In this document: piece by piece, positions 1-64,000 of the stretch
Layout: each line of letters begins with the position of its first letter
Numbering within the stretch: the stretch's first letter is position 1
NCBI RefSeq assembly: GCF_900095265.1
Contig: NZ_LT607653.1
Span: forward strand, 372,750-436,749
DNA length: 64,000 nt
Direction: 5' to 3'
Source: Janthinobacterium sp. UMAB-56
Lineage (GTDB): Bacteria > Pseudomonadota > Gammaproteobacteria > Burkholderiales > Burkholderiaceae_D
Notes under the pieces: generated by a model
The model's input: only the letters and a program-made list of their open reading frames with translations
The model's database searches: none
Told to the model about the DNA's origin: nothing
Translations under genes and position numbers: made by a program

Positions 1-939
1 TGCGGTTCCAGCCTGGATGCCGTCGGCATGGCTGCCCGCTCCATCAAGGCGGGCGAGGCGGAGCTGATCATTGCCGGTGGTGTGGAAAGCATGACGCGCG
101 CGCCTTTCGTGATGGGCAAGGCCGACAGGGCGTTTTCGCGCGCGGCGAAAATCGAAGACACGACCCTGGGCTGGCGCTTCGTCAACGGCAAGATGAAAAC
201 GCAGTACGGCATCGACACCATGCCCGAAACGGCGGAAAACGTGGCGGTGGAATTTGGCATCAGCCGCGCCGACCAGGATGGTCTGGCACTGCGCAGCCAG
301 CAACGCTGGGCTGCCGCCCATGCGGCCGGCGTGTTTGAGCGTGAAATCGTGCCCGTCGCCGTGCCGCAGAAAAAAGGCGAGCCGAAGATGGTGACGATGG
401 ATGAACATCCGCGCCCCGACACCTCGCTGGAAATGCTGGCGAAACTCAAGGGCGTGGTCAAGCCGGATGGCACGGTCACGGCCGGCAATGCCTCGGGCTT
501 GAACGATGGCGCCTGCGCTATCCTGCTGGCGTCCGCCGCCGCCGTCGACAAATATAAACTGACGCCGCGCGCGAAAGTGCTGGGCATGGCGACGGCAGGC
601 CTGGCGCCGCGCATCATGGGCTTTGGCCCGTCGCCGGCGTCGCGCAAGGTGCTGGCGCAGACAGGATTGACCATCGAGCAGATGGACGTCATCGAGCTCA
701 ATGAGGCGTTTGCCGCGCAGGCGCTGGCTGTGACGCGCGACCTGGGCCTGGCGGATGATGCGCCCCACGTGAACCCGAATGGCGGTGCGATTGCCATCGG
801 CCATCCGCTGGGCGCATCCGGCGCACGCCTGGTAATGGCCGCCTTGAACCAGCTGGAACGCACCGGCGGGCGCTATGCGCTGTGCACCATGTGCATCGGC
901 GTGGGGCAGGGTATCGCCGTGGTGATTGAACGTGTATAG
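1..939 (+). CDS. paaJ: 3-oxoadipyl-CoA thiolase, 5'-truncated by the window edge
   Basis: Thiolase that cleaves 3-oxoadipyl-CoA with CoA to succinyl-CoA and acetyl-CoA, the last step of phenylacetate (paa) or beta-ketoadipate catabolism. The frame is open from base 1, where it reads CGSSLDAV, the loop holding the acylated active-site Cys. The His motif GGAIAIGHPLGASG and the C-terminal Cys motif CTMCIGVGQG are both present, so the visible two thirds look intact. The missing N-terminus is outside the window. Paa rather than pca assignment rests on paaY and paaZ being in the same run of genes. A general acetyl-CoA acetyltransferase is the alternative. Confidence 0.88.
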   Translation, partial: CGSSLDAVGMAARSIKAGEAELIIAGGVESMTRAPFVMGKADRAFSRAAKIEDTTLGWRFVNGKMKTQYGIDTMPETAENVAVEFGISRADQDGLALRSQQRWAAAHAAGVFEREIVPVAVPQKKGEPKMVTMDEHPRPDTSLEMLAKLKGVVKPDGTVTAGNASGLNDGACAILLASAAAVDKYKLTPRAKVLGMATAGLAPRIMGFGPSPASRKVLAQTGLTIEQMDVIELNEAFAAQALAVTRDLGLADDAPHVNPNGGAIAIGHPLGASGARLVMAALNQLERTGGRYALCTMCIGVGQGIAVVIERV

Positions 940-1017
940 ACGTAGTAAATAATACAAACCAAGGTGCAAGATAGCACCATCCAATTTGACCGTAGTGCCA
1001 ACCTGGTGGAGACCACA

Positions 1018-2169
1018 ATGATTGCCAATATCTTCAAGAAAACCCTGATCGCCGGCGTGCTGGCCATGTCCGCCGTGGGCGCGTATGCGGCCGAGAATAT
1101 CAAGATCGGTTCCGTGCTGTCCGTCACGGGGCCTGCCGCCTTCCTGGGCGATCCGGAGCTGAAAACCCTGCAGCTGTATATCGAGAAAATCAATGCGGCC
1201 GGCGGCGTGCTGGGACGCAAGCTGGAACTGGTGCATTACGACGATGGCAGCGATGCGGCCAAGGCCAACGGCTTCACCAAGCGCCTGATCGAGTCCGACA
1301 AGGTCGACGTGCTGATCGGCGGCACCACCACCGGCGCGACGATGGCGATGGCGCCGCTGGTGGAGCGCGCCAGCATGCCGTTCATTTCGCTGGCCGGCGC
1401 CGTGGTGATTATCGACCCCGTGAAAAAATGGGTGTTCAAGACGCCACACACGGACCGCATGGCGGCCGAGAAGGTGTTCGAGGACATGAAGAAGCGCGGC
1501 ATCAGCAAGGTGGGCCTGCTGTCGGAAACGAGCGGCTTCGGCGCGTCGGGCCGCAAGGAATCGCAGATCGTCGCCTCGAAATACGGCATCACCCTGGTGG
1601 CCGATGAAACCTACGGCCCGAAAGACACGGACATTACGGCGCAGCTGACCCGCATCAAGAATACCGCCGGCGTGCAAGCCGTATTCGTTTTTGGCCTGGG
1701 CCAGGGGCCGGCCGTCGTGACCAAGAACTACGGCCAGCTGGGCATGGCCGCGCTGCCGCTGTACCAGTCGCACGGCGTGGCGTCGGGCGAATACCTGAAG
1801 CTGTCGGGCAAGGCCGCCGAAGGCGTGCGCCTGCCGACGCCGGCCCTGCTGATCGGCGCCATGCTGCCCGACAGCGATGCGCAAAAGGCCATCGTTGTCG
1901 GCTACGACAAGACGTATAAAGAGCGCTACAAGATCGACCCGTCGACCTTTGGCGGCTATGCGCTTGATGCCCTGAACCTGTCGGTGGACGCCATCAAGCG
2001 CGCCGGCGGCACGGACCGCGAAAAAGTGCGCGCGGCGCTGGAACAGACCAAGGGTTTTGTCGGCACCACCGGTGTTTTCAACATGTCGGCCAAGGACCAC
2101 ATGGGCCTGGACCTGTCGGCTTTCCGCATGGTGGAAGTGAAGAACGGCGAATGGCAATTGTCGAAGTGA
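1018..2169 (+). CDS. Branched-chain-type ABC transporter periplasmic substrate-binding protein
   Basis: Periplasmic binding protein of the Leu/Ile/Val (HAAT) family, about 383 aa. I start it at ATG 1018 because GGTGGAG lies just upstream and the product then opens with a clean signal peptide (MIANIFKKTLIAGVLAMSAV, cleavage likely after AYA near residue 24). An in-frame GTG at 964 would bury that signal. The mature part opens ENIKIGSVLSVTGPAAFLGD, typical of the family. It is followed 84 bp later by livHMGF. Because the transporter sits between the thiolase and paaY-paaZ, the ligand is more likely an aromatic acid such as phenylacetate than an amino acid; this is inference. Confidence 0.9.
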   Translation: MIANIFKKTLIAGVLAMSAVGAYAAENIKIGSVLSVTGPAAFLGDPELKTLQLYIEKINAAGGVLGRKLELVHYDDGSDAAKANGFTKRLIESDKVDVLIGGTTTGATMAMAPLVERASMPFISLAGAVVIIDPVKKWVFKTPHTDRMAAEKVFEDMKKRGISKVGLLSETSGFGASGRKESQIVASKYGITLVADETYGPKDTDITAQLTRIKNTAGVQAVFVFGLGQGPAVVTKNYGQLGMAALPLYQSHGVASGEYLKLSGKAAEGVRLPTPALLIGAMLPDSDAQKAIVVGYDKTYKERYKIDPSTFGGYALDALNLSVDAIKRAGGTDREKVRAALEQTKGFVGTTGVFNMSAKDHMGLDLSAFRMVEVKNGEWQLSK

Positions 2170-2253
2170 TGTTCGCAATAAGGTAAGCCAGAAGTACCTG
2201 CGCGGGCTGCCCTCGAAGGCGGTCCGCGCGCAGCCGAACATAATGGAGACACC

Positions 2254-3132
2254 ATGGAAGTCGCTCAATTTCTGCAATTTTTGTATTCCGGGATGACGGT
2301 CGGTTCCGCCTACGCGCTGGCGGCGCTGGGCTTTACCATCATCTACAACACCAGTGGCGTGATCAACTTCGCGCAGGGCGAATTCATCATGCTGGGCGGG
2401 ATGCTGGCCGCCGTGATGTCCGCCGCCGGCGTGCCGCTGCCGGTGGCCATCATCCTGGCCGTCATCGCCACGGGCCTGGTTGGCCTGTTGATGGAAAAAA
2501 CCGTGATCGAGCCGGCGCAGAACGCGCAGGTCATCACCCTCTTGATCATTACCATCGGCGCCTCGCTGGTGCTGCGCGGACTGGTGCAAATCTGGCTGGG
2601 CAAGGATACGCACTCGCTGCCGGCCTTCTCAGGTGACGCGCCGATTCAATTCCTGGGTGCCAGCCTGCTGCCGCAAAGCCTTTGGGTGCTGGGCGTGACC
2701 ATCGTCATCGTGCTGGTGCTGGGCTGGTTCTTTGGGCGCACCCTGATGGGCAAGGCCATGCTGGCGACCTCGCACAACAAGCTGGCCGCGCAACTGGTGG
2801 GCATCAACACGCGCAAGGTGCTGCTGTTCTCGTTCGGCCTGTCAGCCTTGCTGGGCGCGGCGGGCGGCATCCTGGTCGCACCGATCACGTATACCTCGTA
2901 TGACGCGGGCATCATGCTGGGCCTGAAAGGCTTTGTCGCCGCCGTATTGGGTGGCTTGGGTGGCGGTGCGGGCGCGATTGCCGGTGGCCTGATCCTGGGT
3001 ATTGCCGAAGCCATGACGGCCGGCTACATCTCGTCGGCCTACAAGGACGCCGTGCCCTTCGTGCTGATTTTATTGATCCTGTTCTTCCTGCCGCAAGGCT
3101 TGTTTGGCGCTAAAAATTCGGAGCGTGTATGA
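2254..3132 (+). CDS. livH: Branched-chain-type ABC transporter permease, LivH family
   Basis: Inner-membrane permease of 292 aa with the N-terminal LivH signature (GSAYALAALGFTIIYNTSGV, then FAQGEFIMLGG) and about eight hydrophobic segments. It pairs with the LivM-type permease that follows; the two genes overlap by 4 bp (ATGA), indicating translational coupling. A GGAGACACC stretch precedes the ATG. The encoded importer also has a binding protein upstream and two ATPases downstream, so the five genes make a complete HAAT transporter inside the paa region. Confidence 0.92.
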   Translation: MEVAQFLQFLYSGMTVGSAYALAALGFTIIYNTSGVINFAQGEFIMLGGMLAAVMSAAGVPLPVAIILAVIATGLVGLLMEKTVIEPAQNAQVITLLIITIGASLVLRGLVQIWLGKDTHSLPAFSGDAPIQFLGASLLPQSLWVLGVTIVIVLVLGWFFGRTLMGKAMLATSHNKLAAQLVGINTRKVLLFSFGLSALLGAAGGILVAPITYTSYDAGIMLGLKGFVAAVLGGLGGGAGAIAGGLILGIAEAMTAGYISSAYKDAVPFVLILLILFFLPQGLFGAKNSERV

Positions 3133-4133
3133 AGCATTTCTTTACCCGCTCTCGCCACGCTGGCTTGCTGGTGCTGGCGCTGGTGCTCGCCATCCTGCCA
3201 CTGTTCCTCACCAATGCGTTCTACTACGACGTGGCGATCCGCATTGCGCTGAACGCCATCGTCGTCATCGGCTTGAACCTGCTGATGGGCTATACGGGCC
3301 AGATCAGCCTGGGACACGCGGGCTTCTATGGCATGGGCGCGTATGCGTCGGCCGTGCTGACCACACACTACAACTGGCCGCCGCTGGCTGCCTTGGCGGC
3401 GGGCGCCGTCGCTACTGGTCTGCTGGCGCTGTTGCTGGCACGCCCAGTATTGAAGCTCAAGGGCCATACCCTGGCCATGGCGACCCTGGGCCTGGGCATC
3501 ATCATTTCCATCGTCATCAACAACGAGACACAGTGGACGGGTGGACCGGACGGCATCGGCGTCTCCGCCTTCAGTGTCGCCGGCCTGGAAATCACCGGTG
3601 AAAAATCGTGGTATCTGGTGTGCGCCGTGCTGCTGTTGCTGGTAACGTGGCTGGGCCTGAACCTGATCGACTCGCCTGTTGGCCGCGCGCTGCAGGCCAT
3701 CCACGGTTCGGAAGTGGCGGCCCGCGTGGTCGGCGTCGACACCACCCGCTTCAAGGTGCGCGTGTTCGTGCTATCGGCCGTCATTGCCAGCATTGCAGGG
3801 AGCATCAGCGCCCACTACATCGGTTTTATTACGCCTAACCTGGCCGGCTTTTTCCACTCCATCGAGCTGGTGACGATGGTCGTGGTGGGTGGCATGGCGT
3901 CGATCTTCGGTTCCATCATCGGCGCGGCCCTGTTGACGATCCTGCCGCAACTGCTGTCCAGTTTTGAAGGCTGGGAAACGGTGGTCTTCGGCGCGATCCT
4001 GATGGCCACCATGATCTTCATGCCCAAGGGCCTGGTACCCGGCCTGGCCAGCCGTTCGCGCAAGCGGGCAGGGGTGCCGCAGGCACCCAAAGCCCCCGAA
4101 GGCGCGACAAAACCACCGACGCAGGAGGCCTGA
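3129..4133 (+). CDS. livM: Branched-chain-type ABC transporter permease, LivM family
   Basis: Second permease, 334 aa, with the LivM motif GYTGQISLGHAGFYGMGAYA near residue 55 and many membrane segments. The start overlaps the livH stop by 4 bp. The C-terminal ~25 residues form a Pro/Ala/Lys-rich tail (QAPKAPEGATKPPTQEA) beyond the last membrane segment, which is common in this family. livG starts 1 bp after the stop. Confidence 0.92.
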   Translation: MKHFFTRSRHAGLLVLALVLAILPLFLTNAFYYDVAIRIALNAIVVIGLNLLMGYTGQISLGHAGFYGMGAYASAVLTTHYNWPPLAALAAGAVATGLLALLLARPVLKLKGHTLAMATLGLGIIISIVINNETQWTGGPDGIGVSAFSVAGLEITGEKSWYLVCAVLLLLVTWLGLNLIDSPVGRALQAIHGSEVAARVVGVDTTRFKVRVFVLSAVIASIAGSISAHYIGFITPNLAGFFHSIELVTMVVVGGMASIFGSIIGAALLTILPQLLSSFEGWETVVFGAILMATMIFMPKGLVPGLASRSRKRAGVPQAPKAPEGATKPPTQEA

Positions 4134-4134
4134 G

Positions 4135-4890
4135 ATGTTGACGATTAATAATCTGAGCAAGAGCTTCGGCGGCGTGCATGCGGTGCAGGACGTGAGCTTT
4201 AGCGTCAAGGAAGGCAATATCCATTCCGTGATTGGTCCGAATGGTGCCGGCAAGACAACCCTGTTCAACCTGATCACGGGCGTGTATACGCCGACCAAAG
4301 GCGAGATTTTGCTGAATGGCGAGAACGTGGCCGCCATGTCGCCCGACGCGCTGGCGCGGCGCGGCATGAGTCGCACCTTCCAGAACCTGCAAGTGTGCAT
4401 GAACATGACGGCCATCGATAACGTGATGGTGGGCGCGCATTTGCGCCTGAACCAGAACCTGTTCGCCTCCATGCTGCGTTTGCCATCCGTGCGGCGCGCG
4501 GATGCCGCCTGCCGCGACGAAGCGGCGGGCCTGATGGAGTTCGTCGGCGTTGGCCGGCATATCGACGACGAGGCGGGGCAGATGTCGTATGGCGCCTTGA
4601 AGCGCCTGGAAATCGCCCGTGCACTGGCGGCCAAGCCGAAGGTGCTGCTGCTCGATGAACCGGCGGCAGGCCTGAACCATACGGAGACGGGCGAGATCGA
4701 AGCCTTGATACGCAAGGTGGCGCAATCGGGCGTGACGGTGGTGCTGGTCGAGCATGACATGAAACTGGTGATGAACCTGTCGGACCATATTCTGGTGCTC
4801 GACTATGGCAAGAAGCTGGCCGAAGGGACCGCCGCCGAAGTGCGCGCGAACCCCGACGTGGTGGCGGCATATCTGGGAGTGGCGGCATGA
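4135..4890 (+). CDS. livG: Branched-chain-type ABC transporter ATPase, LivG family
   Basis: ATP-binding subunit of 251 aa. Walker A is GPNGAGKTT, the signature region is the LivG-type variant MSYGALKRLEIARAL, Walker B is VLLLDEPAAGLN and the switch His lies in VLVEHDM. The C-terminal YGKKLAEGTAAEVRANPDVV is the normal LivG ending. AGGAGG is found just before the ATG, overlapping the end of livM, and the stop overlaps livF by 4 bp. Confidence 0.93.
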   Translation: MLTINNLSKSFGGVHAVQDVSFSVKEGNIHSVIGPNGAGKTTLFNLITGVYTPTKGEILLNGENVAAMSPDALARRGMSRTFQNLQVCMNMTAIDNVMVGAHLRLNQNLFASMLRLPSVRRADAACRDEAAGLMEFVGVGRHIDDEAGQMSYGALKRLEIARALAAKPKVLLLDEPAAGLNHTETGEIEALIRKVAQSGVTVVLVEHDMKLVMNLSDHILVLDYGKKLAEGTAAEVRANPDVVAAYLGVAA

Positions 4891-5618
4891 TGCTGGAAAA
4901 ACCTCAAACACCGCTGGTGCTCGACATCCAGGGATTGACCAGCCATTACGGCCGCATTCAGGCCCTGCATGGCATCGACCTGCAAGTGCGCCAGGGCCAG
5001 CTGGTGGCGCTGGTGGGCGCGAATGGCGCCGGCAAGACCACCCTGCTGCGGGCGATCTCCGGCGTGCAGCCGATCAGTGCCGGCAGCATCGCCTTCGCCG
5101 GCCAGGATGTCAGCCGCATGAGCGCCGACAGGCGCGTGCGCGCCGGTATTTGCCAGGTGCCGGAAGGGCGGCAAGTGTTCGGCCCCATGACGGTGGAAGA
5201 CAATTTGCGCCTGGGCGCCTTTACGCGCCCCGCACAGGACGTGGCGGGCGACATGGAGCGCATGTATGGCCTGTTCCCGATTTTGAAGGAAAAGCGCTTG
5301 CTGCTGGCGGGCACGCTCTCCGGTGGACAGCAGCAGATGCTGGCCATGGCGCGCGCACTGATGGGCCGCCCGCAATTGCTGCTGCTCGACGAACCGAGCA
5401 TGGGCCTGGCGCCTTTGCTGATCGCGGAAATCTTCCGCATCGTGGCTGAACTGCGCGACCAGGGCATCACCATCTTCCTCGTCGAGCAGAACGCACACGC
5501 GGCCCTGTCGATCGCCGACGTGGGCTATGTGATCGAGACGGGTGCCATCACCTTGTCCGGTCCGGGTCCCGAATTGCTGCATAACGAGCAGGTACAAAGC
5601 GCCTATCTGGGCATGTAA
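4887..5618 (+). CDS. livF: Branched-chain-type ABC transporter ATPase, LivF family
   Basis: Second ATPase of the importer, 243 aa. Walker A GANGAGKTTLLRAISG, signature LSGGQQQMLAMARAL, Walker B LLLLDEPSMGLAP and the LVEQNA switch are all in place. The start overlaps livG by 4 bp (ATGA). The next gene, paaY, begins 9 bp after the stop behind GGAG, so transporter and catabolic genes are almost certainly one transcript. Confidence 0.93.
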   Translation: MMLEKPQTPLVLDIQGLTSHYGRIQALHGIDLQVRQGQLVALVGANGAGKTTLLRAISGVQPISAGSIAFAGQDVSRMSADRRVRAGICQVPEGRQVFGPMTVEDNLRLGAFTRPAQDVAGDMERMYGLFPILKEKRLLLAGTLSGGQQQMLAMARALMGRPQLLLLDEPSMGLAPLLIAEIFRIVAELRDQGITIFLVEQNAHAALSIADVGYVIETGAITLSGPGPELLHNEQVQSAYLGM

Positions 5619-5627
5619 GGAGTCTGT

Positions 5628-6242
5628 ATGGTCAAAGTCTACGAAATCAACGGCGTCATCCCCGTCGTCCACCCCAGCGCCTATGTGCACCCGTCGGCCG
5701 TGCTGATTGGCGACGTGATCATCGGCCCGCGCTGCTATATCGGCCCGCTGGCGTCGATCCGCGGCGACTTCGGTCGATTGATACTGGAAGAGGGCGCGAA
5801 CCTGCAGGACACCTGCGTCATGCACGGCTTTCCAGGCTGCGACACGGTAGTCGAGACCGACGGCCATATCGGCCACGGCGCCGTGCTGCACGGTTGCCGC
5901 ATCGGCCGCAATGCACTCGTCGGCATGAACGCCGTGGTGATGGATAACGCCATCATCGGCGAGGAATCCATCGTCGCGGCCATGAGTTTTGTGAAGGCCG
6001 GCATGCTCGTCGCGCCGCGCAGCATGGTGGTGGGCACCCCCGCCAAGGTTATGCGCGCGCTGACGGATGATGAAATCAAATGGAAAAGCTCGGGCACGGG
6101 CCAGTACCACGAATTGGCCGTGCGCTCGATGCAGACGATGCGCGAAGTGGAAGCCCTGACGCAAGTCGAGGCGAACCGCCAGCGCCTGAATTTCGAATCG
6201 GCCTTGCCGCTGCACCTGCACAAGAACGCCGCAGCGCAGTAA
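5628..6242 (+). CDS. paaY: Phenylacetic acid degradation protein PaaY (hexapeptide-repeat thioesterase)
   Basis: A 204-aa left-handed beta-helix protein of the gamma-carbonic-anhydrase-like family, with hexapeptide turns across residues ~15-150 (for example [20 protein letters not shown]) and conserved His residues in CVMHGF and GHGAVLHGC. PaaY homologues act as thioesterases that clear stalled CoA intermediates of the paa pathway (family knowledge). The position directly before paaZ supports the name over the related caiE family. Confidence 0.88.
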
Positions 6243-6274
6243 GCACGCAGTAAACCAACATAGGAGTAGTACAC

Positions 6275-8326
6275 ATGGCTCACATATCCACCCTGCAAAG
6301 CCTGATCGCCGGCCGCTGGCTGGGAGAAAGCGCCGCCGTGCCCCTGCACAGCGCCTTGAACAACCGCGTCATCTATCACACGCATGCGGAAAAGATCGAC
6401 TTCGACGAAGCCGTCACGTATGCCCGCAAAACGGGCGTGCCGGGCCTGATGGCGCTGGACTTCCAGCAGCGCGCCGCGCGCCTGAAGGCGCTGGCCCTGT
6501 ACCTGGTCGAGCGCAAGGAAGAACTGTATGCGATCTCGCACCTGTCGGGCGCCACGCGCGCCGATAGCTGGGTCGACATCGAAGGCGGTACGGGCACCCT
6601 GTTCGCCTACGCCAGCATGGGCAGCAACGAGCTGCCGTCGTCTAACGTGCTGCACGAAGGGCCGGCCATCGCGCTGGGTAAAAAAGGCGGCTTCGCCGGC
6701 ACGCACATCCTGGTGCCGCGCGGCGGCCTGGCCGTGCACATCAACGCCTTCAACTTCCCTATCTGGGGCTTGCTGGAAAAATTCGCGCCCAGCTTCCTGG
6801 CGGCCATGCCCTGCATCGCCAAGCCGGCCACGGCGACGAGCTACCTGACGCAGGCCGTCGTGCGCATGATGCACGAATCGGGCTTGCTGCCGGCGGGCAG
6901 TTTGCAGCTGGTGATCGGTTCGACGGGTGACTTGCTGGACCGCTTGAATGGCCAGGACTTCGTGACCTTTACAGGATCGGCCGCCACGGCCGCCAAGCTG
7001 CGCACGAATCCGAACCTGATCGCCCAATCCGTGCCTTTCAATGGCGAAGCCGATTCGCTCAATTGCGCCATCCTGGCGCCGGACGTCACGCCGGATGACG
7101 TGGAATTCGACCTGTTCGTCAAGGAAGTCGTGCGCGAAATGACGGGCAAGTCGGGGCAGAAGTGTACGGCGATTCGCCGCATCATCGTGCCCGAGCACCT
7201 GATGGATGCCGTTGGCACGCGTTTGCGCGAGCGCCTGGCCAAGGTGGTGGTGGGCGATCCGTCCATCGAAGGCGTGCGCATGGGGGCGCTGGCGTCGAAG
7301 GAGCAGCAGAACGACGTGGCCGAGCGTGTCGCTACCCTGTCTCAGGGCAACGAGGTGGTGTTCGGCGCGGCCGACGGCTTCCATCCCCTGGGCGATGGCG
7401 CACACGATGGCAGCTTCTTCTCGCCGACCTTGTTGCTGTGCCGCGATGCCTTCGGCAACGATGCCGTGCATGACGTGGAAGCATTCGGCCCCGTCAGTAC
7501 CATGATGGGCTACAAGGATATCGACGAAGCGCTGGCCCTGGCCGCGCGCGGCAAGGGCAGTCTGGTGAGCACTTTGGTGACGCGCGATCCGAAGATCGCC
7601 GCGCGCGTGGTGCCGCAAGTGGCGGCCACGCATGGCCGCGTGCACGTGCTCGAGCGCGTGGCTTCCGTCGATTCGACGGGCCATGGCTCGCCCTTGCCGC
7701 AACTGAAGCATGGGGGCCCTGGCCGCGCGGGCGGCGGCGAGGAGCTGGGCGGCGTGCGCGCCGTGCGCCACTACCTGCAACGCGCTGCCGTGCAAGGTTC
7801 GCCGACCATGTTGGCGGCCATCACCGGCGAATACGTGCGCGGTGCTGACGTCAACGAAAGCCCGATCCATCCCTTCCGCAAGCACTTCGAGGACTTGCAG
7901 ACGGGCGACTCGCTGCTCACGCATCGCCGCACCGTCAGCGAAGCGGACATCGTCGCCTTCGGCGGTATTTCGGGCGACTTTTTCTACATGCACTTCGACG
8001 AAATCGCGGCCAAGGAATCGCAGTTCGGCAAGCGCATCGCGCACGGCTACTTCGTGTTGTCGGCCGCCGCCGGCCTGTTCGTCTCTCCCGGCGTTGGCCC
8101 CGTGCTGGCCAACTATGGCCTGGATAACCTGCGCTTCGTTGCCCCCGTCGCCATCGGCGACACCATCCGCGCCCGGCTGACCTGCAAGCGCAAGGTCGAC
8201 CGCAATCGCAAGGACGTGTTTGGCGTAGGTCAGGGCGTGGTCGCGTGGGACGTGCAGGTGACGAACCAGAACGAGGAGCTGGTGGCCAGCTACGATATTC
8301 TGACCCTGGTGTCGAAGCGCGAATAA
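6275..8326 (+). CDS. paaZ: Bifunctional oxepin-CoA hydrolase / semialdehyde dehydrogenase PaaZ
   Basis: Fusion enzyme of 683 aa that opens the ring of oxepin-CoA and oxidises the resulting aldehyde in phenylacetate degradation. Residues ~1-520 are an NADP aldehyde dehydrogenase, with the catalytic Cys in [10 protein letters not shown]. Residues ~545-683 are a MaoC-type hotdog hydratase with the Asp/His pair in [11 protein letters not shown]. Both halves look intact, so hydrolase and dehydrogenase should be coupled as in E. coli PaaZ. GGAG stands 10 bp before the ATG, and a strong terminator follows about 28 bp after the stop. Confidence 0.94.
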
Positions 8327-8353
8327 GCGTTTCTGGCAGGACCGGTTTGAACG

Positions 8354-8392
8354 GCGCCGCCCGCGATTTTTGCGCGGGTGGCGCTTTTTTTT
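8354..8392 (+). terminator. Rho-independent terminator of the paa-liv operon
   Basis: A 12-bp stem (GCGCCGCCCGCG pairing with CGCGGGTGGCGC, one G-T pair) closes a 7-base loop and is followed directly by eight T residues. It lies 27 bp after the paaZ stop. Confidence 0.92.
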
Positions 8393-8413
8393 AGACGAGT
8401 TCGTTTTGTCTTG

Positions 8414-8427
8414 ACTTATCCATAAGT
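8414..8427. promoter_or_regulatory. Inverted repeat, possible operator
   Basis: ACTTAT-CC-ATAAGT, six-base arms around two bases, in the AT-richer part of the gap between paaZ and the barrel gene at 8717. It overlaps a TTGACT hexamer (8411-8416), but I see no convincing -10 at the right distance, so the promoter assignment is weak. Confidence 0.3.
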
Positions 8428-8590
8428 GTATGAAAAGTACAGCGGAAGTGTGGTTTTTCCCGCCTGCCCTTTAGATAAAATCCTCTAAAAATCATGTTTT
8501 TTCCATTAAAAATGGCAAAATCGTTAATTGCCTAAGGAAAACTTTTCAAAGCAGTCTTTTTCTCTGTAGCATGGTTTCACTCACTGGTCA

Positions 8591-8653
8591 CACCGTCATT
8601 CACGCCATGCATGGCGACGGCGGCGCAAAAAGGACCCGGCCTGTTATGGCCGG
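8591..8653 (+). other. Structured untranslated leader of the barrel/chemoreceptor operon
   Basis: The rest of the 390-bp gap before 8717 holds no gene. Two hairpins are visible: CCGTC (8593-8597) pairs with GACGG (8616-8620) around the palindrome CGCCATGCATGGCG (8603-8616), and CCGGCC (8636-8641) pairs with GGCCGG (8648-8653). Between them runs an unpaired GCAAAAAGG. The arrangement suggests an RNA element in the 5' leader; its identity is not clear. Confidence 0.35.
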
Positions 8654-8716
8654 TGAACCATCGACCTCGAGCCCAACTCCACGATTAACGTTCACCGCTA
8701 CGGGTATTTAATTACT

Positions 8717-9982
8717 ATGAATAAACACGTCCTGATTTTTCTGCTGGCCATGCCTCTGGCCATCAGCCATGCCTATGCCGAAGATGCTGCCAGCGGCCCG
8801 ACCGTCAAGATCAGCGGTTTCGGTACCGCCGCGCTGACCGTGGCCGATACCGACAACGCACAGTTCGCGCGTCCGAACCAGGCTACCGGCGCGGGCCGCA
8901 CTGCCCGCACCGGCATCGATTCCAACCTGGGCCTGCAGGCCAATGTCACCGTCAATCCGTGGCTGTCGGCCACCGTGCAAGGTCTGGCGCGCAAGGATGG
9001 CGAGGATGATTTTGGCGCCGAACTGGCCTGGGCCTTTGCCAAGGCCAAGGTGTCGGACAGCTTCAGCGTGCGCATCGGCCGCATGGGCCTGCCGGTCTTC
9101 ATGATTTCCGATTATCGTAACGTGGGCTATGCCAACACCATGCTGCGCCCACCGGGCGAAATGTATTCGCAGGTGCCGCTCAACAGCATCGACGGCATCG
9201 ACGGCACTTACCAGTTCAGCGTGGGTGACACCAGCATCACCACCCAGCTGGCGCTGGGCCGCACCAAGGCCACCCTGGCCACCGGCCCCGACTCCACCGT
9301 GCATGTGGAAGGCAAGTCCATCGTCGCACTGAACCTGGTGGCGGAACATGGTCCATTGACCCTGCGTTTCGGTCGCGCCGAAACCAAGCTGACCATCGAT
9401 GATTCCGCCAGCCAGAATGCGCTGATGGCGGCCTTGCGCGCAGCCGGCGCCGGCTACAAGTTTGCCCAGTTGGGCGCACTGGCCGATGCACTGGTAGTGA
9501 AGGACAAGAAAGCCTCGTTTACTTCCGTCGGCCTGGGCCTGGACTGGAACAATATCCTGGTGCAGTCCGAGTACGCCAAGCGCAAGACGGACAGCTATGT
9601 CAGCGACAGCACCTCGTGGTACGTGATGGGCGGCTATCGCATCGGCGCCTTTCTGCCGTATTACAGCCATGCCAGCCTGAAGGCAGATGATCGCGTGAAC
9701 AACACCGTGCCGGCAGCATGTCCTGCCGGCTATCCTGCCGCTTGCACGCCGACCTTGCGCGCACTGTCGGCCGGCGTCAACACCATGGCCATGACGCGCA
9801 ATCAGCTGGAGCAATCGACGGACAGCATCGGCGTGCGCTGGGACTTCCACCGTTCGGCGGCCTTGAAGGTACAGATCGATCGCATCAAGCCCAAGAATGG
9901 CCAGGGTTTGTTCGTGCAAGCCAAGCCCGGTTTCAGCGGCCCCGTCACGGTGGTCGCCGCCGCCATCGATTTCGTTTTCTGA
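8717..9982 (+). CDS. Porin-like outer-membrane beta-barrel protein
   Basis: Exported protein of 421 aa with a signal peptide (residues 1-21, ending SHAYA) and a mature sequence of alternating hydrophobic strands ending in Phe (AAIDFVF), as expected for an outer-membrane barrel. Two nearby Cys (CPAGYPAACTP, around residue 335) may form a loop disulfide. I do not recognise a specific substrate; the family resembles uncharacterised porin-like proteins. It is the first gene of a three-gene run with a periplasmic binding-like protein 10 bp downstream and a chemoreceptor after that, suggesting a role linked to sensing or uptake of one ligand. Confidence 0.75.
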   Translation: MNKHVLIFLLAMPLAISHAYAEDAASGPTVKISGFGTAALTVADTDNAQFARPNQATGAGRTARTGIDSNLGLQANVTVNPWLSATVQGLARKDGEDDFGAELAWAFAKAKVSDSFSVRIGRMGLPVFMISDYRNVGYANTMLRPPGEMYSQVPLNSIDGIDGTYQFSVGDTSITTQLALGRTKATLATGPDSTVHVEGKSIVALNLVAEHGPLTLRFGRAETKLTIDDSASQNALMAALRAAGAGYKFAQLGALADALVVKDKKASFTSVGLGLDWNNILVQSEYAKRKTDSYVSDSTSWYVMGGYRIGAFLPYYSHASLKADDRVNNTVPAACPAGYPAACTPTLRALSAGVNTMAMTRNQLEQSTDSIGVRWDFHRSAALKVQIDRIKPKNGQGLFVQAKPGFSGPVTVVAAAIDFVF

Positions 9983-9992
9983 GGAGCACCGC

Positions 9993-10400
9993 ATGAAACC
10001 ATTTATCTTGCGTGCAGCTACCTTGCTGGCCTTGTCGATCACCGCTTCCGCCATGGCCGAAGTGGTCGTGGTGGTCAATCCCAAGAGCGCCGCTGGCGCC
10101 ATGACGAACGAACAGGTGGCGCAATTTTTTCTCGGCAAATCGACGGCCATGACGCCAATCGACCAGCCGGAGAGCGCCCCCGTGCGCGCCGAGTTCTACA
10201 AGAAGGTGGCGGACAAGGAACCGTCGCAAGCCAAGGCCCTGTGGTCCAAGCTGGTGTTCACGGGCAAGGCCACCTTGCCGAAGGAAGTCGCCAATAGCGC
10301 CGACGTGAAGAAGGCTATCGCAGCCGATCCGAAAGCCATCGGCTATATCGAAAAGAGTGCCGTCGACGGCACCGTCAAAGTGGTGCTGACGACGCCATAA
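9993..10400 (+). CDS. Small exported phosphate-ABC-transporter-like substrate-binding protein
   Basis: A 135-aa protein with a signal peptide ([20 protein letters not shown], cleavage near residue 22) and a mature domain resembling the short PstS-like proteins: [24 protein letters not shown], then [19 protein letters not shown] and [17 protein letters not shown]. It is far shorter than a full PstS and no ABC permease or ATPase is nearby, so transport is unlikely to be its job. GAGGAGC before ATG 9993 fixes the start. The position between a barrel and a chemoreceptor suggests a periplasmic ligand-binding partner; this is inference. Confidence 0.75.
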
Positions 10401-10459
10401 AGCCGGCTCGGGCCGCGCGCCATACGGCGGCCCGATACATATATCATCAGGAGACAGCA

Positions 10460-12016
10460 ATGAGCATCAAACGCAAGATATGGGCGCTGCCTATCGTCTC
10501 GGCCGTGATTTTCGGGCTGGGGCTGGCCGTCAGCGCCTATCTGTCCACGGCCGCACTCAATTCCATCCACGCGACTGAAAGCGCCGACTATCCCGTGCTC
10601 GACATGGCCAAGTCGCTGACGCTGGACGTGGCTGCGGTCGGTGATGGCTTGCGCGACGCCGTCAGCGAAGGCGACAAGGAGCGCATTGCGCAAGTCGATG
10701 GCCTGGCCGTCAAGTTGCGCGCCAAGCTGGGCAGCTTTGCGGCGATTCCCGGCCAGCGCGAGCACGGCGGGCAACTGGCTAAAGAATTCGAGGCCTACTA
10801 TGCGCCGGCCCTGAGCGCAGCGCGCATCATGCTGGAAATGGAGCAAGGCGATCCGCAAGCTACCGTGGCCCGCATGCAGGGCGCGCTGGCGGCCCTGAAT
10901 GCCGACCTGGCGAAAACCAACGAGCAGGCGCAATTGCAATTCAAGGATGGCATCGCCCGCAGCGCGGCGAATGTGCGCCATGCCCTCAATACCAGCATCG
11001 CCGTGGCGCTGGCCGTCATCGTGTGCCTGGCCGCCGTGTCGCACTTTGTCGTGCGCGCCATCTGGCAGCAACTGGGCGGCGAGCCGGAATATGCGCGCCA
11101 GATTGCGCGCGCCGTGGCCGACGGCGACCTGTCGATGGAGATCGTCACCGAGTCGGGCGACCAGGACAGCCTGCTGGCGGCCTTGAAGGACATGCGCGGC
11201 AAACTGGGTGGCATGGTGTCTGACATCAAGGCTTCGGCCGAAACCATCCAGGTGGCCAGCGCCGAAATCGCCCAGGGCAATGCGGACCTGGCTGCACGTA
11301 CGGAGTCGCAGGCGGGTAGCCTGGACCAGACGGCGCGCGCGATGGACAATCTGACGGTGACCGTTCGCGATAACGCGGCCAATGCTGGCCAGGCGCATGA
11401 ACTGGTGGTGTCGGCGTCTTCTGTCGCCGTGAAAGGCGGGCAAGTGGTCAGCCAGGTGGTCACCACCATGGGCGAGATCAACGATTCATCGAGGCGCATC
11501 GTCGACATTATCGGCGTGATCGACGGCATCGCCTTTCAGACGAATATCCTGGCCTTGAATGCGGCCGTGGAAGCGGCGCGCGCGGGCGAGCAGGGGCGTG
11601 GCTTTGCCGTGGTGGCGTCCGAGGTGCGCAATCTGGCGCATCGCAGCGCCGGCGCGGCCCGCGAAATCAAGGAATTGATCGGCGACTCGGTGGCCAAGGT
11701 GAATGTCGGCTCGAAGCTGGTCGACGAGGCGGGTCTGACCATGGGGCAGATCGTCGATTCCGTGAAAAAAGTGGCCGACATCATGGCCGAGATCAGCGCC
11801 GCGAGCCAGGCGCAAAGTGCCGGGATCGGCGACATTGGCGTGGCGATCGGCAGCATGGATCAGATGACGCAGCAAAATTCCGCGCTGGTGGAAGAAGCGT
11901 CGGCGGCGGCCGAATCGCTGCAGGAACAGGCCGTGCAACTGGGCACGGCGCTGGCCGTGTTCAAGCTGGCCCAAGGGCCGGCCGTTCCGGCGACACGGCG
12001 TTTGGCGTTGCGCTAA
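10460..12016 (+). CDS. Methyl-accepting chemotaxis protein
   Basis: Chemoreceptor of 518 aa. A first membrane helix at ~10-30 and a second at ~175-197 frame a ~145-residue periplasmic helical domain, then a HAMP linker and a long cytoplasmic coiled coil. The CheA/CheW-binding hairpin tip is conserved (around residue 370, [20 protein letters not shown]). The last residues lack a CheR/CheB docking pentapeptide. AGGAGA precedes the ATG, 59 bp after the small binding-like protein. A four-helix-bundle input of this size could sense a binding protein or a small ligand. Confidence 0.9.
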
Positions 12017-12024
12017 AGCCGGGA

Positions 12025-13248
12025 TCAGCGTTGTAAGCCGAACGGATCGTCGATGCTGTGCGCTGGTTCGGTGAACCAGCGCGGACCGTTTTCCGTCATA
12101 TAGAAATGGTCTTCGTGGCGGATGCCGAATTCGCCGGGGATGCAAATCATCGGCTCGTTCGAGAAGCACATGCCCACGTCGAGCGGCGTCGTGTCATTGC
12201 CCACCAGGTAAGGCCACTCGTGGATATCGAGTCCGATGCCGTGGCCCGTGCGGTGCGGCAGGCCCGGCAACTTGTAGCCGGGGCCAAAGCCGTCGGCTTC
12301 CAGCGAGACGCGGGCGGCGCGGTCCACATCGCCGCAGGGTACGCCGAGCTGCGCGGCGGCGAATGCGGCACCCTGGGCCGCCTTTTCGCTGTTCCACACG
12401 CTGCGCTGGCGCGCGCTGATGGTGCCAAACACATAGGTGCGCGTGATGTCGGAGATGTAGTTCATCACTTGGCAACCCGTGTCGATCAGCACCGTGTCGC
12501 CCGCTTTCAAAGTCTGCACATAGTTCACGCCATGCGGGTAGGCCGTCGCTTCGCCGAACAGCACGATACAAAAATACGAGCGCGGTGCACCCACCTTGCG
12601 GTGTGCGCGCTGGATGAATTCCTCCACTTCCACAGTCGTGATGCCTTCGTACAGCATGCTGGCCGTGGCCATGTGCACGGCCAGGGTCATGTCCATCACG
12701 CGCTGCATCAGGGCGATTTCCGCCGATGACTTGCGGCTGCGGCAGTAGGCTGTCACGGCGCGCGCGTTTTCCAGTGCATAGCCGGAGGCCAGCGGCTTGA
12801 CGCCATCGTAGATGAAGAAGGCGGCGCTTTCGCAGATGCCCACGCGCGGCGGCTGGTTCGCGTCCTGGGCTATCCCCATGCGCGCCAGCACGTCGACGAA
12901 CAGCTGGTACGGGCTTTCATGCTCTTCCCAGCAATTGACACGGCCTTCGATGAGCATGAAGCCTTGCAAGGTGCTTTCCTCGAAGGCAGGGGCGATGTAT
13001 TCGATGTTGCCGCTGGCCGGCAGGATGGCGCCCACCATGCGTTCGCTGGCATACCATTTGGTGCCCGTGAAATAAGTGAGGTTGGCGCCCGCGTTCAGGT
13101 AGATCGCGGCGATGCCCTGAGCGCGCATGAACGCTTGCGCCTTGGCGATGCGCTGCGCGTGTTCGTCCTTGCCGATGGCAACCATGCCGGACGTCATGTC
13201 CGACAGCGATGCCAATGCCTGTTCGATGGAAGTGCCACCTATGCTCAT
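12025..13248 (-). CDS. M24-family metallopeptidase (Xaa-Pro dipeptidase-like)
   Basis: Cytoplasmic pita-bread-fold peptidase of 407 aa: creatinase-like N-terminal domain (~1-180) and a catalytic domain. The five metal ligands can be seen in VLIDTGCQ, ISDITRTY, PHRTGHGIG, FSNEPM and IRHEDHF. The sequence resembles the Xaa-Pro dipeptidase/ectoine hydrolase branch; substrate is not determinable. AGGGG six bases before ATG 13248 supports this start, although an in-frame ATG lies 20 codons in. It follows the secretion cluster by 45 bp on the same strand and may be read through from it. Confidence 0.85.
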   Translation of the reverse strand: MSIGGTSIEQALASLSDMTSGMVAIGKDEHAQRIAKAQAFMRAQGIAAIYLNAGANLTYFTGTKWYASERMVGAILPASGNIEYIAPAFEESTLQGFMLIEGRVNCWEEHESPYQLFVDVLARMGIAQDANQPPRVGICESAAFFIYDGVKPLASGYALENARAVTAYCRSRKSSAEIALMQRVMDMTLAVHMATASMLYEGITTVEVEEFIQRAHRKVGAPRSYFCIVLFGEATAYPHGVNYVQTLKAGDTVLIDTGCQVMNYISDITRTYVFGTISARQRSVWNSEKAAQGAAFAAAQLGVPCGDVDRAARVSLEADGFGPGYKLPGLPHRTGHGIGLDIHEWPYLVGNDTTPLDVGMCFSNEPMICIPGEFGIRHEDHFYMTENGPRWFTEPAHSIDDPFGLQR

Positions 13249-13293
13249 GCCTGCCCCTTTGTTCGATGCTGAATATGGAATGCGGGCATGATA

Positions 13294-13830
13294 TCAGTTT
13301 GCGCCTTTCGGCTTGAGTCCGGGCGCGCCGCCGGCGGCATCGGGTGGGGCCAGCACCAGGTCGTGCGGATACGTGAAGTGCCAGTCCGCGTAGCGCTGCT
13401 TGCGGCGCAGGCTGGCGTCTTCGTCGAGAAAATTGTCCTGCTTGATGGGGATCTGCGGCGACAGCGAATGAATGCCGACGATGCGTCCTTCCTGCCGCAG
13501 CACGCCCCATTCCGCCTTGCCCGTGACAGGGTCCGCATACAGGCGGCGCAAGTGCCGCCGGGCGTTGGCAAAGCGCGGATCGCGCAGCAACTCCGGCAAG
13601 GTCAGGGGGTAGCGGGGCCGCCCGTCGCCCGGCGTGCTGTCGTAATAGCGGCCAAGCGCATTGCGGAATTCATGGCCGATGAACAGCAGCTCCCGTTCCT
13701 TGTCGCGCCGCGCGGCCGTGGCTAACAGTTCGCTGGCCAGCACCAGGCCCACGCCCATGAAGGCGACCAGCATCAGGGTCCAGATATACGCGAAGCCCCG
13801 TACGCGGCGCCGGAAATTAGAGCTGCTCAA
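13294..13830 (-). CDS. Pseudopilin-like protein of the secretion cluster, TTG start
   Basis: A ~178-aa protein whose N-terminus (RRRVRGFAYIWTLMLVAFMG) has a basic leader, a Gly-Phe prepilin-peptidase site and a hydrophobic helix, but lacks the usual Glu at mature position 5. The frame is open further upstream, yet the preceding pseudopilin ends at 13817, so I place the start at TTG 13830, giving a 14-bp overlap and a short leader. The globular part (residues ~60-178) includes YPLTLPELLRDPRF and KAEWGVL, reminiscent of GspG-like minor subunits. Function in pseudopilus assembly is inferred from position. Confidence 0.7.
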   Translation of the reverse strand: MSSSNFRRRVRGFAYIWTLMLVAFMGVGLVLASELLATAARRDKERELLFIGHEFRNALGRYYDSTPGDGRPRYPLTLPELLRDPRFANARRHLRRLYADPVTGKAEWGVLRQEGRIVGIHSLSPQIPIKQDNFLDEDASLRRKQRYADWHFTYPHDLVLAPPDAAGGAPGLKPKGAN

Positions 13831-14212
13831 AGGGGATGCCCTCGCGCGTCTTGCCCTTGGCGCCGCTGCGCACGTCGGCCACGCCGCCGATCTCGCCATT
13901 CGGCGAAGGGATCAGCTGCCAGGTGGCGGCAGACTCCGTGACGGGGTCCAGCGGCACGCTGCGAAAGTAATGGTGGGTCACCAGGTCGGCCAGCGCGGCA
14001 GGATACTCGCCCTTGTCGGCATAGTATTTATCCAGCCCGCTCCTGAGCACCTGCAGGTTTTCCTTCAGCGCGACTTCCTTGGATTTTTCCACCGAGCCGA
14101 AATAGCGGGGGATGGCGATCGTCAGCAGCAGCGAGATGATCGCCAGTACCACCAGCAGTTCGACCAGGGTAAAGCCGCGGCGCGGAGTGGAGGCTGTTAT
14201 CGACATCACCAT
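13817..14212 (-). CDS. gspG: Type II secretion pseudopilin, GspG-like
   Basis: A 131-aa pseudopilin with a canonical prepilin site (RRGFTLVELLVVLAIISLLL, Glu5 present) and a short GspG-like globular domain (YYADKGEYPAALADLVTHHY, then VPLDPVTES). It should form the pseudopilus after processing by a prepilin peptidase, which is not in this window. The start overlaps the end of the next pseudopilin upstream by 7 bp. Confidence 0.88.
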   Translation of the reverse strand: MVMSITASTPRRGFTLVELLVVLAIISLLLTIAIPRYFGSVEKSKEVALKENLQVLRSGLDKYYADKGEYPAALADLVTHHYFRSVPLDPVTESAATWQLIPSPNGEIGGVADVRSGAKGKTREGIPFEQL

Positions 14213-14676
14213 TCCTGCAGCGGCACGCCGTTCAGGCCAACCTTGGTCGAGCGCGAGGCGACGTCGAACACGTCCTCGCCTTCGCTGGGATTGTCGGGCG
14301 GCGAGGCATAGGCGCGCTTGCTCCAGCTGTCGGCGGCGCTGCCGTCTTCCCTGGGTTGGAACGGGTCGCGCGGCAGGCGGCGCAAAAAATACATGTTCTG
14401 CTTCGCGGGGCTGCGCTGGTCGGGCACGCCCTCGACCAGTTCATCGAGTTTTTTCGGATAACCGGAGGCGCCCAGCGACAGCTTGATGCGGCCATTGTCC
14501 GAGGCGCGCTTGTAGGTGTCGATAGCCTCGCGTATTTCAATCAGGGCGCTGCGCAATTGCTGTTCCTTCGCCCGTTGCACCGCCACTTGCGCCATCGGCA
14601 CGGCCACCGTGGCCAGGGTCGCCATGATCGCCAGGGTGATCATCAGTTCGATGAAAGTAAAGCCGCGTGGTTTCAC
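14206..14676 (-). CDS. Type II secretion pseudopilin, GspG/GspH-like
   Basis: A 156-aa pseudopilin with a short leader and the motif RGFTFIELMITLAIMATLA including Glu5. The globular part has the GspG-like pattern EAIDTYKRASDNGRI, YPKKLDELVEGVP and LPRDPFQP. It begins 4 bp inside the end of the secretin gene, so it should be translationally coupled to it. Two GspG-like subunits side by side hint that one is the major and one a minor pseudopilin. Confidence 0.87.
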   Translation of the reverse strand: MKPRGFTFIELMITLAIMATLATVAVPMAQVAVQRAKEQQLRSALIEIREAIDTYKRASDNGRIKLSLGASGYPKKLDELVEGVPDQRSPAKQNMYFLRRLPRDPFQPREDGSAADSWSKRAYASPPDNPSEGEDVFDVASRSTKVGLNGVPLQEW

Positions 14677-16574
14677 TGGCCACCTTTGCTGGTTTTTTCG
14701 CTGGCGGCGGGAGCTTCGTCGCCGCCCGTCATGGGTGAGACGCTGCGTGGGACGGCCTGTTCGGGCGCCGCGACAGCCTCGGGGGAGCCGCCCACGCTGG
14801 CGCGCCCGCCCACGGAGGCCTCGGTGCCCGAGTTGAATTCGGCCGTCATCAGGTCCGGGCGGCGGATGCTGCGCAGCAGGCGCGGCGTGATCGACAGCAC
14901 GATCTCGCTGCGCATGGCGTCGTCCTTCTGGCTGCCGAACAGACGGTTCAGCATGGGGAGCTCGCCTACGCCGGGCACCTTGTTGGCCGTGCCCCTGTCC
15001 TCGTCGCTGATCAGGCCCGCCAGTACCTGCGTCTCGCCATCCTTCAGGCGCAGCACCGTGGACGCGCTGCGCGTGCCGATCTGGTAAGCCTGCGTGCCCG
15101 TCTTGCTGATCACTTCCTTCACCACGTTCGACACTTCCAGGTTGATCTTGATGGCCACCTCGTCGTCCAGGTAGACGTTCGGTTCGACGTCGAGCTTCAG
15201 GCCCACCTCGATGTAGTTGACGCTGTCGGAACTGACGCCGTTGTTCGTCGTGACGGTAATGACGGGCACGCGGTCGCCGATGAGGATCTTGGCCTTTTCC
15301 TTGTTGCGCACGCGGATGCGCGGGTTGGCCAGTATATTGCTGTCGCTATCGGTCTTGTTGGCGTTGAGCGTCACGCCACCGATGCCCAGGTTGATATTGT
15401 CGCCATTGATGCGGTGCAGGTCGGCCACTTTCAGGCCGCCCAGGCCTCCCGTGCTACCTGCGATGCCGGCCAGGGTCAGGCTGGCCTGCTCCGGCCAGCG
15501 CACGCCCAGTTCCATCAGGCGCGTGCGTTTCACTTCCAGCACTTCCACTTCCAGCATCACCTCCGGGTCGGCCAGATCCTGCACATTGATGATGCGTTCG
15601 GCCATGCGCACCATTTCCGGCGTATCGCGCAGCATGATGATGCCCAGGCGTTCATCGGTGACGATATCCTTGGCCTTGAGCAGGGTCTTGATGGAAAACG
15701 CCACCGTCTTGACGTCCGCATTGGCGAGGAAGAAGGTGCGCACCACCAGTTGCTGGTACTCCTTCACTTTTTGCGGCGTGTTCGGGTAGATCGTGATCGA
15801 CTTGTCGCTGGTGACGCTTTGTTCCAGCTGGTTGGCGCCCAGCAGCATGGCAATCGCTTCTTCGATGCTGGTGTCGCGCACGGAAATGGTGGCGCGCAGG
15901 GCGGGATCGACTTCCTTGTCGAAGACGAAGTTCAGGCCCGAGACCTTGCTGATGAAGTCAAACACGGAGCGCAGCGGCGCGTCGCGAAACTCGAGGGTGA
16001 CTGGTTTCCTGTAGGCGGCCGCCAGCTTGCCGCCGGCCGGCCGTGCCTTCGCCTGCGCGTCGCCGATGCGGCTTTTCAGGGCCAGCGCCTCGCGCTGCGC
16101 GGGGCGTTCCTGCAGCACCTGGCGCAAGGCTTCCTGCGCCTGCGCGATATTCGCTTCGCCGCCGCGCTGGTAGCTGGCCTGCGCTTCCTGTACCAGCTTG
16201 CGGTGCCGTCCATCCTGCTCCACGCCGGCCAGGCCACGCTGCGCGACGTCGTTGCTGGCATCCAGCGCCAGCGCCTGCTGGTACAGCGCATGCGCTTCGG
16301 ACAGCTTGCCCTGCTGGCGCAGCACTTCAGCGCGGCCATTCAGCTTGTTCAACGCGCGCATCCTGCCATTCGTGACGGCGATGCGGTACTTGGCGTTGGT
16401 CGGCTCGGCTTGCGCCGCTTGTTCCAGGAGGGCCAGGCCCTGTTCCGTGCGGCCGGCACCCAGCATGGCCTGGCCATCGTTATAAGCCTGGTTGCCGGCG
16501 CAGGCGGCCAGCAGGGACAGCAGAGTGAGCACGGTAATGAGAGTACGAGACATACGTGCGGCGCGTCGTTTCAA
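14673..16574 (-). CDS. gspD: Secretin, GspD/PilQ-like lipoprotein with N-terminal TPR region
   Basis: Outer-membrane channel subunit of 633 aa. The N-terminus is a lipoprotein signal (LLSLLAACAGNQ), followed by a TPR-like helical region (~25-170), a short N0-type domain (PVTLEFRDAPLRSVFDFISK), a secretin N domain and the C-terminal secretin barrel (VEVLEVKRTRLMELGVRWP, GLISDEDRG, VPGVGELPMLNRLFG). An alternative ATG seven codons in (MSRTLI) would give a shorter signal. The N-terminal TPR block in place of N1-N3 repeats and the lipid anchor resemble MshL/BfpB-type pilus secretins more than classical GspD. Confidence 0.9.
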   Translation of the reverse strand: MKRRAARMSRTLITVLTLLSLLAACAGNQAYNDGQAMLGAGRTEQGLALLEQAAQAEPTNAKYRIAVTNGRMRALNKLNGRAEVLRQQGKLSEAHALYQQALALDASNDVAQRGLAGVEQDGRHRKLVQEAQASYQRGGEANIAQAQEALRQVLQERPAQREALALKSRIGDAQAKARPAGGKLAAAYRKPVTLEFRDAPLRSVFDFISKVSGLNFVFDKEVDPALRATISVRDTSIEEAIAMLLGANQLEQSVTSDKSITIYPNTPQKVKEYQQLVVRTFFLANADVKTVAFSIKTLLKAKDIVTDERLGIIMLRDTPEMVRMAERIINVQDLADPEVMLEVEVLEVKRTRLMELGVRWPEQASLTLAGIAGSTGGLGGLKVADLHRINGDNINLGIGGVTLNANKTDSDSNILANPRIRVRNKEKAKILIGDRVPVITVTTNNGVSSDSVNYIEVGLKLDVEPNVYLDDEVAIKINLEVSNVVKEVISKTGTQAYQIGTRSASTVLRLKDGETQVLAGLISDEDRGTANKVPGVGELPMLNRLFGSQKDDAMRSEIVLSITPRLLRSIRRPDLMTAEFNSGTEASVGGRASVGGSPEAVAAPEQAVPRSVSPMTGGDEAPAASEKTSKGGQ

Positions 16575-17110
16575 TTGAGGTCCCCTACGGCGAGTGTCTG
16601 TTTCAGGTTGAGCGGCAGATAGGTAAATTGCAGGGCGCCTTGCGCCACGCCGTCGAAGCGGTAACGCACTTCGAGCGTGTCGCCAGGGCGCGCCACCACG
16701 TTGCGTTCGCCCACCTGCAGGAAGTAGGCCGCCTTGCCTTCATCGACAAAGCGGCCGAGGAATTGAAAGGGCAGCGGCGGTGGCGCGTTCGCATCGACGC
16801 GGGCAGCGGGGAGTGCCGCCTGGGCTGCCTGCTGGTCGAGCATGATCTTTTTCGGCGTCTCCGGCTGCCAGCTTTGCTTGGCGAACAGGGTGGCCGCTTC
16901 CTCGTCATCGAGACCCCGACGCGGTTCGATGACCAGGGCGCGATCGGTTTGCGCAGCAACAGTGGCTGTAGCGAGAGGCGCGACCGCCACACGCTCCACC
17001 TGGCGCGGCGTGGCCGTGGCCGGCCCGACGATGCTGCCTTCGTCTTCGGGCGCGAAGAGGGCGGCCAGCAAGGTCGCCACGGCGGCCCCGCCCAGTACGG
17101 CTTTTTTCAT
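16571..17110 (-). CDS. PilP/GspC-like inner-membrane connector protein
   Basis: A 179-aa protein with one N-terminal membrane helix (MKKAVLGGAAVATLLAALFA), a low-complexity linker and a C-terminal region (~110-179) resembling the homology-region fold of GspC/PilP: LPFQFLGRFVDEGKAAYFLQ and VARPGDTLEVRYRFDGV. Such proteins link the inner-membrane platform to the secretin (family knowledge). It overlaps the secretin start by 4 bp and the PilO-like gene by 4 bp. The name rests on position as much as on sequence. Confidence 0.7.
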   Translation of the reverse strand: MKKAVLGGAAVATLLAALFAPEDEGSIVGPATATPRQVERVAVAPLATATVAAQTDRALVIEPRRGLDDEEAATLFAKQSWQPETPKKIMLDQQAAQAALPAARVDANAPPPLPFQFLGRFVDEGKAAYFLQVGERNVVARPGDTLEVRYRFDGVAQGALQFTYLPLNLKQTLAVGDLN

Positions 17111-17727
17111 CGGCGCACCTCCGCCTTTTTCACCAGCAAGATGAACTGGATGCGCGCGTCGATCTCGCCCGCCTCGATCTGCTCGCGCTTGAAAAGCACG
17201 GAGTCGAGCGTCAGGGTGGGCAGCGCTTGCAGGGCGTCGACGATAAAGGCTTGCAGCTGCGCGTATTCAGCGCGTACGGGCAGGGTGATCTGGTAGCGCA
17301 AAAAGGCCGTATTGCCGTCTTCCTGCGGCTTGTAGTCCGCCTTGGCCAGGGTGACGCCGCTCTTTTGCGCCACCTCCAGCAAGGCCTTCAATTGTTCCGG
17401 AATGCTGTCATGCGCGGGCAGGTAGGCGTGAAAGGCGGCCAGGCTGTCCGCATCGGCATCGAGCGTGACGGCCGCCGGCGGCAGTGCCGCCTGCCTGGCC
17501 GCAGCGGCCAGGTGCGCCGTCAGTTGCTGCTGGCGTTCGGCCAGCGCATCGCCCTGCTGCATGGCGAAAGCGGCCAGCGCCAGGTAGGCCGCACCGATGG
17601 CGCAAGGCCAGCCCAGGCTACGCCACAACCGTTGCGCTTCCCACTGCAGGCGCGGCGGCAGGCGCAATTGCACGCGTGGACGGGCCACGGGCGCGCTGGT
17701 TGTTAACACGGGTTTTATTGCCGCCAT
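17107..17727 (-). CDS. PilO/GspM-like inner-membrane platform protein
   Basis: A 206-aa bitopic protein: cytoplasmic N-terminus of ~50 residues, a membrane helix (SLGWPCAIGAAYLALAAFAM), a coiled coil, and a periplasmic ferredoxin-like domain (VTLAKADYKPQEDGNTAFLR through ALPTLTLDSVLFKREQ). This is the PilO/GspM architecture. It overlaps the neighbouring PilN-like gene by 13 bp and the PilP-like gene by 4 bp. Confidence 0.78.
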   Translation of the reverse strand: MAAIKPVLTTSAPVARPRVQLRLPPRLQWEAQRLWRSLGWPCAIGAAYLALAAFAMQQGDALAERQQQLTAHLAAAARQAALPPAAVTLDADADSLAAFHAYLPAHDSIPEQLKALLEVAQKSGVTLAKADYKPQEDGNTAFLRYQITLPVRAEYAQLQAFIVDALQALPTLTLDSVLFKREQIEAGEIDARIQFILLVKKAEVRR

Positions 17728-18257
17728 TGCGCCTCCAGTTGAAAACGGTAAGGATGTTCGGGGGCATTCGCATTCATTTCGTGTTTGAGCAAATACACGG
17801 AGCTGAACATGGGCTGCTGGTTCAGGAAGGCCAGGTAATTGAGCATGTCCTGCGGCGTTTCCGCTTCGGCGGCGATCTTCAGGACGCTGGCGCCAGCCTG
17901 TCCCTGTTGCGCGTTCAGGTCCAGCCCCAGCAAGGCGATGCGCACGTCGCGTGGCGCTTGCACCGTCCTGACCAGGCGGGTGACGGGCAGGTTAAGCTGG
18001 CGCACGGCGGCGGCCACCTGTTTCAGTTCGAGGTCGCGTTCACGCTGCTGGCTTGCCGAAAGGGGAACGCGCACGGGGCGCGCTGGCTGCAGCTGCGCCA
18101 GTTGCGCTTCCAGGCGCCGTGTTTCCTGCAGCTGCACCAGCCAGTACACGGCGGCTGGCAGCAGCATCAAGCCGCCCGCCAGGCACAGAGCCAGGCGCCA
18201 GCCCTTGAAGGTCTGCTTTGCTCCGGGCGGCAGCAATTCCAGGCGGCTCAGGCCCAT
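17715..18257 (-). CDS. PilN/GspL-C-like inner-membrane platform protein
   Basis: A 180-aa bitopic protein starting MGLSRLELLPPGAKQTFKGW, with a membrane helix at ~22-45, a coiled coil and a PilN-type periplasmic domain (LVRTVQAPRDVRIALLGLDL, AETPQDMLNYLAFLNQQPMF). I place the start at ATG 18257, which overlaps the upstream stop by 10 bp; the frame stays open above it but would overlap the PilM-like gene heavily. The short N-terminus before the helix mirrors the PilN segment that binds PilM. Confidence 0.8.
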   Translation of the reverse strand: MGLSRLELLPPGAKQTFKGWRLALCLAGGLMLLPAAVYWLVQLQETRRLEAQLAQLQPARPVRVPLSASQQRERDLELKQVAAAVRQLNLPVTRLVRTVQAPRDVRIALLGLDLNAQQGQAGASVLKIAAEAETPQDMLNYLAFLNQQPMFSSVYLLKHEMNANAPEHPYRFQLEAQWRQ

Positions 18258-19036
18258 GCGGCCTCCCGCATCAGGTGGGCGGCGCTGGCCACGGGGAGGG
18301 GCTGGAAGCGCTCCGGCAAATCCTTCTGCGCCACGCCGCTCAAATCGAGCAGGGCCACCTGTTCGATGGCGTCCAGCTGCGGCGCGCGCAAGTTCCATCG
18401 CCGCCACGCGCTATCCAGTTCCTCGCCCCAGGCGGCGCCGCAAGACTGGCTGTGCAGGGCCGAGATGCGTCCTGCGCCCGTTGTTGCCAGCAGCAGCCGT
18501 CCCGCTTCCACCAGGGCGAAGGCTGCGGGCTTGCCGCCAGCGATGCAGCGCCAGGCTGGCCCGACGATGGGTTCGATGGACAGGCAGCGCCGGCCATGCG
18601 CGGCCGCAGCGTCCTGCACGCCTTGCAGCAGGGCCGCATCGATGCCGCAGGCCAGGCGCGGCTTGCCGTAAGGCGCATCGTCGGTGGCCAGGCGCCAGGC
18701 GCGCGCGCCATCGCCGTAGACGGCAGCGAACTGGCTATGCAGGAAGCGCTGTGCGCTGCTCCGGTCGAGCAGAGCGCCGCTCCACGGCACCATCAGCATG
18801 GCGCACCAGCGGCTGGCCAGGCTGACGGCCAGTGGCAGTTTTTTGCCGCCATCCTGTTCGAGCCAGCCGCGCAGGGCGGCCAGCGCCACTTCCCAGCTGG
18901 CGTCGGGGTTCAGAATGGGCAGGTGGAAGGCGCTGGCGGCATCGGGGCGGCCGGCGCGGCGCAGCACGCCGTCCAGCCCGTGCGGCGCCAGGTGCAGGCA
19001 CAGGGTGGCGCGGCCCAGGCGTTCAATAAGTGACAC
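18248..19036 (-). CDS. PilM/GspL-N-like cytoplasmic actin-fold protein (divergent)
   Basis: A 262-aa soluble protein with no membrane helix. Weak PilM/GspL-like features include a beta-rich start (ATLCLHLAPHGLDGVLRRAG), VSLASRWCAMLMVPWSGALL and FALVEAGRLLLATTGAG. It is shorter than PilM (~350 aa) and may lack part of the ATP-binding fold. Its location between the ATPase and the PilN-like gene is exactly where pilM belongs, so the call is largely from context. It overlaps gspE by 14 bp. Confidence 0.62.
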   Translation of the reverse strand: MSLIERLGRATLCLHLAPHGLDGVLRRAGRPDAASAFHLPILNPDASWEVALAALRGWLEQDGGKKLPLAVSLASRWCAMLMVPWSGALLDRSSAQRFLHSQFAAVYGDGARAWRLATDDAPYGKPRLACGIDAALLQGVQDAAAAHGRRCLSIEPIVGPAWRCIAGGKPAAFALVEAGRLLLATTGAGRISALHSQSCGAAWGEELDSAWRRWNLRAPQLDAIEQVALLDLSGVAQKDLPERFQPLPVASAAHLMREAAWA

Positions 19037-20720
19037 GATTGAGCTCCGCTAAAGTGGTTTCGCCGCGTCGCACCAGATCCAGGCCCGCGTCGCGCGCCAG
19101 GAGAAAACCGTTGCGCGCCGCTTCTTCCTTCATCTGGCTCAGGGGCGCGCGCGTGCAGATCATTTCGCGCATGGCGTCGCTGAGCATCAAGACCTCGGCG
19201 ACAGCCTTGCGGCCCTTGTAGCCGGTGCCGCGGCAATGGCCGCAGCCCTTGCCGGCCATGAATTGCCAGTCCTGTACCTGGTGCAGGGTCAGGCCGCTGT
19301 CGCGCAGCTGCTGCGCATCGGCCAGCACCTCGGCGCTGGCGTCGACGGCGCAATGGGCACAATTGAGGCGCAGCAGGCGCTGCGCCACGATGCCGTTCAG
19401 GGCGGCCGCAAAGCTGTAGGCATCGACGCCCATGTGCAGGAAGCGGCCGACCACGTCAAAGACATTGTTCGCGTGCACGGTGGTAAACACCAGGTGGCCC
19501 GTGAGCGCGGCTTGCACGGCGATCTGCGCCGTTTCGTCATCGCGGATTTCGCCGATCATGATCTTGTCGGGATCGTGGCGCAGGATGGAACGCAGGCCGC
19601 GCGCAAACGTCAGTCCCTTCTTTTCGTTGACGGGGATCTGCAGCACCCGCGGCAGCCGGTATTCGACGGGGTCTTCGATGGTGACGATCTTGTCGCGCCC
19701 CGTATTGATTTCCGTGATGGCCGCGTACAGGGTGGTGGTCTTGCCGGAACCGGTGGGCCCTGTCACCAGCAGCATGCCGTGCGGCTTGGCGGCCAGGCGG
19801 CGGATCTGCTCGATGGCGTCCGCGTTCAGGCCCAGGCTTTCCAGGCGCAGCGCCTGCGCCGCCTCCGTCAGCGCGCGCCGGTCCAGCAGGCGCAGCACGG
19901 CGTCCTCGCCAAAGATATTGGGCATGATGGAAACGCGAAAATCGATCTCCGCCCCTTTCACGCGCACCTTGAAGCGGCCATCCTGCGGGATGCGGCGCTC
20001 GGCGATATCCAGGTCGGCCATGACCTTGATGCGCGAGATGATCTGCTCGGCCATCGCCAGTCCCTGCACCTGGCCCGCCTGTACCAGCACGCCATCGACG
20101 CGGTATTTGATGACCAGGCTGGCCACGTCGCATTCGAGGTGGATATCGCTGGCCTGGAATTTCAGGGCGTCGTAGATGGTGGAGTTCACCAGTTTGACCA
20201 CCGGGCTGCTGTCTTCACTGATGCGAATGAGCGAGATATCCTCGATGCTCTGGTCGAGGCCCGGCACGTCATCCCCATGCTGCATTTCCTGCATCGCCTG
20301 CTGCACGCTTTCCTGCTGCAGCAAATAGGCTGCCAGGTCGTCCGGGTGCGCCAGCGCCACCGTGAAGGGCGTGGACAGGGCGAAGTCGGCCCACTGCAGC
20401 AGGTCTTCGGCAAACGGGTTGCCGATGATGAGCACGGGCGGCGCGCCGGGGGCGCCCGACTGCAGCAGCACGCAGTCGCGCTGGGCGCAATCCGTGTAGG
20501 GCAGCAGAGCAAAGGCGGGCAAGGCGGCCTGCAGCTCGGCCATCGTCCACGCCGGGTAGCGGAACAGGGCGGCCAGCTGGCGCAAAAAGACTTCGGGCGG
20601 CAGGGCCGCCGTTTCCTGCAGCACGGCCATCTGCGGGCGGTCCTGTTCCAGCGCGCTGGCGTGGGCGCGGCGCAGCATGGCGGCATCGAGGACGGTGCGT
20701 TCTTCGTCGCGTGCGTTCAT
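19023..20720 (-). CDS. gspE: Type II secretion/type IV pilus assembly ATPase, GspE/PilB family
   Basis: Hexameric ATPase powering pseudopilus assembly, ~565 aa. Visible are an N-terminal GspE-N domain, Walker A GPTGSGKTTT, the Walker B/His region DPDKIMIGEIRDDETAQIAV and a tetracysteine zinc element (LNCAHC and GCGHCRG) near the C-terminus. I start at ATG (MNARDEERTV) about 10 bp after the gspF stop; the frame also continues to a TTG at 20756 inside gspF, with no clear ribosome site. Closely related to PilB, so T2SS versus pilus role is not settled by this gene. Confidence 0.9.
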   Translation of the reverse strand: MNARDEERTVLDAAMLRRAHASALEQDRPQMAVLQETAALPPEVFLRQLAALFRYPAWTMAELQAALPAFALLPYTDCAQRDCVLLQSGAPGAPPVLIIGNPFAEDLLQWADFALSTPFTVALAHPDDLAAYLLQQESVQQAMQEMQHGDDVPGLDQSIEDISLIRISEDSSPVVKLVNSTIYDALKFQASDIHLECDVASLVIKYRVDGVLVQAGQVQGLAMAEQIISRIKVMADLDIAERRIPQDGRFKVRVKGAEIDFRVSIMPNIFGEDAVLRLLDRRALTEAAQALRLESLGLNADAIEQIRRLAAKPHGMLLVTGPTGSGKTTTLYAAITEINTGRDKIVTIEDPVEYRLPRVLQIPVNEKKGLTFARGLRSILRHDPDKIMIGEIRDDETAQIAVQAALTGHLVFTTVHANNVFDVVGRFLHMGVDAYSFAAALNGIVAQRLLRLNCAHCAVDASAEVLADAQQLRDSGLTLHQVQDWQFMAGKGCGHCRGTGYKGRKAVAEVLMLSDAMREMICTRAPLSQMKEEAARNGFLLARDAGLDLVRRGETTLAELNRVTY

Positions 20721-20730
20721 GACATGAACT

Positions 20731-21924
20731 TCAAGATAAGCTCCCGGCCAGTTCAAAGATCGGCATGTACATCAGCACCACCACGCCGCCGATCACCACG
20801 CCGATGATGGTCATCAGCAGCGGTTCGAGCAGGCGCGACGCCCAATCCACCCAGCGGGCGAATTCCTCGTCGTGGAACTTGGCGGAACGTTCCAGCATGT
20901 CGCCCAGGCGGCCCGTGTTTTCTCCCACTTTCAGCAGCGATTGCGCCACCGGCGTGGCCATGCCGGCGTGTTCCAGCGCGGTGGAAAACGGCATGCCTTC
21001 CTGCACCGCGCGGCGGGCCTGCGCCAGCTGTTCCTGCTGCGCCGGCAGCAGCATGGGGCCGACCATGGCCAGCGCCTTGTGCAGCGGAATGCCCGCGTGC
21101 AGCAGCAGGCTCAGTGCGCGATAGAAGCGGGCCAGGCGAAATTCTGCCGCCTTCCCGGCCAGCACGGGCAGGCGCAAGAGGCGCAAGACCATGGCCTGGC
21201 GCGCACCGGCATTGGCGATGCCAAAGACCACGGCAGCCACCACGGCGGCCAGCGCACCGGCGCACAGCAGCGGATGCGCGGCCAGGGTCTGTCCAAAGCC
21301 CAGCAGCATTTGCGACATCCAGGGAATTTCGCGGCCCGAGCTTTCGTAGACGACGCTGAATTTTGGCACCACGTAGCCGAGCAGGAACAGCGTCACCAGG
21401 CCGCCGACGACGAGCAGCATGCACGGGTAGATGGCGGCGGAAATGAGTTTTTTGCGGATGGCGTCGAATTGCAGCTGGTAGGCGACGAAGCGCGCCAGCG
21501 CCTCGGGCAGGTTGCCCGAGCGTTCGGCAGCGTGCACGGTGGCGATGTAAATGTCGGGGAAGATGTCGGGGAAACTGGCCAGGGTGTCGGAAAAGCTCTG
21601 CCCTTGCTGCAAGGTGAGCACGATGGCAGCCAGGGTGGCCCTGGCGCCCGGGCGCGTTTCCTTGTTGTGCAGGGTGGCCATGGCTTCGCCCAGGTTCAGG
21701 CCCGCTTCGAGCAGGGCCAGCAATTCCTGGCTGAATTGCAGCAGGGGCAGGCCCTGCTTGCCGGGACGCGGCGCGATGCCTGCCTCCTGCGCAGGGCCAT
21801 CGTCCACGGCCAGCACGCGCCAGCCGCCGCGCACGGCCGCGCGGATCGCCTCGGCCTCGCTGGCGGCGTCGATGGCCAGGGCCTGGCTGCCCGCCGGGCC
21901 CTGCACCTGGAGGTGGAACTGCAT
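20731..21924 (-). CDS. gspF: Type II secretion/pilus inner-membrane protein, GspF/PilC family
   Basis: Polytopic platform protein of ~398 aa with two GspF domains (first ~70-190: LLQFSQELLALLEAGLNLGE; second ~270-395: RLARFYRALSLLLHAGIPLH) and three membrane helices. The start is ATG 21924 (MQFHLQVQGPAGSQALAI); the frame is open for ~50 codons above it but that part is not protein-like. It is the first gene of the nine-gene secretion run, which proceeds E, M-like, N-like, O-like, P-like, secretin and three pseudopilins. Confidence 0.9.
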   Translation of the reverse strand: MQFHLQVQGPAGSQALAIDAASEAEAIRAAVRGGWRVLAVDDGPAQEAGIAPRPGKQGLPLLQFSQELLALLEAGLNLGEAMATLHNKETRPGARATLAAIVLTLQQGQSFSDTLASFPDIFPDIYIATVHAAERSGNLPEALARFVAYQLQFDAIRKKLISAAIYPCMLLVVGGLVTLFLLGYVVPKFSVVYESSGREIPWMSQMLLGFGQTLAAHPLLCAGALAAVVAAVVFGIANAGARQAMVLRLLRLPVLAGKAAEFRLARFYRALSLLLHAGIPLHKALAMVGPMLLPAQQEQLAQARRAVQEGMPFSTALEHAGMATPVAQSLLKVGENTGRLGDMLERSAKFHDEEFARWVDWASRLLEPLLMTIIGVVIGGVVVLMYMPIFELAGSLS

Positions 21925-22140
21925 CGTCGGCTCAGGCGAGCATGATGAGGGCCAGGGGCGTGAAAATGCGGTGATCGGTAGAGGGGAATGCGCGTGCGGA
22001 CAAGGTCGAGGTAGGCATCGGTCAGGAACAATCCAAAAAAGTTCAATTCGTAGCGGGTACCGGCAGCAGGCAAGATGCAATCACTGCCTCAGGGTAGACT
22101 GGAATTGCCAGAAAATCAATCGTGTTGTGTTGTGTTGCGT

Positions 22141-22174
22141 GTGCGTGCAGGCAGCCACTCATGCCTGCACGCAC
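22141..22174 (-). terminator. Strong hairpin after the M4 protease gene
   Basis: GTGCGTGCAGGC (22141-22152) pairs perfectly with GCCTGCACGCAC (22163-22174) around a 10-base loop, starting 8 bp beyond the protease stop. No T-run follows on the minus strand, so it may stabilise the 3' end or act as a weak terminator. The adjacent stretch is a TGTTGTGTTGTG simple repeat. Confidence 0.45.
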
Positions 22175-22182
22175 TGAGCCGC

Positions 22183-24714
22183 TTACTGGGTGATGAGGCT
22201 AACCTTGTCGACCACGAACGAGGTTTGCAGCGAGGCGTCCTCGGTCGCGGCAAACGAGATCTGCACGGTCTGACCCTTGTAGGCGATCAGGTCGAAGCTG
22301 CGGATCTGGTAGCCGGCCGCCTTGTTCACGTTCGAGTACGAGGCCAGGGTGCCCAGCACCGTACCGGCGCTGTTCTTCACGCTGACGACCAGCTTGTCGT
22401 ACACGGTATTGCCCGTTTCCGCCGTGTCGATATGCAGCGCGAAGGTCAAGCTGGCCGAGGTGGCGGCAGCCGGAATGGTCACGCTTTGCGTCAGCGATTC
22501 GCTGGCCGTGGTGCCATTGCCGCCCAGCCAGGCGTACTTCGTGCCTTCGTACGCGGTCTGGCCCGTGAAGGTGCCGATGGCGCCCGTGGTGCCGCTCCAG
22601 CCCGTGGCGCCGGACTCGAAGCCGCCGTTCGTCACGCGTTCGGTGGCCGAGCTGGTGCCGACCGTCAGAGTGGCGTTGTTCGACGTGGCCGTCACGGCGG
22701 GCGACGAGGAATCCGTCACCGTCGCCTTGAAGACGGCGCCGCTGTCGGCCGCTGCGGCAGTGAAACTGTAGGCGGGTGACGTGGCGCCGCTGATCACGGC
22801 GCCGTTGCGGTACCACTTGTAGGTGTACGGCGCCGTGCCGCCACCTGCGCCCACGGCGAACGAGGCGGTGGCGCCCGGTGCGACGCTGATGCTGGCCGGC
22901 TGGCTGGTGATGGTCACCGCGCCGCCCGTGGTCGTTTCATCGACGTCGGCGCCCACGTTGATGGCTGCATAGGCGCGCTTGACGGCGATAGCCTCGGCGC
23001 TGCCCACGCCATACAGTTCTTCGGCGGCCAGCAGCACCTTGTTGCGCGCGTCGGCATAGTTGGTCGACGAGGTGAACTTGGTGGTGGCGGCCTTGAACCA
23101 GATGCGGTAAGCCTTGTCGCTGCCGATGCCGGTCATGGCCAGCGGGCTTTTGTTCAGGTAGGAGCTGTAGTAGTCGCTGCTGGACGTGGAGTTCGAGCCT
23201 TGCGACAGGAAGTAGAACATGCGGTTGTTCGGGCCGCTGCTGTAGTGGACGTCGAGGTTCTTGATGGTGCTGCTCCATGCATTCGGGCTGCTGCCATCCT
23301 TGCTTGGCTTGTACAGCCAACGCAGCGGCTGGCCATTCTTGGCGATTTCCTTGCCCGTCATCCAATCGTTGCCCGTGTTGGGGATGCTGGTGCCCGTGCC
23401 GCCGGCGCGCGCATACGCCTCCACCATTTCACCGGCGATGTCCGAGCTCGATTCGTTCAAGCCACCCGACTCCTGCGAGTAGATCAGGCCAGAGGTAGCG
23501 TCCGTGATGCCGTGGCCCATTTCATGGCCGATCACGTCGATGGAACCGAGGTTGTTGAACGAGCTGCCGCCGTCGCCGATGTACATGCACTTGCAGCTGC
23601 TGTCGTAATAGGCGTTGTCGTAGGCCGTGTTGACGTGGGCGGCGATGTGGGTGGCCGTGTTGTTGCCGTCCAGGCTGGACCAGCCCAGCACATTTTTGTG
23701 CGTGTCGTAGGTGTTCATCAAGCCCCACATCGCGTTCACGGCCGCCGTCTGGCCGTTGGCGTTGGTGGTGCTGCCGCCGTTGATGTACTGCTGGCCGTCG
23801 CCCCAGGTATTGCTGGTGTTGCTGTACACGCTGCCCGAGCTGGTGCCGTGGTTGGCATTCGTGATGGCCATGCCGCCGAAACTGCCACCCGTGCCGCGGC
23901 TGGGGTCCTTCATGGTGTAGGTGCTGCCCGTGAGCGTGGTGTTGAGCGGTACCTGGCCGTTGTACTGGCTGTTGCCGATGCCTGCCACGGTTTTCAGGGC
24001 TTTCCATTGACGCAGGATGCGGCCATCTTTGGCGCTGACGACGGTGTCGTAGTAGACGGGCTTATTGCCGCTGATCATGCGCGTCTGCACCAGATAGGCC
24101 AGCTCGTAGTGGTCGACCACGTCCTCTAGGTCGAGGGCGTTCAGCGCGGCTTCCGACTTGTTCTCGGCGCCTGCCACGCGCACCGTTTTCATCACGGGGT
24201 AGATCAGTAGTTGCGCATGTGGCGGCACGTGGTCGACGGCCGGCACGCCGATGCTTTTCACGGCGGCAGCGATGGCGGCGGCGGCGCTGATGGCCGGCGT
24301 GGTGTCGATATCGGTGGTGGCGCTGCGGGTGACGGTATTGACGCCGCCGCTACCGAGGCCGGACGCGCGGTCCGACACCGATACACTGACGATGTCGCCG
24401 GCGCTGTTGCTGACCACTACTGTCTCGGAACCGAAGACGGGCAAGCCCTTGTAGGTGTGCTGTACGCGGCTCACGCGGGTGCCGCTGACGCCCGGATGCT
24501 GGGCGCCGACGGCAAAGCCATGTTCGGTATTGAGGCCACGGTTGCGCGCTTGCGCGGCCAGCTTGTTGACCAGGTTGGCGTTCTCTTGTGGAGAGGCCTG
24601 GGTGACCGGGGCAGCCATCAGGGTCTGTGGCAGCGGCGTGGCGGCCTCTGCCGTGGTGGCCATCAGCGGCAGGGCGGCGATGGATGCGGCAACTATCGTC
24701 AAACGTAAATTCAT
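22183..24714 (-). CDS. Secreted M4 (thermolysin-family) zinc metalloprotease with Ig-like and C-terminal domains
   Basis: Extracellular protease of ~843 aa. Start at ATG 24714 gives a clean signal peptide (MNLRLTIVAASIAALPLMAT, ending AEA). An FTP/PepSY propeptide (~30-230) precedes the catalytic domain, with zinc ligands in HEMGH (H397, H401) and GGLNESSSD (E421). After the catalytic domain (~residues 240-580) come an Ig-like domain (TITSQPASISVAPGATASFA) and a C-terminal beta-sandwich (~700-843) that may bind polymer or act in secretion. M4 proteases with such tails are common T2SS cargo, and the T2SS-like genes start 259 bp downstream on the same strand. Confidence 0.93.
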   Translation of the reverse strand: MNLRLTIVAASIAALPLMATTAEAATPLPQTLMAAPVTQASPQENANLVNKLAAQARNRGLNTEHGFAVGAQHPGVSGTRVSRVQHTYKGLPVFGSETVVVSNSAGDIVSVSVSDRASGLGSGGVNTVTRSATTDIDTTPAISAAAAIAAAVKSIGVPAVDHVPPHAQLLIYPVMKTVRVAGAENKSEAALNALDLEDVVDHYELAYLVQTRMISGNKPVYYDTVVSAKDGRILRQWKALKTVAGIGNSQYNGQVPLNTTLTGSTYTMKDPSRGTGGSFGGMAITNANHGTSSGSVYSNTSNTWGDGQQYINGGSTTNANGQTAAVNAMWGLMNTYDTHKNVLGWSSLDGNNTATHIAAHVNTAYDNAYYDSSCKCMYIGDGGSSFNNLGSIDVIGHEMGHGITDATSGLIYSQESGGLNESSSDIAGEMVEAYARAGGTGTSIPNTGNDWMTGKEIAKNGQPLRWLYKPSKDGSSPNAWSSTIKNLDVHYSSGPNNRMFYFLSQGSNSTSSSDYYSSYLNKSPLAMTGIGSDKAYRIWFKAATTKFTSSTNYADARNKVLLAAEELYGVGSAEAIAVKRAYAAINVGADVDETTTGGAVTITSQPASISVAPGATASFAVGAGGGTAPYTYKWYRNGAVISGATSPAYSFTAAAADSGAVFKATVTDSSSPAVTATSNNATLTVGTSSATERVTNGGFESGATGWSGTTGAIGTFTGQTAYEGTKYAWLGGNGTTASESLTQSVTIPAAATSASLTFALHIDTAETGNTVYDKLVVSVKNSAGTVLGTLASYSNVNKAAGYQIRSFDLIAYKGQTVQISFAATEDASLQTSFVVDKVSLITQ

Positions 24715-25155
24715 TTCTGCTCCATGGTATCGGTTAAGGAAATGGTGAATGAGCTGGCCGCAATGCCTGATGGCCATCCCGGCGTGCCTGGCGGCGGGCG
24801 GATAGCCTGCCGTCTTGTGGTGGCATGATGTCGGGTAGGGGGACACTAAACTTGTCGAGATCGCCATGTCAAAAAAATCAAGAAATAGGTCACGACGCGA
24901 ATTTTTGTTAAGAATTGAACATTTACCGACCTTGCATCAGCGGAAAGTTTGATTTGCCACAAGCTGCAACTTTTGTTTTGGACTACTTCCCCAAATGGCG
25001 TGTTCTGTTGGAAAAACACTGTTGCCTTTTCTGAATGTTGCGATCTACACTAGCTTTTCGCCTTGTCCCCAGCGGACTAAGCGAAGACAAAAAAGCGCAC
25101 GCGGCAATGACCGCGTCCAGATACAGCGCATCGGGAAAAAAATCGGGAGTTTCAC
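24715..25155. other. Intergenic region, promoter only
   Basis: No gene is supported here. The first ~200 bp, read on the minus strand, must hold the M4 protease promoter. A plausible plus-strand sigma70 promoter is TTGCCT (25022-25027), 18 bp, TACACT (25046-25051). Downstream of it is a purine-rich transcribed leader. Confidence 0.5.
25022..25051 (+). promoter_or_regulatory. Putative sigma70 promoter for the ACT-domain gene
   Basis: TTGCCT and TACACT hexamers 18 bp apart, in an AT-richer patch, about 335 bp upstream of the ACT-domain gene start. It would produce a long leader containing a small ORF and a hairpin. Confidence 0.4.
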
Positions 25156-25236
25156 ATGACATCAGTTCTGTTTTCTGCTGTTGGTTTCAGCCATTTCCAC
25201 TCTGCAGCGGCCATCACGCTGCGTCCGCCATCCTAG
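25156..25236 (+). CDS. Possible 26-codon leader peptide upstream of the ACT-domain gene
   Basis: ATG 25156 is preceded by CGGGAG at good spacing and opens MTSVLFSAVGFSHFHSAAA, ending at TAG 25234-25236. It carries no signal peptide and no long run of one amino acid, though it is rich in Ser, Ala, Phe and His. The CCCCC-GCAA-GGGGG hairpin 19 bp after its stop gives an attenuator-like layout. Translation is unproven. Confidence 0.3.
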   Translation: MTSVLFSAVGFSHFHSAAAITLRPPS

Positions 25237-25255
25237 CTGCCGCTACCCGGCCCAT

Positions 25256-25274
25256 CCCCCGCAAGGGGGCTTTT
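25256..25274 (+). terminator. Short GC hairpin with T-run, possible attenuator
   Basis: CCCCC (25256-25260) and GGGGG (25265-25269) flank a GCAA loop and lead into CTTTT. It lies between the possible leader peptide and the ACT-domain gene, so it could end or attenuate transcription. The stem is short and the T-run is only four bases. Confidence 0.35.
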
Positions 25275-25384
25275 CAGTGAGTCCGGCCACGCCGCCCGGC
25301 GCGGCCGATGGCGCAGTGCATCCTTTTTTCAGGAAGGGGTGCCGGCTACTGGTGCGTGCACCGGAATCACCGGCCCGAGGAACT

Positions 25385-26041
25385 ATGCTTTCGATAGCGA
25401 CCAAAGTGGAACAGATCGTGATGGAATCGGCCTTTCTCAGCGAGGGATTGGGCCGGGGCTTGCTTAACCTGTCGGAAGTGGCGCGTCAGCTGCAGCCGCA
25501 ATTGCAGAGCGACTTATGGAAACCAGTGGGGCAGGCCGCCGTGGTGATGGCGCTGCGCCGGCTGGCCGAACGGATGCCGTTGCAGAAAAGCGGCGAGATC
25601 GTGCTGGTGCACCGTGCGGGAGAATTGAGCACGCGCAGCGAGCTGATGATTTTTACCTACCGCTATTCCGACCAGACGTATGCCTGCCAGCGCCAGTTGC
25701 TGGCGCTGGCAGCGCCTCAGCGCGGCACCTTCATCACGGTCACGCGCGGCGTCAACGAAGTGATGGTGATCTGCAGCCGCAGCCTGCACGCGCTGGTGGA
25801 AGAGGTCTTTGGCAGCGAGCAGGAACTGGCGCGCCTGGAGCGGGTGACGGCCGTGACCCTGCACCTGGCGCCCGAAACCTGTTATACGCCGGGCGTGTAT
25901 CACGCCATCCTCAAGCGCCTGGCCTGGGAACGTATCAACCTGATCAACATCATTTGCACGTACACGGAGCTGACCTTGCTGCTGGAAGCGTCGCAGACGG
26001 GGGCCGCTTTTGCCGTGCTGTCGAAAATCGTCGCCCAATGA
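25385..26041 (+). CDS. ACT-domain protein of unknown function
   Basis: A 218-aa cytoplasmic protein. Residues ~1-90 form a helical segment resembling a small DNA- or partner-binding fold (SEVARQLQPQLQSDLWKPVG), followed by ACT-like segments: VMVICSRSLHALVEEVFGSE and, at the C-terminus, YHAILKRLAWERINLINIIC with TELTLLLEAS. The last stretch resembles aspartokinase-type ACT domains, but no kinase domain is present. The start is the ATG at 25385; the frame is open ~68 codons higher without protein character. It may be a free-standing amino-acid sensor; ligand unknown. Confidence 0.65.
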   Translation: MLSIATKVEQIVMESAFLSEGLGRGLLNLSEVARQLQPQLQSDLWKPVGQAAVVMALRRLAERMPLQKSGEIVLVHRAGELSTRSELMIFTYRYSDQTYACQRQLLALAAPQRGTFITVTRGVNEVMVICSRSLHALVEEVFGSEQELARLERVTAVTLHLAPETCYTPGVYHAILKRLAWERINLINIICTYTELTLLLEASQTGAAFAVLSKIVAQ

Positions 26042-26072
26042 AAAACGCCCCGCTGCAGCGATGCAGCGGGGC
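26041..26072 (-). terminator. Rho-independent terminator of argH
   Basis: A perfect 11-bp stem GCCCCGCTGCA (26047-26057) / TGCAGCGGGGC (26062-26072) with a four-base loop; on the minus strand it is followed by G and TTTTT. The T-run overlaps the stop codon of the convergent ACT-domain gene. Confidence 0.9.
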
Positions 26073-26092
26073 GCAGGCGGGAAGCAGTCCGT

Positions 26093-27490
26093 TTATTTTT
26101 CCAGCTGCGTACGCACGCGGGCGATCGCGGCGCGTACCTGGCGTGGCGCGGTGCCGCCCACGTGGTCGCGCGCGGCGACCGAGCCTTCCAGGGTCAGCAC
26201 TTCAAATACGTCTTCGCCGGTTAGGGGCGAGAAGGCGCGCAGCTGTTCCAACGACAGGTCGGCCAGGTCGCAACCGGCGTCGACGCAGGCGCGCACGGCC
26301 AGGGCCACCGCCTCATGGGCGTCGCGGAACGGCAAGCCCTTTTTGACCAGGTAGTCGGCCAGGTCGGTTGCCGTGGCATAACCCTGCAGGGCTGCCGCGC
26401 GCATCGCTTCCGGTTTCACCGTGATGCCGCCGGCCATGTCGGCGAAGATGCGCAGGGTGTCGATGACGGTGTCGACGGTGTCGAACAGCGGTTCCTTGTC
26501 TTCCTGGTTGTCCTTGTTGTAGGCCAGCGGCTGGCCTTTCATCAGGGTCAGCAAGCCGATCAGGTGGCCATACACACGGCCCGTCTTGCCACGCGCCAGT
26601 TCCGGCACGTCCGGGTTTTTCTTTTGCGGCATGATCGACGAGCCGGTGCAGAAGCGGTCGGCGATGTCGATGAAGCCGATGCGTGGGCTCATCCAGATCA
26701 CCAGTTCTTCGGCCATGCGCGACACGTGCATCATCAGCACGGCGGCGGCGGCGCAAAATTCGATGGCGAAGTCGCGGTCCGAGACGGCGTCGAGCGAGTT
26801 GTGGCACACGTCGTCGAAGCCCAGGGTCTTGGCCACGCGCAGGCGGTCGATGGGGAAGGTGGTGCCGGCCAGGGCGGCGGCGCCCAACGGCAGGCGGTTC
26901 ACGCGCTTGCGGCAGTCGGCCATGCGCTCGGCGTCGCGGCCGAACATTTCAACATACGCCAGCATGTGGTGGCCGAAGGTGATCGGCTGGGCCACCTGCA
27001 TGTGGGTAAAGCCCGGCATGATGGTGTCGGCATGCTGCTCGGCCAGGTCCGTCAGGGCGCTGCGGAACGTCGCCAGCAGAGCGGTGATGTCGTCGATGGC
27101 GGAGCGCACGTACAGGCGGATGTCGGTGGCCACCTGGTCGTTGCGCGAACGGCCGGTGTGCAAGCGCTTGCCCGCATCGCCTACCAGTTCGGTCAGGCGT
27201 TTTTCGATATTCAGGTGGACATCTTCCAGGTCCAGCAGCCATTCAAACTGGCCGGCGGCGATTTCCTGCGAGATTTGCGCCATGCCGCGCACGATTTCCG
27301 CGTAGTCGGCCGGGCTGATGATGGCTTGCGCATGCAGCATTTCCGCATGGGCCAGCGAACCTTCGATGTCGAACAGCGCCAGGCGCTTGTCAAAAAATAC
27401 AGAAGCTGTGTAGCGCTTGACGAGGTCCGAGACCGGTTCGGAAAACCGGGCCGACCAGGCTTCGCCCTTTTTGGAGAATTGATCAGTCAT
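26093..27490 (-). CDS. argH: Argininosuccinate lyase
   Basis: Splits argininosuccinate to arginine and fumarate, the last step of arginine synthesis. At 465 aa it has full family length. The fumarase/lyase signature [12 protein letters not shown] is intact, as are [14 protein letters not shown] and the [13 protein letters not shown] region with its catalytic residues. It forms a cytoplasmic homotetramer. It is monocistronic, with its own terminator, and the promoter must lie in the 270 bp upstream of ATG 27490. Confidence 0.97.
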
Positions 27491-27763
27491 GAAAGAAGTC
27501 CTTTAGTGTAGGGCGATTATAAACAAGGTTGGCTTGCGGTAGGGCTTTTAGGGGCGTGCAGGGCGCTGAAATGGCCAGGAATGGGGCTGGCAAGCGTCAA
27601 ATGGCAGGCCAGGGCGGTATTGCGCGTTCCATCCGGGCTTTTTGTATTCTGTCCCGCAAATCATGCGTTTTGTCGCAATCCGATGGCAGTTCAGGGGTGA
27701 TCGGCCTACAGTTCAATCATCGCAGGACAAACAGCAACGCCCCTCAACCTCAAGGAAAATATC

Positions 27764-27961
27764 ATGAACATCGCTAAAAACATGGAAGCCATCTTCGTTG
27801 CCATCATCGCCATCGCCGCCGCCACCAGCCTGGCCACCGCCGCCGTACCGAAGTTCCGCGCCGCGCCAGCACCCATCGTCGCCAGCGCCGATCAAGCCAC
27901 CATGCACACCGTGTACGTCAGCGCCAAGCGTTTGAGCGCGGAAGAAAAAGCCGCACTTTAA
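27764..27961 (+). CDS. Small exported or membrane-bound hypothetical protein
   Basis: A 65-aa protein with a hydrophobic N-terminal segment (MEAIFVAIIAIAAATSLATA) that could be a signal peptide cleaved near residue 27 or a single membrane anchor, then a Pro/Ala stretch and a charged tail ending AEEKAAL. AAGGAAAA eight bases before ATG 27764 is a good ribosome site, and an AT-richer region precedes it. I do not recognise the family. Confidence 0.6.
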   Translation: MNIAKNMEAIFVAIIAIAAATSLATAAVPKFRAAPAPIVASADQATMHTVYVSAKRLSAEEKAAL

Positions 27962-28125
27962 GCGCGGCCATGCAATGCAGGCAGTACGCAAGATATTCAC
28001 AGCAAACAGCAGTACCGCATCATGGACAGTCAGGACGGGTGGCGCCCCCGCTTCTTTCCAGCCCTGGTGACAGCAGCGGGAAAAAGACCGATGATCGTGT
28101 TTTCAACGATAGCAGGGTCTGCACA

Positions 28126-28551
28126 ATGCCAGCGCTGATGATCAGTACCGACAAGGCGGAACTCGACGTTCCGGCCATCCACCATTTTCTCAGCACGCAA
28201 TCGACATGGGCCATCGGCATCCCGCTGGCCACCGTGCAGCGCGCCATCGACCATTCTCTGTGCTTCGGCGGTACGCTTGACGGCCGCCAGGTGGCTTTCG
28301 CCCGGGTGGTCAGCGACTACGCCACGTTCGCCTATCTGGTCGACGTGTATGTACTGGAAGAGTTCCGCGGCTGCGGCTACAGCAGGCGCCTGATGGAGGC
28401 CGTGATGGCACACCCCGACCTGCAGGGCTTGCGCCGTTTCATGCTGGCCACCAGCACGGCGCATGGCTTGTATGCGGACTACGGTTTTACGCCGCCCATC
28501 AGGCCGGAGGCGCTGATGGAGCGGTATGTGCGGGACATCTACCAGCGCTGA
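28126..28551 (+). CDS. GNAT-family N-acetyltransferase
   Basis: A 141-aa acyltransferase with the GNAT core: FARVVSDYATFAYLVDVYVL, the acetyl-CoA loop EEFRGCGYSRRLMEAVM and FMLATSTAHGLYADYGF. It resembles the small YjgM/ArgA-like acetyltransferases of unknown substrate. I start it at ATG 28126 behind AGCAGGG; a second ATG is four codons in. The frame extends above this but is not protein-like. It converges on the YfcC-type transporter with a 5-bp gap. Confidence 0.85.
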   Translation: MPALMISTDKAELDVPAIHHFLSTQSTWAIGIPLATVQRAIDHSLCFGGTLDGRQVAFARVVSDYATFAYLVDVYVLEEFRGCGYSRRLMEAVMAHPDLQGLRRFMLATSTAHGLYADYGFTPPIRPEALMERYVRDIYQR

Positions 28552-28556
28552 CTGGC

Positions 28557-29945
28557 TTACTGCCAGTGCATCAGGCAGGGGGGAATCAGCAGCAGCAGCG
28601 CCAGCGCCAGGTAAATCAGCTGCAGCGGGATCATCCACTTGGCCCACGTAATCCAGGGCACGCGCGCCAGCGCCAGCACGCCAACGGTGATGCCGGAAGT
28701 GGGGATCATCGGCGTGGTGAATTCGCCGAACTGGAAGGCCAGGATGGCGGTCTGGCGCGTGACGCCCACCAGATCGGCCAGCGGCGCCATGATGGGCATG
28801 GTGAGAGCCGCCTGGCCGCTGCCCGAGTGGATGAAGAAATTGATCACCGACTGCATGAAGAACATCTTTTGCGCGGCAAAGACGGGGCTTGACGAGGCCA
28901 CCAGGGGCGTGAGCGCATGCAGCATGGTGTCGATGATCTGCGCGTCGCGCGCCAGGATCATGGTGCCGCGTGCCAGCGCGATGACCAGCGCCACACTGAC
29001 CATGTCGCGCGCGCCCTGCACAAAAGCGGCCACCAGGCTGTCCATGTCGAGCCGGCCGACCAGGCCGACGACGATGGCCATCACCAGGAACAGGGCGGCG
29101 ATTTCATCGATGAACCAGTCGTACCTGACGACGCCGACGACCATCGTCAGCAAGGTTGCCATGAAAATCCACAGCACGGCGCGGTGCGTGCGCGTCATGC
29201 CGGCAAAGCTGTCCAGGTCCATCGAGTGCTCGCTGCGCTTTTCGATGTCGAGCAGATAGGTCGGGCTTTTTTCCGGATGGCGCTTGATGCGCGCCGCGTA
29301 CCACATCAAAAACACGATGCTGACCGCCGTGGCGATGGCCCACACGATCAGGCGGTAGCCGATGCCGGAAAAGATCGGCACGCCGGCGATGCCCTGCGCG
29401 ATGCCGACGTTGAACGGGTTCAGGAAGGCGGCGGAAAAGCCCACCTGCGAGCCGATGAAGGGAATCGACACGCCCGTGATGGTGTCATAGCCCAGGGCCA
29501 GCGCCAGCGGCACGAAGATGAGGATGAAGGGAATGGCTTCCTCGTTCATGCCGAAAGTGGCGCCGCCGAGCGAGAACATGGTGAAGAAGACAGGAATGAT
29601 GGCGGCGCGCACGAAGCGCGAACTGGTATGCGCCTTGGCGATGGCCTTGATCAGGGAATCGAAGGCTTCCGTTTTTTGCAGCACGGCGAAGGCGCCGCCG
29701 ACGATCAGCACGAAGCCGATGATCAGGCTGGCGTCGACGAAGCCCTTGATGGGCGCCATCATCAAGGCGGCCAGGCCCTGCGGCTTGTTGTCGACATAGT
29801 GAAACGTACCGGGGATGATCAGCTGCTTGCCGTTCACCAGTTGGGTGTCGAATTTCCCGCCCGGTACCAGCCAGGTGGCCAGGGCGATCATGGCCAGGAT
29901 GGCGCACAGCAGGACGAAGGTATTGGGGAGCTTGAATTTTCTCAT
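28557..29945 (-). CDS. YfcC-family (DcuC/ArcD superfamily) membrane transporter
   Basis: Inner-membrane carrier of ~462 aa with about 12 helices and family motifs FSLGGATFGMNEEAIPFILI, FIHSGSGQAALTMPIMAPLA and FGEFTTPMIPTSGITVGVLA. Related proteins move amino acids, peptides or dicarboxylates; the substrate cannot be read from sequence. The start is ATG 29945 (MRKFKLPNTF) or a GTG six codons earlier that directly follows the upstream stop. It lies immediately downstream of the M14 deacylase gene, so it probably imports or exports that enzyme's substrate or product. Confidence 0.85.
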   Translation of the reverse strand: MRKFKLPNTFVLLCAILAMIALATWLVPGGKFDTQLVNGKQLIIPGTFHYVDNKPQGLAALMMAPIKGFVDASLIIGFVLIVGGAFAVLQKTEAFDSLIKAIAKAHTSSRFVRAAIIPVFFTMFSLGGATFGMNEEAIPFILIFVPLALALGYDTITGVSIPFIGSQVGFSAAFLNPFNVGIAQGIAGVPIFSGIGYRLIVWAIATAVSIVFLMWYAARIKRHPEKSPTYLLDIEKRSEHSMDLDSFAGMTRTHRAVLWIFMATLLTMVVGVVRYDWFIDEIAALFLVMAIVVGLVGRLDMDSLVAAFVQGARDMVSVALVIALARGTMILARDAQIIDTMLHALTPLVASSSPVFAAQKMFFMQSVINFFIHSGSGQAALTMPIMAPLADLVGVTRQTAILAFQFGEFTTPMIPTSGITVGVLALARVPWITWAKWMIPLQLIYLALALLLLIPPCLMHWQ

Positions 29946-29963
29946 GGCGCTGTTTAGGGTCAC

Positions 29964-31100
29964 TTATTGGCTCAGCAGGCTGCCGCCACGGAAGGCGACG
30001 GCGCCGGCAACCTTGCCGACGTTCATTCCGCGCAGGACGTGGCGGTGGGCGCTGCGCGCAAAAAAAACGCCGGCGACCGTGCAGCGCAAGGTCGTCGTCT
30101 CGCCGCTGACGGGGTCGATCAAATCGGCCACTGCGTCGCCGGCGGCCAGCACCTCGCCCATTTCGCGCAGGTAGACGAGGACGCCGTGATGCGGCGCGAG
30201 GATCGGTTCCACCCCGGCCAGCGGCGTTGGCTGACATTGCGGCGCTGGCAGGTCGTCGCCGGCGCCGGCTATCTCCAGCACGCCCTCGATGGCGAGAAAG
30301 CGCAGCAGGGCGGTGGCGTCGCGTTCGGCCAGGGTGTAGCTCACTTCCACTTCGCCGCGCAATTCGACGGTGGTCGACAGGCAGGCGGCAGGAATCGGAT
30401 AGCGTCCCTGGAAGTGCGCGTCGAGGTCCCACCACAATCGGCTGCAGGCTTCGTCGAACGGCTCTTCGCCGGCAGCCAGTTCCAGCAGCACGGCGCGCGC
30501 GCCCAAGAGCGCGGACAGGGGCGCGATCTGCGCCGCCAGCGGCGTGCCTGTGTAAATGTGCAGGGCCGCCTCGTTATCGCAATGCAGGTCGAGCACGATG
30601 TCGGCGTCGATGGCCATGCCGAGCAGGGTTTTCTTCAGCGTCTCCGCATCCGTGGCCGGGCGCCAGGCGGCGACGGCGGTGCGCGCGTGCTGGCGTATCA
30701 GCGCCACGTTGGCTTGCGCATCCTGTCCCAGCTGGCCAGCGAGCGTGGTTTTGAGTTCATCGGCCACATGGCGGTAGGCGCGGTTGAAGTTGATGCCGGT
30801 GGTCAGGTCGAAGCGGCCGAACGGCGCGCCATGGATGGCTTGCGCCAGGCCGATCGGATTGGCGGCCGGTACCAGGATGATTTCGCCATGCACCTTGCCC
30901 GCCGCTTCCAGCGCCAGCAGTTCGCGGCGCAGGAACTGCGATACCAGCATGCCCGGCACCTCATCCGCATGCAGCGCCGCCTGGATGTATACCTTCTTGC
31001 CGCTGCGGCTGTTGGCTGCTGCCGCGCCGAAGTGGAAGCTGCTCAACTGGCACGCTACGCTGGCGTGCGCAGTGGAGATGGGATGCTGTTGTACTCGCAT
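29964..31100 (-). CDS. M14-family zinc deacylase/peptidase (succinylglutamate desuccinylase/aspartoacylase type)
   Basis: A 378-aa cytoplasmic zinc hydrolase. Ligands are in ALHADE (H44, E47) and DLHCDN (H173); GINFNRAY supplies the substrate-binding Asn-Arg. The C-terminal ~100 residues form the beta domain usual in the AspA/AstE-like group. I start at ATG 31100, as the longer frame is AT-rich leader. Neighbours (RpiR regulator, TonB receptor, secreted cyanophycinase, YfcC transporter) make a beta-aspartyl dipeptide the most attractive substrate; M14-type enzymes have, to my recollection, been reported as cyanophycin dipeptide hydrolases (CphZ). AstE-like desuccinylase is the alternative. 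Confidence 0.8.
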   Translation of the reverse strand: MRVQQHPISTAHASVACQLSSFHFGAAAANSRSGKKVYIQAALHADEVPGMLVSQFLRRELLALEAAGKVHGEIILVPAANPIGLAQAIHGAPFGRFDLTTGINFNRAYRHVADELKTTLAGQLGQDAQANVALIRQHARTAVAAWRPATDAETLKKTLLGMAIDADIVLDLHCDNEAALHIYTGTPLAAQIAPLSALLGARAVLLELAAGEEPFDEACSRLWWDLDAHFQGRYPIPAACLSTTVELRGEVEVSYTLAERDATALLRFLAIEGVLEIAGAGDDLPAPQCQPTPLAGVEPILAPHHGVLVYLREMGEVLAAGDAVADLIDPVSGETTTLRCTVAGVFFARSAHRHVLRGMNVGKVAGAVAFRGGSLLSQ

Positions 31101-31159
31101 GGTGAATTCGCCCCAAAACGGGGCGCGGTTGATGGATTTCGGTCGATTATGTAGCATTA

Positions 31160-31184
31160 TTTTCACGAAGTAAATCAATGAAAA
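31160..31184. promoter_or_regulatory. Inverted repeat in the divergent regulator/deacylase region
   Basis: TTTTCA (31160-31165) and TGAAAA (31179-31184), 13 bp apart, in a notably AT-rich 200-bp spacer between the M14 gene and the divergent RpiR regulator. It sits ~60 bp upstream of the M14 start and is a candidate operator for the regulator. Confidence 0.35.
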
Positions 31185-31302
31185 TCCTTTTACAAATATT
31201 TGTTGAGTTTTCTTTTTGATATGAGTAGAGTAAGTTCCAGCGACCCGTTTTCGCCTTTTTATCCGTCATCCGCCATACACAAGAATACAGGCCGCCAGTG
31301 AT

Positions 31303-32295
31303 ATGAAATCATCCGCCAGTCCTGCCCGTAACAGCTCCCGCACGCCAGTGGCCGCCGCGCTGTCGTCGCCCGATGCCGCCTTCGCGCAATCGCCACTGGG
31401 GCAGGCGCTGATGCACGTGCTGGCCAGCGGCTCGGCCTCGCAGCGGCAGATCGCCGATTACCTGCTGCGCAACCAGATGCGCGTGACGGCCCTGGGCATC
31501 GAGGAACTGGCCGACAGCTGCCAGGTATCGACGGCCACCATCAGCCGCTTCGCGCGTGACATCGGGCAGAAGAATTATTCGGCCATGCGCGGCGCCATGG
31601 CCGAAACCCTGCAATCGCTGTTGCAGCCAGTCGACAAATTGCGCCGCACGATAGAGCGGCGCGCGCGTGCCACCTCGCCCATCACGGAAAGCCTTGAATA
31701 TGCGGCCGCGAACATCGCCGCCACGTCTGATGCCCTGTCGCCCCCAGCCATGCAGGCCGTGGTGCGGCGTCTGACGCGCGCCAAGGTCGTGTATGTGATG
31801 GGTTTTGGCCTGTCGGCCAACCTGGCAGGCATGCTGGTGCAGCATCTGCAGCCGTTTTGCCCGCATGTGGTGGAAGTGGTCGGCATCGGCGGTTCCGAAG
31901 TGGCGGCTGGGCACCTGGTCAACCTGACGGCGCAGGACGTGCTGGTGGTGATCTCGTTTCCCCGTTATACGCTCGATTGCATCGGCCTGGCCAGCTTCGC
32001 GCGCGACCGCGGCGCCTGCATCGTGGCGCTCACCGACTCGCCCGCCTCGCCCCTGGCCGAACTGGCCGACCACGCGCTGTATGCGCAAAGCACCCATCCC
32101 GTCCTGCCCAGCAGCGCCAGCACGGCGCTGGCCATGATCGAGGCGCTGGCCGTGGCGCTGATGGTGTCGAACAAGAAGAACGTTGAAAAAGCAGCCCGCC
32201 TGAGCGAAGTCATCGCCGCCTATCTGTACGGCGGCGAGCATGGCGTGCAGGGACCCCGGAAAACAGCAGTAAAGCAGCGCAAGGCAGTGCCGTAG
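31303..32295 (+). CDS. MurR/RpiR-family transcriptional regulator
   Basis: DNA-binding regulator of 330 aa: an RpiR helix-turn-helix domain (~30-110; LGIEELADSCQVSTATISRF) and a SIS sugar-phosphate-type domain (~145-285; VYVMGFGLSANLAGMLVQHL, VLVVISFPRYTLD). It is divergent from the M14/YfcC pair and 42 bp upstream of the TonB receptor gene in the same direction, so it likely controls both sides. The effector is unknown; SIS domains in this family can bind non-sugar ligands. Confidence 0.9.
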   Translation: MKSSASPARNSSRTPVAAALSSPDAAFAQSPLGQALMHVLASGSASQRQIADYLLRNQMRVTALGIEELADSCQVSTATISRFARDIGQKNYSAMRGAMAETLQSLLQPVDKLRRTIERRARATSPITESLEYAAANIAATSDALSPPAMQAVVRRLTRAKVVYVMGFGLSANLAGMLVQHLQPFCPHVVEVVGIGGSEVAAGHLVNLTAQDVLVVISFPRYTLDCIGLASFARDRGACIVALTDSPASPLAELADHALYAQSTHPVLPSSASTALAMIEALAVALMVSNKKNVEKAARLSEVIAAYLYGGEHGVQGPRKTAVKQRKAVP

Positions 32296-32337
32296 TCATT
32301 ATAAAAATCAGGGCTAACGCCATCTGGGAGAGTTTGC

Positions 32338-35133
32338 ATGCAAGCAGAAAAACAAGACGGCAGTTACGCACTGCCACGCGAGCCGGCGCTGGCGCATGCA
32401 GTGCGCCTGGCACTGGGGGCCTTGAGCGTGTCGGCGGCGCTGGGCATGCTGGCCAGCGCCGCGCAGGCGCAGGAGCAGGCAGTGGACGTGGAACCGGCGC
32501 CGAAAAAAATGCAGCGCGTGGAAATCACGGGCTCGGCCATCAAACGGCTGGAATCGGAGACGGCGCTGCCGGTGCAGGTCATCACGCGCGCCGATATCGA
32601 GAAGGCGGGCGTGACGACGGCGGCCGAGCTGATGGCGCGCGTGTCGGCCAACGTGGGCGGCCTGACCGATGGCGCCAGCATCAACGTGGGCGGCGACCAG
32701 CGCGGCTTCAACAGCGCCAACTTGCGCGGCGTAGGCACTTCGTCCACGCTGGTACTGCTCAATGGCCGGCGCATGGCCAACTTTGCCTCGCCCGGCGACG
32801 ATGCGGGCGTGGACCTGAATAATATTCCTGCCGCCGCCCTGCAGCGCGTGGAAGTGCTGCTCGACGGCGCCTCGGCCCTGTATGGCACGGACGCCATCGG
32901 CGGCGTCATCAATTTTATTACGCGCAAGGATTACCAGGGCGTGGAGCTGAATGCATACGGCAGCGGCACCCAGGAAGGCGGCGCCGGCAAGCGCACGGCC
33001 AGCATCACGGCCGGCACGGGCGACCTGGCGGCGGATGGCTACAATATCTTTGCCGTGGTCGACCTGCAAAAAACCGACCGCCTGAGCTCCTCGCAGCGCA
33101 AGTTCATTCCGAACCTGCAGGTTCCGCAGCGCCTGGGGCATTTGCTGTCGAGCTTTACCAGCCCGGCGAATATCCGCCTGTCGGGGGAGCAGCGCGATTA
33201 TTTGCAGGACAATGGCTTCCTGCTTAATGGCAAGCCGATTAGCAACCGCCAGATCAATCTGTCGATCCCGAACTGCGCGCCGCCGGCTAACCTGTACCTG
33301 CCGGCCGGAACGGGTGGCATCGATGCCTGTACCTACGATTACATGGGCGACACGGAGCTGTATCCGAAGACGGACAAGCAGAACTTGCTCACGCGCGGCG
33401 TACTGAAACTGAATAACGATCACCAACTGTACGCGGAAGTGGCGCTGAGCCGCTCGCGCAGCTATTACGTGGGCTCGTCGGCGCGCGTGATCGGCTATCT
33501 CGATTACAGCAAGGTCCCGCAACTGGCCAATACCGGGCTCGATAGCATCGTCGACGAAGACGGTAATCCGACTGCGCGCGAATTGGAACTGCGCATGCGC
33601 CTTAACGAGGCGGGCATGCGTACAAGTGAGTTGACCAGCGAGAGCCAGCGCATCGTGGTGGGCGCCAGCGGCACGCTCGCCGGCTGGGATTACGACGTGG
33701 GCTTGAATCACAGCGTCAATGTCGTGAAGGACCGCGATACGCATGGTTATGTCCTGTACGACAAGCTATTGGAAGGCATCGCCTCCGGCGATATCAACCC
33801 GTTTGGCGCATCGAGCGCGAAGGGCCGCGCGCTGCTCGACAGCATCCAGGTCAATGACGAAGTACGGCATGCGCGCGGCACCATGGATGCGCTTGACTTC
33901 AAGGCTTCGCGCGCATTGATGCCTTTGGGTGGCGGCGACCTGGCGCTGGCTGTGGGCGGCGAAGTGCGCCGTGAACGCACCGAGTTCCGTCCGTCGGCGT
34001 TGTTGATGAGCGACAACATCAACAACGACGCGGCGCCCGAAGGTGGCGTGGCCACCAGTGACAGTCGCAATGTGCAAGCCATCTACAGCGAATTGCTGCT
34101 GCCGTTTACCAAGCAGTGGCAGGCGCAGCTGTCTGGCCGCTATGACCACTACCAGCAGGTGGGCGGTGCACTCAGTCCGAAGATCGGGCTGACCTATATG
34201 CCCAGCAAGCAGGTGCTGTTGCGCGCCTCGGCCGGCAAGGGCTTTCGCGCGCCATCGATGTCTGACTTGCACCGGCCCACTGCCTACAGCAGTACGGCCA
34301 CGCTACCTGATCCCGTGTATTGCGCGAGCGAGAATAATGATTACTCCGTCTGTGCCGACAATTGGGATACGCGTCGCTACAGCAACGACAAGCTGAAACC
34401 CGAACGCAGCCGCCAGTTCACGGCCGGCCTGGTACTCGAACCGGACCAGCACTGGACCTTCAGTGCCGACTATTGGAACATCAAGCGCACAGACCTGATC
34501 AGCGAAATCGGCGACGACATCATCCTCGGGAACCTGGCCAAGTATGGCGACCTGGTGCACCGTAACAAGAAAAATGAAATCGACTACATCGAACTGCGCA
34601 AGGAGAACCGCGGCGCGCAAAAGGCTACAGGCATCGACCTGACGGCCGACCTGCATGGTGTAAAAACGGCCTGGGGACGTTTCGGCGGCCACCTGAGCGG
34701 CACCTATGTGCTCGATTCGAAAATCCAGACCAGCCCCGGCGACGACTTTATCAGTAACTTGAATAAATTCGTCACGGACGGCGTGGTGCAGCGCTGGCGC
34801 CATACGATCACCCTCGACTGGGACAGTGGTCCGTATTCGGCCAGCTTGTCGAACACCTATTCGAGCGGCTACGAAGACCAGAATTCGGCCATCAACACGG
34901 ACGATGGCAGCGTCGTCAAGCCGAACCGGGTGAAGGCGTATACGCTGTGGGACATGTCGGGCGCGTATGCCGTCAGCAAGCAGTTCAAGCTGCGCGCGGG
35001 CATACAGAATCTGTTCAATACCAGTCCTCCGTATTCGAACCAGGCGTACTTTTTCCTCTCCGGCTATGACCCGACCTACACGGACCCGCGCGGCCGGCGC
35101 TTCTATGCCAGCGCCAATTACAGTTTCAAATAG
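32338..35133 (+). CDS. TonB-dependent outer-membrane receptor
   Basis: Active-transport receptor of 931 aa with an N-terminal signal (cleavage near SAAQA), a TonB-box-like segment (MQRVEITGSAIKRLE), a plug domain (LNGRRMANFASP, VLLDGASALYGTDAIGGVIN) and a 22-strand barrel ending in SANYSFK with terminal aromatic motif. Pairs of Cys around PNCAPP...DACTYDY and YCASENNDYSVCAD may form loop disulfides. The architecture matches the large-substrate receptors of the oar/peptide-carbohydrate type rather than siderophore ones. GGGAGAG precedes the ATG. Context suggests uptake of cyanophycin fragments. Confidence 0.92.
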   Translation: MQAEKQDGSYALPREPALAHAVRLALGALSVSAALGMLASAAQAQEQAVDVEPAPKKMQRVEITGSAIKRLESETALPVQVITRADIEKAGVTTAAELMARVSANVGGLTDGASINVGGDQRGFNSANLRGVGTSSTLVLLNGRRMANFASPGDDAGVDLNNIPAAALQRVEVLLDGASALYGTDAIGGVINFITRKDYQGVELNAYGSGTQEGGAGKRTASITAGTGDLAADGYNIFAVVDLQKTDRLSSSQRKFIPNLQVPQRLGHLLSSFTSPANIRLSGEQRDYLQDNGFLLNGKPISNRQINLSIPNCAPPANLYLPAGTGGIDACTYDYMGDTELYPKTDKQNLLTRGVLKLNNDHQLYAEVALSRSRSYYVGSSARVIGYLDYSKVPQLANTGLDSIVDEDGNPTARELELRMRLNEAGMRTSELTSESQRIVVGASGTLAGWDYDVGLNHSVNVVKDRDTHGYVLYDKLLEGIASGDINPFGASSAKGRALLDSIQVNDEVRHARGTMDALDFKASRALMPLGGGDLALAVGGEVRRERTEFRPSALLMSDNINNDAAPEGGVATSDSRNVQAIYSELLLPFTKQWQAQLSGRYDHYQQVGGALSPKIGLTYMPSKQVLLRASAGKGFRAPSMSDLHRPTAYSSTATLPDPVYCASENNDYSVCADNWDTRRYSNDKLKPERSRQFTAGLVLEPDQHWTFSADYWNIKRTDLISEIGDDIILGNLAKYGDLVHRNKKNEIDYIELRKENRGAQKATGIDLTADLHGVKTAWGRFGGHLSGTYVLDSKIQTSPGDDFISNLNKFVTDGVVQRWRHTITLDWDSGPYSASLSNTYSSGYEDQNSAINTDDGSVVKPNRVKAYTLWDMSGAYAVSKQFKLRAGIQNLFNTSPPYSNQAYFFLSGYDPTYTDPRGRRFYASANYSFK

Positions 35134-35287
35134 AGAGGCAAAGCAGGAGATGCCGCAATGCCGCTGTCACACGCAGCGGGTAGTATCGTAGTTCGATGGC
35201 GTCGGGTTGCAAGCAGCAGTTTTGGCAGCAAGGGCGCATGCCTGTATTAACAAGTGTGCGCCACTTTCCTTGTATTAGAAAGGCACC

Positions 35288-36541
35288 ATGAAATCATCCG
35301 CAAGCCTGTATCACACCTTCCGCGCCGCGCTGCTGTTCGTGCTGGCATTGTGCAGCGTTCATGCCGTGGCGGCGCCCAGCGGCAGTGCCATCGGCAGCGC
35401 GCCGCAGGGAACGCTAGTCATCATCGGCGGCGGCTTGCGCGCCGACAATGCCGAAGTCTGGCAGCGCATCGTCAAGTTGGCGGGCGGGCCAGGCGCGCGC
35501 ATCGCCGTGCTGGCCTCGGCCGCGATGAACCCGGAAAAATCGGGCGAAAGCATCATCAAGAAACTTAACCAATATGGCGCCGATGCCTTTTTCGTGCCGC
35601 TGGCCGTCAAGCTGCCGAACAGAGATTACCGCAAGGCCGCCGAAGACCCGGCCATCGTCACGCAGATCAAGTCGGCCAGCGGTATTTATTTTGCCGGCGG
35701 CGACCAGGGACGCATCACGCAAGCCTTGCTGCGCCCGGACGGCAGCCGCACGGCCGCCCTGGAAGCGATCTGGTCGGTCTACCGCAATGGCGGCGTGATC
35801 GCCGGTTCCAGCGCCGGCGCGGCCATCATGAGCACCACCATGTTCTACGACGCCAAGCCCGTGCTCGACATGCTCAAGATGGGCGTGACGGATGGCCGTG
35901 AAATCGCGCCAGGACTGGGCTTCATCGGCAGCGATGTCTTCGTCGACCAGCATTTGCTGGTGCGCGGGCGCTTTGCGCGCATGATTCCCGTGATGCTGAA
36001 AAAAGGCTATCACCTGGGACTGGGCATCGATGAAAACAGCGCCATGGTGGTCGACGCCATGCGCGACGTGGAAATCATCGGCTACAGCGGTGCCTTGCTG
36101 ATCGACCTGTCGGGCGCCATCAGCGACCGTGGCGTGAAAAATTTCAATATCAGCAATGCCGCCATCAGCTACCTGGACCGGGGCGACAAATTCAACCTCG
36201 TTACGCGCGTGTTCACGCCGTCGCCGGACAAGGCCGACAACAAGCTCGATCCGAACCAGCCCGATATGCGCGAGCCCGTGTTTACCAACGATATCCTCGG
36301 CAACAACGCCGTGCTCGACCTGATGGGCAATTTGATCGACAACGCGCAGCAGGAAGCCATTGGCATCGCCTTCGGCAACCCGCGCGACCCGTATCCTGAC
36401 CTGGGTTTTGAGTTCAGGTTCAGCAAGACCGTCAACAGCGTCGGTTATAGCTCGACCGAGGCGGAAGCGTATTCGGTGCTGAAGCTGCGTCTCGATATCC
36501 GCCCCATCCAGCTGCGCCAGCCGCTGTACCGCTACAAGTAA
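35288..36541 (+). CDS. cphE: Secreted cyanophycinase (peptidase S51 family)
   Basis: Serine exopeptidase that releases beta-Asp-Arg dipeptides from cyanophycin. Of 417 aa, residues ~1-29 are a signal peptide (ALLFVLALCSVHAVAA), placing it outside the cytoplasm as in CphE-type enzymes rather than intracellular CphB. The nucleophile motif GSSAGAA puts Ser at residue 175; VIIGGGLRADN and YFAGGDQGRI are conserved family segments. It follows the TonB receptor by ~155 bp. No cyanophycin synthetase is seen in the window, consistent with use of external polymer. Confidence 0.88.
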   Translation: MKSSASLYHTFRAALLFVLALCSVHAVAAPSGSAIGSAPQGTLVIIGGGLRADNAEVWQRIVKLAGGPGARIAVLASAAMNPEKSGESIIKKLNQYGADAFFVPLAVKLPNRDYRKAAEDPAIVTQIKSASGIYFAGGDQGRITQALLRPDGSRTAALEAIWSVYRNGGVIAGSSAGAAIMSTTMFYDAKPVLDMLKMGVTDGREIAPGLGFIGSDVFVDQHLLVRGRFARMIPVMLKKGYHLGLGIDENSAMVVDAMRDVEIIGYSGALLIDLSGAISDRGVKNFNISNAAISYLDRGDKFNLVTRVFTPSPDKADNKLDPNQPDMREPVFTNDILGNNAVLDLMGNLIDNAQQEAIGIAFGNPRDPYPDLGFEFRFSKTVNSVGYSSTEAEAYSVLKLRLDIRPIQLRQPLYRYK

Positions 36542-36549
36542 ATGCCGTG

Positions 36550-37746
36550 CTACCGCCGCCAGCGCGGCCACGCGGCGATCGTCAGCGCCCTGAGTAGCCA
36601 CTCGACAGGGCCATACGCGTGGCCGCGCAGCCACCAGCGGCTCAGGGGCAGCTGCACGCAGAAGATGATGACGGCCAGCGCCAGCGCGCCAAACGGCGAG
36701 ACACTGCCCATCAGCCGCGCGCCATATGCGAGGAACAGCCAGGCGCAGATGGCCGACTGCAGCAGGTAGTTCGACAGGGCCATGCGGCCCGTGTCGGCCA
36801 GCAGGGAAAACAGCGTGCCGTCGCGCAGGCGCTCGAACAGGGCCAGCGCCAGCGCCAGGTAAGCGCCCGCCAGCAGCGGCGCGCTCGCCAGGCCCACGGC
36901 CAGTCCCGCCACTTGCCATGCCTGGCTGTCCCCATACACGGAGGTCCACGCATAGATGGCGGCGCCGGGCAATCCCGCCAGCGCGCCGGCCGATAGCATG
37001 CGGCGGCGCAGCGGCAGATAATCGCTTGGGTGCAGCAGCATCTCGCGCTTGCCGGCGGCCAGGCCGCACAGGAACATGGCCAGCGCGCATGGCGCCTGCA
37101 CCAGCAGCAGGACGATCCAGATTTCACTCAGTTCGCGCAGGTGCTGATGGACGACGGCCGCTGGCGTGGCGCGATAGGCGGCCAGCGCGCCCGCCGCTTT
37201 CTGTGCCATCGCCACGGCGTTGTCCGCAGCGTCGCCCGCCGGTTGCAGGCTTTGCAGCCAGGCCATGCCGGCCCAGAATGCCACGCAGACGGCGACGAGC
37301 ATCAAGGCAATGGACAGTGCCTGGCGCTCGCCGCAGCGATGCAGCGCCAGCAGCACGATGCCCAGCACGGCGTAGGTGGTGAGTATATCGCCGTGAAACA
37401 GGAATACGGCATGTAGGGCACCGATCAGCCACAGGCCCGCCTGCCGGCGCAGCATGCGCGGCATGAACGGCGCGTCGGCGCGCGTCGCCGCCTGCCTCTG
37501 CAAGGAGAAGCTGTAACCGAACAGGAAGGAAAACAGCAGGTAGAACTTGGTCTCGAACAGCAGGGCGACGAGAAAATGCGTGGCCCTGTCGGCCCAGCCG
37601 TGAAAGGCCGGATCATCCATGCCCAAGCCGAACCAGGGCGTGGCGAAGGCGCCGATATTGACGACCAAAATGCCGAACAGCGCGCAGCCGCGCAGGGCGT
37701 CGACGTCGGCGATGCGCGCCGATGTTGCCGTCATGGCGCCACTCAT
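36550..37746 (-). CDS. DUF418-domain (YeiB-like) membrane protein
   Basis: Integral membrane protein of 398 aa with ~10 helices. The N-terminal DALRGCALFGILVVNIGAF and C-terminal DUF418 region (GRMALSNYLLQSAICAWLFL, PLSRWWLRGHAYGPVEWLLR) identify the family, whose biochemical role is unsettled. It overlaps the TetR gene by 4 bp, so the two are translationally coupled and probably co-regulated through the operator upstream of tetR. Confidence 0.88.
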   Translation of the reverse strand: MSGAMTATSARIADVDALRGCALFGILVVNIGAFATPWFGLGMDDPAFHGWADRATHFLVALLFETKFYLLFSFLFGYSFSLQRQAATRADAPFMPRMLRRQAGLWLIGALHAVFLFHGDILTTYAVLGIVLLALHRCGERQALSIALMLVAVCVAFWAGMAWLQSLQPAGDAADNAVAMAQKAAGALAAYRATPAAVVHQHLRELSEIWIVLLLVQAPCALAMFLCGLAAGKREMLLHPSDYLPLRRRMLSAGALAGLPGAAIYAWTSVYGDSQAWQVAGLAVGLASAPLLAGAYLALALALFERLRDGTLFSLLADTGRMALSNYLLQSAICAWLFLAYGARLMGSVSPFGALALAVIIFCVQLPLSRWWLRGHAYGPVEWLLRALTIAAWPRWRR

Positions 37747-38345
37747 GACAGGGCAGGGCGCAGGAAGCGCGCCAATAACAGGTGCAGGCTGGCCCGCTGC
37801 GCCAGCGGCGCGTAATGGGGATCGACGGCGACCCGGTTGAAGATGCCGTCGATCAGCGCGGCGATCCAGCTGGCTGTTTGCGCGGCGTCCAGTGCGGCGT
37901 CGATCTGGCCCCGCGTGGCCGCCTTTTCCAGCAAGGTTTGCAGGCCGCCGCGCAGGCTGGCGTCATTGCGCGCCACCCTGGCCGCGACATCCGTGTCGCG
38001 CATCGCTTCGGCGGAAATTTCCAGTGCCAGTGCCGCAAAATCTGCGTCGGCCGCCAGCGCCAGCACCAGGTCCATGAAGGCGAGCAGGGCGCCATGGGGA
38101 TCGGTGCTGCCTTGCGCGCCGGCAAAATAGGCAGCCGTCTCGCCGCCTTCCTGGTCGACGATGGCGGCGATGATGGCTTGCTTGGTGGGGAAGTAATGAA
38201 ACAGGTTGCCTGGGCTCATGCCTGCTTGCGCGCAGATGGCGGCGGTGCTGGTCTGGTGAAAGCCCTTGCGCGCAAAGCAGCTGCGCGCCGCAGCGAGAAT
38301 GGCGTCGCGGCGCGCCGCGTGTTTGCCGGGGTCGATGGTGCGCAT
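37743..38345 (-). CDS. TetR/AcrR-family transcriptional regulator
   Basis: A 200-aa repressor with the TetR N-terminal helix-turn-helix (TSTAAICAQAGMSPGNLFHY, FPTKQAIIAAIV) and an all-helical ligand domain. It is the first gene of a two-gene operon with the DUF418 protein. A 20-bp imperfect palindrome lies 25 bp upstream of its start, arguing for autoregulation. Confidence 0.92.
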   Translation of the reverse strand: MRTIDPGKHAARRDAILAAARSCFARKGFHQTSTAAICAQAGMSPGNLFHYFPTKQAIIAAIVDQEGGETAAYFAGAQGSTDPHGALLAFMDLVLALAADADFAALALEISAEAMRDTDVAARVARNDASLRGGLQTLLEKAATRGQIDAALDAAQTASWIAALIDGIFNRVAVDPHYAPLAQRASLHLLLARFLRPALS

Positions 38346-38369
38346 GGTTCCGTCCGTTTTCTCTGTTAA

Positions 38370-38389
38370 TTAATTAATCGACTAATCAA
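38370..38389. promoter_or_regulatory. Operator-like palindrome upstream of tetR
   Basis: TTAATTAATCGACTAATCAA: eight of ten base pairs are symmetric about the central TCGA, the usual shape of a TetR-family operator. It lies in an AT-rich block between the TetR gene and the divergent M64 gene. Confidence 0.65.
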
Positions 38390-38567
38390 TCTAATATAAA
38401 TCGGTTCGCGCGCATGGTCAAGCGCAGCGACTGAAATGGCTGCTTTGCACGCTCGCTTGCTCTCGCTACAATGTGACGCAGCGGTTTTCCCTGCACCTGC
38501 CGACAGGCCCGCTGATTGTTTGGAAAACCGTTCCCTTCACCTGTTTTTCTACCGTTTTAGGAATGAC

Positions 38568-40010
38568 ATGCAGCAGACTCCGATTCGCTCCTTCCTGTGC
38601 GCGCTGGCGCTCGCAACCGGCATGCTCCCTGCCGCGCAGGCGGCCTATGCGCCGCTGCCGGCCACCATGCGCCTCGATTATCAGCACAGCGGCAATGCGC
38701 TGGGCGAGCATTATGCAGTCGAGCGCGTGCTGGTCGAACCCCTGCCATGGCCGGGCAATCCGGCGCGCCCCATCGACGACAGCAACCGTGGCAACAACCT
38801 GCTGGAAGTGGTCGATATCAAGTCGGGCAAGGTGCTGTACTCGCGCGGTTTTTCCACCATCTTCGGCGAGTGGGCCAGCACCGATGAAGCGAAAACCACC
38901 ACGCGCGCGTTTCAGGAATCCGTGCGCTTCCCGCAGCCCGAGCATCCCGTGCGCGTGCGCATCCTCAAGCGCGACGAGCGCGGCCTGTTTTCCGTTGTGT
39001 GGAGCACCGATGTCGACCCGGCCGCGCAAGACGTGATCCGCAAGCTGCCGCCGGCGCCCGTCAAGCCGATCCCGATCCGCATCAGTGGGCCCTCCAGCGA
39101 CAAGGTCGACCTGCTGATCATGGGCGATGGCTACACGGCAGCCGAGATGGGCAAGTTCGAAGCGACGGCGCGAAAATTGGCCGAGCACCTGTTTACCGTT
39201 TCGCCATTTCGCGAGCGGGCCAATGACTTCAACGTGTGGGCCCTGGCAGCGCCGACGCAGGAGTCGGGCGTGTCGCGTCCATCGACGGGCGTGCATCACG
39301 CGTCGCCGCTGGGCACGCGCTACGACATCTTCGGCAGCGAGCGCTATGTGCTGACGACGGATAACCGCGCGCTGCGCGACCTGGCGCAATATGCGCCGTA
39401 TGAATTCATCGAAATCCTCGTGAATAACGATACTTATGGCGGTGGCGGCATCTTCGGCCAGTTCAGCACGGCGGCAGCCAATAGTGACTGGGCCAGTTAC
39501 CTGTTCGTGCATGAATTCGGCCACCATTTCGCCGGCCTGGCCGACGAATACTACACTTCGCCCGTGGCCTATCAATCGAATGGCGAGCGCCAGGAACCGT
39601 GGGAGCCGAACGCCACGGCGCTGCGCGATCCGACCAGGCTGAAATGGAAGAACCACGTCCAGGCTGGCACGCCGCTGCCGACACCATGGCCGAAGCAGGC
39701 GTATGACAGCCATGCGCGCGAATATCAGAAGCAGCGCGCGGCCCTGCGTGCGCAAAATCGCCCGGAAAGCGAGATGAGCGACTTGTTCAAGGCCGACCTG
39801 GCGTACACGCAGCAGCTATTGTCCAAGGCGCCGCAGCGCCATGCCGTCGGTGCCTTTGAAGGCGCGAACTACGAGTCGTCCGGCTACTACCGGCCCGAGA
39901 TGCAATGCATCATGTTTGACCGCAGCGAGACGTTCTGCTCCGTATGCCAGGATGGCATCAGTACCATCATCGACCTGTATTCGCGTCCTGCCCCGGCGCC
40001 GGGCAAATAA
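38568..40010 (+). CDS. Secreted M64-family metallopeptidase
   Basis: A 480-aa exported peptidase. ATG 38568 opens a signal peptide (FLCALALATGMLPAAQA); the frame above it lacks protein character. After an N-terminal beta domain (~25-165) comes the M64 catalytic domain starting IRISGPSSDKVDLLIMGDGY, with the zinc motif FVHEFGHHFAGLADEYY (H315, E316, H319). Four C-terminal Cys/His residues (MQCIMF, FCSVCQDG) match the family. Named for an IgA protease, but most members are general secreted peptidases; T2SS export is plausible. Confidence 0.88.
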   Translation: MQQTPIRSFLCALALATGMLPAAQAAYAPLPATMRLDYQHSGNALGEHYAVERVLVEPLPWPGNPARPIDDSNRGNNLLEVVDIKSGKVLYSRGFSTIFGEWASTDEAKTTTRAFQESVRFPQPEHPVRVRILKRDERGLFSVVWSTDVDPAAQDVIRKLPPAPVKPIPIRISGPSSDKVDLLIMGDGYTAAEMGKFEATARKLAEHLFTVSPFRERANDFNVWALAAPTQESGVSRPSTGVHHASPLGTRYDIFGSERYVLTTDNRALRDLAQYAPYEFIEILVNNDTYGGGGIFGQFSTAAANSDWASYLFVHEFGHHFAGLADEYYTSPVAYQSNGERQEPWEPNATALRDPTRLKWKNHVQAGTPLPTPWPKQAYDSHAREYQKQRAALRAQNRPESEMSDLFKADLAYTQQLLSKAPQRHAVGAFEGANYESSGYYRPEMQCIMFDRSETFCSVCQDGISTIIDLYSRPAPAPGK

Positions 40011-40253
40011 TGCTGCTCCTGTTTATCCAGTAAGGCACGGCGGGTCATGTTGCAACGCAATAGCATGACCCCCTTCCTGTCTCTTCCTCGCCGGCCATCT
40101 GCCGCCGCCGTCCGCGCATACTTGTTTTTCATGTAATATTACCTACCGTTGTCAAAATCTGTTTTTGTCGCGTTAGCCCAGCATTATTATCAAATCGGCA
40201 TGCCCGCACGCTTGCTTGAAAATTATTTCATTTAGATAATATTGAGGTAAAAT
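40011..40253. other. Intergenic region after the M64 gene
   Basis: AT-richer non-coding DNA. It holds a terminator-like hairpin at 40042-40071 and, to its right, the FNR-type promoter. No gene is supported before the small frame at 40440. Confidence 0.6.
40042..40071 (+). terminator. Probable terminator of the M64 gene
   Basis: GGGTCATG (40042-40049) pairs with CATGACCC (40064-40071); inside, TTGC (40050-40053) pairs with GCAA (40057-40060). A pyrimidine-rich CCTTCCTGTCTCTT stretch follows rather than a pure T-run. Confidence 0.5.
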
Positions 40254-40302
40254 TTGATTTACATCAATGCTGCAATGCCGCAATCGCACTTATAGTTGAC
40301 CT
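40254..40302 (+). promoter_or_regulatory. FNR/ANR-type class II promoter
   Basis: A perfect FNR box TTGAT-TTAC-ATCAA occupies 40254-40267, centre 40260.5. The -10 hexamer TATAGT is at 40291-40296, predicting a start near 40302, so the box is centred at about -41.5, the class II activation position. It is the only promoter I see ahead of the fabI-to-ackA gene run and implies induction at low oxygen. Confidence 0.75.
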
Positions 40303-40439
40303 AGCTCAAAGCGTCATGGAATGCGGATCGGACTCAGCTCGAATCACGCATCTAAATGCTGTAGAGTCATTTCGCCCCGCTCCAGTTCCCCGAGAATGCA
40401 CTGGTGCTGGCCACGAACTTAGTGACGGAAGCCAGATTC

Positions 40440-40583
40440 ATGAAGATACAGACCACCGCAGCTGAAGCAGGCAGCGCTTTACATCCCCATATCCCCATTG
40501 CCTTGCCATATGTGCGCGCCGGCGCGGTGCCATGCCTGAACGCGGCCATGCCCTGGCCGCTCATGGCTGCGGGCAAGCCATGA
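40440..40583 (+). CDS. Possible 47-aa upstream peptide coupled to fabI
   Basis: ATG 40440 follows CGGAAG and opens MKIQTTAAEAGSALH. The frame ends at TGA 40581-40583, overlapping the fabI ATG (40580) as ATGA, the pattern seen in coupled genes. There are no recognisable domains, and the composition (Pro, Ala, Leu) is unremarkable. It may be a regulatory upstream frame rather than a functional protein. Confidence 0.3.
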   Translation: MKIQTTAAEAGSALHPHIPIALPYVRAGAVPCLNAAMPWPLMAAGKP

Positions 40584-41365
40584 CGGCGCCGGTGCCGCAG
40601 TGCCTGCCATTGCAGGGCAAGCGCGGGCTGGTGGTGGGCATCGCCAACACGCACAGCATCGCCTGGGGCTGCGCCAGCGCACTGCGCGCGGCCGGCGCCG
40701 AACTGGCAGTGACCTGGCTCAATGACAAGGCCCGCCCGCACGTGGAGCCGCTGGCGCAGCAATTGCAGGCGGCCATCATGGCGCCGCTCGACGTGGCCGT
40801 GCCGGGCCAGCTCGAAGCGCTGTTCGCGCAGATCGAACGGCAGTGGGGGCGGCTCGACTTCCTCGTCCATTCCATCGCTTACGCGCCGAAGCAGGACTTG
40901 CATGGCCGCGTGACGGACAGTTCCGCCGACGGTTTTGCGCAGGCGATGGATATTTCCTGCCACTCCTTCATGCGCATGGCGAAGCTGGCCGAACCGCTGA
41001 TGCCGGACGGCGGCAGCTTGATGACCATGAGCTACCTGGGTGCGGAGGAAGTCATCGCCGACTACGGCCTGATGGGCCCCGTGAAGGCGGCGCTGGAAGC
41101 GTCGGTGCGTTACCTGGCCGCCGAACTGGGTCCGCAAGGCATCCGTGTCAACGCCATCTCGCCCGGCCCCCTGGAGACGCGGGCCGCTTCCGGGATTGCC
41201 CATTTCGACCGCCTGATGGCTGACGCCATTGCACGCTCCCCTATGCGGCGCCTGGCCACCATCGAGGACGTGGGGGCGCTGTGCGCCTTTCTCGCCGGCG
41301 ACGGCGCGCGCGCCATCACGGGCGGCACCTTGTATGTCGACGGTGGCTACAACATTCTGAATTGA
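40580..41365 (+). CDS. fabI: Enoyl-[acyl-carrier-protein] reductase, FabI family
   Basis: NAD(P)H-dependent reductase of 261 aa from ATG 40580, the usual FabI length; an in-frame ATG at 40532 would add 16 residues. Cofactor motif LVVGIANTHSIAWG, the loop HSIAYAPK and the catalytic Tyr-x6-Lys (ADYGLMGPVKAALE) are present, and the C-terminus ITGGTLYVDGGYNILN is typical. In an operon with DUF3141, Pta and AckA it may be a second, specialised FabI rather than the housekeeping enzyme; related clusters occur in other proteobacteria (family knowledge). Confidence 0.92.
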   Translation: MTAPVPQCLPLQGKRGLVVGIANTHSIAWGCASALRAAGAELAVTWLNDKARPHVEPLAQQLQAAIMAPLDVAVPGQLEALFAQIERQWGRLDFLVHSIAYAPKQDLHGRVTDSSADGFAQAMDISCHSFMRMAKLAEPLMPDGGSLMTMSYLGAEEVIADYGLMGPVKAALEASVRYLAAELGPQGIRVNAISPGPLETRAASGIAHFDRLMADAIARSPMRRLATIEDVGALCAFLAGDGARAITGGTLYVDGGYNILN

Positions 41366-41375
41366 CTGGAAGAAG

Positions 41376-42824
41376 ATGATCTTGCCTGTTCCCGTTCTAC
41401 CTGCATGCGCCAGGATGGCCGCGTTGGCCGCTACGCTTGCCCTGGCCGGCTGCGCCTCGATGGCGCCGCCGTATGCGGCACCGCCGCTGCCCGTGGCGGC
41501 GCAGTATCCGGAAACCGATCCGGCTGGCGCGCACGCGTCCGACGTCGCCTGGCAAAGCTACTTTGCCGACCCGCGCCTGCAGGCCATGCTTGCGCAGGCG
41601 CTGGCCAGCAACCGCGATATCCGCATCGCCGCCCTGCGCGTGGAAGAGGCGCGTGCCGCGTATGGCATTGCGCGCGCCGAACAATTTCCCACCATCGCGC
41701 TGGGCGCCTCCGGCAGCCGCGCGCGCGTGCCCGGTGACTTGAGCGTGACGGGGCGCCCCATGACGAGCGCGCAGTACCAGGCGGGCTTGAACGTGAGCGC
41801 CTGGGAGCTCGATTTCTGGGGTCGCGTGCGCAGCCTGAAAGACAGCGCGCTGCAAACCCTGCTGGCCAGCGACGAGGCGCGCCGCGCCGTCGGCGTGGCC
41901 CTGGTGGCGCAGGTCGCCAACGGCTACCTGGGCTTGCGCGAACTCGATGAACGGGTGGCGCTGGCGCGCGCCACGGTCGACAGCCGCGCCGAATCGTTGC
42001 GCATTTTTACGCGCCGTTTCGAAGTCGGTTCGATTTCCAAACTGGATCTGACGCAGGTGGAAACCTTGCTTAGCCAGGCCCTGTTGCTGGCGGCCCAGCT
42101 GGAGCAGGCGCGCGCCGTGCAGGCGCACGCGCTGGCCCAACTGGTGGGCGGCCCGGTCGACCTGACGCCGGTGGCTGGTGAGGTGCGCCGCTTCGACGAC
42201 GCCAGCGTGCTGCAGCCGCTGCACGCGGGCTTGCCCTCGTCTTTGCTCACGCAGCGCCCCGACCTGATCGCGGCCGAACATCAACTGCGCGCCGCGCAAG
42301 CCAATATCGGCGCCGCGCGCGCCGCCTTCTTCCCGACGATTTCGCTGACGGCGGCCTATGGCACGGCCAGCGCGGAATTGAGCGGCCTGTTCGATTCTGG
42401 CAGCGGCGCCTGGAATCTTGCGCCGCGCCTGGTGCTGCCGATTTTTGACGCGGGCCGTTTGCGCGCCAATATGGACCTGGCCGAAGTACGCCGCGACGTG
42501 GCCGTGGCCAATTATGAAAAAAGCGTGCAGGGCGCCTTCCGCGAAGTGGCCGACGCGCTGTCGAACCGGCGCTGGCTGGCGCTGCAAGTCGACATCGGCA
42601 AGACGACCCTGGCGGCGCAGAGCGAACGGGCGCGCCTGGCCAAGCTGCGCTACGACAATGGCGCCGCACCCTACCTGGAAGTGCTCGATGCGCAGCGCGA
42701 CCTGCTGACGGTGGAGCAGCAACTGGTGCAGACGCGCCGCGCTCTGCTTTCGAGCCAGGTCAGCCTGTATGCGGCGCTGGGCGGCGGCGCGCCCGCCTCC
42801 TCCGCCGCCGCTTCCACCCACTAA
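41376..42824 (+). CDS. Outer-membrane factor lipoprotein, NodT/OprM family
   Basis: TolC-type exit duct of 482 aa. A lipoprotein signal (TLALAGCASMAPPY) gives a lipidated Cys, followed by two OEP repeats (~60-260 and ~270-465), e.g. FWGRVRSLKDSALQTLLASD and LTQRPDLIAAEHQLRAAQAN. It starts 10 bp after fabI behind GGAAGA and is followed by an HlyD adaptor and ABC components, completing a tripartite exporter that spans the envelope. Confidence 0.93.
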   Translation: MILPVPVLPACARMAALAATLALAGCASMAPPYAAPPLPVAAQYPETDPAGAHASDVAWQSYFADPRLQAMLAQALASNRDIRIAALRVEEARAAYGIARAEQFPTIALGASGSRARVPGDLSVTGRPMTSAQYQAGLNVSAWELDFWGRVRSLKDSALQTLLASDEARRAVGVALVAQVANGYLGLRELDERVALARATVDSRAESLRIFTRRFEVGSISKLDLTQVETLLSQALLLAAQLEQARAVQAHALAQLVGGPVDLTPVAGEVRRFDDASVLQPLHAGLPSSLLTQRPDLIAAEHQLRAAQANIGAARAAFFPTISLTAAYGTASAELSGLFDSGSGAWNLAPRLVLPIFDAGRLRANMDLAEVRRDVAVANYEKSVQGAFREVADALSNRRWLALQVDIGKTTLAAQSERARLAKLRYDNGAAPYLEVLDAQRDLLTVEQQLVQTRRALLSSQVSLYAALGGGAPASSAAASTH

Positions 42825-42842
42825 TTTGATCGCCTCGATACC

Positions 42843-43916
42843 ATGAATGTTCAATTGAAGAAAAAACTCATCCCTGCGGCGCTGGTCGTGGCCGTTCTCG
42901 TGCTGGGCTATGTGGCCTGGCAAAAAATGCGTCCCACGGGCCCTGGCGCAGGTTTTGTCAGCGGCAATGGACGCATCGAAGCGACCGAGATCGATGTGGC
43001 CACCAAGCTGGCCGGCCGCGTCAAGGAGATCCTCGTGCGCGAGGGCGACTTCGTCAAGGCTGGCCAGCCGCTGGCCGCCATGCAGGTCGATTCCCTGACG
43101 GCCCAGCGCGACGAGGCGCGCGCGCGCCAGCAGCAGTCGTCCGACGCCGTGGTCGGCGCACAGGCGCAGGTGGCCGTGCGCGCGAGCGACAAGGCAGCCG
43201 CCCAGGCTTTGGTGGCGCAGCGCGAAAGCGAACTCGATGCGGCCAGGCGCCGCCTGGCGCGCTCCGAAACCCTGTCGAAGGAGGGCGCGTCCTCGGTGCA
43301 GGAACTCGACGACGACCGCGCCCGCGTGCGCAGCGTGGCGGCCGCACTGAATGCGGCCAGGGCGCAGGTCACGGCGGCGCAGGCGGCCATCGACGCGGCC
43401 AAGGCGCAGGTGGTCGGTTCCCGCTCCGCTGTCGTGGCGGCCGAGGCGACCACGGCGCGCATCGATGCCGACCTGGCCGATGGCCAGCTGACGGCGCCGC
43501 GCGACGGCCGCGTGCAATACCTGGTGGCGCAGCAGGGCGAAGTGCTGGCCGGTGGCGGCAAGGTGCTTAACCTGGTCGACCTGTCGGACGTCTACATGAC
43601 CTTCTTCCTGCCCGAGACGGCGGCCGGCAAGGTGGCGATGGGCGGCGAAGTGCGCATCGTCCTCGATGCGGCGCCCAGTTACGTGATTCCGGCAACCATC
43701 TCGTTTGTCGCCGCCAGCGCGCAGTTCACGCCAAAGACGGTGGAAACGGCCAGCGAGCGCCAGAAGCTGATGTTCCGCGTCAAGGCGCAGATCAGCCGCG
43801 AGCTGCTGCAAAAGCACCTGGCCCTGGTAAAAGTGGGCTTGCCTGGCGTGGCCTGGGTGCGTCTCGATGCGAAGCAGGCATGGCCCGCTGAACTGACCAC
43901 GAAGGTCCCGCAGTGA
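42843..43916 (+). CDS. HlyD-family periplasmic adaptor (YhiI-like)
   Basis: A 357-aa membrane-fusion protein anchored by one N-terminal helix ([18 protein letters not shown]). A biotinyl-lipoyl half-motif at ~45-75 ([20 protein letters not shown]), a long Ala/Arg-rich coiled-coil hairpin (~75-220) and a beta-barrel domain with [20 protein letters not shown] follow. It pairs with the RbbA-like ABC protein, whose gene overlaps it by 4 bp (GTGA). Confidence 0.92.
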
Positions 43917-46675
43917 CGATGGACGTGAAACCATCTGTCGTCAGTATCCAGGGCGTCAGCCAGCATTACGGCAAGACGGTGGCGCTCGATGGCATCGATC
44001 TTGACGTGCCGGCCGGCTGCATGGTGGGCTTGATCGGCCCCGACGGCGTGGGCAAATCGAGTTTGCTGTCGCTGGTGGCCGGCGCGCGCGTCGTGCAGCA
44101 GGGCAGCGTGATGGCGCTGGGCGGCGATATGCGCGATGCGCGCCATCGCGACGACGTCTGCCCGCGTATCGCCTACATGCCGCAAGGCCTGGGCAAGAAT
44201 CTGTATCCGACCCTGTCGGTTGAGGAAAACCTGCAGTTTTTCGCGCGCCTGTTCGGCCATGACGCGGCCGAGCGCCGCCGCCGCATCGACCAGCTGACCC
44301 GCAGCACGGGCTTGCAGCCCTTCCTGGCGCGCCCGGCGGGCAAGCTGTCGGGCGGCATGAAGCAGAAGCTGGGCCTGTGCTGCGCCCTGATCCACGATCC
44401 CGACCTGCTCATTCTCGATGAACCGACCACCGGAGTCGATCCGCTGGCGCGGGCCCAGTTCTGGGACCTGATCGCCGGCATCCGCGTGCAGCGCCCGCAA
44501 ATGAGCGTGATGGTGGCCACCGCCTACATGGACGAAGCGCAGCGCTTCGACTGGCTGGTCGCCATGGATGACGGCAAGGTGCTGGACACGGGCACGCCGG
44601 CCGAACTGCTGGCGCGCACGGACAGCAGCAACCTGGAAGCGGCCTTCATCAAGCTGCTGCCCGAAGCCAAGCGTGCAGGCCACCAGCCCGTCATCATCAC
44701 GCCGCTGGACGCGGCCAGCGCGCAGGACGTCGCTATCGAGGCGCAAGACCTGACCATGCGCTTCGGTGATTTTACTGCCGTCGACCATGTGAATTTCCGC
44801 ATCGGCCGTGGCGAGATTTTCGGCTTCCTGGGTTCGAACGGCTGCGGTAAATCGACCACCATGAAGATGCTCACGGGATTGCTTCCTGCGACGCAAGGCA
44901 AGGCCTGGCTGTTCGGCAAGGAAGTCGATTCCAACGATATCGACACGCGCCGCAGGGTCGGCTACATGTCGCAGGCATTTTCTCTGTACAGCGAGTTGAC
45001 GGTGCGCCAGAACCTGGTGCTGCACGCGCGCCTGTTTCACGTCCCCGACAGCGAAATAGGGGCGCGCATCGATGAAATGGCGCAGCGCTTCGACTTGAAT
45101 TCAGTGATGGACGACTTGCCCGACAGCCTGCCGCTGGGCATACGCCAGCGTTTGTCGCTGGCCGTGGCCATGGTGCACAAGCCGGAAATGCTGATCCTCG
45201 ACGAGCCGACGTCCGGCGTCGACCCCATCGCGCGCGACAATTTCTGGCGCCTGATGATCGAGCTGGCGCGGCGCGACCGCGTCACCATCTTCATTTCCAC
45301 CCACTTCATGAACGAGGCCGAGCGCTGCGACCGCATCTCGCTGATGCATGCCGGTAAAGTGCTGGTCAGCGATGCACCGGCCGAACTGGTACGCAAGAAG
45401 GGCGCGCCATCGCTGGAAGCGGCCTTCATCGCCTACCTGGAAGAGGCGGGTGGCGGTACGGCGCCGGCGACAGTGCAGGAAACGCCGGCACCCGTGCAGG
45501 AAGCGGCAGTGCAGGCACCGCAGCAGCAGGAACAGCGGCAGCAACGCAGCCGTTTCAGCCTGGGCCGCATGCTCAGCTACATGTGGCGCGAAACCCTGGA
45601 ATTGCGCCGCGACCCTGTGCGTCTGACGCTGGCGCTGGGCGGCTCGGTGCTGCTGCTGTTTGTCATCGGCTTCGGCATCAGCCTGGACGTGGAAGACTTG
45701 AGTTACGCAGTGCTCGACCACGACCAGACCACGCTGAGCCAGAATTACACGAATAACCTGGCCGGCTCGCGCTACTTCGTCGAGCGGCCGCCCCTGCGCG
45801 ACTATGCCGATATCGACAAGCGCATGCGCAGCGGCGAACTGTCGCTGGCCATCGAGATCCCGCCCGGCTTCGCGCGCGACGTGCAGCGCGGCGCGCCAGC
45901 GCAGGTGGGCGCGTGGATCGATGGCGCCATGCCGATGCGCGCCGAAACCGTGCAAGGCTACGTACAGGGCATGCACCAGCTGTGGCTGGCCGACCAGGCC
46001 TTGCACCGCTATGGCATCACGCTGAGCAACCCGGTCGCCATCCAGACGCGCTACCGCTACAACCCGGACGTGAAAAGCCTGCCCGCCATGGTGCCGGCCG
46101 TGATTCCTTTGCTGCTGCTGATGCTGCCGGCCATGCTGGCGGCGCTGTCCGTGGTGCGCGAAAAGGAACTGGGCTCCATCATCAACCTGTACGTGACGCC
46201 CGTGACACGCCTGGAATTTTTGCTCGGCAAGCAGGTGCCATACGTGGCGCTGGCCATGCTCAACTTTGTCCTCATGGCGCTGCTGGCGGTCACCGCCTTC
46301 GGCGTGCCGGTCAAGGGCAGCTTGCCGACCCTGATCTTTGCCACCTTCATCTTCAATATCTGCGCCACCGGCATCGGCCTGTTCGCCTCGACGTTTACGC
46401 GCAGCCAGATCGCGGCCCTGTTCGTGACCATGATCGGCACCATGATCCCGGCCATCCAGTTTTCCGGCCTGCTCAATCCTGTCTCGTCGATGGAAGGCGT
46501 AGGCAAGGTGATCGGCCTGATGTATCCGGCCACGCACATGCTCAATATCAGCCGGGGCGTGTTCAACAAGGCGCTGGGTTTTGGCGACTTGCACGCCTCG
46601 TTCTGGCCACTGATCGTCGCCATTCCCGTGATCCTCGGCGTGACGGTGGCGCTGCTGAAGAAACAGGAGTCGTAA
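43913..46675 (+). CDS. RbbA-like fused ABC transporter (two ATPase domains plus ABC-2 permease)
   Basis: A 920-aa fusion. First ATPase ~8-240: Walker [10 protein letters not shown], signature LSGGMKQK, Walker [14 protein letters not shown]. Second ATPase ~268-500: GSNGCGKST, a degenerate signature ([12 protein letters not shown]) and [13 protein letters not shown]. An acidic Gln/Pro linker (~505-550) leads to an ABC-2 permease (~560-915). This is the layout of E. coli RbbA (YhiH), which sits with yhiI and yhhJ just as here. Start is GTG 43913 overlapping hlyD, or ATG 43919. Substrate unknown. Confidence 0.92.
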
Positions 46676-46679
46676 GCGT

Positions 46680-47804
46680 ATGCGCCACCTTGAAAATATC
46701 TACCGCCTGGGCGTGAAGGAAATCTGGAGCCTGATCCGCGATCCCATGATGCTGATCCTGATCCTCTACACCTTCACTTTAGCCATCTACGTGGCTGCCA
46801 CGGCCAAGCCGGAAACCCTGCACATGGCCTCAATCGCCATCGTCGACGAGGATGGCTCGCCGCTGTCCGGACGCATCGCCTCGGCCTTTTTCCCGCCGCA
46901 GTTCACGCCGCCGGCGATGATCAACCAGGGCCAGGTCGATGCGGGCCTGGACGCCGGCCAGTACACCTTCGTGCTGACGATACCGCCCAAGCTGCAGGCG
47001 GACGTGCTGGGTGGGCGCCAGGCGGAATTGCAGCTGAACGTGGACGCCACGCGCATGAGCCAGGCCTTCAGCGGCAGCGGCTACATCCAGCAGATCGTTG
47101 CCGGCGAGGTGTCCGAATTCGCCAAACGATATCGGCGCGCGACGGTCTCGCCGGTGGAACTGGTGATGCGCTCGCGCTTCAATCCATCGCTGAGCCAGGC
47201 GTGGTTTGGCTCACTGATGGAAATCATCAACCAGGTGACGATGCTGTCGATCATCCTCACCGGCGCGGCCCTGATCCGCGAGCGCGAACACGGTACCATC
47301 GAGCACTTGCTGGTGATGCCCGTGACGCCGGCCGAGATCATGCTGGGCAAGGTCTGGTCGATGGGCCTGGTGGTGCTGCTGGCGGCCGCCCTGTCGCTGA
47401 ACCTGGTGGTGCGCGGCATGCTGCACGTGCCCATCGAAGGCTCGATAGCACTCTTCCTGTGCGGTGCGGCCCTGCACCTGTTTGCTACCACCTCGATGGG
47501 CATCTTCCTCGCTACCGTGGCGCGCAGCATGCCGCAGTTCGGCATGCTGCTGATCCTCGTGCTGCTGCCGCTGCAAATGCTCTCGGGCGGCAGCACGCCG
47601 CGCGAAAGCATGCCCGAACTGGTGCAGAACATCATGCTGATCGCACCGACCACGCACTTCGTCGAATTGAGCCAGGCGATTTTGTACCGCGGCGCCGGCA
47701 TCGACGTGGTGTGGAAACCGTTCCTGGCCCTGCTGGCCATCGGCACGGCCCTGTTTTCCTTCGCTCTGGCGCGCTTTCGCAAGACCATCAGCCAGATGGC
47801 GTAG
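46680..47804 (+). CDS. ABC-2 type permease, YhhJ-like
   Basis: A 374-aa inner-membrane permease: one N-terminal helix (MLILILYTFTLAIYVAATA), a ~150-residue periplasmic domain and five C-terminal helices with EREHGTIEHLLVMPVTPAEI. It is the second permease half for the RbbA-like protein, 4 bp downstream. Confidence 0.92.
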   Translation: MRHLENIYRLGVKEIWSLIRDPMMLILILYTFTLAIYVAATAKPETLHMASIAIVDEDGSPLSGRIASAFFPPQFTPPAMINQGQVDAGLDAGQYTFVLTIPPKLQADVLGGRQAELQLNVDATRMSQAFSGSGYIQQIVAGEVSEFAKRYRRATVSPVELVMRSRFNPSLSQAWFGSLMEIINQVTMLSIILTGAALIREREHGTIEHLLVMPVTPAEIMLGKVWSMGLVVLLAAALSLNLVVRGMLHVPIEGSIALFLCGAALHLFATTSMGIFLATVARSMPQFGMLLILVLLPLQMLSGGSTPRESMPELVQNIMLIAPTTHFVELSQAILYRGAGIDVVWKPFLALLAIGTALFSFALARFRKTISQMA

Positions 47805-47851
47805 GCCCCGCGCCGGAATGGTCCGGCGTATTTTGCATGAAAAGGATAGCC

Positions 47852-50098
47852 ATGAAGACCGAAGCTGCACCATTTTTCTCCATCGGCGGCTTGCCGTCGC
47901 TGGGCGTGCTGGGCGACTATGCGCGCGACTCGTGGCAGCGCATCGTGCTGTACGCGGACGTGATGCGCCGACGCGGCAATCAGTACCAGGAGCATCTGGC
48001 CGAGGAAGTGCCGAACGTGCTGGACTTCCCCGCCGAACTGGTGATGTCCGGCCTGGAGCTGGCGCGTCCCGTCAACTACGGCCTGGCGCGCATCCTGACG
48101 CCCGATGCGCCGCAGCCCGACGCGAGCAAGCGTCCTTTTGTCGTCGTCGATCCGCGCGCCGGCCACGGTCCCGGCATCGGCGGCTTCAAGGCCGAGAGCG
48201 AAATCGGCGTGGCCCTGCGCGCCGGCCATCCGTGCTACTTCATCGGCTTCCTGCCCGATCCCGTGCCGGGACAGACGGTGGAAGACGTGATGCACGCCGA
48301 GGCAGCCTTCCTGGAGAAAGTCATCGCCCTGCATCCGCTCAGCGAGGGCAAGCCCGTCGTCATCGGCAATTGCCAGGCGGGCTGGCAAATACTCATGACG
48401 GCGGCCATGCGCCCGGAATTGTTCGGTCCCATCATCGTGGCTGGCGCGCCCGTGTCGTACTGGGCCGGCTGGCATGGCCGCAATCCGATGCGCTATGCGG
48501 GCGGCCTGATGGGGGGCAGCTGGGCCACGGCGCTGGCGGGCGACCTGGGCAACGGCCGCTTCGACGGTGCCAGCCTGGTGCAGAATTTCGAGAAGCTGAA
48601 CCCGGCCAACACCCTGTGGAGCAAGCAGTACAACCTCTACGCGAACATCGACACGGAAGCGCCCCGTTATCTGGAATTTGAAAAATACTGGGGCGGCCAC
48701 GTGTTCCTCAATGACGTCGAGATGCAGTACATTGTCGACAATCTGTTCATCGGCAACCGCCTGGCCACGGCGGAGTTGATCACCTCCGATGGCGTGCGCC
48801 TGGACTTGCGCAATATCCGCTCCCCCATCGTCGTGTTTTGCTCGAACGGCGACAACATCACGCCGCCACCGCAGGCGCTGGGCTGGATCACGGACCTGTA
48901 CCGCGACGACAAGGATGTGCTGATGCATGATCAGACCATCGTGTATGCCGTGCATGACAGCATCGGCCACCTGGGCATCTTCGTCTCGGCCAAGGTGGGG
49001 CACAAGGAACACCAGAAATTCGCCAGCAATATCGACCTGATCAACCTGCTGCCGGCTGGCGTCTACGAAGCGAGGATCGTCGACAAGACGCCCGACACGC
49101 CGAACGCCGACCTGGCCAGTGGCGACTACGTGCTGCAGGTCGAGCACCGCAGCATCGAGGACGTGCGCGCCATCGTGCAGCCTAGCGTGGAAAACGACCG
49201 CAAGTTTGCCGCCGTCGCGCGCGTGTCCGAGGTGAACCTGGCCTTGTACCGCAGCTTCGCGCAGCCATGGGTGCGCGCCATGGTCACGCCGCAGTCGGCG
49301 CGATTCTTGCAGCTTGCGCATCCGCTGCGCGTGTCGTACGAGCGCTGGACGGATCACAATCCGCTGGCCAGGCTGGTGGCCAAAGAGGCGGAAAAAGTGC
49401 GCGGCCAGCGCCAGCCGGTGGCATCCGACAATCCGCTGCTGGCCATGCAGGAGGCCATCTCCGGCGCCATCACGGCCGGTTTGAACAGCTGGCGCGACTG
49501 GCGCGACACGCTGCAGGAAACCACCTTCGACCTGGTGTATGGTTCGCCCCTGGTACAGGCGCTGGCCGGACAAGCCATCGGTGACGCCACGCCGCCGCGC
49601 CCCCATCCCGGCATCTCGCCCGAGCATTGCGAATACGTGCGCTGCGAAACGCGCAAGATGGACGAAGACATGCAGCGCGGCGCCCTGGTGGAGGCGGCCG
49701 TGCGCGCGCTGTTCTACATCTACCGCTTCCGCATGATCGCCGACGAGCGCCGTGTCAACCTGGCCTTGAAGCTGATCCAGCCGCAATACCGGCAGGAATT
49801 CAGCATGGAAGAATTCCGTGGCATCGTGCGCCAGCAGGCGCGCTTGATGCTGCATGATTTTGACGCGGCCATCGCTGCCTTGCCAGCCTTGCTGTCGCGC
49901 GCCGACGCGGACGACATCGGCGCGCTGGCCGAGTGGCTGCAGCAAGTGCTGCAAGTGCCCGAAGCGCCGACGCCGGACGAAGAAGCGAGCCTGCAGCAGA
50001 TGCTGGAGGTCTTCGAGCGTGCGACCAAGGCCCAGGTCAAGGCGCTGCCGCAGGCCAGGCCCAAAGGCAAACCTGCCAAAAACACTACCCCTGCCTAG
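47852..50098 (+). CDS. DUF3141 alpha/beta-hydrolase (PHA-synthase-related)
   Basis: A 748-aa cytoplasmic protein. AAGGA six bases ahead fixes ATG 47852. The N-terminal half is an alpha/beta-hydrolase like poly-hydroxyalkanoate synthases: VVDPRAGHGPGIGGFK, GNCQAGWQILMTAA (Cys at the nucleophile elbow G-x-C-x-G instead of Ser) and the His region HDSIGHLGIF. The C-terminal ~250 residues are helical and unique to DUF3141. The Cys elbow is that of PhaC, so an acyl-transfer reaction is plausible. Catalytic activity is not established to my knowledge. The stop is 9 bp before the MaoC-Pta gene. Confidence 0.85.
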   Translation: MKTEAAPFFSIGGLPSLGVLGDYARDSWQRIVLYADVMRRRGNQYQEHLAEEVPNVLDFPAELVMSGLELARPVNYGLARILTPDAPQPDASKRPFVVVDPRAGHGPGIGGFKAESEIGVALRAGHPCYFIGFLPDPVPGQTVEDVMHAEAAFLEKVIALHPLSEGKPVVIGNCQAGWQILMTAAMRPELFGPIIVAGAPVSYWAGWHGRNPMRYAGGLMGGSWATALAGDLGNGRFDGASLVQNFEKLNPANTLWSKQYNLYANIDTEAPRYLEFEKYWGGHVFLNDVEMQYIVDNLFIGNRLATAELITSDGVRLDLRNIRSPIVVFCSNGDNITPPPQALGWITDLYRDDKDVLMHDQTIVYAVHDSIGHLGIFVSAKVGHKEHQKFASNIDLINLLPAGVYEARIVDKTPDTPNADLASGDYVLQVEHRSIEDVRAIVQPSVENDRKFAAVARVSEVNLALYRSFAQPWVRAMVTPQSARFLQLAHPLRVSYERWTDHNPLARLVAKEAEKVRGQRQPVASDNPLLAMQEAISGAITAGLNSWRDWRDTLQETTFDLVYGSPLVQALAGQAIGDATPPRPHPGISPEHCEYVRCETRKMDEDMQRGALVEAAVRALFYIYRFRMIADERRVNLALKLIQPQYRQEFSMEEFRGIVRQQARLMLHDFDAAIAALPALLSRADADDIGALAEWLQQVLQVPEAPTPDEEASLQQMLEVFERATKAQVKALPQARPKGKPAKNTTPA

Positions 50099-50107
50099 AA
50101 GACCAAA

Positions 50108-51523
50108 ATGACTACTCCCCAAGACGATGATTTGCATATCGTGCGTAACCGAACCTTCGACCAGATCGCCATCGGCGACACCGCCAGTATCACGCGCACC
50201 CTGAGCATGGACGATATCGCCCTCTTCGCCGTGATGTCGGGCGATGACAACCCGCAGCACCTGGACGCCGAATTTGCCGCCTCCAGCCGCTACCAGGGCG
50301 TCATCGCCCACGGCATGTGGGGTGCTGCCCTCATTTCCGCCGTACTGGGCACGCGCCTGCCTGGCGCCGGCACGGTTTACACGGGCCAGACCCTGCGCTT
50401 CCTGCAGCCCGTGCGCGTGGGCGATACGCTGGCCATCAGCGTCACCGTCACGGCGCTCGAGCCGCGCAACCGCCACGTGACCCTGGCCTGCCGCTGCGTC
50501 AACCAGCATGGCGCCGTGGTGCTTGACGGCGAAGCGCAGGTGATCGCGCCCGCCGAGCCGATCGAGAGGGCGCGCGCCACCCTGCCCGAAGTGCGCCTGC
50601 ATAACGGCGACGGCACGCGGCGCCTGCTGGAGCACGCGCGCACCCTGGGGCCGATCAGGGTCGCCGTGATCCACCCTTGCGATGAACTGAGCCTGTCAGG
50701 CGCGCTTGACGCGCATGCGGCCGGCCTGATCACGCCCGTGCTGGTGGCGCCGCGCGCGCGCCTGGAAGCGGTGGCCCTGGAAGCGGGACTGAGCCTGGAG
50801 GGCATCGCCATCGAGGATGTCGAGCATAGCCATGCGGCCGCTGCGCGCGGTGCCGAACTGGCGGGCAAGGGCGAGGTGGAGGCGCTGATGAAGGGCAGTC
50901 TGCACACGGATGAACTGATGTCGGCCGTGCTGGCCGCCAGCGCCGGCCTGCGCACCAAGCGCCGCATCAGCCACTGCTTCCTGATGCAGACGCCCGCATA
51001 TCCGCGCCCCTTCATCATCACGGACGCGGCCATCAATATCGCGCCGAACCTGGCCATGAAGGCCGACATCGTGCGCAACGCCATCGACCTGGCGCACGTG
51101 ATCGGCGTGGCCAGGCCGCGCGTGGCCATCCTGGCCGCAGTGGAAACGGTGAACGCGGACATGCCGGCCACCCTGGACGCAGCCGCCCTGTGCAAGATGG
51201 CCGACCGTGGGCAAATCACGGGGGCGATCCTCGATGGCCCGCTGGCCTTCGATAATGCCGTCTCGATCGCCGCCGCCACCGTCAAGGGCATCGTCTCGGA
51301 AGTGGCGGGCCGTGCCGATATTTTGCTGGTGCCGGACCTGGAAAGCGGCAATATGCTGGCCAAGCAGCTTGAATACATGGGCGACGCGGACAGCGCCGGC
51401 ATCGTGCTGGGTGCGAAGGTGCCCGTCATCCTCACCAGCCGCGCCGATTCGCGCGCCAGCCGCATCGCCTCGTGCGCCATCGCCGTGATGCTGGCCAACC
51501 ATTATCGGAGCACGCCACCATGA
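50108..51523 (+). CDS. Bifunctional enoyl-CoA hydratase / phosphate acetyltransferase
   Basis: Fusion of 471 aa. Residues ~10-150 are a MaoC-type hotdog hydratase with the Asp/His dyad in SGDDNPQHLDAEFA; residues ~165-465 are a phosphotransacetylase/phosphotransbutyrylase domain (RVAVIHPCDELSLSGALDAH, MKGSLHTDELMSAVL). The pair could hydrate an enoyl-CoA and convert acyl-CoA to acyl-phosphate, which the kinase encoded next (4-bp overlap) would turn into ATP. This fusion next to ackA and DUF3141 recurs in proteobacteria. Confidence 0.92.
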   Translation: MTTPQDDDLHIVRNRTFDQIAIGDTASITRTLSMDDIALFAVMSGDDNPQHLDAEFAASSRYQGVIAHGMWGAALISAVLGTRLPGAGTVYTGQTLRFLQPVRVGDTLAISVTVTALEPRNRHVTLACRCVNQHGAVVLDGEAQVIAPAEPIERARATLPEVRLHNGDGTRRLLEHARTLGPIRVAVIHPCDELSLSGALDAHAAGLITPVLVAPRARLEAVALEAGLSLEGIAIEDVEHSHAAAARGAELAGKGEVEALMKGSLHTDELMSAVLAASAGLRTKRRISHCFLMQTPAYPRPFIITDAAINIAPNLAMKADIVRNAIDLAHVIGVARPRVAILAAVETVNADMPATLDAAALCKMADRGQITGAILDGPLAFDNAVSIAAATVKGIVSEVAGRADILLVPDLESGNMLAKQLEYMGDADSAGIVLGAKVPVILTSRADSRASRIASCAIAVMLANHYRSTPP

Positions 51524-52740
51524 ACGCACTCGTCCAACATGCCGCCGACGGCAGCCTGATACTGGTGCTCAATTGCGGCTCGTCGAGCATCAAGTTCGCC
51601 CTCTTCGAGCAAGCGGGCGGCGTGCTGCCGCAGCAGGCGCAATGGAGCGGCAAGGTCGAAGGCATCGGCCGCGAAAACGCCACTTACCGCGCCGGCGGCC
51701 TGCCGGCTGTATCCCTGCAGCTCGACCCGGACAAACCGCATCATGCAGCCCTTGAAACCATCCGCGCGCAAGTCGTGGCGCAGCTGGCCGGGCGCCCGCT
51801 GCGCGCCGTAGCGCACCGCGTGGTGCATGGCGGCAGCAAGTATTTCGCCCCCGTGCGCATCGATTTCACCGTCCTGGCGGACTTGAAAAGTTTTATCCCG
51901 CTGGCGCCCCTGCATCAGCCCTTCGCCCTGGAAGCGATCGAGGTGCTGCTGGAATCGCGGCCCGACATCGCCCAGGTGGCGTGCTTCGACACGGCCTTTC
52001 ACCACACGGTGCCGCAGGTCGAGCAGATGCTGCCGCTGCCCTACGAAGCCTGGGAGCGGGGCTTGCGCCGCTACGGTTTTCACGGCCTGTCGTACGAATA
52101 CCAGTCGCTGGTGCTGGAACAGCGCTTCGGTGCTGTCGCGCGCGGCAAGGTCATCGTCGCGCACCTGGGCAGCGGCGCCAGCCTGTGCGCCATGCAGAAT
52201 TTGCACAGCGTGGCCACGACCATGGGCTTTTCCGCGCTTGACGGCCTGATGATGGGCACGCGCTGCGGTTCGCTCGATCCGGGTGCGGTGATCTACCTGA
52301 TGGAGATCGAAAAACTGTCGCTGGAAAAAGTGGCGCATGTGCTGTACCACGAGTCTGGCTTGCTGGGCGTGTCGGGTGTGTCGGCCGATCCGCCCGTGCT
52401 GCTGGCGCAGCAGGACCGGCAGGATGCCACGGGCGAGCGCATCCGCGCCGCGCTGGCGTTATATATCCGCCGCATCGTGCGCGAGATTGGCGCCCTGACG
52501 GCCGTGCTGGGCGGACTGGACCTGCTGGTGTTTACGGCCGGTATCGGCGAGCACAGCGCTGAACTGCGCCAGCGCATCTGCGCCGAGCTGGGTTTTGTTG
52601 GCCCCCTGCTCGACGCGCAGGCCAATGCGCGCAACGCCAGCCGCATTTCCAGCGATGCCAGCCGCATCGTGGTGGGCGTGGAGCCGGCCAATGAAGAGTG
52701 GGTGGCGGCACGCCACGCGGCCCTGGCCGTGAGTGCATGA
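51520..52740 (+). CDS. ackA: Acetate kinase
   Basis: Transfers phosphate from acetyl- (or another acyl-) phosphate to ADP. The 406-aa product has the ASKHA motifs LVLNCGSSSIKFALF, HRVVHGGSKY, FHGLSYEY, GTRCGSLDPGAVIYLM and FTAGIGEHSAELR. ATG 51520 overlaps the Pta stop by 4 bp. It closes the operon; no clear terminator is visible after it. Together with the Pta half it would give substrate-level ATP when oxygen is low. Confidence 0.95.
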   Translation: MNALVQHAADGSLILVLNCGSSSIKFALFEQAGGVLPQQAQWSGKVEGIGRENATYRAGGLPAVSLQLDPDKPHHAALETIRAQVVAQLAGRPLRAVAHRVVHGGSKYFAPVRIDFTVLADLKSFIPLAPLHQPFALEAIEVLLESRPDIAQVACFDTAFHHTVPQVEQMLPLPYEAWERGLRRYGFHGLSYEYQSLVLEQRFGAVARGKVIVAHLGSGASLCAMQNLHSVATTMGFSALDGLMMGTRCGSLDPGAVIYLMEIEKLSLEKVAHVLYHESGLLGVSGVSADPPVLLAQQDRQDATGERIRAALALYIRRIVREIGALTAVLGGLDLLVFTAGIGEHSAELRQRICAELGFVGPLLDAQANARNASRISSDASRIVVGVEPANEEWVAARHAALAVSA

Positions 52741-52953
52741 GGCGCCGACAGCGCTATCGCAGACGATGGGAAGTTTGCCGAATGGCACATATTTTCTGTT
52801 GAGTGCGCTAACGCACTGTGTGGTTTGCCAGTTATCTTTACTATGAAGTCATGCCATTGCGCTACATCAGGAAGCAGCGCGATGCCTGGCAAATTTTGAA
52901 CATTTTGCCCGCCTTTAGTAAAAATAACTCGAATCCCTATTGAAAGGTCATCC

Positions 52954-53430
52954 ATGAACAAATTACTCGCCGCACTCATCGCCACCCTGTTTGCTACCGC
53001 CGCCTTCGCTCAAACCGCACCGGCTACCGAAGCCGTCATGAAAGCCCAGGCTTCCGCGCAAAAAGACGTCAACAAGGCTGCCGCTTCGGAAGCCAAAGTC
53101 GATGCCAAGGCTGACGCCAATGTCGCCAAGGCCGAAATGAAGGCCGACGAAAAGAAAGCCGACGCCCAGCACAAGGCGAATAAAACCAAGGCCAAGGCAC
53201 ACGACAAAGTCCTCAACGCCGATGCGGAAGACAAGATGAAAGCGGAAGCCAAGGCGGATAAAACCGATGCCAAGGCTGATGCGAAAGCGACCAAGGCTGC
53301 CGTGAAAGCGAACGTCAAGGTCGCCAAGGAAAAAGTGGAAGCGAACGCTGATAAAGCCCTCGCCGCCACCAAGACGGAAGAAGCCAAGGCCAAGGCAGAC
53401 GCTGAAGTCAAGGCCGCCGCCGCCAAGTAA
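52954..53430 (+). CDS. Exported Ala/Lys-rich low-complexity protein
   Basis: A 158-aa protein with a signal peptide ([19 protein letters not shown]) and a mature part made almost entirely of Ala, Lys, Asp, Glu and Val in a loose KADAKA-type repeat, predicted to be helical or coiled. Such proteins are often mislabelled TolA- or histone-like; with a signal peptide it belongs in the periplasm or outside. GAAAGG precedes the ATG and a strong terminator follows. Function not known. Confidence 0.78.
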
Positions 53431-53463
53431 TTCCCCGTTTGCGGGCCACGGCCTGCAAGCCCC

Positions 53464-53489
53464 AAAGACAGCTTCGGCTGTCTTTTTTT
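53464..53489 (+). terminator. Rho-independent terminator
   Basis: AAAGACAGC-TTCG-GCTGTCTTT hairpin with a stable UUCG loop, followed by further T residues, 34 bp after the Ala/Lys-rich protein gene. Confidence 0.93.
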
Positions 53490-53593
53490 CGTCGGCCACT
53501 TTTCTGTGGCACCGCTGGCCAGTCTTGATCTGGCGCAAATGCTCCTCTTTTCGCCGTGCCATAGTGAATTGGCAAACAGACGAGGGAGACATC

Positions 53594-54811
53594 ATGAGCA
53601 GCGCTCAATCGAAGAAATTACCGTCCACCGGTTCGGCGGAAGGCAGGCCAGCCATGTCCGCCATGCAGTCCATGCCGGTCGAAGGTGAGCTGCAGGCCGG
53701 CGCTGATGCGACGGGCGGCGTTGCGGGCGGTGGTGGCATGGGCGGCGGGAGTGGCGGCAGTGGCGGTGACGGGGGCCAGGGTGGCGCTACGCCGCAGACG
53801 CGCACCTGCGCCACGATGGACGTGCATCGCTGCCTGCTGACCGACGATCCATCTTATGCGAACGTGCGCGCCGAGATCGAAAACCTGGCCGGATTGTACG
53901 AGGGTGACGCCAGCATTGCAGGGCGTTCCGGCGTGACGCAGATACCGGTGGTGGTGCACGTGGTGTGGAATGCGGCCGCGCAGAATATTTCGGATGCGCA
54001 GATCGCCAGCCAGATCGATGTGCTCAATCGTGACTTCCGGCGCGTCAATCCGGATGTGAATGGCACGCCGGCGCCGTTTCTGCCGCTGACGGCCGATGCG
54101 CGCGTGGCGTTTGCGCTGGCCACGATCGATCCGCATGGCGCGGCCACCAGCGGCATAGAGCGGCGCCAGACGACGGTGCCATCCTTTGGCGCGGACGATG
54201 CCGTCAAGTCGCAGGCGACGGGCGGCATGGATGCCTGGCCGGCCGACAGTTACCTGAATGTATGGGTGTGCCAGCTCGGTGGCGGCTTGCTGGGCTACGC
54301 GCAGTTTCCCGGCGGTCCGGCCGCCACCGATGGCGTGGTGATCCTGCAATCGGCCTTTGGCACGACCGGCACGGCGGCGCCACCGTTCCACCTGGGGCGC
54401 ACGGCCACGCATGAAATCGGCCACTGGCTTAACCTGAACCATATCTGGGGCGACGACGGCACCGGGTGCTCGGGCTCGGACAACGTGGCCGACACGCCCA
54501 ACCAGGGCGGTCCGAACACGGGCCAGCCTGTATTCCCCCACGTTTCCTGCAGCAACGGGCCGAATGGCGACATGTACATGAACTACATGGATTACGTCGA
54601 CGATACCGCCATGTTCATGTTTACGGCGGGGCAGGTGACGCGCATGCAGGCTTGTCTCGATGGCCCGCGCGCCAGCATCGGCAGCGGGACGGGCGGCACG
54701 GCTGCCACGCCGCGCCAGAGTTCCTCTCCCGTCGTGGCCTGGGGCCGAACCGCCTCGATGTCTTCGTCATCGACACGGACCGGGCCCTCACGGCCTGGTC
54801 GCCCTCCATGA
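53594..54811 (+). CDS. M43-family zinc metalloprotease with frameshifted C-terminus
   Basis: A 405-aa metzincin, ATG 53594 behind GAGGGAGA. A Gly-rich segment (~residues 45-65) leads to the catalytic domain with [15 protein letters not shown] (H273, E274, H277, H283) and Met-turn region [10 protein letters not shown]. There is no signal peptide. The last ~25 residues (after VVAWG) are out-of-frame product: in the -1 frame the DNA reads [15 protein letters not shown], the start of a PLL-type lectin repeat. One C appears lost in the GGGGCC run at 54741-54746. The protease domain itself seems complete. Confidence 0.85.
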
Positions 54812-54891
54812 GCGCTTATGAAGGCCTGGGCGGCGTGGTATGGTGTTTCAGACGTCAATGTGTTCAACGGGAGGCGGCATGCACGGCATGA
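54745..54891 (+). pseudogene. Remnant of a PLL-type lectin repeat fused to the M43 protease
   Basis: In the frame shifted by one base from the protease, translation gives [15 protein letters not shown], then directly [13 protein letters not shown]. In family members a segment like YHKWWDG normally stands between these, so this copy has both a frameshift and a ~7-codon internal deletion. It then runs out of homology and ends at 54891, overlapping the next gene's start. A carbohydrate-binding tail has evidently been lost. Confidence 0.65.
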
Positions 54892-55226
54892 CAACGGCAC
54901 TGCCCAGCGGTAGCTGGACGCATTCCTTCGAGGAGGATGCAGACGGTATCGCGGTGTACCGGCCCACGGCCACATTCGCCTTTCCGCCCAGCCGCAAGGG
55001 GCGCAAGGTACTGGATTTTGGCGCGCCCGCCGGCGCCATGGCGCAAGGGGAGGCGACATTGACGTCGATGGCGCCCGGCCCCGATGACCGTCCGCGCGCC
55101 GGCCCAGCGACCCGGCTGCGGCCCCTGGGCTTGGGCCGTTATGCACTCAGTGATCCCGCCGGCGCGCAAGACGTGATCGATATCGTTGAAGCGACGCCCG
55201 AGGTGCTGCGCCTGTCGTGGCCTTAA
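54879..55226 (+). CDS. Small conserved hypothetical protein
   Basis: A 115-aa soluble protein beginning MHGMTTALPSGSWTHSFEED; GGGAGG stands seven bases before ATG 54879. It has no signal peptide or membrane helix. The segment DGIAVYRPTATFAFPPSRKG and RYALSDPAGAQDVIDIVEA suggest a small beta-rich fold. I do not recognise the family. Following a metalloprotease gene closely, it could be a partner or inhibitor, but nothing in the sequence shows that. Confidence 0.55.
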   Translation: MHGMTTALPSGSWTHSFEEDADGIAVYRPTATFAFPPSRKGRKVLDFGAPAGAMAQGEATLTSMAPGPDDRPRAGPATRLRPLGLGRYALSDPAGAQDVIDIVEATPEVLRLSWP

Positions 55227-55411
55227 GGCGTATCGCGCAGTTTGTGCGCGAGCGCCGTGCGGTTGCCCACGTCCAGCTTCTGGTAAATCGCATGCAGCTG
55301 GTTGCGTACGGTGGCTGGCGACTTGCCCAGTTCCCGGGCGATGCTTTTATACGGCAAGCCTTCGGCCGCCATGGCCGCCACCAGCCGTTCGGCCGGGGTC
55401 AAGCGCTGCAT
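55223..55411 (-). CDS. Single-domain LuxR-type (GerE-like) helix-turn-helix protein
   Basis: A 62-aa protein that is only a LuxR-type DNA-binding domain: LTPAERLVAAMAAEGLPYKS, IARELGKSPATVRNQLHAIY and QKLDVGNRTALAHKL. The reading frame remains open for at least 48 codons above ATG 55411 but has no ATG or GTG and no receiver domain, so this is either a stand-alone GerE-like regulator or the tail of a lost longer protein. It overlaps the stop of the convergent small gene by 4 bp. Confidence 0.7.
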   Translation of the reverse strand: MQRLTPAERLVAAMAAEGLPYKSIARELGKSPATVRNQLHAIYQKLDVGNRTALAHKLRDTP

Positions 55412-55562
55412 GGCAGCCCGCCTGGAACGTTGTTTGTCATCCTTGCTCTCCTGTTCGTGGGCGGCATGCCGGTGGCATGCCTGCAGGGATAACGCGAACG
55501 CGGTGAGTATCTGTAAAACTATCTGTAAAATTTTTTTCTGCTGCCGGTGCGCGGCGATGGAC

Positions 55563-55591
55563 GAAAAAAAAGACAGGCGAACCTGTCTTTT
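55563..55591 (-). terminator. Bidirectional-type terminator after parC
   Basis: AAAAGACAGG and CCTGTCTTTT flank CGAA; on the minus strand a run of eight T residues follows the stem, 19 bp after the parC stop. Confidence 0.93.
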
Positions 55592-55609
55592 CGTCTGGTG
55601 CGATGGCGA

Positions 55610-57964
55610 TCAGCCGATGGCCGCCATGGACACCGGTTTCAGCTTGGCCGCCAGTGCCTTGCCTTTTTTCGCGCGCTTGCCGAAGTGCTCGGCCAGGGCG
55701 GTGGCGCCCAGCGACGCATCCTGCGGTTTCGAGGCACGGCCGATGCCCGAGACGACGACGCCGCGCTGGGTGATCGGCTGCACGGCAAGCATCTTGTCCT
55801 TGGCATCGAGGTCGATCAGCTTGACACCGGTGCCGCCCTTGGACAGGGTTTTCATTTCATCCAGGCCGAACACCAGCAGGCGCGCGCCTTGCGTCAAACA
55901 GGCCAGGGCGCTGGCCGCCTCGGGGATGACTTTCGGCGCCAGGGGCACGTCACCGTCGTCCAGGGTGATGAAGGCCTTGCCGCCTTTCAGGCGGCTGCTC
56001 ATGTCGCCAGCCTTGGCGATGAAGCCGTAGCCGGCGCTGGACGCCAGCAGCAAGCTGGTGGCGCCATTGCCCGCAAAATAGTGCAAGATACGCACGGCAT
56101 TGCCCGGCGTGCCGCCGCTCAGGTCGCACAAGGTCGTGATCGGCACGCCGTCGCCGCGCGCGTTGGGTAGCGCCGAGACAGGAACCGAGTAAATCCTGCC
56201 GTTGTTGCCAAAGCCAAGCAGGGTGTCGACCGTGCGGCATTCGAAGGCGCCATGCAGGGTATCGCCCGCCTTGAAGGTGAACTGCGCCGCATCGTGGCCG
56301 ATGCCGGTGCGCGCGCGCACCCAGCCTTTTTCCGAAATGATGACGGTGACCGGCTCATCGACGACCTTCTGTTCCGCCACGGCTTTCTGCGCTTCCTCGA
56401 TCAGAGTGCGGCGCGCGTCGCCGAACTGCTTGGCGTCCGCTTCGATCTCGCGGATGATGGCGCGCTTCATCGAGCCCGGGTTGTCGAGCAGGTCTTGCAA
56501 GGATTTTTCTTCCTTGCGCAGCTCGGCCAGTTCCTGCTGGATCTTGAGCGTTTCCAGGCGTGCCAGCTGGCGCAAGCGGATTTCCAGGATATCGTCGGCC
56601 TGGCGTTCGGACAGATTGAACGCCTCGATCAGGGCCGCCTTCGGTTCATCCGAATTGCGGATGATCTGAATCACCTTGTCGATATTGAGCAGGATCGCTT
56701 CGCGCCCTTCCAGAATATGGATGCGGTCCTTGACCTTGCCCAGCTTGTAGCCAGTGCGGCGCGTGACGGTCTCGAAGCGGAAGTCGATCCACTCGCGCAG
56801 GATGTCGCCCAGCCCTTTTTGGCGCGGGCGTCCATCGCCGCCTATCATCACCAGGTTGATCGAGGTCGACGATTCCAGCGAGGTGTGCGCCAGCAGCATC
56901 AGCATGAATTCCGTCTGGTCCTGGTTCTTCGACTTCGGCTCGAACACCAGGCGCACCGGCGCGGCGCGCCCCGATTCGTCGCGGATGGTGTCTAGCGAAT
57001 TGAGGATCAGTGCCTTCAGGGCCACTTGGTCGGGCGACAGTGCCTTCTTGCCCAGCTTGATCTTCGGATTCGTCAGTTCCTCGATTTCTTCCAGCACTTT
57101 TTGCGACGAGGTGCCCGGCGGCAGTTCCGTCACGACGGCTTGCCACTGGCCGCGCGCCAGTTCCTCGATCTTCCAGCGAGCGCGTACCTTCATGCTGCCA
57201 CGACCGCTCGCATACATGTCCTGGATCTGCGACGGCGGCGTGATGATCTGGCCGCCACCGGGGAAGTCCGGGCCGGGAATGATGGCCATCAGTTCGGCAT
57301 GCGTCATCTTCGGATCGCGGATCATGGCGACAGCTGCTTTCGCCACTTCCGCCAGGTTGTGCGACGGGATTTCCGTCGCCAGGCCCACCGCGATACCGGA
57401 GGCGCCATTCAGCAGTACCATCGGCAGGCGCGCAGGCAGCAGCTTCGGTTCTTCCGTCGAACCATCGTAATTGGGCTGGAAATCCACCGTGCCCATGCCG
57501 ATTTCATCCATCAGCAGTTTGGCGATCGGCGTCAGACGCGCTTCCGTGTAACGCATGGCAGCCGCACCATCGCCATCGCGCGAGCCGAAGTTGCCCTGGC
57601 CATCGATCAGCGGGTAGCGCAGCGAGAAATCCTGCGCCATGCGCACCAGCGCGTCGTACACGGACTGGTCGCCGTGCGGATGCAATTTACCCAGCACGTC
57701 GCCGACCACGGCCGCCGATTTGCGCGGCTTCGCGGTGGAATTCAAGCCCAGCTCATTCATCGCATACAGGATGCGGCGCTGCACGGGCTTCTGGCCGTCG
57801 CACACGTCGGGCAGGGCGCGGCCCTTGACGACGGAGATGGCGTAATCAAGATAGGCGCGCTCGGCAAAGGTGGAAAGGGTCAGCGCTTCGCCGTCGAATA
57901 CCGGTTCATCCGGCTCGATTGGCTCTGGCTGGGCATCGTCAAATAAATTGGTTTGTGTGGACAT
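55610..57964 (-). CDS. parC: DNA topoisomerase IV subunit A
   Basis: Cleavage-religation subunit of topoisomerase IV, 784 aa. The catalytic Tyr is in [13 protein letters not shown] (Tyr139), with the helix motif [13 protein letters not shown] and the GyrA/ParC box [19 protein letters not shown]. Gln100 takes the place of the quinolone-site Ser80 of E. coli ParC, and Asp104 that of Glu84. The C-terminal part (~500-784) is the beta-pinwheel. It lies 48 bp downstream of the J-protein gene and is part of the parE-hscC-J-parC run; it ends at a strong terminator. Confidence 0.96.
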
Positions 57965-58012
57965 GGCGCTTGTTTCAGTATGAAGTAGTGGCGTTTGAAT
58001 TCTTGGGACCGA

Positions 58013-59794
58013 TTATGACAGCCCGCTTGCTTGTGCGGACCTGCGCTGCTGCAGATACAGATGACGCACGGTGAAATACAGGACAGACAGCGCCAGTACG
58101 GCGCTCAGCTTGATGATGGCCTGGTCTGGCGGGCCACCGGGCTGGCTGGCGAGCAGGAAGGTGGCGGCTGCGGGCGCGATGACCAGTGGCCACGCGGCGC
58201 GCCAGTTCAGTTCGAAAGGCGCAAACAGCATGCCGATGCAGGACCAGACAAACAGCATGGCACCGAGCACATGCGCTGGCGCGGCGTGCAGATACGTGGC
58301 CAGGAATGCGATGGCGCAGCCGACTATCCAGGCTGTGCGCAGGCGCGGCAGGAAGTGCGTCTGCCCGCCGCAATCGACATATAGTCCCGCCATCGAGCGC
58401 AGCGCCAGCACCTGCACGCAGAACAGCAGCATGATGCCGTCGCTCATTGCCAGTCCGGTATCGGCCTTGTCCAGCGTGAAAACCATGGTTGCCGCAAAGG
58501 CGATCAGGATGCAGGCCAGCAGGCGTCCGCGCAGCAGCGCGTAGTTGGTTTTCGCCGCCAGCAGCGCCGTGAGGCACAGTCCCACCGAGGTGGCGATGCG
58601 CAGCGGCGCGCCAGGCGCGGGCAGCAATAGCAGCAGTGCCAGGCACAGGAACGGCATGAGCCAGCCCAATTGCCCCAGGCCTGGGTGCCTGCTCAGCACT
58701 GGCAGGCAGGCGTGCAGCTCCTCGCCCAAGGAGGCCATCCAGGCATGGGCGGGCGCCGGCTTTTGCCATGCGTTCATGGCCAGGAGCAGGAACGCCAGTG
58801 CCTGGAAGCCCAGCAGGCTGGCATAGGCAGCCGTGTCGCCCAGCTTGAGACCGGCCGCATCGAGCACGCCAGCGAGCATGAAGTGCAGCACGAAACCCAG
58901 GCCGCCCGAAGCGAGCGCCGTCTGCTTGAAGTAGCGCTTGGCATGGACGGCCTGTTCCCATTGCTCGAACAGGTCCGTATCGAGTTTGTAGGCCAGCATC
59001 TCGGCGTGCTGCCAGCGTATCGCGTGCAGCAGCTCGCGCAGCTGCAGCGTAAATTTTTGGTCGAACAGCTGGCGCGCGTAGGCCGATGGCTGCTGCTGCG
59101 ACATGATGCAGTCCAGGCCCGGGTAGCTGTCGCGGTTGTCGCTGAAATGGTCGAACGAGCGGTCCGCCCGATAGCGCTGCACGGCGCTGCGCACCAGATC
59201 CGCATGGCTGCGCGTCAGGTAGGAAAAATCGTGGTTCCAGCCCAGCTGCTCGAACAGGGCCTGGCGCAACCCCAGGTCATAGCCGGCGCTGGCGCAGTAG
59301 CGCAGCGCGCACAGCTCGAATTCCTCGCGCACGTCGAGGTTTAGCATGGCGTCGTCCTGCAGCATGCCGGCCAGCACGTCGCTGGCATCCGCGTGCCGCG
59401 CCAGCTCCAGGCAGCCTTGCCACAGCATGGCCGCTTCCTGCGCCGGGTCGATGGCAACCATGCCCCATTGTTCAGGGGGGCGGAACTGCTCTTGCGCGGC
59501 TTCGTCGATCACGCCCCACAGGTCGGCCGGTTCCATGGGCGGCGCTTCTGGCACTTCCGCCGCTTCAGCTTCAGCCGATTGCGGTTCCTGCAGCTCCACA
59601 GCAAACCGGGACGCATGGCGCAGCGCGTATTCATATGCCTCGCGCAGTTCCTGGAAGGCGGCCGGATCGTCTTCGGGACGCGTCACCTTCAAGCGTTTCG
59701 CATACGCGCGCTTGAGGGCGCGCTCGTCGCCGGTCGGCTGCGTGCCCAGGATATCCCACAGGCTGCGCTGTTCCTTGTGCATGCCGCCGTCCAT
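58013..59794 (-). CDS. J-domain-like membrane protein, probable HscC partner (DjlB/DjlC type)
   Basis: A 593-aa protein: N-terminal J-like domain (~10-60; SLWDILGTQPTGDERALKRA, then YAKRLKVTRPEDDPAAFQEL) in which the usual His-Pro-Asp is Arg-Pro-Glu-Asp, a soluble middle (~60-290) and ~10 membrane helices (~295-585). E. coli has an analogous pair, HscC with DjlB/DjlC. The ATG immediately follows the hscC stop (TAAATG), so the products are surely made together. It would recruit HscC to the membrane; substrate unknown. Confidence 0.8.
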   Translation of the reverse strand: MDGGMHKEQRSLWDILGTQPTGDERALKRAYAKRLKVTRPEDDPAAFQELREAYEYALRHASRFAVELQEPQSAEAEAAEVPEAPPMEPADLWGVIDEAAQEQFRPPEQWGMVAIDPAQEAAMLWQGCLELARHADASDVLAGMLQDDAMLNLDVREEFELCALRYCASAGYDLGLRQALFEQLGWNHDFSYLTRSHADLVRSAVQRYRADRSFDHFSDNRDSYPGLDCIMSQQQPSAYARQLFDQKFTLQLRELLHAIRWQHAEMLAYKLDTDLFEQWEQAVHAKRYFKQTALASGGLGFVLHFMLAGVLDAAGLKLGDTAAYASLLGFQALAFLLLAMNAWQKPAPAHAWMASLGEELHACLPVLSRHPGLGQLGWLMPFLCLALLLLLPAPGAPLRIATSVGLCLTALLAAKTNYALLRGRLLACILIAFAATMVFTLDKADTGLAMSDGIMLLFCVQVLALRSMAGLYVDCGGQTHFLPRLRTAWIVGCAIAFLATYLHAAPAHVLGAMLFVWSCIGMLFAPFELNWRAAWPLVIAPAAATFLLASQPGGPPDQAIIKLSAVLALSVLYFTVRHLYLQQRRSAQASGLS

Positions 59795-61504
59795 TTACAG
59801 GAAGCTCTCGCTCTCGACCTGGCGCAACACTTCGTCGAGCGCCTGGCGCGCCTTGCGAATGGTGTTCGGGTCCTGCGTTTCCAGCGCCGCCTGGAAATTG
59901 GCCGTGTGGGCCGCCAGGTACTGGCGTACGTCGCCCAGCGACTGTTCGTACAGGCGGTCGGCGCGCGTGACCAGGGTGCGGTTTTCCATCTGCTCGCGCG
60001 GATGGATCTTCAGGTCAGCCAATTCCGCAAAGCGCTGCTCGATCTGTTCCGGCGTCATCACGCCCGCGTTGTCGCTGATGATCATCTTGTGGCGTTCCTG
60101 CGTGGCCAGCACCGTCACTTCCGCTTCCAGTACGCCGCTGACGTCGTAGGTGAAGCGCACGTCGATGCCGATCTCGCCGGCCTTTTTCGCCGGTATCGGG
60201 AAGCTGATCTTGCCGAGGAAAACGTTGTCGGCCACCAGGCGCGATTCGCCCTGGAAGATCGCCACGTTGATTTCCTTCTGGTTGTCGTGGATGGTGGTGA
60301 TGTTTTCCGTGCGCGAAACGGGCACCACGGAATTGCGCTCGATGATGGGCAGGTAATGCCCGCCTTCATACTGGTTCGCGCCGACCTGGCGCGAAATCGA
60401 AATGCCCAGCGAGTACGGCGCCACGTCCGTCATGACCACTTCGTCGAGGGCCGCGTCGCGCATCTTGAGGCCAGCCTGCACGGCGGCGCCCAGCGCCACG
60501 GCTTCGTCCGGGTCGAGGTGGATGGCGGGGAAGCGGCCGAACATGCGCGAGACGAGTTTACGCACCAGCGGCATGCGCGTGGCGCCGCCGGCCAGCACCA
60601 CTTCATTCAATTCAGCAGCGCGGATGGTGGCGTCGCGCAGCGCCCGCTCCACGGGCAGGCGCAAGCGTGCCAGCAAGGGCTCGCACAGCTGCGCCAGTTT
60701 GTCTTCGCTGATCTCCCAGCTGTATTCCTTGTCCTGGTAGCGCGTGGCCATGCGCGCGGACGGCTGGTCCGACAGCAGGCGCTTGACGCGCTCGGCCTCG
60801 TCGCGCAGCAGTTGCTGCTGGCGCGGGTCGAACAAACGGCTGCCGGCCGCGTCGCGCAAGCCGCTGCCTTCCAGGAAGGCGTCGACCAGTACTGTGACAA
60901 AGTCTTCGCCGCCCAGAAAATTGTCGCCGGCCGAGGCGCGCACTTCCATCACGCCTTCGAACAGCTCCAGGATCGACACGTCAAACGTGCCGCCGCCCAG
61001 GTCGAAGACGAGGAATTTGCTTTCCTGTTCCTTGTCGCGGATACCGTAGGCCAGTGCGGCGGCCGTCGGTTCGTTCAGCAGCCGCTCCACGCGCAAGCCC
61101 GCCAGCTGGCCAGCGATGCGCGTGGCCTTGCGCTGCGCATCGCTGAAATACGCGGGCACGGTGATGATGGCTTCCTCGACCTTGTGGTCCAGGAAAGCTT
61201 CGGCATCTTCCTTCAGCGCGCGCAGCACCATCGACGACAGCTCTTCCGGACGAAATTGCTGCGTGCCGAGGGTGATTTTCTTTTCGCTGCCCATGTAGCG
61301 TTTGAAGACGGCGGCCGTCAACTGAGGGTGCGTCTGCAGGCGCTCGCGCGCGGCGCGGCCCACCAGCACGGTGCCGTCGTCATCGATGCTGACGCACGAC
61401 GGCGTCAGGTGTTCGCCCAGCGCATTCGGGATGATGCAAGCCTTGCCGTCGCGCCAGATGGCGACCAGGCTGTTGGTGGTGCCCAGGTCGATACCGATGA
61501 TCAT
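59795..61504 (-). CDS. hscC: Hsp70-family chaperone HscC
   Basis: Short Hsp70 of 569 aa: phosphate-1 motif IIGIDLGTTNSLVAIW, NEPTAAALAYGIRD, VFDLGGGTFDVSILELFEGV and VVLAGGATRMPLVRKLV in the ATPase domain (~1-375), then a substrate-binding domain and an abbreviated lid. Length and motifs match HscC rather than DnaK or HscA. Its ATG overlaps the parE stop (TGATG, one base), so translation is coupled to parE. Confidence 0.9.
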   Translation of the reverse strand: MIIGIDLGTTNSLVAIWRDGKACIIPNALGEHLTPSCVSIDDDGTVLVGRAARERLQTHPQLTAAVFKRYMGSEKKITLGTQQFRPEELSSMVLRALKEDAEAFLDHKVEEAIITVPAYFSDAQRKATRIAGQLAGLRVERLLNEPTAAALAYGIRDKEQESKFLVFDLGGGTFDVSILELFEGVMEVRASAGDNFLGGEDFVTVLVDAFLEGSGLRDAAGSRLFDPRQQQLLRDEAERVKRLLSDQPSARMATRYQDKEYSWEISEDKLAQLCEPLLARLRLPVERALRDATIRAAELNEVVLAGGATRMPLVRKLVSRMFGRFPAIHLDPDEAVALGAAVQAGLKMRDAALDEVVMTDVAPYSLGISISRQVGANQYEGGHYLPIIERNSVVPVSRTENITTIHDNQKEINVAIFQGESRLVADNVFLGKISFPIPAKKAGEIGIDVRFTYDVSGVLEAEVTVLATQERHKMIISDNAGVMTPEQIEQRFAELADLKIHPREQMENRTLVTRADRLYEQSLGDVRQYLAAHTANFQAALETQDPNTIRKARQALDEVLRQVESESFL

Positions 61505-63501
61505 CAGATATCCGCCTCCGCCTCATTGCCGTGTTCCTCGATCCAGGCGCGGCGTCCGGCCGCTTCGCCTTTACCCATCAACATATTGAAGCGGGAGGCC
61601 GAGGCCATGTGGTCGACTTCCCCTAGCGTGACAGGCAGCAAGCGGCGCGTGTCCGGGTTCATCGTCGTTTCCCATAGCTGCTCGGCGTTCATCTCGCCCA
61701 GGCCCTTGAAGCGCGAGATCGACCAGGCGCCCTGTTTCACGCCTTCCTTGCGCAGCTTGTCCTCGATGGCGACCAGTTCGCCGTCGTCGAGCGCGTAGAT
61801 CTTCTGCATCGGCTTCTTGCCGCGCGCCGGCGCGTCCACGCGGTACAGGGGCGGGCGGGCGATGCAGATGTGGCCCTTGTTGATCAGGACCGGGAAGTGC
61901 TTGAAGAACAGGGTCAGCAGCAGTACCTGGATGTGCGAGCCGTCCACGTCCGCGTCGGACAGGATGCAGATCTTGCCGTAGCGCAGGCCGGACAGGTCCG
62001 GCGAGTCGCCCACGCTGTGCGGATCGACGCCGATGGCCACGGCAATGTCGTGGATCTCGTTATTGGCGAACAGGCGGTCGCGGTCCGTCTCCCACGAGTT
62101 CAAGACCTTGCCGCGCAGGGGCAGGATCGCCTGGAATTCCTTGTCGCGGCCCATCTTGGCCGAGCCGCCCGCCGAGTCGCCCTCGACGAGGAACAGTTCA
62201 TTGCGCGTGATGTCCGACGATTCGCAGTCAGTCAGCTTGCCCGGCAGGACAGCCACGCCCGAGGATTTTTTCTTTTCCACTTTTTGCAGCGAGCGCTGGC
62301 GCGACTGCGCCTGCTTGATCACCAGATCGGCCAGCTTCTTGCCGTAGTCGACGTGCTGGTTCAGCCACAGTTCCAGCGGCGGCTTGGTGAAGGTCGACAC
62401 CAGGCGTACGGCGTCGCGCGAGTTCAGGCGTTCCTTGATCTGGCCCTGGAATTGCGGGTCCAGCACCTTGGCCGACAGCACGAAGGAAGCGCGCGCGAAC
62501 ACGTCTTCCGGCAGCAGCTTCACGCCTTTCGGCAGCAGCGAGTGCATTTCGACGAAGTTTTTCACGGCGCCGAACAGGCCGTCGCGCAAGCCCGATTCGT
62601 GCGTGCCGCCATTCGAGGTGGGAATCAGGTTGACATACGATTCGCGCACGATGGCGCCTTCTTCCGTCCACGCCACCACCCAGGCCGCGCCTTCGCCTTC
62701 GGCAAAGCCTTCCGAGTCCGGGCCCGCGTACTGCGCGCCTTCGAACAGGGGAATCAGGGTTTCGCCATTCGATACCTGCGCCAGCGTTTCGGTCAGGTAG
62801 CCGCGCAAGCCTTCCGCGTACTGCCAGGTCTGCGTGTCGCCGGTTTTCGCGTTGGTCAGGGTGACGGTGACGCCGGGCAGCAGCACGGCTTTCGAGCGCA
62901 GCAGGCGTTGCAGCTCCGTTTGCGAGATATTCGGCGAATCAAAATATTTTGCGTCGGGCCAGGCCGTCACGCGCGTGCCCGACTTCTTGCCATCGCGCGG
63001 GGCGGGGCGGGAACTCAGGGGTTCGATCACATCGCCATGCGCAAACACCATGTGATGCAAGCCGTTGCCGTCGCTTTCCTTGCGCCAGACGGTGATTTCC
63101 AGGCGCGTGGACAGTGCATTGGTGACGGATACGCCGACGCCGTGCAAGCCGCCCGAGAAGGCGTAGGCGCCGCCCGAACCCTTGTCGAACTTGCCGCCCG
63201 CGTGCAGCCGTGTAAACACGATTTCCACTGTCGGCACGCCTTCTTCCGGGTGCAGGCCGACGGGAATGCCGCGGCCATTGTCTTCGACGGTGATGCTGCC
63301 ATCCGCGTTTTGCGTGACGGCGATATGCGTGCAATGACCGCCCAGCGCTTCGTCGGAGGCATTGTCGATCACTTCCTGAATGATGTGCAGCGGATTTTCA
63401 GTGCGGGTGTACATCCCCGGGCGCTGCTTGACCGGTTCCAGTCCTTTCAGGACACGGATGGATGATTCGCTGTAGTCGGATGCTGGTTTTTTAGTGGCCA
63501 T
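61504..63501 (-). CDS. parE: DNA topoisomerase IV subunit B
   Basis: ATPase subunit of topoisomerase IV, 665 aa: GHKL domain ([47 protein letters not shown]), transducer domain, and Toprim metal site ([33 protein letters not shown]). The short insert pattern fits ParE rather than GyrB. It is the first gene of a four-gene run; a LexA-type box lies 79-94 bp upstream of the ATG. Confidence 0.96.
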
Positions 63502-63579
63502 ACGTGTTCAAGCTAAGTAAAGACAGTGGTTGGAACGCCAGGCCAGGGCACTGCGGGGCGCAATGACAGCGGCGGCGAT

Positions 63580-63595
63580 AACTGTATGAATATAC
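63580..63595. promoter_or_regulatory. LexA (SOS) box upstream of parE
   Basis: CTGTATGAATATACAG matches CTGT-N8-ACAG exactly, extended by A/T on the outer sides. On the minus strand it abuts a -10-like TATACT, so LexA bound here would block a parE promoter. The rest of the 374-bp gap (63502-63875) holds no gene. Confidence 0.75.
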
Positions 63596-63775
63596 AGTAT
63601 ATCCCGTCCAGCGTCACTGGGGGAGGGCAGTGCGGCAGGCTTGGCGTCCTTGTGCGGACGCTCGCGCATTCTATCTTGTCCGGCGGGCAATAGCGCTACT
63701 CCAAGGCAACAACAGTGCGCCGTGCGCGTGGTTTTGCGCCCATTGTGGCCGATTTTATGCGCCAAGACCCCCGTT

Positions 63776-63813
63776 TTTACATCTTGTTTACAGCTGCCTC
63801 CCCAGTCTTTACG
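63776..63813 (+). promoter_or_regulatory. KdpE-like direct repeat upstream of the kdp genes
   Basis: TTTACA at 63776-63781 and 63787-63792, 11 bp apart, with TTTACG at 63808-63813, 21 bp further. One-turn spacing and the TTTACA element recall the KdpE site of E. coli kdpFABC. It is 63-100 bp upstream of the first small kdp-region gene. Confidence 0.45.
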
Positions 63814-63875
63814 AATTTTTTAGACCCTTTTGGCTAATCTGCTCACTATCAAAACAAACCTGTGTGAGGGTGGGA

Positions 63876-63968
63876 ATGGATATCGTGTATCTCGGCTTGA
63901 TTGCCGTGTTTTTCGTCGTGGTGGCCGGCTTTGCCGTCGCCTGCGACAAATTAGGGAGCGTCAAATGA
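63876..63968 (+). CDS. 30-aa membrane peptide at the head of the kdp operon
   Basis: ATG 63876 behind GTGAGGGTGGG encodes a single hydrophobic helix (IVYLGLIAVFFVVVAGFAVA) with a charged end (CDKLGSVK). Similar short peptides precede kdpF in related bacteria. The stop overlaps the next ATG (63965) by 4 bp. It could assist the Kdp complex; role unproven. Confidence 0.65.
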   Translation: MDIVYLGLIAVFFVVVAGFAVACDKLGSVK

Positions 63969-64000
63969 ACGCGTTTTATGTGCTGGGTGCCGTCGTGTCG
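63965..64000 (+). CDS. kdpF: Potassium-transporting ATPase subunit KdpF, 3'-truncated by the window edge
   Basis: Only the first 12 codons are visible (MNAFYVLGAVVS), a hydrophobic start as expected for KdpF, the small stabilising subunit of the Kdp potassium pump. The call depends on the overlapping upstream peptide and the KdpE-like repeat; kdpA should follow beyond the window. Confidence 0.55.
   Translation, partial: MNAFYVLGAVVS

Follow-up and report, generated by a model that had tools for sequence, protein, structure and literature searches.

An RbbA-type ABC exporter recurrently paired with DUF3141 in a predicted oxygen-limitation gene cluster with possible PHA-type chemistry

Why does a tripartite ABC exporter lie in the middle of a cluster of acyl-CoA and acyl-phosphate genes? 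The question is raised by a 64 kb stretch of Janthinobacterium sp. UMAB-56 DNA, the whole of which is called the window. Eight contiguous + strand genes encode, in the order given by the initial annotation, FabI, an outer-membrane factor, an HlyD adaptor, RbbA, an ABC-2 permease, DUF3141, MaoC-Pta and AckA. Successive intergenic distances from fabI to ackA are 10, 18, −4, 4, 47, 9 and −4 bp, in agreement with the claim that all gaps are under 50 bp. Overlaps of 4 bp, described as several, do occur but number two, or three if a small ORF at the fabI start is counted. An M64 peptidase gene ends (40010) 569 bp before fabI, and 213 bp separate the end of ackA from the next ORF listed. Since the identical eight-gene order is found again in Delftia (L062/L165 and L160) and, among the 37 Janthinobacterium genomes with DUF3141 (this genome counted), 32 have the permease just 5' of it, the gene order is more than chance.

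By gene content the exporter is a putative transporter of the YhiI-RbbA-YhhJ type. The outer-membrane factor (41376–42824) is of the NodT type (TIGR01845, 390 bits, cut-off 210; PF02321). The HlyD-type periplasmic adaptor (42843–43916; PF13437, 56.6 bits, cut-off 22.2) is called YhiI-like from its position beside RbbA. The RbbA gene (43913–46675) overlaps the adaptor gene by 4 bp and encodes a protein in which two nucleotide-binding domains and an ABC-2 membrane domain are joined; its product exceeds the curated equivalog cut-off (NF033858, 1603 bits, cut-off 1050). E. coli was the only control genome matched by this model. The second ABC-2 permease (46680–47804; PF12698, 106 bits) is YhhJ-like and also resembles the membrane half of RbbA. 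An RbbA of this score, contiguous with an adaptor and a second permease, fits the RbbA/YhiI/YhhJ family.

The flanking enzymes have a more particular character than first described. The fabI paralogue (40580–41365) encodes an SDR-family enoyl reductase (NF005717, 449 bits, cut-off 337) and is 45% identical to a second fabI homologue elsewhere in the genome. MaoC-Pta (50108–51523) matches the bifunctional enoyl-CoA hydratase/phosphate acetyltransferase PRK08190 over its full length (residues 9–469) and above cut-off (NF006045, 744 bits, cut-off 282). The nearest solved structure to the MaoC part is an (R)-specific enoyl-CoA hydratase (5cpg, E 5e-37). That nearest to the Pta domain is a phosphate butyryltransferase (7vg9, E 1e-64), whereas structures named phosphate acetyltransferase or phosphotransacetylase match only at 1e-14 to 3e-13. 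Likewise the domain scores 290 bits with the butyryltransferase model TIGR02706, under its cut-off of 410.5, versus 67 bits with the Pta model TIGR00651. Because the Pta domain is nearer to phosphate butyryltransferase and the MaoC domain is PhaJ-like, the module reads as PHA/3-hydroxyacyl-CoA chemistry and not as a general acyl-phosphate module. AckA (51520–52740, its start set at the ATG giving the 4-bp overlap) is an acetate/propionate-family kinase (TIGR00016, 329 bits, cut-off 293) and falls outside the butyrate kinase family (TIGR02707, 45 bits, cut-off 289). A Pfam profile search found no PhaC, PhaB or recognised phasin within the window's cluster; two PhaC genes lie elsewhere, outside it.

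The DUF3141 protein (47852–50098; PF11339, 956 bits) is predicted from its model to be an alpha/beta hydrolase of PhaC-like type with Cys-Asp-His residues; its C-terminal half is helical. The seven best VIA-align rows for the structure model (pLDDT 86.5) are all PHA synthases (Z 20.0–20.6; next 17.9); ranked by Foldseek E-value, PhaC comes eighth, after other hydrolases. C174, D334 and H373 are invariant among 54 aligned DUF3141 sequences, suggesting that they pair as a triad. C174 lies in the nucleophile elbow, G-N-C-Q-A-G, and together with the PhaC-like modelled fold it bears out the earlier observation of an elbow Cys as in PHA synthases. The elbow motif of PhaC is G-x-C-x-G-G, and the window protein does not match it. 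Its only Pfam match is PF11339, with no PhaC_N domain (PF07167), and it scores 17.7 bits with the class I PHA synthase model TIGR01838 (cut-off 622.65).

Upstream of fabI is a predicted FNR/FixK-type box, TTGATTTACATCAA (40254–40267, + strand), probably the site of an oxygen-responsive activator. It is the sole match with at most one mismatch in the window, but since shuffled sequences average 0.78 matches the box sequence is weak evidence by itself, and the argument for it is conservation. A perfect box precedes fabI at 8/8 same-genus loci in one set, and at 5/6 Janthinobacterium loci in a second set that shares at least one locus with the first (L098, L143); the sixth has one mismatch. FNR-activated promoters have the box centred near −41.5. 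Here its centre is about 43 bp before a start near 40303, itself only predicted, with a probable −10 element, TATAGT, at 40291–40296 (+ strand). From box to −10 the sequence is nearly invariant across five Janthinobacterium sequences. Control by low oxygen, as first proposed, is likely from this conserved arrangement, and the cluster looks switched on when oxygen is low. FNR-type sites occur at 0.62 per kb 5' of DUF3141 operons versus 0.09 per kb 5' of 519 other conserved genes. Because they are present at operons with the pump (12/27 loci) and without it (15/48), they are uninformative about the pump in particular.

Two smaller elements accompany the operon. An ORF of 47 codons (40440–40583, + strand), possibly a leader or small protein, has a stop codon overlapping the fabI ATG (ATGA). 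Its frame is kept in eight Janthinobacterium sequences despite a 42-bp indel (47 codons here, 61 in others); in L143, L144 and L094–L098 it was not found when the same start pattern was used. A hairpin between permease and DUF3141 (47810–47829, + strand), a possible partial terminator or mRNA stabiliser, is one of 15 terminator-like scan matches where shuffles give 9.8. Its stem is present in 9 of 13 compared exporter-bearing Janthinobacterium sequences (weakened in one), and a six-T run follows it only in L093, L139, L140 and L142. The hairpin may cause a partial transcriptional break, separating exporter from enzyme expression.

How far does the pairing of exporter and DUF3141 extend? Of 80 DUF3141 loci in a panel that favours window-like sequences, 31, from 15 genera (alpha, beta and gamma), have an RbbA-type exporter in their 10-kb flanks. 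The exporter is upstream on the same strand, upstream and divergent (Microvirga, a Bradyrhizobium MAG, Lampropedia), downstream on the same strand (L198) or downstream and convergent (L193). Three Pandoraea loci and one Dyella locus have exporter and DUF3141 without pta, ackA or fabI matches in the examined flanks. The distances of DUF3141 and RbbA are correlated (r 0.75; 38 loci, with some genomes represented twice), and 0 of 2000 permutations gave so high a value. Eight genomes of the order sample have both genes, adjacent in three (this genome counted) where random placement expects about 0.4%. Co-occurrence is not enriched in the order sample (8 observed, 6.2 expected, P 0.48) and is enriched in the phylum sample (9 observed, 2.8 expected, P 0.0008). 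The exporter is a minority trait among DUF3141 genomes; in these samples, which are less biased, it is adjacent to DUF3141 in 2/27 DUF3141 genomes (phylum) and 3/34 (order), this genome counted. Since unrelated bacteria share it, the pairing is probably functional.

Exporter loci also keep different company. PHA genes are found at 15/31 exporter loci versus 1/49 other DUF3141 loci of the same panel. The families matched at relatives' loci are PhaC, PhaB, PhaA-type thiolase and phasin, and PhaC, PhaB and phasin are interleaved with the cluster genes. Compared with the window's AckA, that of exporter loci in other genera is 63–68% identical; Bradyrhizobium L206 is the exception at 44%, and the pump-less Delftia L153 has 69%. 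The exporter had been called not obviously explained; it now has a context: at some of the DUF3141 loci it accompanies that gene, often together with PhaC, phasin and PhaB. RbbA and polyhydroxyalkanoate were not found together in any paper of the open-access literature searched, where DUF3141 is named in three.

The reading that we favour, tentatively and at somewhat less than an even chance, is an oxygen-limitation operon around PHA-type 3-hydroxyacyl-CoA chemistry in which the exporter is a true, recurrent partner of DUF3141. It is built on gene content, order, families, conserved triad residues, modelled fold, promoter-site conservation and recurrent pairing; from these we infer all substrates, including the transported product, all directions and all steps of regulation. 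As oxygen falls, FNR would bind the 40254–40267 box and transcription would start near 40303. (R)-3-hydroxybutyryl-CoA would be supplied by PHB turnover, or made instead of PHB. The MaoC domain would dehydrate it to crotonyl-CoA, which the FabI-like enzyme would reduce to butyryl-CoA, an outlet for NADH. The Ptb-like domain would then form the acyl-phosphate, and AckA would use its phosphate to make ATP, leaving a short-chain acid; alternatively, hydroxyacyl-CoA might pass directly to the Ptb-like domain. With its Cys174-Asp334-His373 triad DUF3141 would load 3-hydroxyacyl groups onto a chain, CoA or lipid, or remove them from it, and the exporter would remove the DUF3141-dependent product. 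A narrower version is unlikely on present evidence: DUF3141 would be a PHA-synthase-like acyltransferase, its products at low oxygen short 3-hydroxyalkanoate oligomers or lipids tagged with such oligomers, and the pump would be an exporter dedicated to them.

The pump might instead be a general lipid or drug efflux system, useful in oxygen shortage or membrane stress, that shares the FNR promoter without carrying the enzymes' product. This is a real possibility, though distinctly below even. RbbA is widespread (above cut-off in 27/274 class genomes), and 47/55 permease-bearing order genomes have no DUF3141. Elsewhere the pump has different low-oxygen or acetyl-phosphate genes as neighbours, namely cytochrome bd (L119) and, with a perfect FNR box, acetate kinase and phosphoketolase (L114). 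Clean loss of the pump in some relatives shows that the enzymes do not depend on it; strict coupling is weakened because the enzyme set is intact without it in L094 and L095 (Janthinobacterium) and L153 (Delftia). However, the pump is repeatedly paired with DUF3141, in several orientations and also where the other enzymes are missing (Pandoraea, Dyella), and it has the PHA-gene company described above, so shared stress regulation predicts less specificity than is seen.

Plain acetate overflow, which we consider improbable, would have Pta-AckA convert acetyl-CoA to acetate and ATP at low oxygen, with FabI and DUF3141 serving to adjust the membrane lipids and no direct role for PHA. By model AckA is an acetate/propionate kinase, and papers on Azoarcus (PMC8467165) and B. 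diazoefficiens (PMC10888616) interpret induced pta and ackA in this way, with a gain of ATP. Against it are the Pta domain's scores (67 bits with Pta, 290 with butyryltransferase), the fusion of a PhaJ-like hydratase to Pta in 15 of the 21 exporter loci having the pta gene, and the PhaC, PhaB and phasin genes interleaved in relatives. Published expression data speak for the favoured reading. In the same B. diazoefficiens paper, pta (blr3457) and ackA (blr3458) are reported to be strongly induced in a phaR mutant, the predicted operon blr3456-blr3459 is listed as PhaR-controlled and blr3456 is 7.2-fold up (PMC10888616); from gene order at Bradyrhizobium loci, blr3456 would be the DUF3141 gene. 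In NGR234 bacteroids a pta and an ackA are up 118- to 228-fold (PMC3732241).

Could recurrence reflect transfer rather than repeated selection? A linkage that arose a few times and spread as one mobile cluster would suit the very close RbbA sequences of Stutzerimonas, a Lysobacter MAG and order genome G765, and the grouping of RbbA from Pseudochelatococcus (L198) with Alcaligenes. On the RbbA tree, however, the DUF3141-linked state needs 6 changes (shuffled mean 26), at least 4 of them forced by starred branches, so the pairing was gained or retained on more than one occasion. With the four arrangements and the distant RbbA clade in Microvirga and Bradyrhizobium, this makes mobility as the explanation very unlikely, and a cluster transferred as a unit could still have a joint function. 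Chance insertion in this strain only has a negligible probability: five same-genus genomes (G010, G012, G003, G021, G026) lack the exporter at the DUF3141 site, but neighbourhood comparison places it there in 32/37 and beside DUF3141 in 14 further genera, which refutes the idea.

DUF3141 and the RbbA exporter, both poorly understood, are linked to each other by repeated gene pairing, and both families point to PHA metabolism and oxygen limitation. If the favoured reading is right, there is a testable substrate class for a pump family whose conservation extends to E. coli, and a low-oxygen fermentation route would lead from storage polymer to ATP. Were the narrower oligomer-export version true, some bacteria would not only store the products of their storage-plastic pathway but secrete them, and the YhiI-RbbA-YhhJ family would gain a substrate; none was found for it in the literature searched.

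The cluster can be set beside four known systems. Like the YhiI-RbbA-YhhJ exporter of E. coli and its relatives, that of the window combines adjacent genes for an HlyD adaptor, RbbA and a second ABC-2 permease; it differs in being headed by an outer-membrane factor gene and in lying inside a PHA-related cluster. DUF3141 shares with class I PHA synthase (PhaC) the modelled fold and the Cys-Asp-His residues, but not PhaC_N, the class I model match or the elbow motif, and its helical C-terminal half is long. The clostridial Ptb-Buk butyrate pathway converts acyl-CoA to acyl-phosphate and then to acid and ATP. The window enzymes may work by analogy, beginning with a Ptb-like enzyme, but their kinase is of the acetate/propionate rather than the butyrate-kinase family. 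The DUF3141-pta-ackA-fabI operon of rhizobia and other Proteobacteria, for which PhaR control is reported in Bradyrhizobium (PMC10888616), has the same kinds of enzyme and, in part of the loci, FNR/FixK-type sites upstream. In contrast to the window cluster, it is usually without an exporter, its Pta lacks MaoC, and its AckA is 41–47% identical to that of the window.

The neighbourhood comparison that the initial annotation had set against a chance insertion in one strain rules that explanation out, since the exporter lies beside DUF3141 across the genus and in other genera. DUF3141 is present in 37/40 Janthinobacterium genomes, that of the window included. In 32 of these 37, again including the window genome, the permease lies at most about 0.6 kb upstream of DUF3141 on the same strand. 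The remaining five DUF3141-bearing genomes are G010, in which a more distant permease lies elsewhere in the genome, and G003, G012, G021 and G026, in which none of this kind was found at E ≤ 1e-60. The pump-less loci of G010 and G012 (L094 and L095) have the order fabI-DUF3141-MaoC-Pta-ackA. The DUF3141 of the window is 94-95% identical to that of named Janthinobacterium relatives. In the window genome, contig C13 (103234-103449) also has what appears to be a relic of a further DUF3141 gene, matching only the first 72 profile positions.

All eight genes called by the initial annotation at 40580-52740 are present on the + strand. They encode, in order, a FabI paralogue, a NodT-type outer-membrane factor (OMF), HlyD, RbbA, a second ABC-2 permease, DUF3141, MaoC-Pta and an acetate/propionate-family kinase. 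Intergenic gaps from fabI to ackA are 10, 18, −4, 4, 47, 9 and −4 bp. A scan for terminator-like structures found a hairpin (47810-47829) in the 47-bp gap between permease and DUF3141, which makes a single transcript for the whole operon uncertain; the exporter and DUF3141 halves may be expressed at different levels. Of 13 Janthinobacterium sequences with the exporter that were compared, 9 keep the stem, and 4 of these also have six consecutive T. A conserved small ORF (40440-40583) ends on a stop codon that overlaps the start of fabI; it has 47 codons in the window and 61 in seven relatives, and its product may be a small protein or a leader peptide. Genes for an M64 peptidase (38436-40010) and an M43 metallopeptidase (53525-54811) lie on either side of the operon.

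The genome has another FabI besides that of the operon, the two being 45% identical. The MaoC domain is nearest to (R)-specific enoyl-CoA hydratases (5cpg, 1iq6). The Pta domain scores 290 bits against the phosphate butyryltransferase model, which is below the cut-off of that model, versus 67 bits for phosphate acetyltransferase; its nearest solved structure is 7vg9. For permease and adaptor, the closest solved structures are weak matches that are uninformative on substrate. The predicted structure of DUF3141 (pLDDT 86.5) was aligned with VIA-align, and the seven best rows were all polyhydroxyalkanoate (PHA) synthases (Z 20.0-20.6, the next being 17.9) over approximately residues 40-400. Foldseek, ranked by E-value, placed several other hydrolases ahead, with the first PhaC at rank 8. 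DUF3141 is not PhaC by profile comparison with domain models, and a search against PDB sequences gave nothing useful. C174, D334 and H373 are invariant across 54 DUF3141 proteins, and we infer that they form the catalytic triad. A published survey likewise connects DUF3141 with PHA synthase and with a C-D-H triad (PMC11878206). PMC8601165 and PMC8050969 each mention a DUF3141 protein once, and none of the terms looked for occurs in PMC5596199. When the C-terminal half was modelled alone (pLDDT 81.7, pTM 0.56), the sole outlying row was 2h5n (Z 10.0 over 106 residues), a score at which helical matches may reflect a common arrangement only, and no conclusion was drawn from it.

The exporter is not a companion of every DUF3141, as it is adjacent in only 2/27 DUF3141 genomes of the phylum and 3/34 of the order in samples drawn regardless of likeness to the window, own genome included. 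DUF3141 and an exporter gene share a genome in 9 cases versus 2.8 expected in the phylum sample (P = 0.0008) and in 8 versus 6.2 expected in the order sample (P = 0.48). The two genes are adjacent in 3/8 two-gene genomes of the order sample (P = 4e-6) and in 2/7 without the own genome (P = 3e-4), far more than the roughly 0.4% that a 20-kb neighbourhood within 5 Mb would give by chance.

A panel of 80 DUF3141 loci from named organisms, six of them Janthinobacterium, was scored for RbbA or permease at ≥45% identity. A pump is present at 31/80, which is not a frequency because the panel is the best 80 of at least 570 and leans to window-like sequences, 4/7 sequences of the query alignment coming from exporter loci. 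Within this best 80 of at least 570, the pump loci cover 15 named genera of alpha-, beta- and gammaproteobacteria. In 24/31 the pump precedes DUF3141 on the same strand; those of three Microvirga, one Bradyrhizobium MAG and Lampropedia also lie upstream but in divergent orientation. The pump follows DUF3141 in Pseudochelatococcus contaminans, on the same strand, and in one Comamonas MAG, where the two converge.

In a tree of 77 RbbA proteins (75 different), linkage to DUF3141 requires 6 changes, at least 4 of these being forced by starred branches, versus 26 in shuffles. The exporters of Microvirga and Bradyrhizobium group together in a clade far from the rest, and some close pairs that span families suggest that the locus has been transferred. 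The DUF3141 and RbbA distances between loci are correlated (r = 0.75, 38 loci), with 0/2000 permutations as high.

PHA genes often accompany the exporter in the panel. Among the best 80 of at least 570, a PhaC, phasin-like or PhaB match was found at 15/31 exporter loci versus 1/49 others (PhaC 11/31 versus 0/49, phasin-like 12/31 versus 1/49, PhaB 9/31 versus 0/49); the queries were taken from exporter loci, so distant versions at other loci could be missed. At the same thresholds 3/39 exporters without DUF3141 have such genes nearby, namely PhaB in L119, a phasin-like gene in L120 and PhaC on the opposite strand in L134. Family matches were obtained for PhaC (PF07167, 197 bits), PhaB (TIGR01829, 348 bits) and a PhaA-type thiolase in L183. 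Phasin-like ORFs of L194, L122, L152, L180, L183, L186, L193 and L203 match Phasin_2 in Pfam, and those of L177, L144 and L153 have no Phasin_2 match there. The L144 ORF was called by BLASTP to L152 (E = 3e-10), and the calls in L151, L154, L160 and L165 come from tblastn only.

The Comamonas composti locus (L177) reads PhaC-FabI-OMF-HlyD-RbbA-permease-phasin-like-PhaB-DUF3141-MaoC-Pta-AckA. Janthinobacterium itself includes L144, which reads PhaC-FabI-exporter-phasin-like ORF-DUF3141-MaoC-Pta-AckA. The window operon therefore probably arose by descent from a version with more PHA genes, or by exchange with one. Among non-exporter loci a phasin-like gene occurs only in Delftia L153, which has the enzyme set and is missing the pump. 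MaoC is fused to Pta at 15/21 exporter loci having the gene versus 2/29 others in the best 80 of at least 570, the two being L153 and L161, where the contig has just 58 bases ahead of the DUF3141 match.

A perfect FNR-type box occurs at 40254-40267, and a −10-like TATAGT puts it roughly 43 bp ahead of the predicted start. The window has one site at ≤1 mismatch versus 0.78 in shuffles and its genome has 50 perfect sites, so conservation was taken as the evidence for the box. A perfect box is present in 8/8 Janthinobacterium loci of one set (two pump-less) and in 5/6 named Janthinobacterium loci. Sites at ≤1 mismatch occur at 0.62 per kb upstream of the DUF3141 operons of all 80 panel loci versus 0.09 per kb upstream of 519 conserved genes, a fairer control than the first background of 0.035 per kb, which includes coding sequence. 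Per locus, 27/75 DUF3141 loci have a site versus 27/519 control genes, 5/80 loci with <300 bp upstream being dropped; P values are indicative only because the loci are related, and several panel loci are one genome seen twice. The operon-start rule set the start at DUF3141 in some exporter loci (L163, L174 and L183 among them), missing the true upstream region. Sites are found at 12/27 loci with the pump and 15/48 without. Judged from these upstream regions, FNR-type sites mark DUF3141 operons, not the pump. Exporters without DUF3141 have a site at ≤1 mismatch in 7/38, one of them perfect (L114), and L132 had no upstream sequence.

Published work lends support to such control. A pta and an ackA gene are strongly induced in NGR234 bacteroids (PMC3732241), and a predicted operon, blr3456-blr3459, including pta and ackA is among the genes raised in a B. 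diazoefficiens phaR mutant (PMC10888616). In a Herbaspirillum fnr triple mutant two further phaC genes, not necessarily for DUF3141 proteins, are down 100- and 60-fold (PMC5862806); that paper and PMC3783465 treat other PhaC genes. A gene of one cluster, assigned by Pfam to the TetR family in L163, is divergent beside the operon in L151, L154, L163, L174, L184 and L153, being retained in L153 though the pump is missing, and may regulate the whole operon.

Related pumps occur in other settings. In L114 (1030-11988) the exporter is followed by a 793-aa OMF, acetate kinase and phosphoketolase, with the perfect FNR box upstream; here too a pump of this type is found in an acetyl-phosphate context. 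RbbA loci L111-L116 have an unusually long OMF of about 790 aa. In L114 (5918-8299) its sole Pfam match is the OEP family, which leaves the rest of its length unaccounted for by Pfam. In L119 (4707-15364) the exporter is followed by a PhaB-like reductase and the cytochrome bd genes cydA and cydB, and DUF3141 is on a different contig of that genome. On a short contig (L086, 2-5838) an OMF gene immediately precedes DUF3141, followed by cydA- and cydB-cluster genes.

Judged by protein families, the gene set would fit a low-oxygen route in which 3-hydroxybutyryl-CoA is converted to crotonyl-CoA, then to butyryl-CoA, and finally to the acid with gain of ATP, NADH being consumed. The repeated pairing of pump and DUF3141, even in Pandoraea and Dyella where there are no matches to the other enzymes, suggests that the pump handles some DUF3141 product. 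Against this coupling, some loci have lost the pump cleanly, and it is widely distributed without DUF3141. We therefore place it barely above plain co-regulation of the pump with the enzymes, which ranks only slightly lower. No report combining an RbbA-type pump with PHA genes was found in the open-access papers searched, a collection that lacks most of the subscription literature. The pump itself belongs to the RbbA/YhiI/YhhJ family, and a known operon has a variant form of the same enzyme set.
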